This document shows, piece after piece, positions 1 to 64,000 of a stretch of DNA of 64,000 nt. Below the pieces are notes generated by a model. It did not search any database. It had not been told where the DNA came from and worked only from the letters and a program-made list of their open reading frames with translations. The DNA comes from Thysanoteuthis rhombus (taxonomy: Eukaryota > Mollusca > Cephalopoda > Oegopsida > Thysanoteuthidae): assembly GCA_963457665.1 (NCBI GenBank), contig OY735215.1:44455016-44519015 (forward strand). Direction: 5' to 3'. Position numbers and translations under genes: made by a program. Within the stretch, counting starts at the first letter, position 1, and each line of letters starts with the position of its first letter.

Positions 1-125
1 GAGAGAGACAGACAGACAGAGACAGAGACAGAGACAGACAGACAGACTGATGGACAGACAAAAACAGAGAGAAAGAGAGATGAGGGTCAAAGACGGGGAA
101 AGACAGACAGACAGACAGACAGACA
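1..125. repeat. (GACA)n/(GA)n microsatellite
   Basis: Imperfect GACA and GA units fill the left edge of the window and run off it. Confidence 0.9.
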
Positions 126-773
126 TTGAATAACAGCAGTAACACTTTATTCATATAGATAATAAACAAAATCAAAATAAAGCTATAAAAATCTGTTTTC
201 CTCGTCCCTCGTGCTTATCTCTCCTGTTGTTGGCTTAGTCGGATTGGAACCCTTTCATGACTTGAGTTCTCATTGAAATCGCTCAGCTAAATTGCAAAAT
301 GATTGCTGGAACGAGACCAACCGAACACCAAAAATGAATAAATAAATAAATAAATAAAATCACGAGATCGAATGCTTTCGTCACTCTTTTATTCGACTCT
401 CCCACCCCCCGTTTTTTACCAACGATTTCAACGTCCCCATTAAGTTGTCTCGTGGTTTAAATGGCATCCGATGCCTACGACAGCTGTCGAGAGAAGGCAA
501 CCTTTTCAGCTCGGTCTCACGAGGTAATCCGGGTAGAGTCAGCGTGAATGAAATAACGGTGGCGAGTGGAATTTAATTAGTGTATTTGACAGCAAATAGG
601 ACGCACCTTTTGTTTCCAGCAAAATGACTGATCCTGGCCACAACGCACATTAAGTCGGCTCTTTTCTTAAAGCAAAATTTTGGCATTGCTACCGTAGACA
701 ACTATCATTTCCACGATGTCTCTCATTGAAAAGGGAGAGCATCATGTTTTTCAATACTTTCGGCATGATATCG
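126..773. other. non-coding stretch, nothing recognised
   Basis: No open frame of note and no repeat I recognise, apart from a short (AATA)n run at about 336-358. Confidence 0.5.
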
Positions 774-845
774 ATCGCCGTGGCCGAGTAGTAGAGTGCT
801 CCCCCCCCCTATTCGTTCGGTAGTGATTCGGTCCAGCGCCGAGTC
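774..845 (+). repeat. tRNA-like SINE head
   Basis: GTGGCCGAGTAGTAGAGTGC resembles a pol III box A of the Ser/Leu tRNA type, and GATTCGGTCC about 30 bases downstream resembles a box B. A poly-C run interrupts the middle. The arms do not fold into an acceptor stem, so I read it as a tRNA-derived SINE remnant and not a gene. Confidence 0.4.
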
Positions 846-937
846 ATACCAAAATATATTTGAAAAATAGTACTCAATGCCTCTCCACTGAGCACTCAGT
901 AGAAGGACTAGGATTGTGGAACCTCTCTCTGAGGCTA

Positions 938-982
938 AGGGGTTACCGCCAAATCACGTCGTATACACCGGCTCTCGTGAGA
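938..982 (+). pseudogene. 5S rRNA-like 5' fragment
   Basis: CCGCCAAATCACGTCGTATA followed by CACCGGCTCTCGT matches the first 40 or so bases of metazoan 5S rRNA. The similarity stops before the internal promoter, so it is a truncated 5S-derived scrap. Two longer 5S-like copies lie at 31.2 and 42.2 kb. Confidence 0.5.
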
Positions 983-1320
983 ATACCTGCATCAATATGT
1001 CAGAAGTTTTTGACACGTACTAACAAGCTGAATTTTGATATGTAATTCTAACTGCATCATGTCCGATCCACATGATAAATATTCACCATCAAATTAGGTG
1101 CATTGACAAGAAAGAAGATTATGCAGTAGTAAACACCCTCTCCCTCCCACTTCGATACCTCAGTCCCCATTTCCACACAGCATCCCTACTTCCGTAGATT
1201 CCTCATCATCATTTTTTGGTTAAGGAACAATAAAAAAAAATTCAGAAAAAATGATGATAATTGTTTTTTCAGTTTACGCCACTTCAGCTTACGAAAACTT
1301 CTTATAGGAACATTCTACTA

Positions 1321-1322
1321 CT

Positions 1323-1372
<50 letters not shown>
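1321..1372. repeat. (CT)n microsatellite
   Basis: Nearly pure CT dinucleotide run of about 50 bp. Confidence 0.95.
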
Positions 1373-1375
<3 letters not shown>

Positions 1376-1444
1376 ATATACGTATATATTCACTCAAAAC
1401 ACATCTTTAGATCTTATGCAAAATCATTATCAAAAATTGAAGCC

Positions 1445-1505
1445 CACAGCCGTTATAAGTCAACTGCTGGGCAAAGGTTTCTCCCATCCCCTTCCATGAC
1501 GAGCA
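1445..1505 (-). mobile_element. LINE 3'-end scrap
   Basis: The minus strand reads GETFAQQLTYNG, the closing peptide of many RTE-type LINE ORFs (usual form GEAFAQQWT.NG). Only about 60 bp remain. Confidence 0.35.
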
Positions 1506-3078
1506 CGATTGCACTTATCTCTATGGTCTATCTGCAAACTTTTATGTGTATGGATTCGTTTTCTCAGCTTGAGAATAGGCTACAATAAACATAATTATTG
1601 TCTCTAATTATCTCCGAGTACACATCCTAGAATCTACTGCCACTCATTCAGTGACGAATTTTTTTTTTGTTCTTCTTTCTTTGCCGTCATCCGGGTACTT
1701 GCCGACCTATCACGTGAAAACAGTCGACATTTTTTTTTCTTTTCTTTCTTTTTGACATTCGACTTCGTCTCTGTTGTTTTTTTGCTGTGCACACTAATCA
1801 CCGCTGGGCCGTTTTCAATTGACTCAACTCGACCCAATTCGCGACAATTATGTGCAAATTGCTCCACCAGTGGCTCGCTTTAAAAATAAAATATCCCATG
1901 TGTGCTTTCCGACAGAGTCTGTATGAGAGAATTTGCCACACTTTCTGGGTTAATCACTGAAGACGATAAGTTAACTGTAGAACATGGCCGGCTGAAAGTG
2001 CCGGTACCATGGGCAGCTGCCCAGGGAGCGAAGTTTTTGGGGCGCCTGTCATGTGTTTGATTTTATAAAACTTTCCAAATACAAATCCAAAATAGGAATA
2101 TGAATAAATTGAACAGGATAAAAACATTCAAAATAAGAAAATCCCCCGGTGTTGGGACAGATTTATCAAGAATAACTGGCTGTTGAATACTGGTTGTCAG
2201 AACCGTTTGTTTTTTTTTTGTTTTCTTTTGTTTTGTTTTTTTCGCCTGATTATGGTAATAAACCTTTTTATTCTTTTATATTTATTTTTCTCGGTGTAAA
2301 GTAAAATTCTATGCTTATGATAACCAGTTAATCATGAAAATAGAAATATTTTTTTTTTTCTTCAGTGGTCGTAGATGTTTATTTTTTAAATTATTCATAA
2401 AATTCTAAAGAACTAAAAATTACAAAAAACCTTGAAAACTCCAAATTCTCACAAATGTACGTTCGTCCTGTATATTATTTTCATTGATGTATGCTTTCAA
2501 TGTACAAGTTATGGCTGTTTAGGCTATTTATTATTGTTAACAATGTGTATAAGTACTCTGTCACACAAAAGGATGTAAATGACGTAATAAGATTGCACTT
2601 TATGTTCTGACGTCATAATAAAAGTATTATAAAATATATGCATATATAGTCCTTTGCTAGCTGTTTGTACAGTAGTTCAAAACGTCACTGTTTGTAAAAG
2701 TCTGCAGCAAACGTTCAAATTCCCCCGATCTTTTGGATAGCATCTTATTATATATATATATATATATATATATTATTAATTTCAAAGTTCAATATATGTG
2801 ATTAATGGAGAAGCATTGGGTTGTGTAGAAGGAGATTATGTTGATAAATGAATATTTGTTGTGTGAATCAAATGCTTGTTTCATCATTAGACTACGGACT
2901 GTGTGTGCATGTGTGTGTGTGTGTGTGTTTATGATTGATAATACCTATATACATGTGTGTGTGTGAGAGTGTGTATGTGTGTGTGTGTGTGTCTACGCGT
3001 ACATACATTGATTGTACTTAAAAACCATACGTAAACTATGTACGAACCTCAGAATTTGGACCAATACTTTGTCTTGAT

Positions 3079-3084
<6 letters not shown>
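1506..3084. other. non-coding with short TA and TG tracts
   Basis: Holds (TA)n at about 2749-2773 and (TG)n runs at about 2900-2930 and 2955-2993. The remaining sequence is AT-rich with poly-T runs. I see no gene. Confidence 0.6.

Positions 3085-3131
<47 letters not shown>
3085..3131. repeat. (TA)n microsatellite
   Basis: Pure TA run of about 46 bp. Confidence 0.95.
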
Positions 3132-3132
<1 letters not shown>

Positions 3133-3621
3133 TGCAATTCTATGGGTGTGCATTTTTGTGTGAGAGAGAGGGGGGTTGATAAAGAAAGATTGTGATGAGG
3201 TCTGACATTGTTTCTCTCGATACCATTTCCGCCTCGCTTAATCATTTCGACTTGTCTAGCGTCGATGCAAATTAATTACTTTAATGGAATGCAATGGAAG
3301 GAAAAAGGTAAAAAAAAACAACAACAACACAAAATGCAACAAATAATTTACAAAGAATAGAAATGTACACGATTTAAAAATGAATAAAACATTTTTCTAA
3401 GTAGCGCTGAGGTCGACACTGTTAATGTGGTCGTTTTAGTCGCGAAATATGTTATTTTGGGCGGGAAAACGTCAATGGCGAGAGAGGAATACTTAGACGA
3501 TCCTAAAAAAACATTCTATACCTTTTCCTGAGCGAATTGAAAAATGAAGCAAGAACATTTCGAAAAATAAGGCAGCCCAATGTAAAAATAAGTCAAGCAC
3601 GCGTATTTGACGTATTAGAAA

Positions 3622-3684
3622 CCGTACACCATAACTCTCACCAAAACTATCAAAATTGATTTTCAAGTTGCATTTGCTATGTAT
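3622..3684 (+). repeat. family A dispersed repeat, 5' part
   Basis: Begins with the family A head (CACCAAAACTATCAAAA) and runs to CTATGTATGTC, where the LINE at 3685-4212 interrupts it. The repeat resumes at 4213. Other copies are at 8.5, 10.9, 25.7, 30.0, 40.8, 52.0, 56.3 and 61.4 kb. Confidence 0.6.
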
Positions 3685-4212
3685 GTCAAAGAATCACACT
3701 TTGGCAAAGCAAGCTCAACCTTCAAAAATAAGATGATCCCATTAATCCTAAAAAGAAGAGTGTTTAACCAATGCATCCTCCCAATAGTCACTTATGGAGC
3801 TGAGACATGGAACCTAACCAAGAGACAGATCCGCAAATTGAGAACCATGCAACGTGCACATGAAATAAATTATGCTGGGCCTCACATGGAGAGACCTCAA
3901 GACAGCACAGTACATCTGGAAAAAGGCAAGAGTCAGGGACATCATAGAATCCATTAAAAATCTCAAATGGCAATGGGCTGGCCATGTTGCAAGAATGGCA
4001 GACTACCGATGGTCATCGTGACTCACGACATGGATCCCCCGAAATCACATGCGCAACTGACGCTGGCAGAATATTAGATGGAGAAACGAGCTAGACAAAT
4101 TCAGAAAGTACTGGCTCCGCGACGCCCATGATAGAGAAGTGTGGCGAATCTAGGGAAAGGTCTATGTCCAACGACAGACGTTAAAAGACCGATGATGATG
4201 ATGATGATGATG
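3685..4212 (+). mobile_element. RTE-like LINE, 5'-truncated, nested in family A
   Basis: The 3' end of a LINE. The frame reads QCILPIVTYGAETWNLTKRQ and then RKLRTMQRAHE, the region after the RT domain in RTE-type ORFs. Frameshifts follow, then WQWAGHVARMAD, KVYVQRQTLKD and a (GATGAT)n tail at about 4190-4212. A short microsatellite tail instead of poly-A is typical of RTE elements. It is a dead copy lacking the endonuclease and most of the RT. The same family recurs at 16.5, 24.2, 27.4, 33.3, 33.9 and 59.1 kb. Confidence 0.75.
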
Positions 4213-4325
4213 GTGTATATATTCATGTATCTCGCCTGCAGGCTGCATCACTGGAGCTAGACGGCTGAAAATTTAAGCATTTACTCATTATGTCTGCGTT
4301 GGTTACAAGACGGTTTCTATCGAGT
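4213..4325 (+). repeat. family A dispersed repeat, continuation after LINE
   Basis: ATGTATCTCGCCTGCAGGCT, then GCTGAAAATTTAAGCATTTA and CTCATTATGTC, continues family A past the insertion. The 3' half of the family is missing. Confidence 0.55.
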
Positions 4326-4914
4326 AACTTATTTTCTAGATATTTCGGCGTGTCTCCAAACTTGGTTTCCATTGTTTCCAATTCGGATGCCGTAATTTAT
4401 AAATTGCTTGCTTTTCTAATTTACTCGGGGAAAGGTACCGTTCAATTATCTTGAATTAGGGAAGGAGATTGTAGCATTACCTCGGTTAGCGCTGTAATCA
4501 AAAATGCAACGCTAAACGAAACATGTAACATAGTATAAATACAGATCGTGCCAGCAAACATTCTAGAATGTTTGTCGTTTTTAAGCCTTAACCAAATGGA
4601 ATGGATCAGTGCTGTGTATCGGGTAGCTTTCTCACAGACCATCACTTGGAGTCGATATGTATCGCTACATTATGAATCATTGTGAAGGTGTATGTATTCA
4701 TACTGAGATATACTGAGTGTAAAGCATACAGTTATTTCATTGACAGTCCATCACACTACCTTTTATCATTCATTAGGGTTTTTTTAGACTTGCTATATCG
4801 ATGTCATCATTGCTAAACGCTGCCAAATAGAAATCGCCTCCTAGTCTTAATTCATCCAGTTTTCTTAGATCAGAAGTTTTCATTATTAATATTTCTTACG
4901 ATACCTTTTGCAGA

Positions 4915-5045
4915 TAAAAATTGAAAAATAGAATAACCAAATTAAAAACAACGGTAGCCAAATTTCAAAATATGCAAAACAAATTAAAAACTACGACACT
5001 CAAATTGAAATCCAACTAAATTTGAAAATACATCAAGAAAATTAA
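4915..5045. repeat. degenerate minisatellite of AATTGAAAA-type units
   Basis: Imperfect tandem units of about 22-25 bp built on AAATTGAAAA with TACGACA/CAAGCAA spacers. The same motif occurs at 32.81-32.94 kb and, inverted, at 34.31-34.38 kb. Confidence 0.5.
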
Positions 5046-5074
5046 AGAGACGGAGTCACAACGTCGATTCTTGA

Positions 5075-5440
5075 TTTTCATGTAGCCTTGTGCCTGACTA
5101 AACTAAACTTAGTAAATGAGGTTCAAGAGCGTGTCTCTGTTAAAAAGAGTTTATCATACTAGTTTCGTAGACCATTACTGCGATAATAGGTTCGAATTTC
5201 ATTGGGTGCCGTGTTCTTGAGCCTAGTGTCAGACTAAACCTAAGCTTAGTGAATAACGTTCAAGAACGTATCGTTTTAGACGAGTGGTTAGCAAGCTAGT
5301 CTCCAAAACAATTACCACTGTAGTGAATTCCATTCTTATTCAAGTTCATCCTACTCGAATCCTTGCGCCAGAGTCTCGCCGTTGAGTAATGATTAACAAA
5401 CCAGTCTCGGAGACAATTACTGCAGTAGTGAATTTTCTCA
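5075..5440 (+). repeat. two to three tandem SINE-like units
   Basis: Two diverged copies of one unit start near 5090 and 5215 (GACTAAACTAAACTTAGT versus GACTAAACCTAAGCTTAGT). Each contains a tRNA-like GTCTCCAAAACAATTACCAC or related stretch, and a third partial unit lies at 5365-5440 (GTCTCGGAGACAATTACTGC). Confidence 0.45.
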
Positions 5441-7217
5441 TCTCTAGGTTTGCCACCTTCATGTCTTTGAAGGAAGGAATTTTATGCTTCACATAAAAAC
5501 TGTTTGTTGCTATTTCGGCTCAACAGAAAGGTCACTATTCGATCACTACCAAAGAAATATGTGTCTATTACAACACGCCATATTTGGTCCAAAGCTGCAA
5601 TGTGGGGCAATCAGTGAAGATCGAACTCTCTTCAGTAGTAATTGCCCGAAACACAAAATATTGTTCAACACTGTATTTAAATACGAGTAAACAAAGTCTG
5701 TAAGTATGAATAGGCGTCCGTTGAAGAGAACAATGAAGGATGATATAAACAATAGGATAAAACGTTAGATCAAAATATAGTCAATTTGAATTACTAGTCT
5801 CAGTTTAACGATCCTCTATTAGTAGTCCTTAGTTAAGTGGTCACAAGTTCAGTAGAAGCGTGAATTATAGCTACCCTATTATTGAACTTTCAATAACAGA
5901 TATGAAGTTCAAAGTGCTTGAACGAATGATAATCCGTCGGAGAATTGTCATGAAATGCCTAAAGAGTTAATATCCTAATTCTCTAAGCTTAGCCACAATC
6001 AACTGAGAGGTATTTGCTCCTGCACAGATATGAAGCATTTCAGGTTGGACCTATCTTTCCAACTTTTTAACTTTTTAACCTTTATAAATATGTACCTCGA
6101 GAAGACGTTTCACAGTCGCCCTTTAACTTTCAAAGTCTTGAACTGTTGTTGGTCACTGCTGTTTATAATTCATCTCTATAAAAGCAGGTTTTTGCCTCCT
6201 TCTGAGTTTATTATGGGTATCCACATTTCCAGACCCAAAAGTGTTCTCTCCAAATGCTATGCAGACATTATCAGCAGCCTGAAAAGCACCATATTCAAAT
6301 TGAATTGTAAATTAGTCTAACTTCTTGAATAGACACCGTTGTAAAAGTTTGAAAACCCTCCAATAATAATGAATTATTTCCATTTTGAGCGAATACGCGA
6401 AAATGCAATTACCTTAGTAAATCTTTCAATTTTAGCATTATGCTCCATTATGTGAAAAAACACATTTCATATGTAACAAACTGAAGTAAGCGCTCAAAGA
6501 ACAAAAAGTAATATCTTAAACGAATCTCATATTTCTGAAAAGTTATAACTCGTGGAGTTATAGGTTTTAATACAAAATGAAATAGGAAGAAAATTCCACT
6601 TACATTCTGGCTTATTATTGTCAAAAACCGATTCTTCCGCCATTGTTGCCAACTCACAATGCTGTTTTTAACCAAAGTACCACCTGCCGAAAGATTTCAT
6701 ATACCCATTGTTTGTTTTACTTTGTTTTTTCTTTAGGTTTTCCTTCGTGGTTTTCTTTCAAAGTCGAAATGCAAAATTCCCCGCTTTCTTCTGGCTGTCA
6801 ATCGCCACGATTCACGGAAGGCAACCAAAGAAAAATCTTCCAATTTGCACACACCTGCTAAAAGACGCGGGAAATTTCCAGCAAAACTGGAAATTTCCAA
6901 GCTTTTTTTTTTGTTGTAACAATAACCAGATCAGAGGCGTATCGAATTGTGGATTCGTATGACGCTCAGGTTTGAGTTTGACTTATAAATGGGCATCTGA
7001 CCTGATAATAATTACGACGGTCGCCCAATTCTTTATAAAATCTACTTATATAGTAACCTGTGTAATTTTCTGAGTAATCTATCCGTAACAATGGACTCTT
7101 CCGCTTAAACGTAACCGGTTTGTGGATGAATATATATTCTACTCAACATTCTATTCCACTGAAACAAGTTTTTCAGTGTCTTCTTCGAAAGACAGTGGTC
7201 TAAAATAATTCAAATAC
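5441..7217. other. non-coding, nothing recognised
   Basis: AT-rich with short spurious open frames only. A perfect 8-bp hairpin (CACTGAAA/TTTCAGTG) sits at about 7157-7178. Confidence 0.45.
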
Positions 7218-7500
7218 ACATAGTCCCTCGTTGGCGAAATTCGCTTTACGCTACTTCTTCACTTTTTCGAAAAAAAGGGTGAAAAGCGAAAATAGCGTTC
7301 AGCATTTGAAGTGAACCATTATAAAGAAAGCGCTCACCTTCTTCATCGTTTATTTGTGCCCCAATCTCTTATCCCTTCCACAACAATGATTACTTAATCT
7401 AAAATACCATCCTAACCATTTTGAGGGTCCGGGGACGCTCAAATTCATGGTAATTGTTTCTTCGCTTTACGTAATTTCGGATTAGGAAAGACCTTTAGAG
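7218..7500 (-). repeat. family B MITE-like repeat
   Basis: On the minus strand it begins CCGAAATTACGTAAAGCGAA and ends with the hairpin-rich block containing AGCGTAAAGCGAATTTCG. The same layout occurs on the plus strand at 9.55-9.85 and 19.5-19.7 kb, with a partial copy at 36.65 kb. The recurring CGTAAAGCGAA word near both ends suggests a non-autonomous DNA element, but no transposase is visible. Confidence 0.5.
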
Positions 7501-8476
7501 GAAGGCTAAACTTTCAGTTATGGGGGGAAACCTGTATATCAGTTGATTTTAATCATGGGGATCAACTTGTTCTATAAGAACTGTAGATAATCTTTTTAAA
7601 ATCATATTTTTGTATCACATAACAAAAAGAATCGACTAATTTTTACCTAATTCCAGTTTAGCACTGAGCCACAATCACGGGACATCCAGTACGGATCGAA
7701 CTCACTATATTACCAATGGTTTGCCAGATGAGCTGGCAAATAGAAATACTCAACGACAACCACTCTATAAGCATAATTGTGGAATGATTTGAGAAAACGA
7801 AATTCAGTATAGTAGTAATCGTGTTCGGGACTAGCGTGCTAACCATTGCTCATTGGCGAGGTACATTCACCTATTCTCTACAAGCATGATACCCGTTGCT
7901 TTGCTAACAGTATACCCTGATGTGGAACTTCAAAGCACTCAGGTATTTGAAAAATCGCTATCAACCGTTACCTCTCCACCCTCCGAATCCGTCACCTACA
8001 TTTTTGAAGTGAATTGCTTAAAAACGTATTTCGCTTGTTAGCTACAGTAGCAGCAGTTGTATTAATATTGATATTACCAGCATCCAATCAACACGCGTAC
8101 ACACTGAGCAAAACATGCGTAGCACGAGCCAATTTTGTGATCGTGTATTTGCTTTAACCAATTCTTCTCTGTTTCTTATATAACAGACAGACTAACACGT
8201 TGCAAGTTATGATATAGATGAAACGTGCCTATTCTTTGGCTCCTCCCTATGCAAATATCCTCGGTCCTTATTACACTACTTAATTGAACCAATTACAGAC
8301 AAAATTGTGCTGCTGGGAAGGTGACCCTTCCAAACGGATGTCACTTTTTGTGATATTTTATTCTCAGCAGAAATTAACTTGGCCAATTATGCATGAACAG
8401 CAATTTTATTGATTTTTCAGACAATTAGTTGGGATTTTCAGTTTCTTGGATTTTTTCTTCAAAATTAGTAACCACC
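7501..8476. other. non-coding with SINE-like phrases
   Basis: Around 7660-7850 a minus-strand tRNA-like B-box phrase (GGATCGAACTCACTATA) recurs in other forms at 17.3 and 43.25 kb. I see no gene. Confidence 0.35.
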
Positions 8477-8536
8477 AATCAAAACTGTCACCAAAACTGT
8501 CAACCTAGGACCCTTCAATTTTCAGTCATGTAATGC

Positions 8537-8585
<49 letters not shown>

Positions 8586-8945
8586 CATGTATGTGTGTCA
8601 CGTGTACAGGCCGCACATTTATTACTTATCATATCTAGTAAAAGCTTCTTTTGAAAATCCAACCTCCCTAAATAGTTTTTTTTTTCAATACGGATGGGTT
8701 CAATTCATAATGTAAGTTTATCCTGAATTGGCCCTTTGGTTTGTGTCTTGTAGCATTTGCAATTATTATTTCCAAGTTTGTATTTTTGTATCGATCACTA
8801 TCCAACAAAAGGCCAAAGAAGTAGTTTATTCATTGATTTCCCTTTTTTCCATTTTTTTTTAATTGATCAGCACCAACACTGCATGCAGTCAAAAAGACGC
8901 TGGTCTCCTAACAGTTTCCATTGAATGACTAACCAGACCTATTTT
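8477..8945 (+). repeat. family A dispersed repeat with (CTGG)n expansion
   Basis: Full-length copy of about 470 bp. In order: AACTGTCACCAAAACTGTCA, an expanded (CTGG)n tract at 8536-8585, CATGTATGTGTGTCACGTGT, a T-rich middle, GATCACTATCCAACAAAAGG, and the tail TTTCCATTGAATGACTAACC. Other copies have only one to three GGCT units at the expansion site. Confidence 0.75.
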
Positions 8946-8984
8946 ATTTTTTGATCAACCTCTCTTTAAAATTATCCACTCCGT

Positions 8985-9031
8985 CTCTTTCTCTCCATTC
9001 CAACCTATCATCTTGTTTCTCTTCTCTTTCT

Positions 9032-9069
<38 letters not shown>

Positions 9070-9115
9070 CCTCTCTCTCTCTCTCTCCCTCTCTCTCTCT
9101 CGTCCTCCTCGTTTC
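8985..9115. repeat. (CT)n-rich tract
   Basis: CT dinucleotides broken by TTTC and CCCT interruptions. It generates long Ser/Leu or Arg/Glu open frames on both strands, which I treat as artefacts. Confidence 0.9.
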
Positions 9116-9552
9116 TCCCATTTCTATCTCTCATCTTGTGCATGTCCAGTAGCGGTGGGACCATTTTCCATTTTCGTCGATTCCTCGCTCACGAATCATT
9201 CTATCACTTTCTTGCGAGTAATCATGAGGAGAGCATGGATTCAATCCTCCCTATGCTGTATCTCATCAACATTCAACCATCGTCATCTTATGCTTATTTT
9301 AATTATCAAAATTGTTGACCGAGAAAAGATTCAGCCAAGTAGTTGAAGGACATTCCACTTTAAAAATATCATCTTCCATGTCCAGGCAGTATCTTTAAGA
9401 CTGCTGTTCCGTCTATTATCAGCTTTGACAGACGGATGATTTACTTCCCCTTTATATTCCCTTGATATTCACGGGGCTTCACTCATCTGGCCCAAGAAAA
9501 TTAGTACACTTTTTGCCCGCTCTCTGCAAGCAGAGCGTTTCTATTTTTTTTT

Positions 9553-9845
9553 AACTGTGCAAGCCGAAATGGCGTAAAGAGAAGAAACAATTACTATTAT
9601 TCTATATGGGAAAAGATGTTGAGTGTCTCCATACAGAAAAAATAGAGTTGGTATTATGTTAGGCAGAGTTGTCAGGATTGTGGTGATGGGAAGTGCATAA
9701 GATGCAGGTGTAGGAGGGAGATTGATAGGGTGCACGTTGCCTTCACTGCAAAACAAACGCTGAATACTTTTTCGCTTTTTCATAAAAAGCAAAAAATGGC
9801 GTGAAGCGAACTTCTGAAAAGCAGGGGATACCTCTATTCCATTGG
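9553..9845 (+). repeat. family B MITE-like repeat
   Basis: Starts GCCGAAATGGCGTAAAGAGA and ends near GGCGTGAAGCGAACTTCTG. It aligns by eye, in reverse orientation, with 7218-7500. Confidence 0.55.
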
Positions 9846-10829
9846 GCTCCAATGAGAAAATCGCAATTACCTCAGCCACCGAGGTTGCCTTTCTTGACTA
9901 CTTTTATTGCAGACATTGAAAAACTAAGTTTCTCAATCCAGCGGTTCCTGACGATTTTCAAGACTGGAAACCCTTCAAAATCTTTCTTGCGCCCCTCAAA
10001 CTGAAATATCAAAATTGAAAAGTTGAAGTTGACTCAGTTAATATTAGAAAGTGTCAATAACAAATTGTTAATATTTATCACAAGTCAAAAGTAAAAGTCT
10101 CTTTCATGATATCAATAATAAAACAAGATCAAAAATGTGTATACATCAGCAAAAGAAGTACAAAAGTTGGTTACATCAGCAATAAGCTGGAACGAACGTT
10201 TGTCTTTCATCTCCTTTTCTCATTCCCCAAATTGCCTTACGAACCATTTGAATGTTCATACACCCCAGCTTAAAAGCAACTGGACTAATCCGTTCGAATA
10301 AAAGATTTGACCGATGAAACAAAAATGGTAAATATCGGTCGTTTCATTTGCTGCCTTTGTGCTTTGACTTCAAAGACTTCTAGAGAATCTGTAGCGGCCA
10401 TTTTAATTAGGTATTTATCCGCTTTCCTACTAGGGCAAATGTGACACATGGTCGAGTTCAGAGTGGGGACTCACATACGTACGAGTTCGTAGAGGCAACA
10501 ATTGCTCAGTTCACTCGGCACTATTATTGTTTAGTAGCAATTATAGTTTCAACGGGGTTGGGTTGCTATCCCAAAGCCTCAGATTGACGACCTTACAGAG
10601 CTAAAAGACTTTAACTACTCCGCTATTTACCCGTAACTGGGATGAGGGGAGAAGTGGATTCATGCTTTCCCCAAAAAGCATTAGTGCGAAGGGAAAGCAA
10701 ATTGCCCTAACCAGAGTTTGAACTCGTTTTGTCGATTCTATTCTCCGCAACAAGATAACCCAAAAAATATTTCAATAGAAAATGTACGACCCTTGTCAAA
10801 TATCATGCAATCAGCACTGTGTTCAACCA
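9846..10829. other. non-coding, nothing recognised
   Basis: Mixed AT-rich sequence with no open frame or repeat that I can support. Confidence 0.45.
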
Positions 10830-11005
10830 GCTCTTTTTTCTGTTTAGTCCCTCGATAGGAACTTTCAAGCGACCAGTATCTTTTGACAGCATGCTGTGTT
10901 AGGGGAAATCTATCATTAATTAGGAAAAGGGGTGATCAATGATGAGTAACTCCTCCCACTTTTTGTTGGGTAGTGATCACTAAAATATCTGAATTATCAA
11001 CAAAA
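10830..11005 (-). repeat. family A dispersed repeat, 3' half
   Basis: The minus strand reads GTGATCACTACCCAACAAAA, then CATTGATCACCCC and AACACAGCATGCTGTCAAAA, which is the 3' half of family A. The 5' half is absent. Confidence 0.6.
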
Positions 11006-11029
11006 AAAAACAATTGTGAATGCTGACCC

Positions 11030-11240
11030 GGGTCGATTTTTTTAATAGCTGAGCATTTTGAGTGATTCAATAATTTTCCTCCACTTAGTTTAGAAAAAAA
11101 GCGTATACCATTTATCTGAACAATATCATCTAGTTAGTTTGAGGTATGTTTCATGAAGCCAGAACGATCAATTATCGAACAAGAATTTAGGCATCAACTG
11201 CAGGGATATTTATAGCTTTCAAAACTCATTCCTACCCTTG
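11030..11240 (+). repeat. family D dispersed repeat
   Basis: Shares TTGAGTGA and then GGTATGTTTCATGAAGCCAG with 32.46-32.65 kb (there GGTATGTTCCACGAAGCCAG), with similar spacing. Two diverged copies of an unnamed repeat. Confidence 0.4.
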
Positions 11241-12589
11241 AGTTGTTTTCACTTTAATTAAAATTCCTCTGAATTTTATTCAGTTGTTTTGCTGTAACTA
11301 CCAGAGTGAGAAATTGTTCTGTTTTGAGCATGCCAGCATGCAATTTTTTTTATTATAATGGAACTAATTAAATATATGTAACTAAACTGCTGATATGTGA
11401 TGTCTGCTGTTGATATGTGATGACTGCTTCAGATATATGATGAAAACCTGTCGGGGTATTTTGCCAATGAAAACTTTTTTGTCGAAATTCTTTCGTTTTT
11501 TTAATTAATTAGCAGGCAGGCATTACATCAAACTTACATCTGTTTTACTTATGAATCAGTACATTTACTGCCTCAAAATATTCATATTTGACATTGCAAA
11601 AATTTAACTTGACTTTGTATTGATTCATTAAAATACTTCTGTTTAAAACTGGTCGAATAAGCCGTCCATTGGACATATATTCGGCAAAAAATTTCATTCA
11701 GAAATAGAGTTGGGTTTAGGGGGGGGGGTCAAAACTCTTTGCAATAGACGACCGTATTTCTGAGGCAACGCCAAGTTTCACAGACAATAAATTCACAATA
11801 AATTCTAACTGTGAAATTTAATTTTTTTCAATTTTTTTATTGTTACTAGTGAAACATCTGTTTCTTTGCATACTGTATATCAAAGGGTGGATATCTGAAT
11901 CACTATAGTATCAGTAGAAAGGGCCCCTCTATCTTTCTTTTCCTGCTGCCCCCTTACCTTAACCTCAACCCCAACCCTCTTGACCTTTAGTCTTCCGTTT
12001 TAAAATGAAATGGGTAGAAAATTACACATCAATAGCAGCAGCAGTTATATAAATGTTTGTCAGCGAACACTTGTATATACACGGCAAAACTTGCTTAGGG
12101 CCAGGCAATTTGTATTCATGTGTTTGAATTTTCCCCTTCCCTTTTTTTAAGTTTGTAACAGACAGAATGGTACGTCGCAAATTATGATATAGATTTAAAT
12201 TCTTAATGTTTCTTGTTATACATCAGTAAAAAGATTTACTTCTATTAACATGACCAATAGTTTCACTAGATGCACACTCCCCTGGCCTCCGTTCACTATT
12301 TTCCTTGATTGAAAGTCTAAATTCGATTATCTTGTTTTCGATTCCTCTCTAATAAATCATGATTACTGTTTCTGGTATTGGACAACGCCTTGTTTACCTT
12401 CAATCAAAGTCGATTATATCAATTTTGAGACAATTACACTGTGTTTTACATTGTATACCGGAAAATTACTGTTATTGTGGAATTCTATGCAATGTTATAT
12501 TAGAATGGGGAGCGGCAGAAATGGCTGAATAAGAGCCGGAACATTATTTCTTTTACTTTACACTGACAGTTAACTTTTAGGAAAATGAA
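11241..12589. other. non-coding, nothing recognised
   Basis: AT-rich sequence. A short direct repeat TGATATGTGATG(A/T)CTGCT lies at about 11391-11427. I see no gene. Confidence 0.45.
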
Positions 12590-13319
12590 GAGAAATATAA
12601 AATATTGAAAATATCGGAAGTTTCTAGAGGACTTCAGGACGAAAATGAAGTTCAGAAGAAAAAATCGTGAAATGAGTCTAATCTGAGGTTCTTCGATTAA
12701 AAGAAAAATGAATAAGTAAAGGAAAGGAAGAAATGTTAAGAAGTAAGATTTAAAACTTTGAGTAAGGAAAATGTGGAGAAAAGGGGGTGGTAATTCAAAA
12801 TATGAGACAGAAAGAAAAAAATTAAAATGGCATAAAGGAAAAAAGAGGGGTTTTTAAGGAGTATAACGAAAAAAGGAAGTTTTAAGAGGTTATAACGAAA
12901 GAATGAAAGAAAGAAAGTTGATTTTTTCAAGTTTTCAAACTGAAAAAGAAGGTTTTAGAATGATATAACGAAAGACAAAATGAAAATTTCAAAATGGCCT
13001 AACGGAAAAAGAAAATTTTTAAAGGGTCTAATGAAAGGAAAAAAGTTTTTAAAGGATACAACGAAGGAAAGAAAGAAATTGTAAAAGAGAACAGAAGTTT
13101 TCCCAAGTGTATAACGAAAGAAAACAAAATTGTGAAGAATATATCAAAAGAAAGGAAGAGTTATAAAGGGTATAACGAACGAAAAAAGGGAAATTTTAAA
13201 GGGTTAAACAAAAAAGAAAAAAAGAAAGAAATAAAGTCTTTGATTTGTGTGACGAAAAAAGAGAAAGAGAGGAAGTATAATGGAAAAATAAATAAAGAAA
13301 GAATGTTTTAAAAGGGCAT

Positions 13320-13355
<36 letters not shown>

Positions 13356-13400
13356 GAAAAAAACGTTTTTAAAGTGTGTTAAGAAAGACAGAAAAAAGAT
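12590..13400 (+). repeat. purine-rich degenerate minisatellite
   Basis: About 800 bp of repeated phrases of the form TTTTAAAGGGTATAACGAAA followed by GAAAGAAA, at an irregular 35-60 bp spacing (for example near 12858, 12888, 12965, 13055, 13110, 13170). It decays into pure (GAAA)n at 13320-13356. Confidence 0.65.
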
Positions 13401-14182
13401 GAAAAGGATCGCTGCCAAAATAAAGAAAAGGGGAAAGGACCCTTTAGAAGAAAGAACGAAAAAGGAGATGAGATGATGGAAGGGAATTCGAAAAAGAGGG
13501 GTCTCTCGAAACAGAAAATCTCCCAGACCCACTTACTATTAACAAGCGGAAGTGACGACTAAACCAACACTTTGCTGCTAGATTGGTCGGGTCCCGAATC
13601 AAAGCTAGGCAAAAGAATGTTTGTACAAGCGCATCACATGGATTAACGATTCGTCCTTAGCGGATCTACCTTTACCTTTTGTTTCCCTTCCTCTTCTCAC
13701 GTGCGTGTTTTGCTCTTCAAAGCAGAAAGAAAAAAGGGAAGGGGAACGGCGAACATTAGATAGGGGAAAGGAGTGACTAGTAAAAGAAAGCGGGAGGGAG
13801 CGCAACGACGAGGGAGAAATGTTAAAAAAGGGACGGCCATGTTGGGGCTTTGGGGAAAAGTGCCGAGAAAAAGTGGATGAGACGAAAATAGATCAGAGCA
13901 AAGGGGGAATTCGTTGAGTTGAAGAACTTGAGAGAAAAAAGAAGTGTTTTCTGGCTTCGGAAATGTAAATTCCGGCACACTTATATAATAGATCGTGGAA
14001 AATGCAGATACACACACGCACACACACATGCATACACATATACACACATACACGCATACTTAGAGAGGATGTGGCTTGATAAAATCGCAGAATGTTAATA
14101 AGCACATTCCTCTAAATATCCATCTCGTATTGTGCTCAGCAGGTCTGGTAATTGTTATCTAATGACCTTATCCCAGTAATCA

Positions 14183-14186
<4 letters not shown>
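13401..14186. other. non-coding, purine-rich then (CA)n
   Basis: Purine-rich to about 13950, then a broken (CA)n run at about 14010-14056. Minus-strand frames here are low-complexity. Confidence 0.5.

Positions 14187-14234
<48 letters not shown>
14187..14234. repeat. (TA)n microsatellite
   Basis: Pure TA run of about 48 bp. Confidence 0.95.
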
Positions 14235-14238
<4 letters not shown>

Positions 14239-14968
14239 GTACTTTCAAGAAAGTGAAGGCACTATACTTAGGGGTGACAAACACCCGATGAAGCATTATA
14301 TATTTTACCCATAGCTTGGGAGAGAAAAGATGAATTCATGACTTTCTTAAGTAATTATTCAAGTCTCAGTGGGAGTTTGGACGGAGTTTAAGCCCTGTCC
14401 ATCCTCTGCACTTTTAATTGATCGGCCACTGGGACTTGCTAAGCTTAATTGTTCAAGCTCGATTTATTCATAATAACATTATGGGAGTGCCAAAGAGAAA
14501 AGTAAAAATAATGATATAATCAGCACACTATGTCAATTATCAAAAATGGCATCGGCATGTGATCTTTACTTAAAATGTTCAAATAACATTGTTGTTCACG
14601 CTGAAAGATATCGTTCTTCAAATCTAAGATATAGTTATCGAAATCCTAAGGTACGTAATTTGGAGCGCAAATAACCGTTTTAGCTGAGAAGTTCGCTGGG
14701 AATGAAAAAATTAAAAATCTAGCGCTTTTTAGCCATCAGTGCAGGGTGGGCTCCTGACAATCTTGATGCTATCGTATTTAAGGACCAAATAACCGAGGGA
14801 TACATTTTTAATGGCCACGGAGTCTTACAAAAGTCATTTTTGGTTTTGAAATGTAAACTAGATAATTCTGAAAATGTGAGAAAATTAAACTCAAAACATT
14901 GATCTACTTATTACAAAGCCCAATTCAATATCCACTTTCTCAGAGGACTAACGGGCAAATGATGCACT

Positions 14969-14970
<2 letters not shown>
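14235..14970. other. non-coding, nothing recognised
   Basis: No supported gene or repeat. Confidence 0.45.

Positions 14971-15014
<44 letters not shown>
14971..15014. repeat. (TA)n microsatellite
   Basis: Pure TA run of about 44 bp, 90 bp left of a hammerhead-like motif. Confidence 0.95.
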
Positions 15015-15018
<4 letters not shown>

Positions 15019-15101
15019 GAACTATAGAGTGTGAGATTGACTCAGGAGTGAAAGTGTATGGAAATTAAGTTTATTCATCTGTAAATGTTTTCATTAATGG
15101 T

Positions 15102-15138
15102 CTAGACGTGTTTTGGAAGTTATTCCCATCTTCAGTAG
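15102..15138 (-). ncRNA. hammerhead ribozyme-like motif
   Basis: Minus strand, in order: CTA (stem I), CTGAAGA (core), one unpaired T, GGGA-ATAAC-TTCC (stem II), AAAA where GAAA is expected, C-AC-G with AC/GT as a two-pair stem III, the TC before the cleavage site, and TAG (stem I). The single core change, G to A at a former CpG, would be expected to inactivate it. The layout matches the minimal type I hammerheads of Penelope-like elements and retrozymes. Called by eye, without a covariance-model search. Confidence 0.45.
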
Positions 15139-15245
15139 TGTGTGTACCTTTTAGAGGTTATAAGTTTGAAGTGGAAGATAAGTCCACCATCAGGAGCTTT
15201 GCTTTGTGAGCAAAAAATGGTACCCCATCTGTGAGGGGCATCCTG

Positions 15246-15246
<1 letters not shown>
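15139..15246. other. sequence flanking the hammerhead-like motif
   Basis: Contains GGTACCCCATCTGTGAGGGG shortly before the TA tract. It may belong to the same element, but no boundary is visible. Confidence 0.25.

Positions 15247-15323
<77 letters not shown>
15247..15323. repeat. (TA)n-(TG)n compound microsatellite
   Basis: About 60 bp of TA followed by about 16 bp of TG. Confidence 0.95.
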
Positions 15324-15688
15324 ATGAGTGAGTGCGTATGTGTGTGTATGCATGTTTATACATAATTATAGTTGATGATAGATTTTGCTTACTCTGATGA
15401 GGCTACATCCGAAATGCCTCTCTTGTTCGACATCGACTACAGGCAGTTGCTTTTGAACTGGCTGATGGATAGATAGAAATGTCATATACACTGGCAGGCA
15501 GTTTAAAGATAAACACACATGCACATATGTATGTGTGTGTGAGTGTGTGTGTGAGTGTACAAATATACTAGTCTGTGAAGCTTCAGAGCTTTGAACACTA
15601 GATGTAGCAGAATTTTGTATAACCATTTTTTGTCATTTCAATCAATTATCTCCAAATATATGTTAATGCAATTAATGTCGGATTTTCA

Positions 15689-15720
<32 letters not shown>

Positions 15721-16284
15721 GGAGAGAGAGAGAATGAGGTAGGGAGAGAGATGAACAGTCTGCGATAAAATATTCAATAGACGGACTCCAGGGCACTCGT
15801 AATTAATAAGGAAAAAAGAAAGGTAATGTAAAGGGGGGGAGAAGAGACTCTGGGAATTCGTTACCCTTAGAGCATAACCCTACAAAGGGGCCACAAACAT
15901 TGGTTGTTTTGCTTAGAAGGTTATGTTTAATGTTACGGCTCTTAGTTCTCGTTTTCACAACGCATTTCCCATTCCTGGCCAACTTGTGTTTTTGTTTTGT
16001 GCTATTCTGGCCTGTTTCACCTTCTCCTCGCTTTTCGCAAACCCTGCCCCACTTTTATTCGGTTCTGTTAACGACACCCCTTGGGCCAGTCGACACCGGG
16101 TTGTTGTTACATCTGTTTGAAGAAAAATACCTAATTATATCTTTTCCTTCTTCACTGGGTGCACCTGAGGATAACCAATATTATCTGGGCTTCCAAAGCC
16201 GTGTACTCCGACGTTTTAAGGTGTATACGGATGTTGGCTTAGATCTGTGTGCAAACGCTTAAGGGGCTTGTGCAAAAACGTTTC
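15324..16284. other. non-coding, (TG)n and TATA/GAGA tracts
   Basis: (TG)n around 15531-15558 and (TA)n-(GA)n at 15691-15733. The open frame at 15900-16262 is hydrophobic at its start and has no motif I recognise, so I do not call it a gene. Confidence 0.45.
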
Positions 16285-16455
16285 AATAGATGTATACGCA
16301 AGGCTCTAATTGTTGGGCGGGTATTTTGCAAGTGAATTCCATCCTCAGTGGATGCCCCATTCTCGTGACCTTGTGGCTATGTTTTGAAATATCTACATCC
16401 TGACATGGAGGTCGGTGTTTTGAGTTCGATCCTCGTTCAGTGCTCCAGAATTACG
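16285..16455 (+). repeat. tRNA-like SINE remnant
   Basis: CTTGTGGCTATGTTTTGAAA as a weak box A, then GGTGTTTTGAGTTCGATCCT as a good box B with tRNA-like spacing. An upstream TGAATTCCATCCTCAGT phrase may be a second decayed unit. Confidence 0.4.
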
Positions 16456-16517
16456 GTCTCCTGTCATATAAAACTATTAGTATACTACCTGTCAAAATTA
16501 CGGGATTATCCCAGGGA

Positions 16518-16792
16518 TAAAACAGAGGAGTCTGAGACATCGTAGAATCCATTCGAAAATTCAAATAGCAATGGGCTGGTCATGTTGCAAGAATGGCAGA
16601 CAACCAATGGACATCACAACTCACAACATACATCCTCACGCAACCAAGGCTGGCAGAAAAGAAGATGGAGAGACAGGCTGGGCAAATTCAGAAAGTACTG
16701 GCTCCGCGACACCCACGATAGAGTAGATGCAGTGAATCCTTGGAAAGGTCTATGTCCAACGACGGATGATAGAACACTGATGATGGTGACAT
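16518..16792 (+). mobile_element. RTE-like LINE 3' end
   Basis: Same family as 3685-4212. Frames read RIHSKIQ, MGWSCCKNGRQPMDIT and then KFRKYWLRDTHDRVDAVNPW, followed by KGLCPTTD and a short GATGATG tail. 5'-truncated and frameshifted. Confidence 0.7.
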
Positions 16793-17339
16793 TATACAGA
16801 TTTATATTATAGTATACATGTATCTTTTGCTGACAGATAAAAGAAGTATTTTTCAGTTGATTTTCTACAACTCTGTATTTTCTGTTTTTTTAATGATTAA
16901 GAAAAATAATGCAACAGAATTGGATGAAAAAAGGGTACCGACACATTAACAGTAGTGGTAGTCGTAGTTGTAGATATTACCAGCAGAGCATTGTTCTATT
17001 TTGTGCAGTTGTTCGCAGTATCCCCTTTCCTTCTTTCTGTTTGCTTTAGCGTGACAAAAACAGACAACGAACAAACGAACAAAATGACAAGACCTTTTAT
17101 AAATTTCTCATATCTCGGTGATATGCATAACTTGAGGCACCTGTCGTGGAGCAATGCTTGAGCAGCTAGTTTCGCGGGGTATTATCTAGTGAGTTTAATC
17201 CTCTCTAGATGCCTCACCATCTATGACCTTATGCCAGAATGAGCTCTGCTTACGGGAGTGAATATCTTCTTCGTGTACCGATTATTGGACTTATCTCGCA
17301 GGCCATTATTCACGAGTTCAATCCTCACTATATAGCACG
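16793..17339. other. non-coding with SINE-like phrases
   Basis: GTGAGTTTAATCCTCTCTAG (about 17190) and CACGAGTTCAATCCTCACTA (about 17310) are box-B-like phrases of decayed tRNA SINEs. I see no gene. Confidence 0.35.
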
Positions 17340-17860
17340 ATGTTCTTCGCTGCATTTGTATTTTTTGCTCTTCATTTTCACATACAAAACTTTTCCTTCC
17401 TTTCCAACAATTCATCCCTTCTTTGGCCTGCTTATTTACGCTTCCTCGTCAAGATTTCTTTTTAATTTTCATTCCCTGTGTATTCCATTTTCCTTATTCC
17501 TTTCGTCTTTCTCTTTTCCCTCATTATTTCTTTTTTTTTTTCCTCACTATATTTTCTTTTTTGTTGTACATTTTTAACGTTCTTCTCGTTCGTTATATAT
17601 TTTCTTCCTCTTTGCTTTGTTCAATTTCTCTTTCTTATCAAAATTTCTTTTCCTTTTATTCTTCATTTCTTCTTTTTATTTCTTTTTCTACCTACTTTTC
17701 TTTTATCTTTTCTTTATTCTCTTTATTCATTTCCTCTTCTTCATTTTTTTCTTCTTCCCCTCCTTCTTTCTTCCTGTTCAACCTTTTCAAATTTTTTTCT
17801 TATTTCTTTCAAGTTATCTCCTTGAATTTTTTCTTCATATTTCGTTTATTTCAAATTAGT
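17340..17860. repeat. pyrimidine-rich low-complexity tract
   Basis: About 500 bp of T/C-rich sequence. It creates three overlapping Phe/Leu/Ser open frames on the plus strand, which is a composition artefact. Confidence 0.8.
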
Positions 17861-18250
17861 TGAACCCGCTGAAAGCCCACGTATGTTGACGACTAAGATT
17901 TTCCATTACCTGATGCATTTGCTCTTCTCTCACCTTTTGTCAGTATATTCATATTCTTCTCCTTATCCTTTCCAATTGTTGCAGTCCGTCCACGTTTTTA
18001 TCCTAATGTTAAACAAACATGGATTAGTGTCATATGCAAAAATCGTTCTATCCCCAAAGTATACGACTTTTCATTTTTGCCTTCTCTCTTCCTGACTCCC
18101 AATTAAACTGTCAAACGTTCTTTTTAGTCTTCTTGCTTCCTACCCTCTTACTGAGCTGTCTAATCTTTCTCTTGTGTTATTACTGAATGCGTAATATTAA
18201 AACTCATGTAAAGACAAACAAGTAGGACAATCGTAAGGATATCGAAATCA
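17861..18250. other. non-coding, nothing recognised
   Basis: No gene or repeat that I can support. Confidence 0.4.
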
Positions 18251-18495
18251 TAAGTTATTAGCATTCTCCAACCTTTTCTTCTTCCTCATCCTTCTGTCTT
18301 TCTAGAGTCCACCCATCCTACCAGACTTTCCTTTACACTCTACCTCTCTTCCTCCTCCACCTATCCCTTCTGCCCTTCTTCTTCTTCTTCTTCGTCGAAA
18401 TTTTTTTCTCAGGCTTCTCCTCATCCATCTGCTTCCTCTGATTCATTTTTTATCATTATTCTATTCTTTTTCTTCTTCTTCTTTCATCATCATCA

Positions 18496-18544
<49 letters not shown>

Positions 18545-18960
18545 AAACATCCCAGAATCTTTGTCTCCTTCAACACGTTAAGCTTGTCTTCTTTTTTTTC
18601 ATCTTCCTTCTGTATCCTTCTTCTATCTTTGTCTTCTCATCTTTTATCTTCTTAATCTTTCGTATCATTCTTCTGCTTCTTCTCATTCTTTTTCATCTCA
18701 TCGTATTTTTCTTCGCTTTCTTCGCTTTCTTTTCTTTTCAATTTTGCTCCTTCTTTTTTCTTCTCCTTCTTCGTGCTTCTTTTATAACTCCTTTGGACTC
18801 CTATTACTTCTTCGCTTTTCTTCCTCATTCTTTCATCGTTCTCTTCTTAGCTCCCGCTCCCATTTTACTCCCTACCACGCCCTTCTCCATCTACCCCCCC
18901 CCCCTTCACATGAACCTTTCCCTCCAACCACCTCTACCCTTTCCCAACACTCATCTCTTC
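18251..18960. repeat. pyrimidine-rich tract with (ATT)n
   Basis: CTT/TTC-rich low-complexity DNA with a clean (TTA)n run at 18498-18541. The open frames in it are artefacts. Confidence 0.8.
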
Positions 18961-19372
18961 GTACTCGGTGCAGATGTTAAGGGCGCGTCCCAGTTTCTCT
19001 CGGCTTTCAAAGTGCAAATTGCTGTCGGGGAAAAAAAGTGGCCCGGAAAAAAACAGAAATAAACAAAAATCAGAAAAAAATCTCGAAAAAAAATCGGAAC
19101 AAACGGGAAATGATGTGAGGTTTTGTTTTTTTATTTATTTATTTGAATCCTACAATTTAAGGAATCTGACACAGAAAAAGAAAATAAACAGCTGTGCTGT
19201 ATAAGGGGTAGGGGGCAGAATAGCCTGCCAAGAAATTTCGTCTTTCATCACAATGCAGACATGCCCCGATATGGTACGATTCAATACAGTACGCATTTGG
19301 AAACAACACGATAAGCTCCTAATTTCTCTCCTTTTCCCTCTTCTTTTCATTCTCCAACATTCACTCCATTTA

Positions 19373-19480
19373 CAATGGATTTGGACTCCTAGGGTGAAGG
19401 GGGCAGATAGTCTTGCATATTCGCCGCCGGTAGGAGAGGTGCTGGGTGGCCTGGTAACAACCAGCATGGAAAACAGGTTT
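19373..19480 (+). repeat. direct repeat, left copy
   Basis: TGGATTTGGACTCCTAGGGT, then CACCAGCATGGAAAAC-type sequence (AACAACCAGCATGGAAAACA). It pairs with 19714-19820, and the two flank the family B body. Confidence 0.5.
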
Positions 19481-19494
19481 TCCCCCGCCATCCG

Positions 19495-19713
19495 AATGTT
19501 AACTGTTCCTATTGAAAAAAGCCGTAATGACGTAAGGCTAAGAAACAATTGCTATTGATTTATATCGGTAAAGAAGAGAGTCGAATTGGTTACACGCAAC
19601 CTCGATAACGACTCGCTGCGAAACAAACGCTACTTTTGCTTTTGTCTTTTTTCATAAAAGGCAAAAGTGGTGAGAGACGAATTTTTTCGAAAGCAGGAAA
19701 TACCTGAACTTCT
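19495..19713 (+). repeat. family B MITE-like repeat
   Basis: GCCGTAATGACGTAAGGCTA, then AAGAAACAATTGCTATT, the CGCTACTTTTGC block and GCAGGAAATACC match 9.55-9.85 kb in order. Confidence 0.55.
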
Positions 19714-19820
19714 CATGGATTTGAACTTCCGGGATAAAGGGTTTACATAGTTTTGTGTAACTATCACCGGCAGATGGGGTGTGGGCTGGCGTAACGCTTA
19801 CCAGCATTGGAAACGGAATC
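19714..19820 (+). repeat. direct repeat, right copy
   Basis: TGGATTTGAACTTCCGGGAT through TTACCAGCATTGGAAACGG repeats 19373-19480 with moderate divergence. Confidence 0.5.
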
Positions 19821-20196
19821 GTTGTAGCAAGTTAGAATTTCAGTAGAATATTAATCTTAACTGTGGAACGATTCCCTGGGGAAAGGCATGAGTGCACATT
19901 TTCCACCGTTCTGACCCATCGCCAGTTATCTTTAAAAAACACGACAGAAAAGAGAGTAAATGAGTGAAGAGTCAGGAAACTACTCTCATATAACCCACTT
20001 TTCCTGTCCAGGTAGTAGCGATCTGTTACTCCCATCGCTACCCTAGATGGGTATCCGATCGAAAGATGGATATCGACAGACTGATAAAAAGAGTCCGTTG
20101 AGAAGTAAATGTTAAAATGCTGGATTTTAGGTGGTTTGGAGCTTGTTCCTCACCGGTTGCTCCATGAATCTATCCTTGTGCCAAAATTAACTTAAA

Positions 20197-20199
<3 letters not shown>
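19821..20199. other. non-coding, nothing recognised
   Basis: No gene or repeat that I can support. Confidence 0.4.

Positions 20200-20240
<41 letters not shown>
20200..20240. repeat. (CT)n microsatellite
   Basis: Pure CT run of about 40 bp. Confidence 0.95.
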
Positions 20241-20241
<1 letters not shown>

Positions 20242-20272
20242 TACACAAACAACATATAGTCTATGAGTTGAG

Positions 20273-20690
20273 TACACCGAATCTGTCAGGAAAGTATCCA
20301 GTTATTTAATATCAGCGAAAATATAGCCTACCAAGGGCAATGGCGCCTCAGTCCCTTTAAAGTACTCCCTTTGGAATCTCGCATCCACTTGTCCCAGCAT
20401 CTCTTTTTTTTTAAAAAAAACAGTGTGCAAATTCCTTTTCGGGATCCCCATCAGCTACCTCATCAAGTCCTCTTTAATCTCGTTCACAGTCTCAAATCTC
20501 CTCCCTTCATCCTGGGACCAGCCAGAAGTCGCAGGGTAGTCATATCTAGACTAAATTGGGTCTGAAAGACCTACTCCAACATTACGATAGTTCAGTCAAT
20601 GGTGTTTCATTGCTGACTGAGTAACCCAACGGAAGAGAGTATCCCATGAGATCGTTTGAATTATATAAAAGCCACACAACTGTTTCTAGA
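20273..20690 (-). mobile_element. mariner-like transposon, 3' part
   Basis: The minus strand encodes, with frame breaks, RRFETVNEIKEDLMR (20502-20461) and WDKWMR (20396-20385), the C-terminal region of mariner transposases. It ends in a TIR whose outer end on the plus strand is TACACCGAATCTGTCAGGAA at about 20273. That end and the 80 bp inside it match the right end of the mariner relic at 23153-24175. The 5' half is not recognisable. Confidence 0.6.
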
Positions 20691-21870
20691 GATATTCAAA
20701 ATGGTTGGATACTTCCCAGACTGACCATGTAAAAAGAAAACCTTGGCGCCTCCACGAAGGTATTATGTACGTTTCTGTTTACTTATGTAAAAAAAAAAAA
20801 CAACCAAAATTAACTTTATATTTCATTACCTGCCAAGTCATTTTTTCTAACTTGAAAAGTATGCCTCTAGTAAAAAGAGCGAGGCGTAAATAACAGGGAT
20901 GGAAAATTACCAAAAGCAAATCTCCAGGGGACACCAATGACAGGGACGCATTTGACTGAGACGGAGTTGTCCAGGATGCAGTCGACCTGACATCCCTTGG
21001 TCTAATACGGTCAATGAAGCCCTGATATTGACAGCAGTATGAGAGCTTTCCTTGCAGTTTGAAAGAGGGTCTCGACTCAAGATTTCGACAGGTCATTCGA
21101 TCGCAAAGGGAACCTAAAGAAACCCATAGGGTACAACGGCTATAACGTTGTGAACAATTAACCTATCCGGATGGGGATTATGGTCCGAAAATAAATCTTT
21201 GTATAGTGATAATTCCTGATCCTAAAAATTCAGAGAAGAATTTATAGTTTCGTGGTTTTCGAAAAATTGTGTTCCTCATCACTCCTAAATATTGATATCT
21301 ATCTATCTATCTACCTATCTATTTCTAGCTACTGATTCCTGTCTATTTGTCCTTTTTTCTGTGTTTTTCTTCGATCGATCTATTCCAATGATTTTGTTTA
21401 TGTTCGTCGATCGTTTCCTGACATCATTCTGTTTGTCTCTATCTAACTCTCTATCTATCTTTCTGTCTGTCTGTTTTTATATCTATCGGTCTCTATTTAC
21501 GCCATCTAATTTATATCTAGATGTGTCAACAAAGCAAGTGAATCAAAGAAGCTACCCGCCTTGCTCAGAGGTCGGGTATTTGACCAAGTTTTTTGACTGG
21601 CAACCGATTGATGTCTAATTATAAGACGGTCTGCCCTTGTTCCCAAAATACACCGCTGCTTCATACCTCCATCTCCTTCCACGGGAACGGATACTTCAAA
21701 TCCCCCTTCCCAAATACTCACCCTGTTATGAAATTTAAAAGAACGATCGTACAAACCTTCGCTTGTATGCCCCAACTCTTTCTCAGTCAGTTTTTCACCG
21801 GTAGTTTTAATGAACAGTTAACCCTCAAATTAAATGCTTTTTTCATCACTACGATGTATCCACATATATA
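20691..21870. other. non-coding, (TATC)n run
   Basis: A (TATC)n run lies at about 21297-21325 and again near 21440. The minus-strand frame at 20779-21096 has no motif I know. Confidence 0.4.
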
Positions 21871-22940
21871 AACATTAGTGCACTATATATAGATATATAT
21901 GAACCTACAACCACTTTATATATAGCGCTCTTTATATACAAAGTAGCTCAGAACGACTGTAAATCTATATTTGTATTTACCAAGTATGAACTAGTCTGTG
22001 TAGCGAATCCACATTGTACTATATATATAATATATATATGTACTTAGTGTTGATATTGTTCTGTCAATAGACTATGTAAATAATTAATACCTCCTGCAAC
22101 TAATAATAAACCAACCACATTTACTACAACCCACTCGAATTCAAACCATTAATTCAATTCAGTAACTACTAAACACTAGATATAAATATTAACGAATGAT
22201 GAATACAATATACACAATAAAGTAGTCAAAATAGTCTGCAAAGATATTAACCTCCAAGGCTTATACCCACTAGGATAATTTTAGACTACCAAAATCAAAC
22301 TAGTAAATTCAACTCATGATATATATATAACCATGATCCAGCAGCTTAATATTACCACTAATGAAGCCAAAACTTAACTTAGTACCATCTCGGCACCTTG
22401 CCACCAACCGAATAGTAATACATATTCAATTCTGATTAACTACAAATAATTCGATCCAAATGTACTGATACCAAAAATTACATCAAGACAATATTATGAT
22501 AATAATATAGTCTCCAAAAATGAAAATCAGAAGTTTAAACAATTACGATCATAATAGGGGTCTATACACCTATCTAATACTCCGGTAAGCACACGCTTAC
22601 ACTCATGACACACACAACAAAACATGCACACAAACCACTCCAACCCATACGATTTCTGCAACTACCACATTAAGACAATATTCCCCACCCCCTGGAAACA
22701 ATGAACCAAAACCAGGGACAGATCAATCCGTTTCCCTTAAGATATGCATTAGATTTGTATTGAAAGTTTTCTGTCTTTCACTATATTTGCTCTGACATTA
22801 TATCAAAACTTGGATTTCACGATATTAAGTCATTCGAGGACTCTTACTGGCGAGTTTGGGAAAATTACCAAAATGCTATGCCACTGTTCACCCATGGAAA
22901 CAAACACTTCCCAGATTTAACAGTTTATTAATCCAATCTT

Positions 22941-22944
<4 letters not shown>
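21871..22944 (+). other. G-poor, A/C-rich strand-asymmetric stretch
   Basis: From about 22020 to 22720 the plus strand is visibly poor in G and rich in A and C (for example ACTAATAATAAACCAACCAC near 22100). There are no long open frames and no repeat I recognise. Short TATATA runs occur at 21870-22045. Confidence 0.5.

Positions 22945-23001
<57 letters not shown>
22945..23001. repeat. (TA)n microsatellite
   Basis: Pure TA run of about 57 bp. Confidence 0.95.
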
Positions 23002-23005
<4 letters not shown>

Positions 23006-23152
23006 CAAACAAGTCCATTGAAAGACAGTTGATGAACCCCCTAATAAAACTACCTGCACAATATTGGAAGTTTAAATGATAGTAATAAAATTAATTCCGA
23101 TGTATAACATGGAATACGCTGGACACAGTTTATTGACAATGATTGGAAAGTA

Positions 23153-24175
23153 CAAGGGATGTTCAAAAGTACAAGGCTTCAACCTAGACTTTGGGGCCTG
23201 AATGTGTACTAGAAAGCCTTTTATAACCATACAGACTCAAACGTTTGCTCTCATTTCTATTGAGCTGGCACTCTTTGAAAGCTGGTAGGTTTGAAGAAAA
23301 CCAAATTATTGGTGAGAAAGAAGCCATACCCGTGGTCAGGTATCTGCAAAAAATGGTATGACCCAAAGGAAATCCACGAAGACATAGTCTAAACGTTCTG
23401 TTACGACTGCATTTGCTATCTGATCATAAAGATGTGGATCACTGATGTCAAGCGGGACAGGAAGGGCACTGATAATGACCACGGACGATCATCCACCTTA
23501 TGGATTTTCAACTGTCCAGACATATGGCTATAATTAGGAAGAATGGGATTTGGAAGATTATGTTGCTCCAATATTCCAAGTTAGGAGAGCCGCCTTGAAA
23601 ATCTGTATTTCTGAATTTACCTGTGCTCGAATACCGTCTTTTGCTGCCAGTTGACTACTTCAACTAATCTATCCAAAAAGTATCCAGCCCTTTTGAACAT
23701 TTCAGGAATAAGTGTATGGTTTGATGTGACCTTGCAATCCATCAAGGTGGACCTGCATGAACAGACAATATACTTTAGGGTCACTCAACTGGCAATGAGA
23801 CGCCATTGATTGTGTGCTTGTGTACAATGTGGCCGTTGCATCACAATGACCGAACTGGCCTTTTTCTCCCTTCTCCTGCAGGGATTTTGACCAAACATCA
23901 CACCAGCCAGGTCTCTTGGCCATCTATCACAATCTAGATTTCGGCTCCCAGGAACTTCTGGGTTCTCCCGATGCTGGAATCACGATCAAAAAAGACAGAT
24001 TCCAGACTGCTGATGAAATTAAGGAGAACAAGATAAGGTACTTGCTAATGTGGCAAAGAGATTTGTTTTGAAAATTGGAAGGGATTATACTTCGAAGGAG
24101 ACAAAGCATCATTGCCCTGGGTGGGCTAGTTTTTCGTTGATATCAAATGGCTAGATACTTTCATGACATACATCG
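23153..24175 (+). mobile_element. mariner-like transposon relic with TIRs
   Basis: About 1.02 kb between TA dinucleotides at 23151-23152 and 24176-24177. The ends CAAGGGATGTTCAAAAGTA and, inverted, CGATGTATGTCATGAAAGTA form diverged TIRs. Inside, in order and with frame breaks: VKRDRKGTDNDHGRSST (23443-23500, the linker after the HTH, usual form FK.G..S.EDD.RSGRPST), LHHNDRTG (23836-23859, usual HHDNAP with a catalytic Asp), and KKDRFQTADEIKEN (23988-24029). The gap between the first two blocks is shorter than normal, so there is an internal deletion. Dead copy. Confidence 0.65.
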
Positions 24176-24197
24176 TACTTATAATGTTTGCATGTGA

Positions 24198-25280
24198 GTA
24201 TCATCATCATCATCATCATCAGTCTTTTAACGTCTGTTGTTGAATATAGACCCTCCCAAGGATTCACCACACTTCTTTATCGTGGACATTGCAGAGCCAG
24301 TATTTTCTAAATTTGTCCTGTCCATCTCTCCATGTTGTATTCTGTCGGCCTTGGTTTCGCATGCAATCTCTGGGGATCCATGTTGTGAGTCTTGATGTCC
24401 ATCAGTTGTCTATCATTCTTGCAACATGGCCTGCCCATTGCCACTCAAGTGTTCTAATAGATTCTATGATGTCTGACTCCTGTTCTCTTCCTTATATACT
24501 GTGCTCTTGTGATCTCTCCATGTGAGTTTGAGTATGATTCTCTCATGTGCGCGTTGCATGCCTCTCATTTTGTGAGTCTGTTTCTTGCTTAGGTGCCATA
24601 TTTCAGCTCCATAAGTGACTATTGGGAGGATGCATTGATTGTATACTCTTCTTTTTAGGATCTTTGGGATCGACTTGTTTTTGAAGGTTGAGATTGCTCT
24701 ACCACAGATTTACCATCCTAGGATGATTTTTTGCTTGATCTCTTCCTCTTTCGAAGATTTCATAGATATTCGTTGTCCTAGGTAGATGTTGTGGTCAACT
24801 TTCCCCAATTTTGCATCTCTGATTTTGACAGATATGTCCTTATTCTCAATGTGATCGTTGCACATGATTTTTGTTTTACTCAAAGTCATATGTAGGCCAA
24901 CTCTTTTGCTTTCTTCATTTACTTCATCTAGCATTAGTTGGAGGTCATGCAGGTTCTGTGCGAAAAGGACGATGTCATCTGCAAATCTGAGGTTGCTAAG
25001 ATACTCACCGTCTATTATGATTCCTCTATTCTCCCAATCCAGGTTTCGGCAGATCATCCCGAGGCAGGCTGTGAAGAGTTTGGGTGAGCTGGTATCACCT
25101 TGTCTTACTCCTTTTTGGAGTTGGAAGGGTTCAGAGTCCTTATGTAGCCTGAGAAAAGAGTTGCTGTGATTATATTTATGTTTTAGTACTTTGACGTATA
25201 CAGGGTCAACACCTAATAGAGTGATGGCCTTCATAACCATGGGGATTTTTACAGAGTCAAACTTGTTTTCAAATTGCTTC
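24198..25280 (-). mobile_element. RTE-like LINE, longest copy
   Basis: Its 3' tail is (CAT)n on the plus strand at 24201-24222, so the element reads on the minus strand. It runs from RT motif A (FDSVKIP near 25255) through the palm and the C-terminal QCILPIVTYGAEIW block (about 24625-24590) to the tail, about 1.08 kb. The endonuclease and the N-terminal RT are missing. 5' truncation is the usual outcome of target-primed reverse transcription. Confidence 0.85.
24710..25240 (-). pseudogene. LINE reverse transcriptase palm fragment
   Basis: A 176-codon open frame. Residues 43-56 are KGVRQGDTSSPKLF (RT motif B) and 86-89 are FADD (motif C, the catalytic Asp pair), followed by the motif D/E region. 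Motif A (FDSV) lies just upstream of the first Met in the same frame, so that Met is not the true start. The product would be the RNA-templated DNA polymerase of the retrotransposon. This copy lacks the endonuclease and the fingers domain, so it cannot be autonomous. An in-frame stop ends it before the C-terminal block. It is the best-preserved transposon coding segment in the window. Confidence 0.85.
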
Positions 25281-25440
25281 CTTTGTATGTGTGTGTGTAA
25301 ACATGTATGTATGTAAGCAAAGTAATGTTTATGTCTGCAAATATTTGATGTACATATATATCAGATGTTAAATATTTGCATAAGTTTTTGACACGTTCAC
25401 ACACGTTTCTACATGTGAAAGAGAAAGTCTCTCACTATAC

Positions 25441-25523
<83 letters not shown>

Positions 25524-25689
25524 TATGAGTAAAAGTTTTTAGTTACTTTATAACCCATTGCAAGTTATCTATTACAAGATAAAAGCCCAGGCTCACAGAG
25601 AGAGCTGGGTTACCATTAATTACAATAAAACGAAAATTTCATGGAGTTAGCCATAGAACTGCTATGAAATTCCCATCATTTGCAATGAA
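25281..25689. other. non-coding with (TA)n
   Basis: (CA)n then (TA)n at about 25439-25520. Nothing else recognised. Confidence 0.7.
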
Positions 25690-26110
25690 AGGGTCAATAT
25701 TAGATACTGTCAACCAGAACTGTCACCAAAACAGTCAATGTAGGTCTCTTCAGTTTTCAAGTGGGTCTGGGTGGCTGACCGTCTAATTATGTACGTGTCA
25801 AGCATACATGCCGCACCAATGGTGCTAGAGGGCTTGAAATTTAAACATTTACTCCTCAGTATGTCTAGATAAAACTTCTGCCGTTTGAAAATCCACTTTA
25901 AGTGGTTTGATTTGCAATGTAAGTTACTGCTAAATTAAACCCAAGTTTGCATCTACTTGTGTTTTTTTTAATTTTGACTTTTTTGGTGTTCATTGCCTTG
26001 CAAAAGACGAGAGAAGTAACTTATCAATCGATCATTCCTCTGTTCAATTTTTAATTGATCGCCCCAATGCTGCCAAAGACACCCGTCATATGATGGCTTC
26101 TATTTTTTAA
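25690..26110 (+). repeat. family A dispersed repeat
   Basis: AACTGTCACCAAAACAGTCA at the head, TGAAATTTAAACATTTACTC in the middle, and TTAATTGATCGCCCCAATGC near the 3' end, all in family order. Confidence 0.7.
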
Positions 26111-26399
26111 ATGTTTTTTTTTACCGTTTCTATGCATGTTTTTGTATGTGTAAGCGACTGTGTATGTGTCTTCCTATCACGTGCATATGTCGGTTGCGTC
26201 ACTTCCTTGCTTGGCCATAACGTTGGCCAACGAGACTTGGTATGTGACGAACTGGAAAGGACATTGCAGGGAAACGCCTTCTGTGTTCGCCTTGCGAATG
26301 GTTTCTTTTTCCCGTGAGACGATGGCTGACAATTTCTCAACTCTGAAAATTACAATAATAATGGCGGGAAAAGGAAGCGAAGTAGGAAGCAAATTAAGG
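26111..26399. other. non-coding, nothing recognised
   Basis: Open frames on both strands overlap here without a recognisable motif. Confidence 0.35.
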
Positions 26400-26925
26400 G
26401 GGAAGTAAAAAAAGAAAGGGGAGAGGGAAGGAAGAAATTGGGAAATGAGTACAGAAAGGAGGACGGTAAGAAGATGAAGGAAACAGACGGAAAAACGAAT
26501 AAAGAAAGAGAAAGTGAAGACGAAACAAAGAAAGGAAAAGAAAGGCAGAATTAAAATTCAATTAGTAAGTGGAATGAAGAATAAAGGAAAGAAAGAAAGA
26601 CAGAAAGAAAGAGTAAAAAAATGAAGAAAAAATGTCTGAAAGAAATGATTGATGGCTAGATAAGAGAGAAAGACAACTGATGAGTTGATGAAAGAAAGAA
26701 AAAAGAAAACGAAGAAAGAAAGAAACAGAAAAGGTAGAAAGAAAGAACGAAAGAAAGCGACTGGAAGAACGTATCTAAGAAAGAAAGAGAGGAACGAAGT
26801 AATGAAATAAGAAAGAAAGGACAAAAGGCGAAAAAAGAGAAGAGAGGGGGAGAACATAAATAATGAACTATGAAGAGAGGAGGGATGAATGTCGAGAAAA
26901 GAAGGAAGGAAAGAAAAGAAACCTG
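26400..26925. repeat. purine-rich (GAAA)-type tract
   Basis: Low-complexity GAAA/GGAA sequence. The minus-strand Ser/Phe-rich frames are artefacts. Confidence 0.8.
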
Positions 26926-27394
26926 TTGAAAGCACCAGTAAGACGCAGAACGATGTTCAGAGATCAACAGATTGAAATATAAACAAAGATTTATCAGCTA
27001 TGAATTTGAGATGTTTATATGACCGGGTCAAAGTTTCGCGTTGAGTACCGTAAAACATTTCGAAACTCTAAATTCTGGTTTCAATGGTACTAGACTGGTG
27101 GTGGGAAGATGTCTTTCACACGCTAGAATTTACAGTGTTAATTTTGAGCTCTTCACTTTAACTGTCTCCTTCCTTCCGCATTATCCAGAAAAGTAGAAAA
27201 TCCGCCCTACGGGCAGGGTTCTTAACCAAATTTCTTTCCATACAACTAGAAAGAAAAGAGAAAAGATTCAGTATAGTTAGCCTGACGGACACAAAGTGTC
27301 TAGCTTAGCATTATACTTACTGGTGAATCGAACCCTGTGGCTAAAAATAGGCAGGCAGACAGATATTTAGTGTATTATAGTAAGATAAGACAGT
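26926..27394. other. non-coding, nothing recognised
   Basis: No gene or repeat that I can support. Confidence 0.4.
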
Positions 27395-27452
27395 ATTTCA
27401 GAGAGTACTTGCTTCGCGATGCCCATGAGATGATGATGATGATGATGATGAA
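27395..27452 (+). mobile_element. LINE 3'-end scrap
   Basis: CAGAGAGTACTTGCTTCGCG followed by ATGCCCATGAG matches the FRKYWLRDAHD region of the RTE-like family and runs straight into (GATGAT)n. About 58 bp, internally deleted. Confidence 0.6.
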
Positions 27453-27600
27453 GACAGTATTTATCGATATGATCGTGGTTTATATTTGATTAGATGAAAC
27501 ATTGACAACTCTCATCGTTTTTGACGAATTTTCTTTCATCTTACTTCTATGTTCTTATTATTGCAACCACTCAGACGGTCGAATCTTCTGCTAAAAGTAG

Positions 27601-27692
27601 GGTTCCTGTAGTTCAGTTGTTAAGAGCAGCGGGTTCAGATAACAAAGCTCCCAGAGTCAAAAGCAATTCTGGTTCGAGTCTCACCGAAAGTA
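27601..27692 (+). repeat. tRNA-derived SINE head
   Basis: GTAGTTCAGTTGTTAAGAGC is a box A of Phe/Asn tRNA style and GGTTCGAGTC is a box B 60 bases on. The acceptor and anticodon arms do not pair well, so it is not an intact gene. Confidence 0.55.
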
Positions 27693-27870
27693 CCCTTTAT
27701 TTCTTATCCGCGTTGATGAAGAATGATTATCACATTCTGTCGGAAATGAATTGTCCATCTACGGATACACATACTGTTGGCATAGGGGACAAATATATAT
27801 ACATATATAAATAGTTATGCCTACGAGTGCAGAATATAGAAATGAGTAATATAGGAGCTCCTAAACTTGC

Positions 27871-27962
27871 CAGTGCGTTCATAGCTCAGTTGGTAAGACC
27901 AGAACCGCGTATAGACTGCTTCCTGGTGAATGTGGTTTTGAGCCCCACGCAGCACTCGTGTC
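27871..27962 (+). repeat. tRNA-derived SINE head
   Basis: TTCATAGCTCAGTTGGTAAG is a strong box A. GGTTTTGAGCCCCAC is a decayed box B. A second tRNA-like unit 180 bp downstream of the previous one on the same strand. Confidence 0.55.
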
Positions 27963-28185
27963 TTTATTTCTCTATGCGATCTAGGGCTCTTCAATTTGCT
28001 ACTTGGTAATACCGGTGCCGAACAAAATATAGTTCCTATTAGAATTTCTTTATAATTATCACACACACACACACATCTATATACATTGAATCTGCAAAAA
28101 TGATCAAATTTATAAAAAGATATTTCGCCTATTGTACATTATAGTCTGTGTTGTAAAAGAAAACGACATTTCATTTATAACGACC

Positions 28186-28265
28186 AAATAGCTAAGCAGA
28201 CAGAGCATTGCTTTGTAATGAAAAAAAAAACATTGGTATTCGGTGTCGGCACCAAATCGTGTGAA
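28186..28265 (+). repeat. weak tRNA-like SINE scrap
   Basis: AATAGCTAAGCAGACAGAGC resembles a box A. The B box is degenerate. Confidence 0.25.
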
Positions 28266-28599
28266 TAATATTTTAGTCAAGTTTAAAAGTCTTTTGCCGA
28301 GCGAAGGTCATGGTCACTGGCTAAATTTAATTAACCTCAAAAGGCCGCCTGAATTCGTCTCAGACAGAGATTATTAAATGTTATTAAATCATAGATTTTT
28401 TTTTCTTCCGAAATTGTTTAGTGTCCGGTCTATAAACTTAATTTATCATTAATAGCGACTACGCTGGATATTGTAATGATGTGTGGACAATTCATAAAGA
28501 GGATATTTTTTTTTTAGATTTCACGTAATTTAATAACAAGTTCTTGTTGTTGAACTATTCATTCAACAAGAGATGCAATATTTGTAAAAGACTTCAAAT
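28266..28599. other. non-coding, nothing recognised
   Basis: AT-rich with no feature that I can support. Confidence 0.4.
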
Positions 28600-28850
28600 G
28601 GAAACTTGATTTAGAATGATAGAAAGAAAGGAAGAAAAATAAGTAGGTACGAATGAAGGAAGGGGGAAAGAAAAAAGTAATAGGTGAAAACAGAAAGAAG
28701 GGCCAAGAGGAACAAAGGAAGATATTTGGGGTCGGAGAAAGGAAAGGTGAAAAGAAAGCAAAAAGAAAAAGAAGCGAAGGGGAATGCAGGAAGGAATGAA
28801 AGGAGGGAGGAAGATGACCACAGAGAAAAGAAAAATAACCGACACCGCAA
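28600..28850. repeat. purine-rich tract
   Basis: GAAAG/GGAA low-complexity sequence. Confidence 0.75.
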
Positions 28851-29961
28851 ATTCAAGTTCTTCGTACTCCGTCATTCAAATTTCGTTCTGGGTCATTGAC
28901 TACGCCAGTAAATATCATGCAACTTACTTGAGGGCAAGGTAACAATTAAGTGCAAAACACTACCCCCACGCAGCCCCTTGTTTCCCTGTTCCCACTCTCT
29001 TTTCTCTTTTGACCACCATTCGTCTCGGTTAGAGACGTATCCTGTTTCACACGCAATCACACCACAAAAACTCACGCTCACTTTACTTACATACCATAAG
29101 CTTTGTGTGCTTAGAAGAAATTGTCAAAGCTAACAAAACAATGACAGTCATTTTTTCAGGTGTAACCCCCTTCCCCAGGGGATGATATCCACTTGTGACA
29201 ATCCCCCCTCAGTCAAAAGCCCTGTCGTACAGAAAACCCTCAGTTAGAGTGCAGAGCAGGACAAAACCTCTTCGGTCAAATTAAAACATGACAAAAATAT
29301 AAGTAATTGGTTACAGAATATTTTTTTTTACCTTCCTTTTATTTAACTAGCTTCATATTCTAACCACACAAATGCTTAACATTTTAGACGGATGTTGATA
29401 ATGTGGAAATAAGGAGAATAAGAATTATGTAAACGAAATAGTGGGTTTTATCCTATTCGGGGGTTTGTCCTAAGAGCCAAGGAGAAGTTTGTCTTGATAG
29501 CTTTTGTCCTACGCTGAAGCTAACTAAGCTCTGTCGTTTCATTCACGCTTTCTGCTCACGAATGTAGTAAGGTAGTGCCCTTACGCTGTATACGGTATCA
29601 GCTGTCCATGTCTGGTTTCATATATTACAAGTTTATCTACGTAAGTTAGACTTTGAAGTTCTTCGAGGTTTGTGATACATGAAATGGACTCAGAAGCACC
29701 GAGCACCTGGAGTGGCGTTACTAACTTGATCATTTTTACCGCTATCTACCAATAGCTGGAATAGAAGTGATGAATGCATGCTTTTCCCAAGGGCATTACT
29801 GCGAACAAATCTCAGTTGGAGTTTGAGCTTGCCTTGCCATTTCAAATTTTCCCTGCAGCTAATCGGCACTTCCAAAGATTCGAAATAACTGGCCAATTAG
29901 ATGATTGATTATTCTACCAAGATATCGGACTGCAGGAATATCAGGTCTACAGGCGACGAAG
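28851..29961. other. non-coding, nothing recognised
   Basis: Mixed composition. A phrase at 29216-29280 (AGGACAAAACCTCTTCGGTC) resembles one at 48200-48300 (AGGACAAAACTTCCAGAGGA) and may mark another dispersed repeat. Confidence 0.35.
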
Positions 29962-30385
29962 CTAGTTAGAAACCGTCAACCAAAAAGGTTTCTTTAGTTT
30001 TAAAGTTGGTCCGACTGACTACTTATGCATCACGCAATGAAACAAGAGGTCTGAAAATTTACTCCATATTATGAGTAGGGAAAAAACGTTGGTTTTTTTG
30101 TTGTTGTTTTTTAAATTCCCCACCAAAATAATTTTGTTGCAGGGAGGAGTCAATTTACAAGGTGAGTTCATGCTAAATTGGTCCTTTTTGTATGTCCAGC
30201 TGCATTCCAGCTAGTTTTTTTTTGGGGGGGGGGTTCAAACTTTGTGGAGTTCCAACAAAACATGAGAGAAGTAATATTCATTGATCACCCCTTCCACCAA
30301 TTTCTTAACTGATCATCCTCAGAACGACATGTTGCGTTGGTCAGGTGACTGTTTCTATTGAGTTACTAACCAGACCTTATCTTTG
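29962..30385 (+). repeat. family A dispersed repeat
   Basis: ACCGTCAACCAAAAAGGTTT, GGTGAGTTCATGCTAAATTG, and the tail TTTCTATTGAGTTACTAACC are in family order. Confidence 0.7.
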
Positions 30386-31215
30386 TTTGATTTGTGGGTT
30401 GTTTTTTTTTTTTTGTTTTTTTTTTTTGCTTTTGTTTTGTTTTGTTTTTTTAAGTTCCTGGCTTCATTGATAATGATGCTAATCTTAGTCTGGTCCATAG
30501 CCACAAATAATGGACACCCATTATGGATCACACTGACTGCTATAGTAACACGCTGTGAAATTAGTTTGCTAACCACAACTGTGTATGAATGTCACTATAA
30601 GATTGTGAAACTGATAATTTCATCAAATCCCAAATTTCACAATAGGTGCAGTAATGGTTAAAAGCTTATGATTCAGACTATTATTACGCCACTTGGTGAC
30701 CTGCTACTGTGGCCATGTGTAAAACTAAACCAAACTGCAGTGTGTATACGCTGTAAATACAGGAGCAGAATACCCTTCATATTTACTGATTTTAACTTAG
30801 TTTGACACAAGCAAGACGATCGCAAAGGTCTTGGGGTGCACTCCAAACTAGAAAGAATTGTAGTTAGAATACAACCGGGGACACAGATTTTAATTCTCGC
30901 TTAGGGTGCAAGGAATCCTTGTGCAAATTTGACCGTCCCCGAGGACGCATGAAACATTTGTTCTTACCCTGGGCGTATTATACAAGGAGATTACTTTCTA
31001 TACAATTATTGTTTGTTTTCATTGATACGTAACTATGACTTCGTCAAAGCTGCACGTGTCATTAGGTCATAGTGTCGGCATTGAAACCTTGCCAGACTGG
31101 TGCTCGATGAGGAGACAGGTAGACAAGGCATTTCAGAAAGAAAAGCAAGGAAACCCCTCCGCAGGTGGTTATTTTAGCGAAAACAATACCGTCATTGTCA
31201 CAAACTTCAAAAGTG
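30386..31215. other. non-coding, nothing recognised
   Basis: Poly-T rich at the start. A SINE-like stretch around 30500-30660 has no clear boxes. The 65-codon frame at 31035-31232 has no recognisable motif. Confidence 0.35.
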
Positions 31216-31338
31216 TTATTCGTTGCAATTAATCGAATTGAATACATCGGTTCTCGTTGGATCTCCGAAGTTAAGCGATGTCGAGGCTGGTCATCAACAG
31301 ATGAATGACTGTCTGGGAATACTAGCTGCTGTTTATAG
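31216..31338 (+). pseudogene. 5S rRNA-like sequence, near full length
   Basis: TTGAATACATCGGTTCTCGT, CCGAAGTTAAGCGATGTCGA and GACTGTCTGGGAATACTAGC follow metazoan 5S rRNA in order over about 118 bp, including the internal box A/box C promoter region. Many substitutions (for example in the loop after GGTCATC) show it is a pseudogene or the head of a 5S-derived SINE, not an active gene. It is not in a tandem array. Confidence 0.7.
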
Positions 31339-31744
31339 CAACAAGATTCTTCAGCGGTCGTTTCAGCCGATACTCTGTCGCCGATTAACAGAACATCTAA
31401 GACTGCACTCTGCACCCGGTCTTTTCTCATGCTCATGCTACTCCAAAGAGGGCACAGAACAGTGTGTCCCCACCCCTAGAAGGGGCAGCGACCAGTTCAC
31501 AGTCGCAATTATCTTGACCGTCATATCGCTACGTTATAACATGTGTTACTCGAATGACAAATGATGTCTTTGGAGTTTCAGTTTTGCGTAGTCTTCTATG
31601 TAGGACAGACAACTTTTATATTAGACTTTTCCCTTTACTATATAAGTTGCTTTCACTGCCGCTAAAGAGTCTTATCTACCTCGTTATTATTTATCCCAAT
31701 CTAATCAAACATCTTAGGGTTACTCAGTTAGCGGCAGAGTGCAC
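31339..31744. other. non-coding, nothing recognised
   Basis: May be the body of a 5S-derived SINE, but I cannot show a second copy of it. Confidence 0.3.
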
Positions 31745-31838
31745 GAGGAAATTTGTCCTTGTGAAGAGTGATGGGAATCGGACCCGGGTCCTTCTATGTG
31801 TGAGGTAGACGTGCTGACCATTAATCACCAGGATGGAT
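31745..31838 (-). pseudogene. tRNA-Val(CAC)-like pseudogene or SINE head
   Basis: The minus strand has GATTAATGGTCAGCACGTCT as a D-arm-like box A, ACCTCACACATAGAAGG as an anticodon arm with CAC in the loop, and GGGTCCGATTCCC as a good box B. The acceptor stem does not close (TCCTGGT against ACTCTTC), so I do not call a functional tRNA. Confidence 0.45.
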
Positions 31839-32455
31839 GATAAGGTATGTTATCAAACCAGTAAACCGGTACAGGAATACCTTGAAAAGTTTTGATTTGT
31901 GCGGGTTTTGATCAGGTATGGTTACGGTATTGCCGTACAAATTAATGTACTTCAGCCGAAAAACATCAAATCATAATAACACTTGAACGACTACGAATTT
32001 GGAACGAATTAACCGCACAAATCAAAGCATAGTTGAATTACTACACTCGTGTGCAAATCACTATGGATGAAAGATTGACAAAATAATCCAACTTCTAATA
32101 ATTAGTGAATGGCTTGCTTGGTGGCTAAGATTGTTGCTTTTTATTTTCTTATAAAATAAAAGCCGTTCTACCCTTTTTTGTTTGATGGTTTTGTCACTCT
32201 AAAATAGATAAAATGTGAGAAGAATGTACGAAGTGAAGCTTGTGTCTGTGTTTACATACGCTAAAGTTCACAGCTCTCTATGTATCAGCGTGATCGCGTA
32301 TTCATCACTACAACAATTACTACTACTGCCGATCTCTTCGTTGTAAGACACATCAAATGTACGTATCTCTGTTTTTTCATTAATAAGACTGTTACTTTCC
32401 CCTCTTGAAAAATATTACTTTTTTTTTAGCAAATTCTGTTACGTTATTGTTTTGA
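31839..32455. other. non-coding, nothing recognised
   Basis: AT-rich with no supported feature. Confidence 0.4.
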
Positions 32456-32650
32456 AATTAAAAATTTACCGTCAACATTGAGTGACCCCATATTTTTTCA
32501 TCTATCCGATTGAAAAAAATATCCCATTAGTTAAAATGATTGCATTTAATTTGTTTGTGGTATGTTCCACGAAGCCAGAATGTTCAGCTGCAACACGAAA
32601 TTGTTTTGTGTCAAAGATGTAATTTGTTTATTTGCTAAAAAGTAGAAAAA
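32456..32650 (+). repeat. family D dispersed repeat
   Basis: Second copy of the repeat at 11.03-11.24 kb, recognised by GGTATGTTCCACGAAGCCAG and the upstream TTGAGTGA spacing. Confidence 0.4.
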
Positions 32651-32809
32651 AAGTTGCTAGATGAACATCCTTTTAGTGTGGTAATTTTGAAATTGAGTTT
32701 TGCCAGGGATTGTACTCTCTTTGAACCATTTTGATGCCTGTATAAACAGTATGTGTCATGGTTTCGTCTCCCTGTCCACACTAACCACATTTACGACACG
32801 TTTTTTCGA

Positions 32810-32937
32810 GATAATTGGAAAGTAAAGCAAGCTAATTGAAAATACGCCATTCAAATTGAAGGCAAGCAAATTATCAAATACAACAAGATAATTGAAAAAT
32901 ATGACAAGCAAATTGAAAAGATTAGCGATGTGAATCG
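32810..32937. repeat. degenerate minisatellite of AATTGAAAA-type units
   Basis: Units such as AAATTGAAGGCAAGCAAATT and AATTGAAAAATATGACAAGC recur four or five times. Confidence 0.55.
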
Positions 32938-33334
32938 ATGAACATGGGTAATCACTTATATATTTATCAGTAGCAATACATATGGGGTTAGTGACAAATT
33001 ACAATAAAGACACTTGTAATCTTTTCTTGTTCTTGGGAGCGAGAGAGAGAGAGAGAGAAATAAATGGAGTAGATGTTTTACAGTAGACATAAGCATTGGA
33101 ATTCAAAATAAGACGTGGTACTTATCTGAACTGGAACTGGAACCTCTCTTTCTACTCCGATTTGGTTGAAGGGATTTCTTTCAACGTTGATAGTTTTGAA
33201 AGAATTGAAGTATTTTTCTTTGTTAAAAAGTATAGGCTGGTCCATTTAACTAGTCTTTGTACTGGTTGCAGGTGGATTCCCTTCCTATATCGTTTATAGT
33301 GGCGCTACCGCCTGACTCTAAAAGAAGAAATCAA
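32938..33334. other. non-coding, (GA)n at 33039-33058
   Basis: No gene visible. Confidence 0.4.
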
Positions 33335-33856
33335 GCAAAGAATCATTCCAGAATGGCAAGCCTTCGGCAGAGCAAGAACAAGAAGATCCCATTCGTCCTG
33401 AAAAAAATTAAAAAAATAGGAGGATTTACAAGCAATGCATCTTCCCGATAGTTACCTATGAAACTGAAACATTGAATATATCCAACAGACTGGCCAGCTA
33501 TCTGAGAACCATGCAGCGTGCGCATGAAAAAAATCATTCTTGGCCTCAGATGGAGAGATTGCAAGACAGCACGATATATTAGGGGGAAGAACAGGAGTCC
33601 GAGACATCATAGAATCTATTAGGAAACTCGAATAGCAATGGGTTGGTCTTGTTGCAAGACAGACATCCGCTGAACATCACGACTCACAATAGAAATCACA
33701 TGCGAAACCGAGGCCAGCAGGATACTAGATGCAGAGACATGCAGGACAAGTTCAGAGAGTACTAGATCTGCGACACCCATAATAGAGAAGTGTGGCGAAT
33801 CCTGGGGAAGGTCTCTGTCCAACGATAGACGATAAAAGAATGCTAATGATGACATT
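33335..33856 (+). mobile_element. RTE-like LINE 3' end
   Basis: Reads, with frame breaks, KKIPFVLKK, LRTMQRAHEK, WQDSTIY-like and VRDIIESI-like blocks, and ends at GACGATAAAAGAATGCTAAT. Same family as 3685-4212. Lies tail-on to the inverted copy that follows. Confidence 0.7.
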
Positions 33857-34085
33857 TTTGCACATGATCGCTCGGGGTCCATGGTGTGAATCGTGATGTC
33901 CAGCGATTGTCTGACATTCTTGCAACTTGATCATCCAATTACCATATGAGTTTTCTAATGGATTCTTCGATGTGTCGGACTTCCATTTTTCTTCTATGCT
34001 GTACTGCCTTGTGGTCTGTCCATATGATGCTGAGCATGATTCTCTCCTGTGCACGTTTCTGGGACAATAGCAAGTGAGCCACACT
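33857..34085 (-). mobile_element. RTE-like LINE internal fragment, inverted
   Basis: The minus strand reads QRAQERIMLSIIWTDHKAVQ and then VRHIEESIRK, the middle of the LINE C-terminal region. Its 3' tail is missing where it abuts the plus-strand copy at 33335-33856. Confidence 0.65.
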
Positions 34086-34307
34086 TGAATTTCTACTGGC
34101 CGACATCAAAGGCTAAATTCAGTAAATTTAGAAAAGTAATGAATCCGATACCTTAGGGCTGAAAATGATATAGAATTTACTGCATATGAGTTTCAACAAA
34201 CTTCACTTGAAATCGTGACATTTGCAGCGACTCTTGCAGTAACTGTATATTTGTGATAACTCATGTTCATCGATTTGGTACGCTAGTCTCTTTCATGGCG
34301 TGTTTTT

Positions 34308-34378
34308 AATTTTCTGGCCTTATTTTTCAATTTGCTTGCATTACTTTACAATTTGCTTACTTTGCTTTTTGATATGCC
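34308..34378. repeat. AATTGAAAA-type minisatellite, inverted copy
   Basis: TTTTTCAATTTGCTTGCATT and then ACAATTTGCTTACTTTGC is the reverse complement of the units at 32.8 kb. Confidence 0.5.
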
Positions 34379-34803
34379 TGGGAAAAGTTGTTATTTCTCA
34401 TGTCTTATCTTTTCTGGCCTTTATAATCGTTCCAGTAAGATTTTTTTTCCGAAATTAGTAAAGCAAATGATATTAAAAATATGCTCTCCACACCAGAAAT
34501 TTCTTGCAATCATTGGTAAGGGCAAGGTGCAGACAACAGCAAGTCACATCAAAATTGAAATATTGTATTTAGTGTTCACGACTACATCAACATCACCGTG
34601 GTTTGAATTACGTCAATTCTTTTCCAGAATTCCAGTTGTTCCAATCTATCTAATAATGTCTTTCGAGCCGTTCTCAGTGCTCCCAATATCATTAGTGCAA
34701 CTCTCACTTTTAATTTTCCGTGGATGAGTAAATGATTTAATCAAGTGGTAGGACTTTTTACTTTTATTTCTAATTATATTGTTTGTTTTTGTTTTGTTTT
34801 TAG
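34379..34803. other. non-coding, possible intron end
   Basis: A 131-codon frame at 34332-34727 has no motif I know. The segment ends in a T/G-rich tract and AG at 34802-34803. Confidence 0.3.
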
Positions 34804-34886
34804 GTAAGTCCAATTCCGTTTGAATTTGTGTTGGAACCGGTCAGCAAAACTTTCCCCAATAGAAAGGATCTGCAGATTGGAGTACT
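34804..34886 (+). CDS. candidate internal exon, unknown protein
   Basis: An 83-bp stretch bounded by a T-rich tract plus AG on the left and GTAAGTGC, a near-consensus donor, on the right. Only one of the three frames is open. It encodes about 27 residues, including SPIPFEFVLEP and FPNRKDLQIGV, which are mixed polar and hydrophobic and unlike the low-complexity frames elsewhere. It enters in phase 0 and leaves two bases over. I do not recognise the protein. A chance open frame of this length is quite possible, so this stays a candidate. Confidence 0.3.
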
Positions 34887-36649
34887 GTAAGTGCTTTTTC
34901 ATTTATGTAGTAGCTGCTGTTTTTAGATGCTATAGTAGCGATCGCCATCACTGACTGACTGACGATCTGACAATCAGACAAATTTATTATTACATTATCA
35001 GAACATGAAAATTATTTTACTACATCAGAAGATTAACAATCGTCAGTTGCATGAATGAAATTCTATTTTACCACAACATTAGCGTGACAGAAGACACGCA
35101 GATAAGTAGTTACTATGTGCCGATTAATTTGTGCTGTTATTTACCTTCATTGTAATTTTTCGGTGCGTGAGCACCACTAGTGCTGATTTCCGTCATGTAC
35201 TGACAAACTGACATACCGAAACAAAATTTGCCGATTTAGCTCTCATGGAGCTAGATCTATCTTTATTTTTAGTGCTTTTAGCTCTTTTAAGTCACTGACT
35301 GACTGACATACGGAAACAAAATTTCAAAGAAAGTGGCTGTTAAAAGGTGTTTTCAGAGGAAGGGGTTTGAAAAGGTGAGAGCTGCAATAGGAATGGACTT
35401 CAAAAGAAAGGCCTTTAAGGGCATTAATGATCGAACGCGCGTTTTTGGTCTGACTTTTAGGCTTGTTAATCTAGAAGTTAAATCAATTATATAATAACTA
35501 GTTATTTTTTTTGTTCTTTTCCCAACACACCTCTCCATTTTCTGAATAATAGTGGCCAAGAAAGAAATCAACAAAGTTTTTCATATGTATTATATTATGC
35601 AAAATTAGAATTTAAAAACTACACAATAGCATTGACGTCTCTCATGTTTACCAACTATAATATGAATTGGATTATTCATTGCTTTGCTTCATATTGTGAA
35701 ATACACCTCAAACATTTTGTACGTGGAAAAGTCTTTAAAAACTTTGAAGGTTTAATTCACTCAAATTTTGAACCAACAAAGGACAAAAGATTAGACAAGT
35801 TTCATTTTGGAGCGAAAACTTAGAAGAAATCGTTTAAACAAGATCTGCAAAGGTTGATTTTTATTTGTTTATTTACCGAAAAAAATAATTTATGATAATT
35901 TAGACCATAAAAATCCTGATCGATTATCGACTTTGCAGACATTCATTCTAGTTGTATTGTTCTTCAATCTTTGTATGCCAAAAATAGTCAAGCTTTAAAA
36001 ATATGTGATTAAGATACGAGGCCCAGTAAATTATTTTCCTCAAGTATAAATAATGAGGAACAAGCCTACCTACTGTAGATCAAACTACATTTCTGAGCGT
36101 GGGGGGTCTGAACTCCAATACATGCTCAGACCTCTAATTAAAATTGGCTAATTAATTTGATTTTTTCTGATGTTAAGTAACTTTCAAAGACATGAATCAC
36201 AACCCACCACTTAGACAGGTAGGTTAATTATTTCCCTTTAAAGAATTATGATGTCGGCGAAAGATTAAAGACAATATATAAATGAATGAAAAAATAAACT
36301 TCCTCTGACTACGATTGTTAGAGCTGTCGATTGTGACGATAGGGGATCCAGGAAATAAGATCCCAATCAGTGTTAATTGGATCAAGTCAGAGGTTGGGGC
36401 CGGACCATTTGTTCTTAACTCTTTTGACTACGTGTCCCACTTTGAAAGATCGGAAAATGTTACCTGTGCCTTAAAACAATTCTAGTGTTGAAGAGGTATA
36501 ATGATATGTTAAATTCAGAAATTCAACAGGATTAAGAGTTTAAAATTTATTGAAGCTGCCAAACTTGGTCTGACACATGTTTACCGTACTTAGGTACCCA
36601 GTAAATTCATTTCCCGATCTCAACTAAGAATGGCACACGCCCACCACCG
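34887..36649. other. non-coding with a short direct repeat
   Basis: ACTGACATAC(C/G)GAAACAAA occurs at about 35207 and 35302, and a related ACTGACTGACGATCTG lies at 34950. I see no gene. Confidence 0.4.
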
Positions 36650-36745
36650 AAAACTTCGGTAACTCCAGAACGCCCACATTTTTCTCCTATGTAAATCAAT
36701 GGTAATAGCTTCTTCGCTTTGCGCCAAAGTTTGTTTTTTTTTTTT
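36650..36745 (-). repeat. family B MITE-like repeat, partial
   Basis: The minus strand reads TTTGGCGCAAAGCGAAGAAG and then CTATTACCATTGATTTACAT, matching the head of family B. Truncated at a poly-T run. Confidence 0.45.
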
Positions 36746-37374
36746 TTCATATGTGAAAGGCTCTACTTTGGGATAGCGGGGAAAACGTGTACTTACTCTG
36801 ACCAGACGGCAGGCGCCACGAGACAATGCTCCATGAATATCTTTAAGAAATCTCTGTTTGTACACAGAAGAACCAGTCATGTGACTGGTCGATCCTTTAG
36901 TCAGTCAGGCGAATAGTCTATTTATTTTGGCATTATTTTTCTTTCCTCCATTTCTTGATGCACTGAAAACAGCACGCATCGCTTGCTACCAAAAATGGGA
37001 CGACACTTAACCTTCGTTCGGTCAAGTCATTCAGTGTATTGTGTTATTTATATATATGTCTGTCTGACTGTCTGTCTGTGTATGTGCATATATGTGTGTG
37101 TGTGTGTATGTGTGTGTGCGCGTGCGCGCGTGCGTGCATGTGTGTTAATCACAAAACAATTGACGGATATATATGAATTTCTATGAGATCATTTTTTTTA
37201 TTTAGAAAAAATACTGAACTCGTTCCAGTGGAAGAGTCGATTGTTTCGAATGGTAGATGGGAGATATTTTCATTTGTAAAATTACTGCCTTCGAGTCGAA
37301 GGGGCCACTGTTACGCATAAAAAAAGAAAGAACCACACTTAGATATATAAGTAGATATCTCAATTATATAAAAC
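36746..37374. other. non-coding with (TG)n/(GC)n tract
   Basis: A TG/CG alternating purine-pyrimidine tract at about 37080-37145. Otherwise no supported feature. Confidence 0.5.
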
Positions 37375-37690
37375 ATCCCGTAGCATATTGTTCCCACTTC
37401 CATAAAATTTCATGAAAATTCATTGAAGACATTTTGAGATATCGCGTGGAAAGACATGAACTTCTAGTGATATCAAGTGGTATGGATATATAATTACGAC
37501 ATAGGGTATTAAGTGAGCATGGACCAGCCCCAAAACATAATCACTTCTTCCGTCGCCTTTTATTCTCCTTTCCACATGATTTCATTTAAATTCATGGAGA
37601 ACCTTTAGAGATATCGTGTGGACAGACAGATAGACAGACGTGACCGAATATGTGTAACTCTCCAACTTCGCCGGCGGAGGTAATTACAGT
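37375..37690 (+). repeat. family C dispersed repeat with internal duplication
   Basis: AATTTCATGAAAATTCATTG, then GAGATATCGCGTGGA at about 37395-37450, is repeated as TTTAAATTCATGGAGA, then GAGATATCGTGTGGA at about 37585-37625. The end CTTCGCCGGCGGAGGTAATT resembles a phrase common at the ends of invertebrate interspersed repeats. Confidence 0.45.
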
Positions 37691-37997
37691 ATCATTTCAT
37701 TTTCTTCATCGTTGTTAAGGAAGTTATACATTTGTTATACACAAAACGAAATTCAATAAGATTATCGATATATTTACTAAAATCCCCTGACTGTGAGAGT
37801 TTGCATTTATTTTGCACTTGTGCCTCAGTAAAAGGCATGCATATATCTCTTCACCTCCGAGCTATGAGTAGAGCGGCACAGACAGGGCTTTTCAGCCTTG
37901 GATGGCAACCGGTGAATTCGAAGTGTGTGTGTGGGGGGGTACCCAACCCCCTCATCTAATCTCATGAGATGTTGGCAACAGAAATGTACAGTTAGCA
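37691..37997. other. SINE-like sequence, no gene
   Basis: GAGCTATGAGTAGAGCGGCA is a weak box-A-like phrase. The segment leads into a degenerate hammerhead-like motif. Confidence 0.3.
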
Positions 37998-38042
37998 GGG
38001 CTGATGAAGCTTCGACAGGGCTAGCAAGCCGGAAGCGTATCG
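37998..38042 (+). ncRNA. degenerate hammerhead-like motif
   Basis: CTGATGA at 38001-38007, one A, GCTT pairing with AAGC (38009-38012 and 38026-38029), then CGGAAGCGTATC where CGAAAC...GTC would be expected. Core bases are changed and no stem I is visible, so at best it is a dead relative of the motifs at 15.1, 55.35 and 62.8 kb. Confidence 0.25.
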
Positions 38043-38297
38043 TCACAGAAAGGGAGAATAAAAAACGGAGGAATGTATTAACGTGACCTCTGTCGTAACT
38101 TTCTCATGAAACCTTGTGTATAAGTTGAACATGTTCTATAAAAATTGATAAACTAAGCTCTTGTTCCACAAAGTCAAAGGAAATGGTAATTGGTTTGTTT
38201 TGGGTTGTTTTGTTTTTGGGGTTTTTTTGTTTTGTTTTTTGTTTTTTTGTTTTTTGTTGTTTGTTTGTTTGTTTTTCTCCTCTTTACATCAATCCAG

Positions 38298-38552
38298 TTT
38301 ACGAAGATTTTTAAAATTATGCTCTACTTTTGGATATTGGAGGAAACCTTCATTTGCTCTAACGCAGAGGAAATTGCTGCACTTGAGCAACATGCACTAA
38401 TTAACCTTTGCAAGAGGCATTCGAATATGTTTCCGTACCCGGCACGCTCGTCAACCGTCAGACGTCGACGAGCTACAACTAGTAACGTCCCATCACTTGT
38501 GACTGCACCTGCTGACCCTAATAATACCACGCTCAGCTTCGGCTGTTCTTAA
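38298..38552 (+). CDS. candidate 3' coding exon, unknown protein
   Basis: After a T-rich tract and CAG at 38295-38297 the plus strand stays open to a stop at 38550-38552. It gives about 84 residues with a polar tail, including EEIAALEQHALINLCKRH and SSTVRRRRATTSN. GC content is visibly higher here than in the flanks. A shorter alternative frame is also open for the first 100 bp. I do not recognise the protein. No matching upstream exon can be proven. Confidence 0.25.
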   Translation, partial: FTKIFKIMLYFWILEETFICSNAEEIAALEQHALINLCKRHSNMFPYPARSSTVRRRRATTSNVPSLVTAPADPNNTTLSFGCS

Positions 38553-38689
38553 TCACTACCCTTGAGACGTGTTCCACTCATTACCACCGAACACTTTTTC
38601 CATGGGAAAAAAATGTTCGATATTTCGGAGCTTTTTTCAGATTTTAGAATTTTTGGTCAGCGATTATAATACACATATACATACTTAAA

Positions 38690-40190
38690 GTAGGGGAAAT
38701 ACGTACTTTGACACTTGAAAAATATTCATTTGATACACTTCCAATGCTCACATTTACTTTACATTTACACAGGTGATGTATTTTGTAATGAAATCAACAA
38801 TCAAAAGAAGAAATATATATTTCTAAAAATACAATGCGGAATAAGATATAAACATAAGTAACGACGGAAACAGTATTCGGATACATTGATTTCATATTTT
38901 ACTACTCAGTTGCGTAGGCCTGTTTTGCGATTATTGCTCTGAGATGTTTTCCGCAACCCCTCACATGCCATTTGCTTCATTCTCCTGAAATCTTGGCCAA
39001 CTCTTCCTTGCAAACGACCATCAAATCAATAATGTTTCTTGGTTCTCTGTAATGAATTCGATCTTCCAAATTTCCCAATAAATTTTCGTTTGGATTTAAG
39101 TCAGGGGATTAACTAGGCTACTGAAGTACCCTCCAGTGTTCTGAACAAACCAGTTACTTCAACTGTTTGCCTCGGTTATTTATCTTGTTGAAAGATCCAA
39201 CCCACTTCAAGCTCCGACTGTTGCACCAAGAAATTAAATCATCTTCCAAAATACTCCGATACATCGATCTATTCATGGTTGCTTCAATCATATGATATGC
39301 TTCCATATCATTAAAAGAGAAATACCCCAAACCATTGGCACATCCATCTTTTCATACATGACCAGCTGGGTTGTAGCCAAAAATTTCAATTTTTGTTTGG
39401 TCTACTGAAAGAAAATCCTTCCAAAAATGATAAGGCTTCTCTGAATGTCACGAGCAAACTTCATACAAGAATACTGGTGCCTTCTTCTCAATAGAGATTT
39501 TCTTCCGTGGGGTACAGTATTTCAAACCATTCCCTTGCATTTTATTACTAATAGTTATTTTAGTAACTGATGTTTCCAGCTGCTCTTAAATCATCTTGGA
39601 TCCCTTTTAAAGTTATTATTGGACTTGCCTTGACTCTTCTGAGCATTTTTCGGGTTGCTTGTGAAGAGATTTTTCGTGGTGGTACCAAATTTCTTCCACT
39701 TCAGAATAATTGATCCAATAATACTGAGAGGGACATTTAACATCTTGGCAATGGCCCTGTAGCTCAAACCTTCATTATGTAGCTTAATTGGTTCATTCTT
39801 TTGTTCAGTTGAGATCTCCTTTAGTTTAACAAGACAGCCTTGTTGCAAGAAGGTGAAGTACTTAATGATGACTATGATGGCATCATACAATAGCAAAGTA
39901 TTGCTGGAACATTCCAAATGTTTATGTGCAGGTGTGGAAAGATCTATACCACCATTCCTTTTTAAATAGCATTTCTAAAGTATTTTTTTAATACTATCCG
40001 AACATCATTTCCACTATTACTTTTGTTTGTTTTATTCGACGTAGTATGTTTGGGGATGTATATTTTTTCTTAGTAATTATTAATGCTATACCAAAATACA
40101 TCATATGGGTATATTTAAAGTAAATATAAGTATCGGAAGAATATCAAATGAATATTTTGCAAGTGTCCAAAAAATATTTCCTATATATAC
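38690..40190 (-). mobile_element. Tc1-like transposon with long TIRs
   Basis: The left end 38701-38785 and the inverted right end 40092-40179 match over about 85 bp. Both contain AAATATTCATTTGATA (left) or AATATTCATTTGATAT (right, inverted) and close with GATGTATTTTG. The element is about 1.5 kb, the usual Tc1/mariner size, and encodes a decayed transposase on the minus strand. Exact outer ends and the target-site duplication are unclear because the flanks are AT-rich. Confidence 0.75.
38900..39870 (-). pseudogene. Tc1-like transposase pseudogene
   Basis: Begins with an HTH region, EPIKLHNEGLSYRAIAKMLN and then SIIGSIILKWKKFGTT, as in Tc1 transposases. Then come SVDQTKIEIFGYNPAG with the first catalytic Asp at about 39401, GLGYFSFNDMEAYHMIEA, FQQD with the second Asp at 39182-39184, and NPNENLLGNLEDRI with the Glu at 39085-39087. 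The D-to-E spacing is about 32 codons, fitting the DD34E class. Several frameshifts and stops separate the blocks, so it is inactive. Confidence 0.75.
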
Positions 40191-40198
40191 GAATATAT

Positions 40199-40239
40199 GT
40201 CATGAAGAATTGGATGTATGATCCGAAAGAATGATTGTA
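40199..40239 (+). repeat. lead-in of the foldback repeat
   Basis: ATGATCCGAAAGAATGATTG is repeated at about 63680 as ATGATCTGACAGAATGATTA, showing that the repeat extends outside the inverted arms. Confidence 0.45.
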
Positions 40240-40430
40240 AATTGCAATATATTTAAACGCTTATTTGAAACGATCTTCTGTTATTACACAGAGAATGTAT
40301 CACTTGGCCTAGGCAACGTAAACAGAATAAGCAGCCCCATTTCCTTCAATTGTTTATTCTGTTGACGTTGTCAAAGCAAGATAAAGGAAGATCGTTCCAA
40401 ATAAGAGTTTCAATGTACTATAATTCAATT
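40240..40430. repeat. foldback (inverted repeat) element
   Basis: The left arm ACGCTTATTTGAAACGATCT through AACGTAAACAGAATAA pairs with the right arm TTATTCTGTTGACGTT through AGATCGTTCCAAATAAGAGT. Arms are about 75-90 bp with a short centre. A left-arm copy lies at 63.65-63.79 kb. Confidence 0.6.
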
Positions 40431-40489
40431 CATATTCATATATATGTTTGTGTGTGGTTGTCGTTTTAATTATCATTCAGTTAATTTCT

Positions 40490-40775
40490 CCTGTCTTGAC
40501 CATTTCCAGAGAATGGTCGGAACCATAGTGACTAATCTTTTGCACTATCGGTGATCCTTCTTCCCTATCAAGTGTCCAGCCCATTTCCGTTTGCTCACCT
40601 ATTACTTGTATGATATATTTTGGCTTGGTCAGCTGTCTGATCCATCTTTTTCCACCTCTTAATATGAAAAACGTTTTCTCTACTGCTCGTGGTGTGATTT
40701 TCAGTTCGTTTCTGAGTGATTACTAGTTTCCATATTTCATATCCGTTCGTCATAACTGGTAGAATACACATAAGA
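40490..40775 (-). mobile_element. second LINE subfamily, C-terminal fragment
   Basis: The minus strand reads MCILPVMTNGYEIWKLVITQ and then RENVFHIKRW, KKMDQTADQAKI and, frameshifted, NGNGLDT (usual WKWAGHL). This is the post-RT region of an RTE-like ORF, diverged from the 3.7-kb family. Confidence 0.55.
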
Positions 40776-40779
40776 AACC

Positions 40780-40845
40780 ATCTACCATAACAATTACCAA
40801 AACTGTCAAAATAGGTTTCTTTCAGTTTTCCAACTGGTTGGCAGG

Positions 40846-40897
<52 letters not shown>

Positions 40898-41125
40898 TTG
40901 CCACGCGCACAAGTCGATGATCATATCCCCGACGAATATCTATTCAAAAAGGTCCTGTTTGCAATGTAAGTTTATACTAATATGATCGGATTGTTCGTTG
41001 AAAATCTAGACTTTTTCAGTGATCACTGCCTAAAAAAAGAAAGTAAAAGAAGTTACTTGTTCACCCTTTTTTTCTAATTTTCCTAATTGATTATCCTTAA
41101 AACGACATTTAACCAAACCTACTTT
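40780..41125 (+). repeat. family A dispersed repeat with (TA)n expansion
   Basis: The head AATTACCAAAACTGTCAAAA leads to a (TA)n tract at 40847-40892, in the slot where other copies have GGCT units. The 3' half (GCAATGTAAGTTTATACTAA, CAGTGATCACTGCC) follows. Confidence 0.65.
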
Positions 41126-42133
41126 CCAATGACCTTGTTCCCATCTCCCCGCCACGGTGGAACATGGCATGATTCAAAGGGTGGAGTTGGCCAATCCATT
41201 GCTCATGTCTTCGGACCAATCATATACGAGTTCCACCGGCTTGGTATATGTAAAGACGTGCCATATCTTCTTGGATCTTCGTTCGCGAAGCCAAGCCATC
41301 ATATGACTTACTGGAGTTATAAAAACTAAGCGTTACAATGACTTCGTATGCATAACCATTTTGTCTGATATTTCTGTCTTATGTGAAAGAAAGGTCATTA
41401 GTAATGACTTTACAAACACTGTGAATAATTACCTCTTTGTTATTTCGAGACAATCCTATCCAATCTCTCATAAGAACCGCTATTAAAAGATGACAATTTA
41501 TTAATGTATACCCGTATCTCGCATAAATGAATCACCGTACCCATCTAAAATTAACTAAAACAATTGTTATTCTATCAAAAATTATCTATAAAAAGATACC
41601 AGCACAAGATTTGGGCATTGTTGGTCCAGACTGACCATAGAGAGCCCTACAAAAAAGATCTTTGTAGACGGTGCGTAGTGGGGTACTCATGCAAAATTTT
41701 AAGGCTGTGGCCCCAAAATTGTGACAAGGAGAGCCTGGAGATACACACATACGCACGTACACACACACACACACACTCATACAAAAATAGAGAAGAATCT
41801 GTAACTCACTAGCCCAGTCGGCAGGGTAGGCCATTTATGGATGATACGATAACCATCGCCTGAATAACAAAGTACCAAAAGTTATATACCCCACGAGGTC
41901 ACCATTTTTGTTGTATTATCCCCCTTTATAGAAAATGAGAACAAATTAATTACTTAATGCAACTAAAAATGTATGTGCATTTTCTTTTTGATGTAGGACC
42001 TTTTTTTACTTATGCTTCAGGCATTGCTCTATCCTAATTCGGTCCTGTCAATTACATGGTATTCTGGCGGATTTGAAGGATAAATGGTCCAGTGATGCGC
42101 TTGACTTGAATTCATGTACCCTACTTAGAGTGA
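41126..42133. other. non-coding with (CA)n
   Basis: A (CA)n run lies at about 41758-41776. No gene supported. Confidence 0.4.
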
Positions 42134-42208
42134 TCAAGCAAACCATCGCACCAAGATTAACAAGCTATCCGTCTACTTCTAAAAATACGCCTTATTTAAC
42201 CTACTTAA
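42134..42208 (+). repeat. direct repeat, left copy
   Basis: AGCAAACCATCGCACCAAGA through TACTTCTAAAAATACGCC. Pairs with 42484-42558 and sits just left of the 5S-like sequence. Confidence 0.6.
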
Positions 42209-42212
42209 ACAG

Positions 42213-42328
42213 CACTTACATCCGAACCACGTTGGATATATCGGTTCTCGTGTCATCACCTAAGTTATGCAACTGAGCTTGTTTAGTTCCTAGATGGGTG
42301 ACTGTTTAGGAATACCGGGGGTCGTTAT
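42213..42328 (+). pseudogene. 5S rRNA-like sequence, diverged
   Basis: CCGAACCACGTTGGATATAT, CGGTTCTCGTGTCATCACCT, AAGTTATGCAACTGAG and AGATGGGTGACTGTTTAGGA follow 5S rRNA in order across about 115 bp. Substitutions in the internal promoter make activity unlikely. It is enclosed by direct repeats and so may be part of a composite SINE. Confidence 0.7.
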
Positions 42329-42483
42329 CGAGAATGATGAAGTAAGTGACGCTACTTCAGTAGCTTTTAGCCAATAAAACTATTTCACATATCTCAAGCA
42401 AAGTAAAGAGAAAATTGTGATATGGTGAGCCCAGGTAGGAACTGTTGATGTCGTCACCTGCGAAAGGGCAATCGAAAGTTAAA

Positions 42484-42558
42484 CTAGCAAACCAACGCGC
42501 CAAGAGTAACAAGTTATCTGTCTATTTCTAAAAATACACTCCATTCAGCCTAGTCGAA
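42484..42558 (+). repeat. direct repeat, right copy
   Basis: AGCAAACCAACGCGCCAAGA through TATTTCTAAAAATACACT repeats 42134-42208 at about 85-90 percent identity by eye. Confidence 0.6.
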
Positions 42559-43894
42559 TATCAGGATCATTCGGCTGTACGGACGTTCTGACTTGAGTTC
42601 TAAGAGAAACGAGAAACTAAACCAACAAACACTCCTCCTTTTGTTCATGCACGAAAACGTTTATTGCAAGTCGGTGTCCCCACCCGGCCCGATAATGGGA
42701 TTCGCCTGACCAGTTTCTAGAACAGGAGAAGCAATAACGGAGTCGATCGGGAACACTAGTTCATAAGCAACGCTAACCCATTAACTGTGGCAGGTAACGA
42801 AGACTGATCGTTTTCTATAGTAAGATTTAGAAAAACAAAAACAAAAAAAAAAAGTTTTGCCAACTCAAAAAATGTTATCGCGCAAGTTTGACAGCTAAAA
42901 GCCAGAATGTCCAAAACTTACCGAAAAGATGCTAAAATTGCCAGAAACACAGGCAAAATGTTTAAGCGCGCCTGCACTAATTTAGCAGTTTTTGGCACTG
43001 CCAAAAACAAGAAACGTGCTGAATTTAGCTAAATTGGCAACACTGAAAAAGCGTCTATGTATGTAATTGTCCATTGTAAGTTATCCATAGATAATTTAGG
43101 GCTTGATGTTTCGTTAATATATATATATATATATAATGTGTGCGTGTGTGTGTGTGTATGTTTGCGTGTGTGTACGTGCATTAGGTATTTACTTAACTCT
43201 GCATAGATTGTCAAAAGCCCGAAAATATTGGATACTTATTGAGGATTGAACTCGCTATAGTAGTAATGGGCTGCAAGATAAGGATATATGTCAATGGCAA
43301 TGCCCAACTTTTATGTCAGAAATGAACGATCATTATTATCCCATTAACTGCGAATGACGGAAAATTCTGTCATTGTATTTCTTCGGTTAAATCAGTAGGA
43401 TTTCTGCTCAATTCTAAATGATGATAGCTCAATTTAACCAGTGAATCCGAAGTGAATAACTTGCAATTGAAAAGAGTTGTCACTTTGTCATGGATAGCTA
43501 TTACTATTGTCCACCTGTTGCAGTTAATGGGTTATGCTCCATATGTAATACTTGAAAGGCCAGGCCAAGTGGCGCCAATCCATGTCAGTATTATGAAAAC
43601 ATGATTTCTGTTTTTCAATTCAATTGTTTGACCGAAACCACATGAACAAAAAAAAAACAAGCGTTTAGAAACTGATATGACAGAGCAAAGATCTGACGAA
43701 AAGCCGGTTTGGTCAGTTCCGGCAACAAAAGCTTCTTTCAATGGACCTTGGTTTAATGGCGGCGATTAGATAAAAACGCGGGAAAATTCTGTCTGTTTGT
43801 GGTTAAGGTTTTCCACGCCAGGATTATGTTTTTTGTTTATTCTCTGGGCAGATCGGAAATGCCTGCCTTCCCAGCACTGCTTGAAAGCTTTCTA
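42559..43894. other. non-coding, short TA and TG runs
   Basis: (TA)n at 43118-43134 followed by (TG)n to 43175, then a box-B-like GAGGATTGAACTCGCTATAG at about 43240. No gene. Confidence 0.4.
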
Positions 43895-44070
43895 TAAGAT
43901 CCGTCTTTCAAAGTACGTTGTTGGACATAGGCCTTCCCAGAGTAAGCGTAAGATATGTGGGGAGTGATGGATCTTAACCAATTACGCTGGCCCTTGATAT
44001 GGACACATGCATTTCGCAAGGACATAAACTCTTGGGTTCGAACTTGCCAATTCGATTCTCCAGTCTGAAA
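43895..44070 (-). mobile_element. LINE 3'-end fragment
   Basis: The minus strand closes with SGKAYVQQRTL, the terminal peptide of RTE-like ORFs (usual GKVYVQRRTL or GEAYVQQWT). Upstream sequence is too diverged to assign. Confidence 0.4.
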
Positions 44071-44204
44071 TTTTTGCAATATCGCTTGCTCATCGCAATT
44101 TAAGTTTAATAATAGTTTTTATGATATCTCTGAGACGTGTGTGCTATATTGTACTATCTTGTGATCTCACCATGTGATACATTTGATTAGAAAATTATAT
44201 GTAA

Positions 44205-44500
44205 TTGAAAGAAAATTGAAAATAGAAATGAGATCGATGCATAATAAGCAACAAAAATGGAGATGAGCAGCAAATTTAGCAAGAGGAAATAGCAATCAAT
44301 GGAGTAAAAAGCTAATCAATCGATTCCATGGAAGAGTAAATGCAGTAGAAAAAGACTAGACATCAGATAGAAAAATGAGATGGAAAAGTTTACTGTTAAG
44401 ACATGGCAGAGATTAGCATGAATACGGTCAACATGGAGGGAATAGGGAAAGGCCTTTGTCCAGCAGAGGATCTTCCATCAATATTCTGCCGGATCACTTC
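44205..44500 (+). mobile_element. third LINE subfamily, 3' end
   Basis: AAGCAACAAAAATGGAGATG (KQQKWRW) through GGGAAAGGCCTTTGTCCAGC (GKGLCPA) matches 54.51-54.73 kb in order. Frame-broken. Confidence 0.55.
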
Positions 44501-44506
44501 ACATCC

Positions 44507-44508
<2 letters not shown>

Positions 44509-44589
<81 letters not shown>
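44509..44589. repeat. (TA)n microsatellite
   Basis: Pure TA run of about 80 bp. Confidence 0.95.
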
Positions 44590-44591
<2 letters not shown>

Positions 44592-46404
44592 AGTTGGGGT
44601 TGCCATCAAAGTGTCTTCCCTAAAGAAAGACAGTTAATAGGAAATTTGTTTCTTTATCCCTAGATGATGTAATTTACAAAATGTGTTTGAAATATCCATC
44701 GAGACATGGACGACACTGGGTAATTTGATAGATGAACACACCAATTTTTTTCATTTATCAAAACTCCCCAAACTCTTGGGTAGCACCTCATATATTGATC
44801 ACATATGCCTGCATGCACCTGTGTGTGTGTGCGCGCGCGAATCTTTTATAGTATAAGGATGTAGAAGACCACAAAGTATGAATAAATAGTTAATCCCCAT
44901 GAAAAAAAAATAGCTGTAATATCTGGATTTCTTTGAGCTTTATTTTTATGGAAAAGAAATCACTAAAATACTGTATCAAATGGCGCGGAGGACATATCCT
45001 AATCAGCAAAATCGTCACCTTTGGGTAAAAAAGACCATTGTCACGGACAAAGAAGCAGAAAATGTTACACCGTTCATTATACACATATATTCTATATTTT
45101 GATTTAATGTAGTCATATTTGATGTGCCTTAATAAAACTGGGCTTGTTCTGAGCGGAGACCAAATGGTGAAGACAGTGATGGCTTCGATGGTGCTTATGA
45201 TGACACATAGGTGGTACGGATGGAGGCAGTAATGAGTTTCGTCAGCCGTCACCATGAAACCCTTCCCTACCCTCCCGTTTGGATATGCGGGTTTCCTATG
45301 ACCCCAGCAGGTATCTCCACAGCGTGAATTTAATCTGTCTTCTCGAGTTCCGTCGCTGTCTAACCCACTATTATTAGGGTAAGGAGAAAGGTTATCTATT
45401 GTGGTGTTAGGTCAGCAAAGGAGCCGTCAACGCCTCGAGGGAGGTCAGACGGTAGGGAGAAGTAGACAATATCAGAGCGAAAATACTTAATCACGTGAAA
45501 CACCGTTAATTTCAAGAACTAACAAGGTCGTTTTGAGATTCTGAGGGGAAGCATTTTTATTCTTACGCGTATGGCTGTACTCATTGCAAAGGTGCATGTG
45601 AGGAAGGGATCGGACTTTATGGGGTGTGGCCTGCTTAATTGTCAAGTAAAATGAAGTATGTTTGAAGTAAGATATTACATTTCCAAAGTATTTCGTTTAC
45701 TTCTCTCCTATGTGGCCAATTTACATCCTTTCATCTAAATTTAGATGATACTTATGAGCGGGAGTCATAAGAGATAATTCATGGAAACTAAGAAGAAAGA
45801 TGCATGATCTACGATATTTTATCTATTTTCATAAGATCTCTCGATAACAGCTGATCCAGAGAGCTTAAGTCGTCACTGCACTGTGTTGTGTGCAGATTTA
45901 TACATCTGGCAAATGCGAAACTTCGTACAATGGCTACTTGTCGAGTAATCGCAGTGCATGCACACGCTAAGACACACACACACACACACACACACATACA
46001 GACAGATTTCTTCAATTGGGGTTAGATAAGTTTTTTTTAGTTTGTTTGGTGGGGTTGTCTTTCGGGGATGCTTTTAATCTCATCGTTTTTAAGTTAGCTG
46101 TAGGGGGACAGATTGACTCAAAACGTTGGAAAAACTCTGGACAATTTACTCACTGTCGTAAACTGACCGTCTGAGTAGTTACGATGAAAAGCAACTAAGA
46201 TTAAAATCAAATAAATTACAGTCAAAAATTGATAATGGTTGACAAGGCTTAAGGCTTCATCTGATAAGAACCAAATCAAGATAAAATCACTGCCTCTAAT
46301 AGAACAAGCGTAAATACTAAAAAAAACAATAACAAATGTAGCACCAAGCATTCAAAGAAAATAACGGACAAATGTAAGGGTTACATTTGATCTTTTATCA
46401 ACTT
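44590..46404. other. non-coding, nothing recognised
   Basis: The 121-codon minus frame at 44890-45255 has no confirmed motif. A (TG)n/(CA)n run is at 45972-45997. Sequence 45240-45460 is GC-richer than average, without an open frame. Confidence 0.35.
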
Positions 46405-46495
46405 TGAAGACTCTGGCAGCTCAATCGGTAGAGCAGTGACCGTACATAAACAAGATTCCCGGGGTGAAATTATACAAATTCAACTCTCTCCTAGA
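46405..46495 (+). repeat. tRNA-derived SINE head
   Basis: GGCAGCTCAATCGGTAGAGC is a near-perfect box A with the GAGC end of a D arm. The box B (AAATTCAACTC) is decayed. Confidence 0.5.
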
Positions 46496-47149
46496 GCCTT
46501 TTCTCTATATCCAATCCGTCTTGCTGTAGATTGACTGTGCGAGGGAAAGCTACTAGAATTAAGATGAATGAAATTATAATTAAAAATCAATGGCGGATGG
46601 AGAAAATTCTCGACAAGAAATACTTATAATAATGAATATACTTCATCTCGGAATTTCAAAATAACTCCGTTATTTCTTCAAATGATCGGAGTTTTATAAA
46701 GACGTATTATTTTCGCTCAAATCCTGCCAACTTCTAGTCTTTTTGACCTTGACTATTTTCCTGACTTTATTTCATATATATAAAAATGTTACTAGCAGAC
46801 TGTTTTAGTCTTAATCAACAATTGTTTTCTCTACTTGGCTCAAGTGTTATCAAGGAAAGCGCATTCCAATAACATCACCCAAAAATGTAAAAAAAACTCA
46901 TTCTATATTTCGGAACCAGAGTTCAGATCAAATCTACACTATTGTTAGTTCTGGAGTACTTTATGAATTCGCTGGTTCGTGAGTAAAGTCACGTGTACAA
47001 TCTTCACAGTCGGGTGGGAAAATCTGAAATTCCTTAGAAGAGTCACGTTTGATTAAAATAGGCTCCAGCACAATAAGATTTTATTTCTGTCGTTATGCTT
47101 TTCTATTTTTATCATTATTGTTTGAAACTAGTGTCTAAGAGAAAGAAAA
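46496..47149. other. non-coding, nothing recognised
   Basis: No supported feature. Confidence 0.4.
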
Positions 47150-47470
47150 TAATTTTTCCAGAATAGACTTTTCTTTTATGAGAGAGTGACAGACAGGCAG
47201 AGACAGAACAGAGAGACGGGCAATAACTAAAGAAAAGAAAGAGAGGAAGAAACTAAAAAAAAAGAAGTTAAAAAAGTTTTTAAAAAAAATTAAGTTGAAA
47301 AGAAAGAGTGCAGAGAAATAAAAGTTAGAGAGAGAAAGAAAGGAGGGAATGAAAAGAACCCCCCTCAAGGAACAAATACGGGAAAATGGAAGGAAAATCA
47401 AGTAAGAGGAAGAAGGGGGAAAGAAGGAAATTTAGAAAAAATAATGGTGTGGGAAAGAAAAAAGAAAGAA
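47150..47470. repeat. purine-rich tract
   Basis: GAGA/GAAA low-complexity sequence. The open frame on the minus strand is an artefact. Confidence 0.75.
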
Positions 47471-48599
47471 ATCATCCATAATCGAAGCAATAGACGTACT
47501 AGTGATGACGATGAGAAAGTAATTCGAGGGGGTGAGAGGCCAATGGTTGAAATCTTGTACAAAAGGTTTTTTTAACATTTCAATGGGATCATGTGAAATT
47601 TAGTCAGACGTTGTTGTTGAAAAGCCACGATTGGCGCCACGTTTGGTGTTAGTCTGTTTTGTTCGTTCGAGGACACGAGGGACAGAGCCGCCTTCAAAAG
47701 ATACGAACAAACGAAGAAAATTCTGCGGTTGAAGTAAATGCATTAAAAATGAGAAAGAATGTCAACTTCGCTCGTAGAAGGTTCAGCTCTGACGGGAATC
47801 TTCTGGCAATGAATTAACAAATATAGGTTATCAATAGGAGCGTTGTATTGATTTTTTTTTTTTTTTAAGAGAAAAACATTCATTCAAGAATAAAAGAACT
47901 GAAATAAATAGCCAATACAGGCTATGCCTTGATATCCCAGGGATCTGTGGTCTGGACAATCACGTGATCCGACATATTTTCAATTTACCACCATTAGTTT
48001 ATGGATCTGGCAGTGTTAGCCTTCGATTCGGTCACATACCACGGTTCGAACTGTAATTTAGTTGCCTCCGATTTCAGGCACCGATGAGAAATGTACGATT
48101 ATCTCAGCCATCGAGCACACTTTATTGACCAAGTTTAATTTAGTCTGGCACAAGGCTATAGTAGAAATGACTGTCGAGAAACAAAATGGCAGTTTACGTA
48201 GAGTGTAGGACAACACCCAAAAACAAAGCCTCTAGGACAAAACTTCCAGAGGACAGACCCCAACTCCAGTCAAACCACCCCCAGGACAAGACCCCCTTAG
48301 GAAGAATTATATACTAATGTTCTAAATCATAAATTTTTTCCTGTGGTTGTTGTTGTTTGTAGTAGTGGTGTTGTTGTAGTTATTATTTTTTATTCACTGA
48401 TAAGTATGATTCTAACCTTAGCTCTATGTCTTATAAAATGTTAAGCTTCGAAAATATATTAGAATATGAGACTAAGTAAACACTTTCCCTTGAGTATGAA
48501 TAATAAGGAATCTAAAAAAAAATTGATACTGTCCCTAATCGTATCGCAGTAACAAACATGGTACACGATATCGGGTAAATAATTGTTTCAACGGTTCGA
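47471..48599. other. non-coding, nothing recognised
   Basis: An imperfect inverted repeat TTTGTTCGTTCG / CGAACAAACGAAG lies at about 47660-47716. No gene. Confidence 0.35.
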
Positions 48600-48700
48600 T
48601 ACGGAAGCTTTCATAGCTCAATTGGTAACATCGACAAAACTTTATTCTGACCTCCCACCAGCATCGACAGACAGGAGTTCAAGTTTTGACAGAAGCTGTT
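48600..48700 (+). repeat. tRNA-derived SINE head
   Basis: TTTCATAGCTCAATTGGTAA is a box A. GGAGTTCAAGTTTTGAC is a decayed box B 70 bases on. Confidence 0.45.
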
Positions 48701-48770
48701 TATGTATTTCGATCCATGCTGAAGGGAGCAGCTGATAAAAATAAGATGAAAGTCGCTAGCAGTATCAAAT

Positions 48771-49213
48771 TACCGCATATACCGGTGTATAAGTCGACTT
48801 TTTAAGCAAAGAGTTTTTTTCGGACGATTGAACTCCTTATCATTTGCGTTGTAGGTACAACGTTTCGGGCAATCCATTATGCAACCTCCTCCAGGTGTAC
48901 TATCCGACTGCAATGGGAGTAAACAGATTCTGTTTCCAATTGCAGCAGCTCTATAAAAAGCAAAAAGAGGTTCACTTGTCCGTAAAACCCTTTGAATGTA
49001 ACTGACCCTCCTCAAAACTATAGACAATGACTTTTTGATTATCAAGTATTTCCCTGATGGATCATATTAGTCTGCTTAGATACCATGAAGTTGACACTCT
49101 GATGGACGCAATGATGCCTTATGTTTGAGAGTTGAATCATCAGATGATCTTTGTACTGAACTTGAATCAGCATCTTAGTTTGGGGATCAACTTATACGCC
49201 GGCATATACGGTA
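48771..49213. mobile_element. 443-bp TIR (MITE-like) element
   Basis: The left end TACCGCATATACCGGTGTAT, then AAGTCGAC, is mirrored at the right end: inverted, TACCGTATATGCCGGCGTAT, then AAGTTGAT. TIRs are about 28-30 bp with few mismatches. No transposase motif is visible inside. A 91-codon minus frame fills part of it, but I see no HTH or DDE block. Confidence 0.65.
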
Positions 49214-50111
49214 ATAATTATGAGCTCGGTTAAGTCTCATTCACTCTTGAGTCTTTAATACATAATTTTATTCACCATGATTGGATTCCCTAATGTTTTT
49301 TTTATCGTTTTCATTTTAGTATCCCTTGTATATCAATTCATAGATTATTAATTTCGGTGAATTCAGCAAACAATATTGGAAATTCGAATTTTCTAACAAT
49401 AATTTTATCATTTTTCACATTATGTAATTCGAGTCTTGATCACTCGTTTTCAGACGCAAGAATGTGGAAATGTTTATATAATTCATTTTGTATGATGAGT
49501 AATAAACAAAAGTCAACTCATTCCTTAATTTTCTTGTATCTAAGAATTTGAGCACCCTAAAGATATGTGAACAAAACAAGGAATCACAGAAATGAGCACA
49601 GAAATGAACACAGAAAAAATCATAAACTACTTGGAACGTGAAATTTTATCCTTCGAAACAAAGTTCTCTTATCATGCATATTTACCACCAAAATACCTTC
49701 AGTATTGTAAGTGAAGAAAAAAGGGTAGATATCTGAGTCAATTATGCCATTCATGTTTCATTCACCTTTTAAGCAGCACCGAGATGAATCATCAGAGCAG
49801 AGAGTTTCAGATGAAATACAACAGAAATGTTATCATTTTAAAAGAAAAGAATCTTTAAAAAGTTTTTGCTTTAAAAAAATAATGTGCCAGTGGGTTGAGA
49901 ACTTGTTTTCCTTTGTCGTTTGATAAGTTGAAGAGATTTGCAGGTTCGCATAATACGTATTTGTACCTCTTCCTTACTGTAATTCACTAATTGCTTTTTC
50001 GCCTCTACGTATGTAACAGCGTAAATCAGAAATGTTTCAACTTGTTATTTTTCGAAAATTCCCAAAAGAAAACATTGTTGGGCCTACATCTGCACTTACA
50101 GCGGATCTGAT
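49214..50111. other. non-coding, nothing recognised
   Basis: AT-rich with no supported feature. Confidence 0.4.
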
Positions 50112-50180
50112 TTCTTTTTTTCTTTCTTTCTTTCTTTCTTTCTTTCTTTTTTCTTTCTTTCTATCTATCTATCTATCTGT
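50112..50180. repeat. (CTTT)n-(ATCT)n microsatellite
   Basis: CTTT units followed by ATCT units. Confidence 0.9.
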
Positions 50181-51099
50181 CTTTTATGATATCCCCCCAG
50201 ATATTCAAATTGTGATCCACTATTTCATGATGATGATGATGATGATGATTTCGTATAAGATATGATTCAATAAATACATGATTCAAATCCACGATATCTC
50301 ATTTCGGCCCTCCGCAGGAACTAGTTGAAAGTTCAACCCATGAGTCGTGTTTTCTGTTAGTGTTTGAAATTGGTAATTATTGCCTGGATAACCTAAAAAT
50401 AACATTTCTTTGGTTCAAACGGAGTTTACCTCCAGGAATGCCGGATATTTTTGCGTCTAAAAAAAAGAGAATAGACCACGCCCACCTCCTTTGAATCTGT
50501 TTTTGCTTGTCAGTGTTTAGACTATAAACCTCTGGGAATAAACCACAGCTTCCACAGTGAGAAACGTGTGGTTGAAGAAGAAAAACGGAAAATGCTAGCT
50601 CTAAGAATAGAAAGGAAGCGTAGGTGAGTGAGAGAAAAAAAAAGCGTGCGCCCGAGAGAGAGGACAAGGGGGTTATTAAATATTACACAGTATGTTCAAG
50701 TTGGATAGTAGGGACCACTGGGGTCACCTGTACTTGAACTCTCGACTGAATCGAAGTAGACAAAGCATAATTACTTAAAATAGCTGTCGGCTGGTATAGG
50801 CACTGAGAAAAAATATCATACGGTGTCAGACTCGGAGATCAGAGGCAGGGAGGTAATTGTTACAGAGGGACAAGAAAGGAAAACGTACTTCGGAATAAAA
50901 TCGTTTATTCTCTAAAAATAATTGTTAGAAATGGAAGGGGTGCCAGGTGAGGAAAATATAGACAACGAATAAAAGGAAAGGATAAGTTGGAAGAAATATT
51001 TCTTACCTGCTCTTGATTGTCGTCGTTGTCATTGATAGTGTCGTCATCTTGTAGGAAAAAATTGGAGAGGAAAATAGGAAATGCAATGAATTCACCATA
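50181..51099. other. non-coding, nothing recognised
   Basis: A (GAT)n run lies at 50228-50250. No gene. Confidence 0.4.
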
Positions 51100-51660
51100 A
51101 AAGGTTCTTTTTTGTTTCTTCTATCTTTCTGCTTCATTTTTCTTCATTACCTTTAGATTTCTTCTCGTTCTTCTTTTCTTTTCTGTTTTTTCTTCTTATT
51201 TTTCTTTTTCGCTTTTTTTCTTTTTCCTTCTTCTTTCTCTTCATTTTCCTCTTCTTTTTTCTTAATGTTTTCTCTTCATCAGTTTTTCATTTTTATTTTT
51301 TCCTTCCCATCTTCTACTTCACTTCTCTTCTTTTTTCTTCTCATTCTGCCATATTTCTTCTTCTTTTTCTTCTTCTTCTTCTTTTTCTTTTTCTTCTTTT
51401 TCATTTCCTTTTGTTTATTATCATCTTCTATCTTGCTACCCACTTCTTTTCCGCGTTTGTCTTTTCATTGCCGCTTTTTCCTTCCTCTTTCTTTTTTCTT
51501 CGTCATATTCCCTCACCGTTTTTCTTTCAATTTTTACTTACTTTTCCTTCTCCATCTTCTTTTCTACGATCATTATCTTCTTCTCTTTTCTTTTTTTCTT
51601 TTACCCCTACTATTCATTCGCAACGCCTTCTTCTTTCATTAAAATCATTGCTTTTATTTT
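51100..51660. repeat. pyrimidine-rich tract
   Basis: TTCTT-type low-complexity sequence. Its Phe/Leu/Ser frames are artefacts. Confidence 0.8.
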
Positions 51661-52024
51661 TACACAAAATACAAAACTGAATCAATCAATTAATATGGAA
51701 TAGTTAATTGAATATTATTCGAAATGAATCTAATTTGAAATATTTAATTTAATCTTAAATATTTAAAATAGATTTAATTAGAAATAAATAAACAGAAGAA
51801 TGTTTGAAGTTGAAGGACTGAAGCATGTAATTATTCTAATGATTCATTTTTTCTTCATACGATCATTTAAATTTCTATTTTCTTTTCTTTTCTTTTTTTT
51901 TTTTTTGAACGAAAACGGTAATTTTCATATTTCTTTCTTGACTGGAGGCCAAACAACAACTTGCCTGCTTCATACTTTCAAAGTATGAGGCTCAAATCCG
52001 GGCCGATATTATGATCATGTTTGA
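51661..52024. other. non-coding, AT-rich
   Basis: Diffuse AATTAAATA-rich sequence to 51800, then nothing recognised. Confidence 0.4.
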
Positions 52025-52480
52025 GACCGCCAAGTAGACTGTCAATAATAGGTTTCTGTAGTTTTTCAGTGATTCTGGCTGGCTGTCTATCTATGTATGT
52101 GTCACGTGTACAGGCGCATCAAATGGAACAAAAGAATGGAAATTTCAAACATTTTCTTATCATATCTGAAAAGTCGAGGCTTTTTTGTGCTTTGAATACC
52201 CCCATGTGTTTGTGGAGATAATGTTGGTAAATTGGCCCCCTTAGTTTGTGTCTGGAAGCGTTCACTCTTGTTTTTGTTTTTGTTTTGTTGTTGTTGTTGT
52301 TTTGTTTTTTTTATAATCCACTTTTTATTGATCTAACAAAGGGCGAGAGATGTAACTTATTCATTGATCACCATTTTTTTACCAATCCTTCAATTGATCA
52401 GCCCCAACATAGCATGTTATAAAAAGAAGTTGCTATCGTGACTGTTTCGATTGAGTGACGAACCAAATCTAGGTTTTGAT
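52025..52480 (+). repeat. family A dispersed repeat
   Basis: ACTGTCAATAATAGGTTTCT, GTGTCACGTGTACAGGCGCA, and the tail GACTGTTTCGATTGAGTGAC. A nearly complete copy. Confidence 0.7.
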
Positions 52481-52779
52481 GTTATGTTTTACTTCAAGAA
52501 ATGAAATTGATTCTTTCTATTTTAATTTCCTCAGCATATTATCAAGTACCTTCACTGAAGATTGAAACGTGGGCCATACACTTGGCATATGAAAGGATGA
52601 AACTGTTAGAACTGTATCCAGTGCATTGATACAATAGATAGGAGGCCGGACATCTTTTTGAATTGAGATAAATTGAGATGTGCAGTGCATCTTATTTGAG
52701 TTCCTATATGTATTTAGATAGCGATGTATTGTGTTCATACTGCTTTTTCGTAAATGATTGGTTGTGATGATAAGGCTAT
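52481..52779. other. non-coding, possible end of Penelope-like element
   Basis: Lies downstream of the decayed RT on the minus strand. CACTGAAGATTGAAACGTGG resembles a hammerhead core whose stem II is missing. Confidence 0.25.
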
Positions 52780-53860
52780 TGTTTGAATGACCCTTCTGTT
52801 ATTTATATGCATACTGGATTGTATCGTGTACCAAGCCATAGTCGAATCCGAAGGAAACACAAAAAACATGCATATAAATAACAGAAAGGTTACAACAGGC
52901 AATTACCTTTTAACTGGCATGGTGAATTCTATCTGCAATTACATGTGATTGTTGTTGGGGGTTATCTGCTGTTTGTAATTTTTTTCATGATTTTCCATTT
53001 GTGATGTATTCTCTACGCAGCTACAGCTAACTTTTGCTGAGTTTCTGTTAAATATTTTGTGTGGTCTGTTTGGTTTTGGGGAGTGTTTATCGATCAGATT
53101 GAGAATATATATTTTGATAGTTTTGTTATATAATTGGTTGAACCATATTCTACTACTTTTTCTGTTTGTTTTTTTTTCTGTCTGGGATGAATGTAAAGGC
53201 TGTATCTCAGTGATTCTTTTGTGTCATTGGAGTTACTAGATAGTCTGCAGCTGATATACTAGGAAATTTATCTGATGATTGGAGGCAGGCGTTTGGAGAA
53301 GGTGTTTATGTATATTTGTTCATTGTTCTCTTTTTCAAATGGTTGGCAAGTTCCTTTTAGGAGTTTGAATGTTTTCTCCAGGAAATCTACTTCTTTTACT
53401 TGGGCTTTAATGTCGATTTAAATCCTATTCATTTGGAGTTCTTTATGGTATCTTTCTTTATTCCTTGAGTTATTGGTCCATTGTGGTTTTTCAGGGTGAT
53501 AAGTCAATCGTCCCTGTACAAGTGTCCTTTTCATTTATGCGAACAGCTGGGATTGCTAATATGTATATTCCTACCAGCTACCATGCTTCTACTCCGTCGA
53601 AGCTTCCCATCGTTACGTCAAAGTTTTCGATTGTTTTTTTTTTTACCTGTAGTATGCTTTTGTCAAATTGCAAATTGTATGGATTTTCGGAAGAGTTTGA
53701 ATATTCCTAATTTGTGATTCGAGTATGTTACTGAGCTGAAGAGATGACTTTGTCTAGAATAGTTTTTGCTAATGATGGATAAAAGTCCTTGATATCTTGC
53801 TGAATTGATGCCTAGTTTTGTTTTTTGTTTGTTTTTTTTTTTTTCATAGTAGAGCACTCA
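52780..53860 (-). pseudogene. Penelope-like (RT plus GIY-YIG type) element, decayed
   Basis: The minus strand, across stops and frameshifts, gives FDVTMGSFDGVEAW (about 53620-53583), LYRDD (53522-53507, an RT catalytic box), VDFLEKTFKLLKGT (about 53400-53360), IYINTFSKRLPPII, WFNQLYNKTIK (about 53140) and DKHSPKPNRPHKIFNRNS (about 53090-53035), then a CNC-like linker near 52950. The order and wording match a group of animal RTs with FDVTMGS..GAE and YRDD boxes, whose C-terminus leads into a Cys motif and a GIY-YIG nuclease. I infer a Penelope-like element. The GIY-YIG domain itself is not readable here. Confidence 0.55.
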
Positions 53861-54204
53861 AATGACATTGACAGCGTGTTATAATATTTAGCTGAACAAA
53901 AAAGTCGGTGAGTTAGTAGCATTTATAAAACTAGGTCTACAAGGTTGTTCCACCTGGATTCACACTTATTTTTCTTAACAAATTGATCTTAGAATTAATC
54001 TGACTGTTTCTTTTCTGTTTGTCTGTTTGTCTGTTTGTCCCGGTCGGTGAACATCAGATATTTTCAATATCAATTACAGAATATTTGTATACATTTTCCT
54101 GACTGTCACTTTGTGTTAACAGCAATCTATCTATCAGTCTAACTAGCTACATAGTCATTATCTATCCGTCTTAGATTTCAGATAGCGCTTATATATATAG
54201 ATAT
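53861..54204. other. non-coding, nothing recognised
   Basis: Short GTCTGTTT repeats near 54015. No gene. Confidence 0.4.
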
Positions 54205-54745
54205 GATGAAAATGCCTTTGAATCAATAGATCACCGGGCAGTTTTAACAAATGATAACTATGTAAAAGTAATTGGGAATATATACAAAAATGGCACTACA
54301 ATAATTAGATTTTAAAAACATACTATCGAGATTGACTTTGGAAAAACGAGTAAAACAAGGGGATAACCCATTCACTACAGGAAGACGGTCGGGGGGTACT
54401 ACGACTGAAACGTTGTGTTCAAAAAATGAACCAAGATGAGAACAAAAAGATCAATATAGATCTGAGAGAGGACAAGGGTGGAGAATATCGTACTAGTAAC
54501 TAAGCAACAAAAAATGGAGATGGACAGGGTACATAGCGAGAAGGACAACGGGTGGAGAAAAAAGCTAACCGATTAGCACTCGTGGGTGAATAAATGCAGT
54601 CAGAAGAGAATAGGCACAAGACAGAGAGAAGATAGAACAATTTTTGTCGATAAGACATGGCATTAAGAGATTAGTGCAATCACGCTAATCATTGAAGTAA
54701 ATGGGAAAGGTCTTTGTCCAGCAAAGCTTCTAACGGTTGATGATG
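54205..54745 (+). mobile_element. third LINE subfamily, internally deleted
   Basis: AFESIDHRAVL (RT motif A, usual KAFDSVDH..VL), NYVKVIGNIYKNGTTIIR and a broken motif B region are followed directly by KQQKWRWTGYIARRTTGG and GKGLCPA. The YADD/FADD motif C segment is missing, so there is an internal deletion. It ends with GATGATGATC. Confidence 0.65.
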
Positions 54746-54873
54746 ATCATGTATGGGTGTCTATCAGCAGCTGTCTTCATTGGCCGGCTTCATCTTTTCT
54801 CGCTTGTTAGCTAATTTTCCATCTATTCAGTCTGCCTGTATGTATTTGCTGCTCGCCCCATCCCTTTTTTCTA

Positions 54874-54874
<1 letters not shown>

Positions 54875-54927
<53 letters not shown>

Positions 54928-54958
54928 TATAGATAGATAGATAGATAGATAGATAAAA
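54875..54958. repeat. (CT)n-(TAGA)n microsatellite
   Basis: About 45 bp of CT then about 25 bp of TAGA. Confidence 0.95.
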
Positions 54959-54990
54959 TAACAAGGATATATGCCCGATGAATGTTAATA

Positions 54991-55014
54991 CTTCGTGCCA
55001 AACGCACTCATCAG
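54991..55014 (-). ncRNA. hammerhead-like half motif
   Basis: Minus strand: CTGATGA, GTGC-GTTTG-GCAC (a perfect four-pair stem II with the canonical G-C closing pair), then GAAG where GAAA is expected. I find no convincing stem I or short stem III. It may be a chance match or a decayed copy. Confidence 0.25.
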
Positions 55015-55281
55015 CAACCGGAAGTATGTGTTGTTATGTATGTGTGTGTTTGTGTGTGTGTGCGTCGGAACAAAATATTTTTTTGCGATTGATTAGTGCG
55101 ATTGGGGGTTTAGATCGTTTCACGTTTACGTGTAAAATCTATAAATCACATTAAAGCTTTACGTCTCCCCTTCCAGTTAATGTGAAGTCGTTTTGAGACA
55201 CATAGAGGAAGACGTGTTACAGTTCATATGACCAGTGGTTATTGTCACAGGATACATTGGATATAAATACGAAAAAAAATG

Positions 55282-55286
<5 letters not shown>

Positions 55287-55340
<54 letters not shown>
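55287..55340. repeat. (TA)n microsatellite
   Basis: Pure TA run of about 54 bp, ending 8 bp from the best hammerhead-like motif. Confidence 0.95.
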
Positions 55341-55342
<2 letters not shown>

Positions 55343-55347
55343 GTCAT

Positions 55348-55389
55348 CCACAGACAGCCGTTTCGATGTATTACATCTCTTCAATGTGG
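55348..55389 (-). ncRNA. minimal type I hammerhead ribozyme-like motif
   Basis: Minus strand, 42 nt in order: CCACA (stem I), TTGAAGA (core, usual CTGANGA), GATGT-AAT-ACATC (five-pair stem II with the expected G-C at the base), GAAA, C-GGCT-G with AC/GT forming a two-pair stem III, TC (cleavage expected after the C at 55353), and TGTGG (stem I, pairs perfectly with CCACA). Every element is present except one core C changed to T. Minimal hammerheads with a very short stem III are known from Penelope-like elements and retrozymes. The C-to-T change would be expected to impair activity. Called by eye. Confidence 0.6.
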
Positions 55390-55719
55390 CTCTAGACTTT
55401 CCATTATCCCATCAAGTTCTGCGAGGCAAAATTGAAACCTTCACTTCAGACCGATATCCTACCTCTGGACTACGGAACTGGACAGTTATCCACCAGCGTG
55501 CACTATTCCTAATGGAAGAGCATTGCATAAGCTTACGATGGATGAGTTACCTCACTTAAAGAGTGCTCAAACCGGAATAGAGTTGCATTAATGTGAATTT
55601 CCTACACAAATACAGTTTATATTTCTGCATCTCAGGGCCTCATTGAGCTCCCAATGAAATAAATCCATTACATATGAGACGTTGCTTTTTATTATGCTAT
55701 ATTGCTAACCTGATCTGTA

Positions 55720-55722
<3 letters not shown>
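55390..55722. other. body next to hammerhead-like motif
   Basis: About 230 bp of mixed, non-AT-rich sequence (to about 55600) that may belong to the same element. No protein motif. Confidence 0.3.

Positions 55723-55776
<54 letters not shown>
55723..55776. repeat. (TA)n microsatellite
   Basis: Pure TA run of about 54 bp. Confidence 0.95.
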
Positions 55777-55777
<1 letters not shown>

Positions 55778-56330
55778 CGATTCGTATACCTAAGACTGAT
55801 GTGTTTCTATTATTTGGAAATTCCTAGCATTCGCAGTTCAGATAAGTTATGCTATTGCTCTGCATATTTTGCTTATCGGTGCACAATTTTTGGATAATAG
55901 TTTGGTGTTCTGCCTGGAACCATTTCTTATGGATAATGTCATTAATTAAAAGGGTTCCGTGTTGGCCGATCTCAAATTTGCAAGGATTATTCCCCTTTTG
56001 CGTATTCCCCTGTAAATAGGAAAAGGAAGGGAAAGTTTTTTTTTTCAACCTTCATTAATATATGTTTGATGATTTTTGCCTCAAACAACGTAAAAAAAGA
56101 TATTGAAATAAAATGAAAAAAAAAATAAATACTTTCAAATGTAGCCCGGTATTTTTTGTCTTTTTTTATCAAACTTTGATTTTCGTGCCGACCTCATTCA
56201 TTGCGTGTATCCTACCTTTCTTCTTTGCTTCTTTTCTTTTCCAACTTCTGCCTTTTTTTTTTTTTTGCATTATCCTTATTTTTCCTTCATCTTCTCCACT
56301 TTGCTGGAAATAAGTTTTTTTCAGTTATCT
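55777..56330. other. non-coding, T-rich
   Basis: No supported feature. Confidence 0.4.
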
Positions 56331-56735
56331 CGTTGGTCCGTCTAGCAGGCTATGTATGTATGTATGTATGTATCAGACATACAGGCTGGACTCTAAAGGG
56401 CTTAATTTTTCAAACTTAGTTTATATTACGTCTACCAAAACGCTTTTTTCTCATATCTCCTCGAATAGATTTTTAGTTAGGGGGGTAATTTGCGATGTAA
56501 GTTTATGCCAAATAGGCCCCTTTAGTTTGTATCCAGCAGCTTTTACGTTTGTTTTTTTTTAGTGATTACTGCATAACAAAAGGCGAGGGAAGTAACTTGT
56601 TCATTGATCACCCCTTTCTCAAATCTTTTCTCTATAGATCACTTCATCCAAATACAGAATGCTGCCAGAAGATGTTGGTCACGTGACGGTTTCTCCTGGG
56701 TGACTAACCTGATCTGATGTTTTTTTTTTTTTTTC
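56331..56735 (+). repeat. family A dispersed repeat
   Basis: GGCTATGTATGTATGTATGT, GCGATGTAAGTTTATGCCAA, GGCGAGGGAAGTAACTTGTT and the tail GGTTTCTCCTGGGTGACTAA in family order. The head is lost. Confidence 0.7.
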
Positions 56736-56902
56736 TCTTTGGTTTCCTCATCTCTTTCTTTCTTTCTCTATCAGATAGTTATCCCCCTCTATCTTATGGG
56801 CCTTCCTTCCCCATGTTCTCATGATAGTCTTTGAATCAACTTTCTTTCCTTATTCCTTTCAATAAAGAAATTATACGACTCCAACCAACATTAACGGTAA
56901 TT

Positions 56903-57319
56903 ATGTCATTGGGACAAAAAGTGGTTCGTGCAATCTGTAGAAATAGGTCGGATGACTTTCGGCAATTTCCCGTAATAGTAATTCAGAAAGACAAAACGGT
57001 TCGTGATGTGCTCTGTAAATGTAATGGCAAAGGGGCGTTCCCGTTAGAAGCATCAAAAGAAAAAATAGAATGGTGCAGCAAGATCCTGAACGTGAATAGT
57101 GAACAAAACAATAACAAGAGCCAAGAATTAAATAATTCAAAAAAGAAATTGATTAAACAGTTTCCGCTTAAAAATGGATTGATGTATGTTATGCGGTATA
57201 TTGAGACACTTCTAGAAGAAGTGATCGTCAGAAAGAAGTTTTGGGAAAAATTGCTGAGAGAGCGAGAGGTAGAGTTTGGGGTTGAGAGCAAACTGAAAAA
57301 AAAAACATACAAAAAATAA
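56903..57319 (+). CDS. candidate coding frame, unknown protein
   Basis: The first ATG (56903) opens 138 codons to TAA at 57317-57319. The frame is open upstream to 56828, just after a pyrimidine-rich stretch ending in TAG, so it could instead be a terminal exon starting there (about 164 codons). The product is hydrophilic and non-repetitive: MSLGQKVVRAICRNRSDD and IVIQKDKTVRDVLCKCNGKG early, then EKLLREREVEF and a Lys-rich end. I recognise no domain, and no poly-A signal is obvious. This is the most gene-like frame in the window, but a relic of an unknown transposon is equally possible. Confidence 0.35.
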   Translation: MSLGQKVVRAICRNRSDDFRQFPVIVIQKDKTVRDVLCKCNGKGAFPLEASKEKIEWCSKILNVNSEQNNNKSQELNNSKKKLIKQFPLKNGLMYVMRYIETLLEEVIVRKKFWEKLLREREVEFGVESKLKKKTYKK

Positions 57320-57706
57320 CTTCAAAGATGAAGATAATTGTATCAAGGTTTTCTACAATGTTACCTCTTACACGCTCAGACAGACTTTCTTTGAAGAAAT
57401 ACAAACACGCACATAGGCATACATGTACACACACAAAAACGCGCGCTCAAATATTTCTTGTGAATGTGCGTGTTTGTATGTGATCAAAGAAAGTATGCAT
57501 GCTTGTGTATGTATGTGTGGGTGTGTGCACCGGCTCATATACATAGGTAGAGAGAGAATCGGAGAAAGATGTGTGTATACTGTGAGAGCTTGATGGACAC
57601 ATACACTAGCCACTCCAGAATAAACATGCTACCGACCTTTGTCACAGGTGCGCAGTCTGGCTGATATTTACAGTTAAATTCTTTTTTCTTCCTTCTTCTT
57701 CTCCCT
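57320..57706. other. non-coding, CA/TG-rich
   Basis: Dispersed CACA and TGTG runs. No gene. Confidence 0.45.
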
Positions 57707-57960
57707 CCTCATCCCCCTCTTGTTCTTGTTCTTGTTCTTGTTCTTGTTCTTGTTGTTGTTCTTCTTCTTCTGTCCGTTCTCTCACGATCTTCTTCTTCTT
57801 CTTCTTCTTCTTCTCCTTCTTCCTCTTCCTCTTCTTCTTCTTCTTCTTCTTCTTCTTCTTCTTCTTCTTCTTCTTCTTCTTCCGTCCGTTCTCTCACGAT
57901 CTTCTTCTTCTTCTTCTTCTTCTTCTTCTGTCCGTTCTCTCACGATCTTCTTGTTCTACA
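57707..57960. repeat. (CTT)n tract with embedded higher-order unit
   Basis: (TTCTTG)n then (CTT)n, interrupted three times by the same 20-base phrase GTCCGTTCTCTCACGATCTT (about 57773, 57883, 57931). The minus strand gives a poly-Glu frame, which is an artefact. Confidence 0.9.
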
Positions 57961-59077
57961 TTGACAACTACTCCTGTGTTGTCACTGCTTCTTCACATCG
58001 GCGAATGAAGTTAGAAGAAATTCACGTATATGCCTGTGTCTGTCTTTCCACACAATACATCCATAAGTTCTCACAGAATTTCAATGACGTTTTGTGTAAG
58101 TAATTAAATTTTACGACGGATCCAAGATTTTTTTTTCGATTGAGTGTATTTCACACACCGCGACAGTAATCCAGAAAGTGAAACATCGAGACCTACAGTT
58201 TCTTCCCTACACCGTAACTATACATCAACTAATTTTCATTCAGTTCTCAGTGTATGGTGTTGGCTTGAGATATGCGCTCTCTGAGTGCTCTCTAGTTACC
58301 CATGGCTCCTCTATTTCTACCGTCCACTTCCTTGCTCATTTCCCCCCTTGCTTGTTCCCCAGTCTTACTTCTTTCTCCCACTCTCTTCCTCCTTCCTCAT
58401 ACTTTCCAACAGAACTAATTCTGCAATCATACGAATGGTTGTTTATTCACAAGTGCATACGAGTTGGTGGTGAGGCTCGATTTTGTTTATTCTTCAAACG
58501 GCCGAAACATGAGTCGGCCGAATGATTAGTAAGCCTGGGGGTCAGAGACCTCCATTAACCGACGGGTAAATTGTTGTTGCCGGGTTTTTTTTAGGAGAGG
58601 AAAGATGGTAGGTGGGGAAAACACAAATAAAGTACGAACAACTCGGAAAAAGCAGCATGACGTCATCCGAGTAATTCTCGCCTAATCTCGTTGGAGCGTC
58701 TCTCAGGAGGCCATGTGACCTTTATACAACCGCCTCAGTTGGCATTTACACTAAAAGCCCAAATATTTTGTAAAACACGATACAGCTTTACCTTGAATAG
58801 TGCGATTTTGATCAATGCAGATTTTGATGTACTATGGTTTAGGTATTGCTGACCAAATAGATGTAACGAAGTGTAAGGTGGAAAAAAACGCATGAGATCA
58901 AGATAAGATTTCCGAAATACATAATGATAAAGACTGTATAATGGATTGTCACCGAAATAACTGTATACTAAACACATTAGTTAATGTGTGATGTGTATCA
59001 GAATACACAATATGTTTCATGAAGTGGCATATGTTTATCAATATCTCGCTATGTTTTGAAAGCCCCGGGAAGTAGCT
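57961..59077. other. non-coding, nothing recognised
   Basis: The 115-codon frame at 58178-58525 is Ser/Phe/Leu-rich. No motif. Confidence 0.35.
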
Positions 59078-59456
59078 ATCAGATGAGATCATCATAATCA
59101 GTCTTTTAACGTCCGTCGTTGGACATAGACCTTGCCCAAGATTTGCCACACCTCTTTATTATGGGCGTCGCGGAGCTAGTACTTCCTGAACTTGTCTAGC
59201 TCGTCTCTCCATCTAATATTCTGCAGGCCTTAGTTGCGCATGTGATCTCAGGGGTTCTATGTCGTGAGTCGTGATGTCCATCGGTTGTCTGCCATTCTTG
59301 CATTTGATATTTTTGATGGATTCTATGATGTCCCTGACTCTTGTCTTAACCAAGAGACAGACCCGTAAATTGAGAACCATGCAACGTGCATATGAAAGAA
59401 TTATACTGGGCCTCACATGGAGAGATCACAAGACAGCACAGTACATCAGATGAGAT
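59078..59456 (-). mobile_element. RTE-like LINE with 5' inversion (twin priming) and TSD
   Basis: The 12-bp direct repeat ATCAGATGAGAT flanks the insertion (59078-59089 and 59445-59456). Segment 59090-59343 is the LINE 3' end on the minus strand (VRDIIESI through the GKVYVQRRTLKD-type end and a short ATGATG tail). Segment 59344-59444 is the piece just upstream (LTKRQTRKLRTMQRAYERII), on the opposite strand. The inverted piece ends about 12 bp short of where the other begins. This is the structure expected from twin priming during target-primed reverse transcription. About 355 bp inserted. Confidence 0.8.
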
Positions 59457-60374
59457 ACACTGCACTAATCTATTGCCAAACTCTTACCACCGACATTATC
59501 TTCGTAATAACTGGTGAAAATGACTAGACCAAAAATCATTGACGTCATGCATGATCAACAGTGACATACTCAAAAACAAATTTACTCCCACCTCTAAAAT
59601 CCACTTGTTTTGTTAAAGTTTACAAATCCCTATTTACTGAAATCACTACTAAAGGAGTTGAAACGGGACACGTTGTTTTGGAAGATAATTGTAAGGAGAT
59701 ATCAATTCTGCTTTGCTTACTTTTTAGAGTTTTATGAAAGGAGGGGGTTTGCCCCAAGCACAACCCAGTCTTGTTGAGGCTCAACAACAACATAATTCTG
59801 AAATGATTGTTTGCAGAATCTCTGATTACACTGTGTTATAATGACCCCATATAGTGTAGAGTTGAGTGTGGGTGTGTGCAATGTAGTTCGCGCGTGTGTG
59901 TGTATGTGTGTGTGTGTAGGGGTGTATAAGTATGTATGTATGTACGTGCATGTGTTTGGTTTTATATGGGTGTCCTGATGTATGTACATTGTTTGCTTGT
60001 AATATGTTTTGTTGTTGTGTTTGAGTACGTAAATTCTCTACATTGCACCGATACGGCTTTTACTGTCCGTTGTATTTTTACAAACAAAAAATGTTTACGT
60101 TTTTGTGAATCCGTAGCTCACAGCACACCCAAGATACAAAGCACCATACGCCATTAAACTACTTTATGATAACAGTTTCATACAAACATGTAAAAAGTTA
60201 TGATTCGCATTCATGCATAGTGTCATATACCCCAAAATTTGTTGCAAAATTTGCTATCCACAAGTTCACACACTTTTTTTAAGCCATCATGGATCAAGAA
60301 TGGCCGACATTTCCAAGTTTTTAAATCTCGCATCTCTATTTATGCATTGTTATGATGACCCTCTTGAAAAAAAA
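59457..60374. other. non-coding with (TG)n
   Basis: TG-rich tract at about 59865-59950. No gene. Confidence 0.45.
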
Positions 60375-60598
60375 CAAAAAAACACAAATGGCAAAGGGCT
60401 GGCCGTATTGCTAGAATGGTACAGAAACCACGTCTCACAAAGCGGATTTCCAGGGATCATCTGCGAAAACGTGGCCGGCAAAATAAGTGATAGCGTGACA
60501 AACTAACCAATTGAGAAAGTATTGGCTCCGGAACGATGATAAAGAGGTCTGGCGAATTTATGGGAAGGTGAATGTCCAATGTCGGACGCTAAAAGGCT

Positions 60599-60629
<31 letters not shown>

Positions 60630-60642
60630 ATGATGATGTAGG
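60375..60642 (+). mobile_element. LINE 3' end, separate subfamily
   Basis: GGCAAAGGGCTGGCCGTATT, GAGAAAGTATTGGCTCCGGA and AAGGTGAATGTCCAATGTCG correspond to the WQWAGHV, RKYWLR and GKVNVQCRTL blocks. The tail is (GCT)4(GAT)n. Confidence 0.65.
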
Positions 60643-61349
60643 CTCTGTATAGCACTGTTTCCATCAGCGCTTCATTTTTTAGGAATCTATCCTGAGTGCT
60701 AACCCATGCATTACTGTATTATAATGGATGCCTACCCAAGGTCAGTGATTGAAAGAGTAGATTTTGTCATTCAGTTTGATTCGCTCAGAATGCTCTACTA
60801 GAATGAGCTAGTGTCAAAATCAACTGCACTTAATAAATATCTACAACGCTGCGTGAGCTCCTGAAGTACGGGCTCTTAGTTCGAGTCTCTTCCGACGCCA
60901 CTTCTTTATTCTGACCTCCTGTTGTTTAATTCATCGGCCTCAAATGTGCTGCGATGGCAATTGAAAAGAAAAATGATTTATGCAGTAATCGAAATACTGG
61001 TCTATTGTGATGCCTGAAATAGCTACATGCTGATATCTACTAAGCTTAGTGTCATACGTCACAAAGCCACTGGCGTAGGGCAAATATCAAGTATTGAGTA
61101 CTCTTGCGTATTCTCCAAAAGCGCTAGTGGTTGGTGGTCGAGCTCAGGAGCACAGACAGGATTTCAAATGCTGATTTTCAACCTGGTCAGCCCTTTCAGA
61201 AAATTGGGTCTGTGAGAATCTAATATCATAATGGACTTTCATTTTCTCCATTTTCTCCATTTTTTTTTTTTTTCTCATTTCAATTTTTGCTTTTCTATCA
61301 ATTATTTCCGTAATGGTCTTCCATCAATACTTACCCTTTCGATCAGGAA
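60643..61349. other. non-coding with tRNA-like phrase
   Basis: CTTAGTTCGAGTCTCTTCCG at about 60880 is box-B-like. No clear box A. No gene. Confidence 0.35.
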
Positions 61350-61770
61350 CCGTCAACCAAAACAGTCACCACAGCTATCGACACAGGTTTCTTCAGTTTT
61401 TCATGTTGGTTTGGCTGGCTATGTATGTGTGTATCGCACTTACACGCTTCACCAATAGGGCTACAAGAATGGACATTTCAGCATTTACTTATTATGTCAA
61501 GAATTTTTTTTTATATAAATCCCACCCTGAATAGAATTTTAGTGAGGATTTCTATTTGAAATGTAAGTTTATGGTAAATTGATCCCTTATTATTTGCTCA
61601 CTTGTTTTTGTTTTTTTAAGAACTCAGACTTTTTAATCACCACCCCAAAAGTAGAAGTAACTTATCCATTTGTCACCCTTTCCCAATCTCATAATTTATC
61701 ACCCCCAACACAGCATGCTGCTAAGAGATGTTAGTCATGAGTCTGTTTCTATTGAGTGACTAACCCAACC
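61350..61770 (+). repeat. family A dispersed repeat
   Basis: ACCGTCAACCAAAACAGTCA, TTTGGCTGGCTATGTATGTG, CAACACAGCATGCTGCTAAG and the tail GTTTCTATTGAGTGACTAAC. One of the best-preserved copies. Confidence 0.75.
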
Positions 61771-62159
61771 TCTTTACTTTTCTTTATGAATAATATTTCC
61801 ATAATTGCTGACACCAAATTTTCTCAGACTGAATTCATCTGGCGCTCTCCGCAAACATTTTGAAGATTGGCAAGATACAATTTTTCTTTTTATATCACTA
61901 AACCCGCATATTTTGACCTCGTGTTGTACTAAGCTATGCTATGTTGATATCGATGTACTTTTCCTGTGAGTTTCTGAGTGATTATTCAAATTTGGGTTTA
62001 TTTAAGTCAACCAAACTCAATGTTATCAGTCTTGTACCATGATTAATAAGGTCACAGCTGTTATGTCCCTGAAAAATCCGTTTCTTGCAGAAAATATCCT
62101 TTGGTATCAACTGAGGATTTGAATCTAACCGTTGTGGAGCAAAAAATTCCCCTCCCCCC
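61771..62159. other. non-coding, nothing recognised
   Basis: No supported feature apart from the end of the open frame described next. Confidence 0.35.
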
Positions 62160-62345
62160 CATGTGTACCAATCCTTGTCTGTCTTTCCGTCTCGCCAGAT
62201 CTCCGTCCTCCTCGTCATCCTTCGTGTTTCGACCGAGTGCAGATCCCCAACCCACTGCCGCCTGACTGATTCATCATCGGCGGTTATCGATCGGTATTCG
62301 GCGGGGTCCATTCATTCGACAGACTTCGTGGGGATGGAGAGACGA
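62160..62345 (-). other. CpG-dense segment with candidate first exon
   Basis: About 185 bp with roughly 17 CpG by eye in a CpG-poor window. On the minus strand an ATG at 62311 opens MDPAEYRSITADDESVRRQW and then VGDLHSVETRRMTRRTEI, and the frame stays open to 61982. A weak donor (GGTACA) lies near 62168. It could be a first coding exon with its promoter, or a recently inserted unknown repeat. I do not recognise the peptide. Confidence 0.3.
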
Positions 62346-62435
62346 GAGACTCAAAGTGGGAAGGAGGAGGTAAGAAACGGTTGGAAAGGGGCGGGGAAGG
62401 GGAGAAAAGAAAGTGGAAATATTAATATTATTTTC

Positions 62436-62620
62436 ATTATTATTATTATTATTAGAAGTAGTAGTAGTAGTAGTAGTAGTAAACTGTTGTTATAATAATC
62501 ATAATAGTAGTAGTAATCAGGGAAATTCGGAAGAAGTAGTAGTAATAGTTGTCATTGTAATAAAACTGTAGTTTAGTAGTAGTAGTTATTTTAATTGAAG
62601 ACGTATTGAACTGTAGTAGT
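62436..62620. repeat. (ATT)n and (GTA)n microsatellites
   Basis: ATT run to about 62453 followed by imperfect (TAG)n/(TAA)n for 160 bp. Confidence 0.85.
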
Positions 62621-62791
62621 ATTAGTAATTAGCAATGGAAACTGCTGAAGTAGTGATAGTAGTAGCAATGGAAGAAGAACAAAAAAGGTTGGTAGATAAA
62701 AGATGAAAAAGAGGAGAAATGTATGTTATGTATTCAGTTGAAAAGACAATGCGGAAAACAAACTCGTCGAAAGTAATGAAATCTGTTTATT

Positions 62792-62832
62792 TCATTGACA
62801 TGTTTCGTCGGGGACTGACTTCTTCAGAATGA
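62792..62832 (-). ncRNA. hammerhead ribozyme-like motif, left arm
   Basis: Minus strand: TCATT (stem I), CTGAAGA (intact core), one extra A, GTC-AGTCCCC-GAC (stem II, three pairs), GAAA (intact), C-AT-G with AC/GT as stem III, TC (cleavage expected at 62797), and AATGA (stem I, five pairs with TCATT). The core is complete. The unpaired A between core and stem II departs from the textbook form but recurs at 15.1 and 38.0 kb. Confidence 0.55.
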
Positions 62833-63326
62833 GAAAAACAATGTCGCAAAATCACAAACGTTGACAATATATTAGCAGAGATCGGCAGTTAAATTGTTAT
62901 CAGTTCTTTTGTAGATGTCACCAAACTTAATTATCCAAAACAGTTTTATGGGCGTCCAAGAGTCTAGGTTTGTAATCTGATCTCAGCTTTTTTTGTCTCG
63001 AAAGAGTCATGTGTCTACTAATCTGTTTGTCTTATTGTTGACAAAAGGTGAGTTGGCATCATTAGCCGGTCCATTTTGGATACCAATAAAACCAATAAGT
63101 CAACTTATTAAAACTCCCAAACTGGCAACATAGCTTGAACTCTTTCTACGTATGAATTCCATGAAGGACACACACGCACATACTTTCCGTCAAAAAATTA
63201 GATTACCAGCCCAGACTGTCGGACACCCATGAAACCATTTTGGATAATTAAATTTGACGACATTTACAAAGAACTGATAATACCTTAACAGCTGATAGCT
63301 GCCTTTATATCGTCCATTTTTTTTTA

Positions 63327-63372
63327 TATTTCGAAGAAGTCACCCCCACACCCCACAAAACATGTCAATGGA
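63327..63372 (+). ncRNA. degenerate hammerhead-like motif, right arm
   Basis: Plus strand: TTCGAAGAAGTC, a C-rich loop, then CACAAAACATGTCAATGG, aligned with the left-arm motif. CTGAAGA has lost a base and GACGAAA has become CACAAAA, so this copy should be inactive. Confidence 0.45.
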
Positions 63373-63430
63373 ATATAGAGGTTTTATTTCTAACAGCAAA
63401 TCCGCTTTCTGCATTGTCTTTTCAACTCCA

Positions 63431-63531
63431 CAATGTCGGATAAATTAATCGAAACACTGATCTTATATTTATATATGTGCACAAACACACACGCACACTC
63501 ACACACACATGTATATATATATATATATATG

Positions 63532-63581
<50 letters not shown>

Positions 63582-63640
63582 ATATATATATATGTATATA
63601 TATATATAGTGGGTGTGCATGTGCGCGAGTGTGCTCGCTT
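63431..63640. repeat. (TA)n compound microsatellite
   Basis: CA then TATA/TATG runs, mainly 63508-63610, then TG-rich sequence. Confidence 0.9.
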
Positions 63641-63790
63641 GCATGCATGTATCTATATATGTTATCAAGAAATTGATATATGATCTGACAGAATGATTAC
63701 AGATTGTGTTATATTATATAAAAACTCTAATTTGAAATGGGCACGCTTTATTGCACAGTGAATGTACTATTTGGCCAAGACAACTCATAC
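63641..63790 (+). repeat. left part of the 40.2-kb foldback repeat
   Basis: ATGATCTGACAGAATGATTA, CTCTAATTTGAAATGGGCAC and GTACTATTTGGCCAAGACAA follow 40.2-40.33 kb in order. The right arm is not present. Confidence 0.5.
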
Positions 63791-64000
63791 ACACACACAC
63801 ACATATATATATATACATATATATACAGATATTACATAGAAATTATTGTAATGTAATATTGATTTATTTTCTCCACTTATAAATATTGATCGCTGTAGAA
63901 TAAAGAAATTACGAAATATATATGATTCTTTATTATGACGTATTATTATTCTCCACATATATGCGTGTGCGTGTGTGTCTGTGAGTGTGTCTGTGTGCGT
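63791..64000. other. (CA)n/(TA)n and AT-rich edge
   Basis: (CA)n-(TA)n at about 63788-63828, AT-rich sequence, then (TG)n running off the window end. Confidence 0.7.

What the first reader, a model, noticed from the sequence alone, without database searches (positions are those of the whole stretch)
62734..63430. 700-bp inverted-repeat element whose arms carry hammerhead-like cores
Arms of about 230 bp match in inverse orientation. The left arm has an intact CTGAAGA...GAAA...GTC core with a five-pair stem I, and the right arm has a decayed version at the mirror position. No ORF lies inside. This fits a non-autonomous Penelope-like element with inverted LTRs, or a foldback that has captured ribozymes.
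Basis: partly seen in the sequence, partly recalled or inferred. Interest (0 to 1): 0.75.

Follow-up and report, generated by a model that had tools for sequence, protein, structure and literature searches.

The report
Paired short Penelope-type jumping element
The inverted repeat is two copies of an old, gene-less jumping element, inserted back to back, whose ends look like those of Penelope retrotransposons in the same genome; it is a fossil of a poorly understood way of copying DNA.

Summary
Two arms (69.7% identical over 251 columns) face each other at 62731-63462, with a hammerhead-like core in each: left intact, right decayed. The host genome is held, so the element could be traced. Each arm is one 5'-truncated copy of an old, ORF-less repeat of about 570 bp. 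Of 52 loci read, 19 are head-to-head pairs like this one, with differing junctions.

Copies come with or without a 36-nt tail at the 3' end. In the 8 pairs where both ends could be scored, 7 have exactly one tail. Head-to-head inverted pseudo-LTRs and an optional 30-40 bp tail are published hallmarks of Penelope-like elements (PLEs). The last ~150 nt also align with a consensus of PLE 3' ends from the same genome (0 of 2000 shuffles); the 5' ~380 nt do not match the PLE. I read it as a SINE-like, non-autonomous PLE mobilised in trans, inserted as a pair by priming on both strands of a break.

Ribozyme activity is unproven: one extra A in the core, no Rfam hit in the window, weak covariation. 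The autonomous master was not found.

The parts
62731..63053 (-). Left arm: 5'-truncated copy of the repeat (family consensus about 229 to 542), short (tail-less) 3' end facing left
   Evidence: nhmmer E 2.7e-81; tail test z -0.6; outer end placed by eye at the decayed CCATA site
63051..63462 (+). Right arm: 5'-truncated copy (consensus about 93 to 575) with the tail, 3' end facing right into AT/CA repeats
   Evidence: nhmmer E 1.3e-87; tail test z 8.6
62797..62827 (-). Hammerhead-like core, intact: CTGAAGA, extra A, stem II of 3 pairs before a mismatch, GAAA, GTC; five-pair stem I outside it
   Evidence: pattern scan; alignment A1; no Rfam hit
63331..63366 (+). Hammerhead-like core, decayed: TCGA for CUGA, AAAA for GAAA
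   Evidence: alignment A1; read directly
63433..63462 (+). Optional tail between the two alternative 3' ends (right arm only; placed by eye)
   Evidence: consensus tail 36 nt (cons2 540-575)
63041..63062 (.). Head-to-head junction: the arms meet at different consensus positions (about 229 and 93-102), so it is not a palindrome
63463..63610 (.). AT/CA microsatellite abutting the tailed end; not part of the element
   Evidence: sequence

Best explanation
62731-63462 is one old insertion event of a short non-autonomous retroelement mobilised by a Penelope-like element (PLE). The master was an ORF-less transcript of about 570 nt: a private 5' part of roughly 400 nt and a PLE-type 3' end of roughly 150 nt carrying a hammerhead-like motif, then two alternative reverse-transcription start sites 36 nt apart. 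A PLE RT/GIY-YIG protein acting in trans cut both strands of an AT-rich site and extended both. One strand was copied from the inner start site (left arm, no tail), the other from the outer (right arm, tail). Each cDNA stopped at its own 5' point and the two were joined head to head. Shown here: the family, pairs, differing junctions, two end classes, and homology of the 3' end to GIY-YIG PLEs. Inferred: trans-mobilisation, two-strand priming, one event, and any ribozyme activity.
For: 52 loci compared: 39 places, all 12 new places, and the window. Neighbouring copies within 400 bp: 20 head-to-head, 2 tail-to-tail, 2 direct; I drop L021 as doubtful, leaving 19. Of the 12 loci found with a single-unit query, 4 are head-to-head (L051, L053, L056, L059). 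In one search's 47 matches all 7 pairs within 500 bp are head-to-head, 4 of them outside the 52 loci. Without L021, arm heads differ by more than 25 nt in 15 of 19 pairs. Two 3' ends: of 57 scorable ends 26 have the tail (z>=4; one, L017, borderline), 29 lack it (z<=2), 2 lie between. Pairs with both ends scorable: 7 of 8 have exactly one tail, 1 none, 0 both (about p 0.03); by match ends, 5's 7 pairs have one, 1 none, 1 unclear (3 of these loci are also among the 52). GIY-YIG proteins: 2247 first-look candidates, 150 scored, all listed at E<3e-9; Pfam GIY-YIG in L063. Unit 420-576 against the PLE-end consensus of 10 copies: 87.2 against a shuffled maximum of 71.9, 0 of 2000 (blocks of two bases shuffled). 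L010 also holds a head-to-head pair of PLE ends, only one of them tailed. Published: a PLE protein cuts and extends both strands and starts at two adjacent sites that explain the 30-40 bp tail (PMC11167929, parts 1-2 of 4 read); head-to-head pLTRs, one with a 31-bp tail (PMC3846280, passages).
Against: No autonomous element with the same 3' end was found. The PLE family sampled has a degenerate core (CTGGAAAAG in the consensus) and no homology to unit 41-420 (126.8 against a mean of 123 and maximum of 144 in 200 shuffles). Single PLE copies match weakly or not at all: only L065 of 7 beats every shuffle; an earlier, shorter comparison gave 0, 1, 20 and 35 of 300 shuffles as good for L064, L063, L062, L061, not all at the expected place; a 50-nt PLE end against the unit gave 3 of 1000. 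The unit's profile finds nothing in L060 (best E 1) or L061-L064 (best E 0.11, in AT repeat), and the PLE-end profile finds one unit copy at the right place at E 0.037. The hammerhead model does not find the PLE ends. Divergence of the two arms is only weakly correlated across pairs (Spearman 0.38, p 0.14; permutation of the mean difference p 0.28; 16 of 19 pairs), so one event is not proven. 4 of 19 pairs have near-symmetric heads, and L040 is a true palindrome, so some pairs may be self-primed. Two tail-to-tail neighbours exist (L040, L046). No target-site duplication was shown.
Confidence: 0.78

Rival explanations
1. Pairs arise by self-priming: the cDNA (or antisense template) snaps back and copies itself, giving a palindromic head-to-head junction, as proposed for rotifer Penelope elements.
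For: L040 is a real palindrome centred on the hammerhead's 5' edge; 12 of 48 truncated copies start at consensus 430-450, where TTCTTCA/TGAAGAA can fold back (jitter null P 0.0002). PMC3846280 (passages) argues for self-priming on an antisense template.
Against: 15 of 19 pairs, the window's included, have heads more than 25 nt apart (L021 left out); self-priming predicts equal heads. It does not by itself give one tailed and one tail-less end.
Confidence: 0.17
2. Chance nesting: copies of a dispersed repeat landed next to each other.
For: 33 of 52 loci have no head-to-head partner (L021 counted as none); arm ages correlate only weakly.
Against: 20 head-to-head against 2 tail-to-tail and 2 direct (head-to-head against tail-to-tail, one-sided p 6e-5; about 1e-4 without L021, my arithmetic); 7 of 7 in another list.
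Confidence: 0.04
3. Foldback or MITE-like DNA transposon with hammerhead-bearing terminal inverted repeats.
For: The window copy looks like one.
Against: Junctions and arm lengths differ from copy to copy, single arms are common, two alternative outer ends.
Confidence: 0.02
4. Animal retrozyme (hammerhead circRNA retroelement).
For: Size, AT-rich, hammerhead-like motif, no ORF; retrozymes are themselves thought to use PLE proteins (PMC7229834 sections 13-14 read; PMC7761336 passages).
Against: Retrozymes lie as tandem repeats of a hammerhead unit; none of 52 loci shows tandem full units. The passages read do not describe the PLE tail in retrozymes.
Confidence: 0.1

Closest known systems
Penelope-like elements with GIY-YIG endonuclease (Penelope/Poseidon group; Pen2a_Av in PMC3846280, the anole Poseidon of PMC11167929)
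   Same: Head-to-head inverted pLTRs, optional 30-40 bp tail on one of them, hammerhead-like motif upstream of the end, AT-rich target, homologous 3' end in this genome
   Different: No RT/EN ORF; a private 5' part without homology to the PLE sampled; the mobile unit is one arm
Non-LTR retrozymes of animals (PMC7229834)
   Same: Short, ORF-less, AT-rich, type I-like hammerhead motif, thought to borrow PLE machinery
   Different: Not in tandem here; head-to-head pairs and tail instead; no evidence of circRNA
Short nonautonomous Penelope elements of Heliconius (mentioned in PMC6685494, passage only)
   Same: Called nonautonomous and Penelope-derived
   Different: No structure given in the passage seen, so not comparable in detail
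SINEs (general knowledge)
   Same: Private 5' part joined to the 3' end of an autonomous retroelement
   Different: No B box with fewer than 3 mismatches in the consensus; the partner is a PLE rather than a LINE

Membership tests
Penelope-like element (autonomous) | RT plus GIY-YIG ORF | tested here: not met
   Longest stop-to-stop run in the insert 61 aa
Penelope-like element (non-autonomous derivative) | Head-to-head inverted pLTR organisation | tested here: met
   19 of 52 loci; 7 of 7 adjacent pairs's list
Penelope-like element (non-autonomous derivative) | Optional 30-40 bp tail, on one arm | tested here: met
   26 tailed, 29 tail-less, 2 between, of 57 ends; 7 of 8 scorable pairs have exactly one
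Penelope-like element (non-autonomous derivative) | 3' end shared with GIY-YIG PLEs of the same genome | tested here: met
   Consensus to consensus 0 of 2000 shuffles; single copies weak or negative
Penelope-like element (non-autonomous derivative) | Target-site duplication | tested here: inconclusive
   Flanks printed for 13 copies and the window and read by eye: none clear; microsatellite, decayed
Hammerhead ribozyme | CUGANGA ... GAAA ... UH core with stems I and II | tested here: inconclusive
   Consensus has it with one extra A; intact by regex in 8 of 60 copies; window not hit in Rfam; L055 hits Hammerhead_3 at 20.2 bits, E 3.2, below the cut-off of 48.5
Hammerhead ribozyme | Compensatory changes in stems | tested here: inconclusive
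   63 of 500 shuffles reach the covariation score, 25 of 500 the percentage paired; slid versions score lower; pair 20-32 G-C/C-G Fisher p 0.026, chosen after looking
Hammerhead ribozyme | Self-cleavage | not testable with these tools
   needs RNA
Animal retrozyme | Tandem repeats of the hammerhead unit | tested here: not met
   Only 2 direct neighbours within 400 bp in 52 loci, both read as pieces of one broken copy (L018, L032)
SINE | Pol III promoter | tested here: not met
   No A or B box with fewer than 3 mismatches in the consensus
Foldback/MITE DNA transposon | Fixed terminal inverted repeats around a common interior | tested here: not met
   Variable junctions, single arms

The most novel reading that the evidence does not exclude
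A SINE-type parasite of Penelope elements whose insertions record two-strand priming: each new copy is made from two RNA templates, one started at the inner and one at the outer RT site, joined head to head, with the hammerhead's 5' edge acting as a preferred point where the copy ends or turns back.
Probability: 0.35. Interest if true: 0.65.

Novelty: new variant of a known kind. Interest (0 to 1): 0.45.

Why it matters
How Penelope elements insert, and why their copies sit head to head with a tail on one side, is unsettled: self-priming was proposed from rotifer copies (PMC3846280), and a purified lizard PLE protein was later found to cut and extend both strands from two start sites (PMC11167929). 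A multi-copy gene-less family that repeats the same anatomy gives many independent junctions on which the two models can be told apart. It also extends the SINE principle (borrowing the 3' end of an autonomous element) to PLEs, and places a hammerhead-like motif inside the borrowed part.

Tried and rejected
Foldback/MITE reading: rejected on variable junctions. tRNA-type SINE: no tRNA in the window, no A or B box with fewer than 3 mismatches. Rfam on the whole window at gathering (0 hits) and on 62400-63600 at E<=10 (16 hits, none a hammerhead; the best lie in the AT/CA repeat). Arm ages as proof of one event: inconclusive. GIY-YIG family search with Pfam gave 7 matches, all over the cut-off (E 6e-6 to 8e-4); a protein fragment from one of them rang far better. 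Pattern for an intact core: 2 exact matches in the genome, 0 for the reversed control, as expected of an old decayed family. Comparing the lists by eye, not by script, I saw no EN hit beside a unit match; all these lists are capped. A genome search with the PLE-end consensus did not complete. RNA-model search of the window and L060-L067 (9 matches) found the two window arms, which are in the model by construction, and seven others that I take for chance (best E 0.003). Hammerheads in cephalopod repeat papers: PMC13282606 and PMC8967140 have 0 occurrences in the main text; the giant squid paper lists 235 hammerhead 1 matches. That the host is a cephalopod is only an impression; it was not tested. 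Paper searches. I saw no description of this family in their listings or in the parts I opened, but Repbase/Dfam could not be searched. Two key papers (PMC4209133, PMC5785218) are not held; what I say of PLE hammerheads beyond the papers opened is recalled.

Full report
What is in the window. The reported inverted repeat is real and far above chance. Both arms belong to one repeat family; they differ from the family consensus by 15.4% and 16.1%. Two copies diverged independently to that degree should be about 70% alike (my arithmetic), which is what is seen (69.7%).

The family. The window lies in a held assembly of 2.73 Gb in 514 contigs. Searching it with the element gave 90 matches (40 of 110 first-look candidates scored); with a first consensus, 53 matches (40 of 289 scored). 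Counts are lower bounds. I fetched 39 places and all 12 new places; with the window that makes 52 loci. Most of the 39 places match the left arm on one strand and the right arm on the other, because both arms are the same unit. The unit is about 570 bp. It has a repeated start near TAACTTGACACC with AC-rich sequence before it, an internal duplication of about 90 bp at 80% identity (positions 120-208 and 323-412 of cons2), the hammerhead-like core at 441-473 and ends at 539 or 575. Median distance from consensus is K2P 0.27 over 68 units, so the family is old.

Pairs. Among the 52 loci, neighbours within 400 bp are head-to-head 20 times, tail-to-tail twice and direct twice. One head-to-head case (L021) rests on a weak 95-bp match (E 4e-4) and I leave it out, giving 19. 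The first query held both arms, which could favour paired loci; among the 12 loci found with a single unit 4 are head-to-head, and in a third search with the 3' end alone all 7 adjacent pairs are. Junctions differ: without L021 the two heads are more than 25 nt apart in consensus position in 15 of 19 and closer in 4. With L021 it is 15 and 5 of 20, where random pairing of arms gives 2.5 close ones and at least 5 with P 0.08. In 14 pairs looked at more closely the heads meet directly, overlap in the two alignments, or leave 8 to 49 nt of filler.

Two ends and the tail. Many tail-less copies stop after (A/T)CCATA; the others go on for 36 nt to CTGATC and then usually AT repeat. Of 57 ends that could be scored, 26 carry the tail, 29 do not, 2 are between. 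In 8 of the 19 pairs both ends could be scored: 7 have exactly one tail, 1 none, 0 two; the chance of at least 7 of 8 is about 0.03, which is suggestive only. In the 7 pairs the match ends suggest one tail in 5, none in 1, unclear in 1 (3 of these loci overlap the first set).

The link to Penelope elements. In a purified lizard PLE the protein cuts and extends both DNA strands and starts reverse transcription at two adjacent internal sites that coincide with the 30-40 bp tail of genomic copies; its hammerhead cut lies 26 bp into the ORF and the main start site 111-118 bp in; mutating the hammerhead did not change insertion in vitro (PMC11167929, parts 1 and 2 of 4). Rotifer Penelopes carry head-to-head inverted pLTRs with a 31-bp tail optionally on one of them (PMC3846280, passages). 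Here the core's cleavage site is 66 nt before the inner and 102 nt before the outer end, a similar layout. The genome holds many GIY-YIG relatives: 2247 first-look candidates for an 85-aa query, 150 scored, all significant; one fetched frame matches Pfam GIY-YIG above its cut-off. Seven fetched stretches at or downstream of such frames (L061-L067) resemble each other; five of them (L061, L063-L066) gave a PLE-end profile that found five more copies (E<1e-8) in the flanks of four of the unit loci, among them a head-to-head pair in L010 of which one end is tailed and the other not. The consensus of those ten ends aligns with unit 420-576 from the hammerhead position through the tail (87.2; 2000 shuffles of two-base blocks at most 71.9). 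Individually the copies are too decayed to show it well: 0, 8, 8, 52, 160, 263 and 342 of 500 shuffles as good, for L065, L063, L064, L061, L062, L066, L067, and the unit's profile does not find them. Unit 41-420 is not similar to the PLE endonuclease and 3' region. So the unit has a private 5' part and a PLE-type 3' end, as SINEs have a LINE-type 3' end.

The hammerhead. The consensus holds CTGAAGA, stem II (GUCGG/CCGAC in some copies, GUUGC/GCGAC in others), GAAA and GUC, with stem I outside, but with one extra A between CTGAAGA and stem II. Intact cores by a regex: 8 of 60. Core columns are no better kept (mean 0.87) than 23 downstream columns (0.86), so there is no sign of selection on individual copies. 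Covariation is weak (63 of 500 shuffles reach the score; Fisher 0.026 for one pair chosen after looking). Rfam sees no hammerhead at the window; in a scan of 12 other loci (41 matches up to E 10) the only hammerhead match is L055:495-545(-), overlapping the expected place, at E 3.2 and below cut-off. Minimum-energy folds of the window arms and of two consensus versions are not the hammerhead fold. I take it as a PLE-type hammerhead in the master, activity unknown.

An unexpected cluster. Of 48 truncated copies that reach the 3' region, 12 begin at consensus 430-450, at the 5' edge of the hammerhead; moving each start at random by up to 60 nt rarely gives such a peak (P 0.0002). Hammerhead cleavage would give 474, so it is not that. 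Snap-back at TTCTTCA/TGAAGAA, a short subfamily, or an RT stop are open. A minimum length for detection may add to it.

Mechanism. The best fit is target-primed copying by a PLE protein on both strands of an AT-rich site, one primer at each start site, with independent 5' truncation and end joining. Self-priming may explain the near-symmetric minority (L040). That both arms arrived at once is inferred; the age test did not settle it.

Known or new. The parts are known from PLEs; the combination (gene-less, private 5' part, PLE 3' end with hammerhead, head-to-head insertion) was not described in what I saw of the papers found, but repeat libraries were not available. I call it a new variant of a known kind. 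The host was not identified.

Noticed in passing
family consensus (cons2) 430-450; loci L010, L028, L031, L035, L038, L040, L044, L045, L051: 5' ends of truncated copies cluster at the 5' edge of the hammerhead (12 of 48, P 0.0002 by jitter); not the cleavage site.
   Followed up: partly
L010:2222-2296 (-) and 2501-2632 (+): A head-to-head pair of PLE 3' ends, one tailed and one tail-less, in the flank of the unit pair of the same locus.
   Followed up: partly
window 24710-25360 (-): Reverse transcriptase fragment (Pfam RVT_1, E 5e-16; 10 of the 41 longest frames were scanned).
   Followed up: no
family consensus 120-208 and 323-412: The unit contains an internal duplication of about 90 bp at 80% identity.
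   Followed up: no
window 62430-62670: GTA/ATT trinucleotide-rich stretch directly left of the insert.
   Followed up: no
genome of the window: GIY-YIG PLE fragments appear very numerous (2247 first-look candidates for one 85-aa query, 150 scored).
   Followed up: partly
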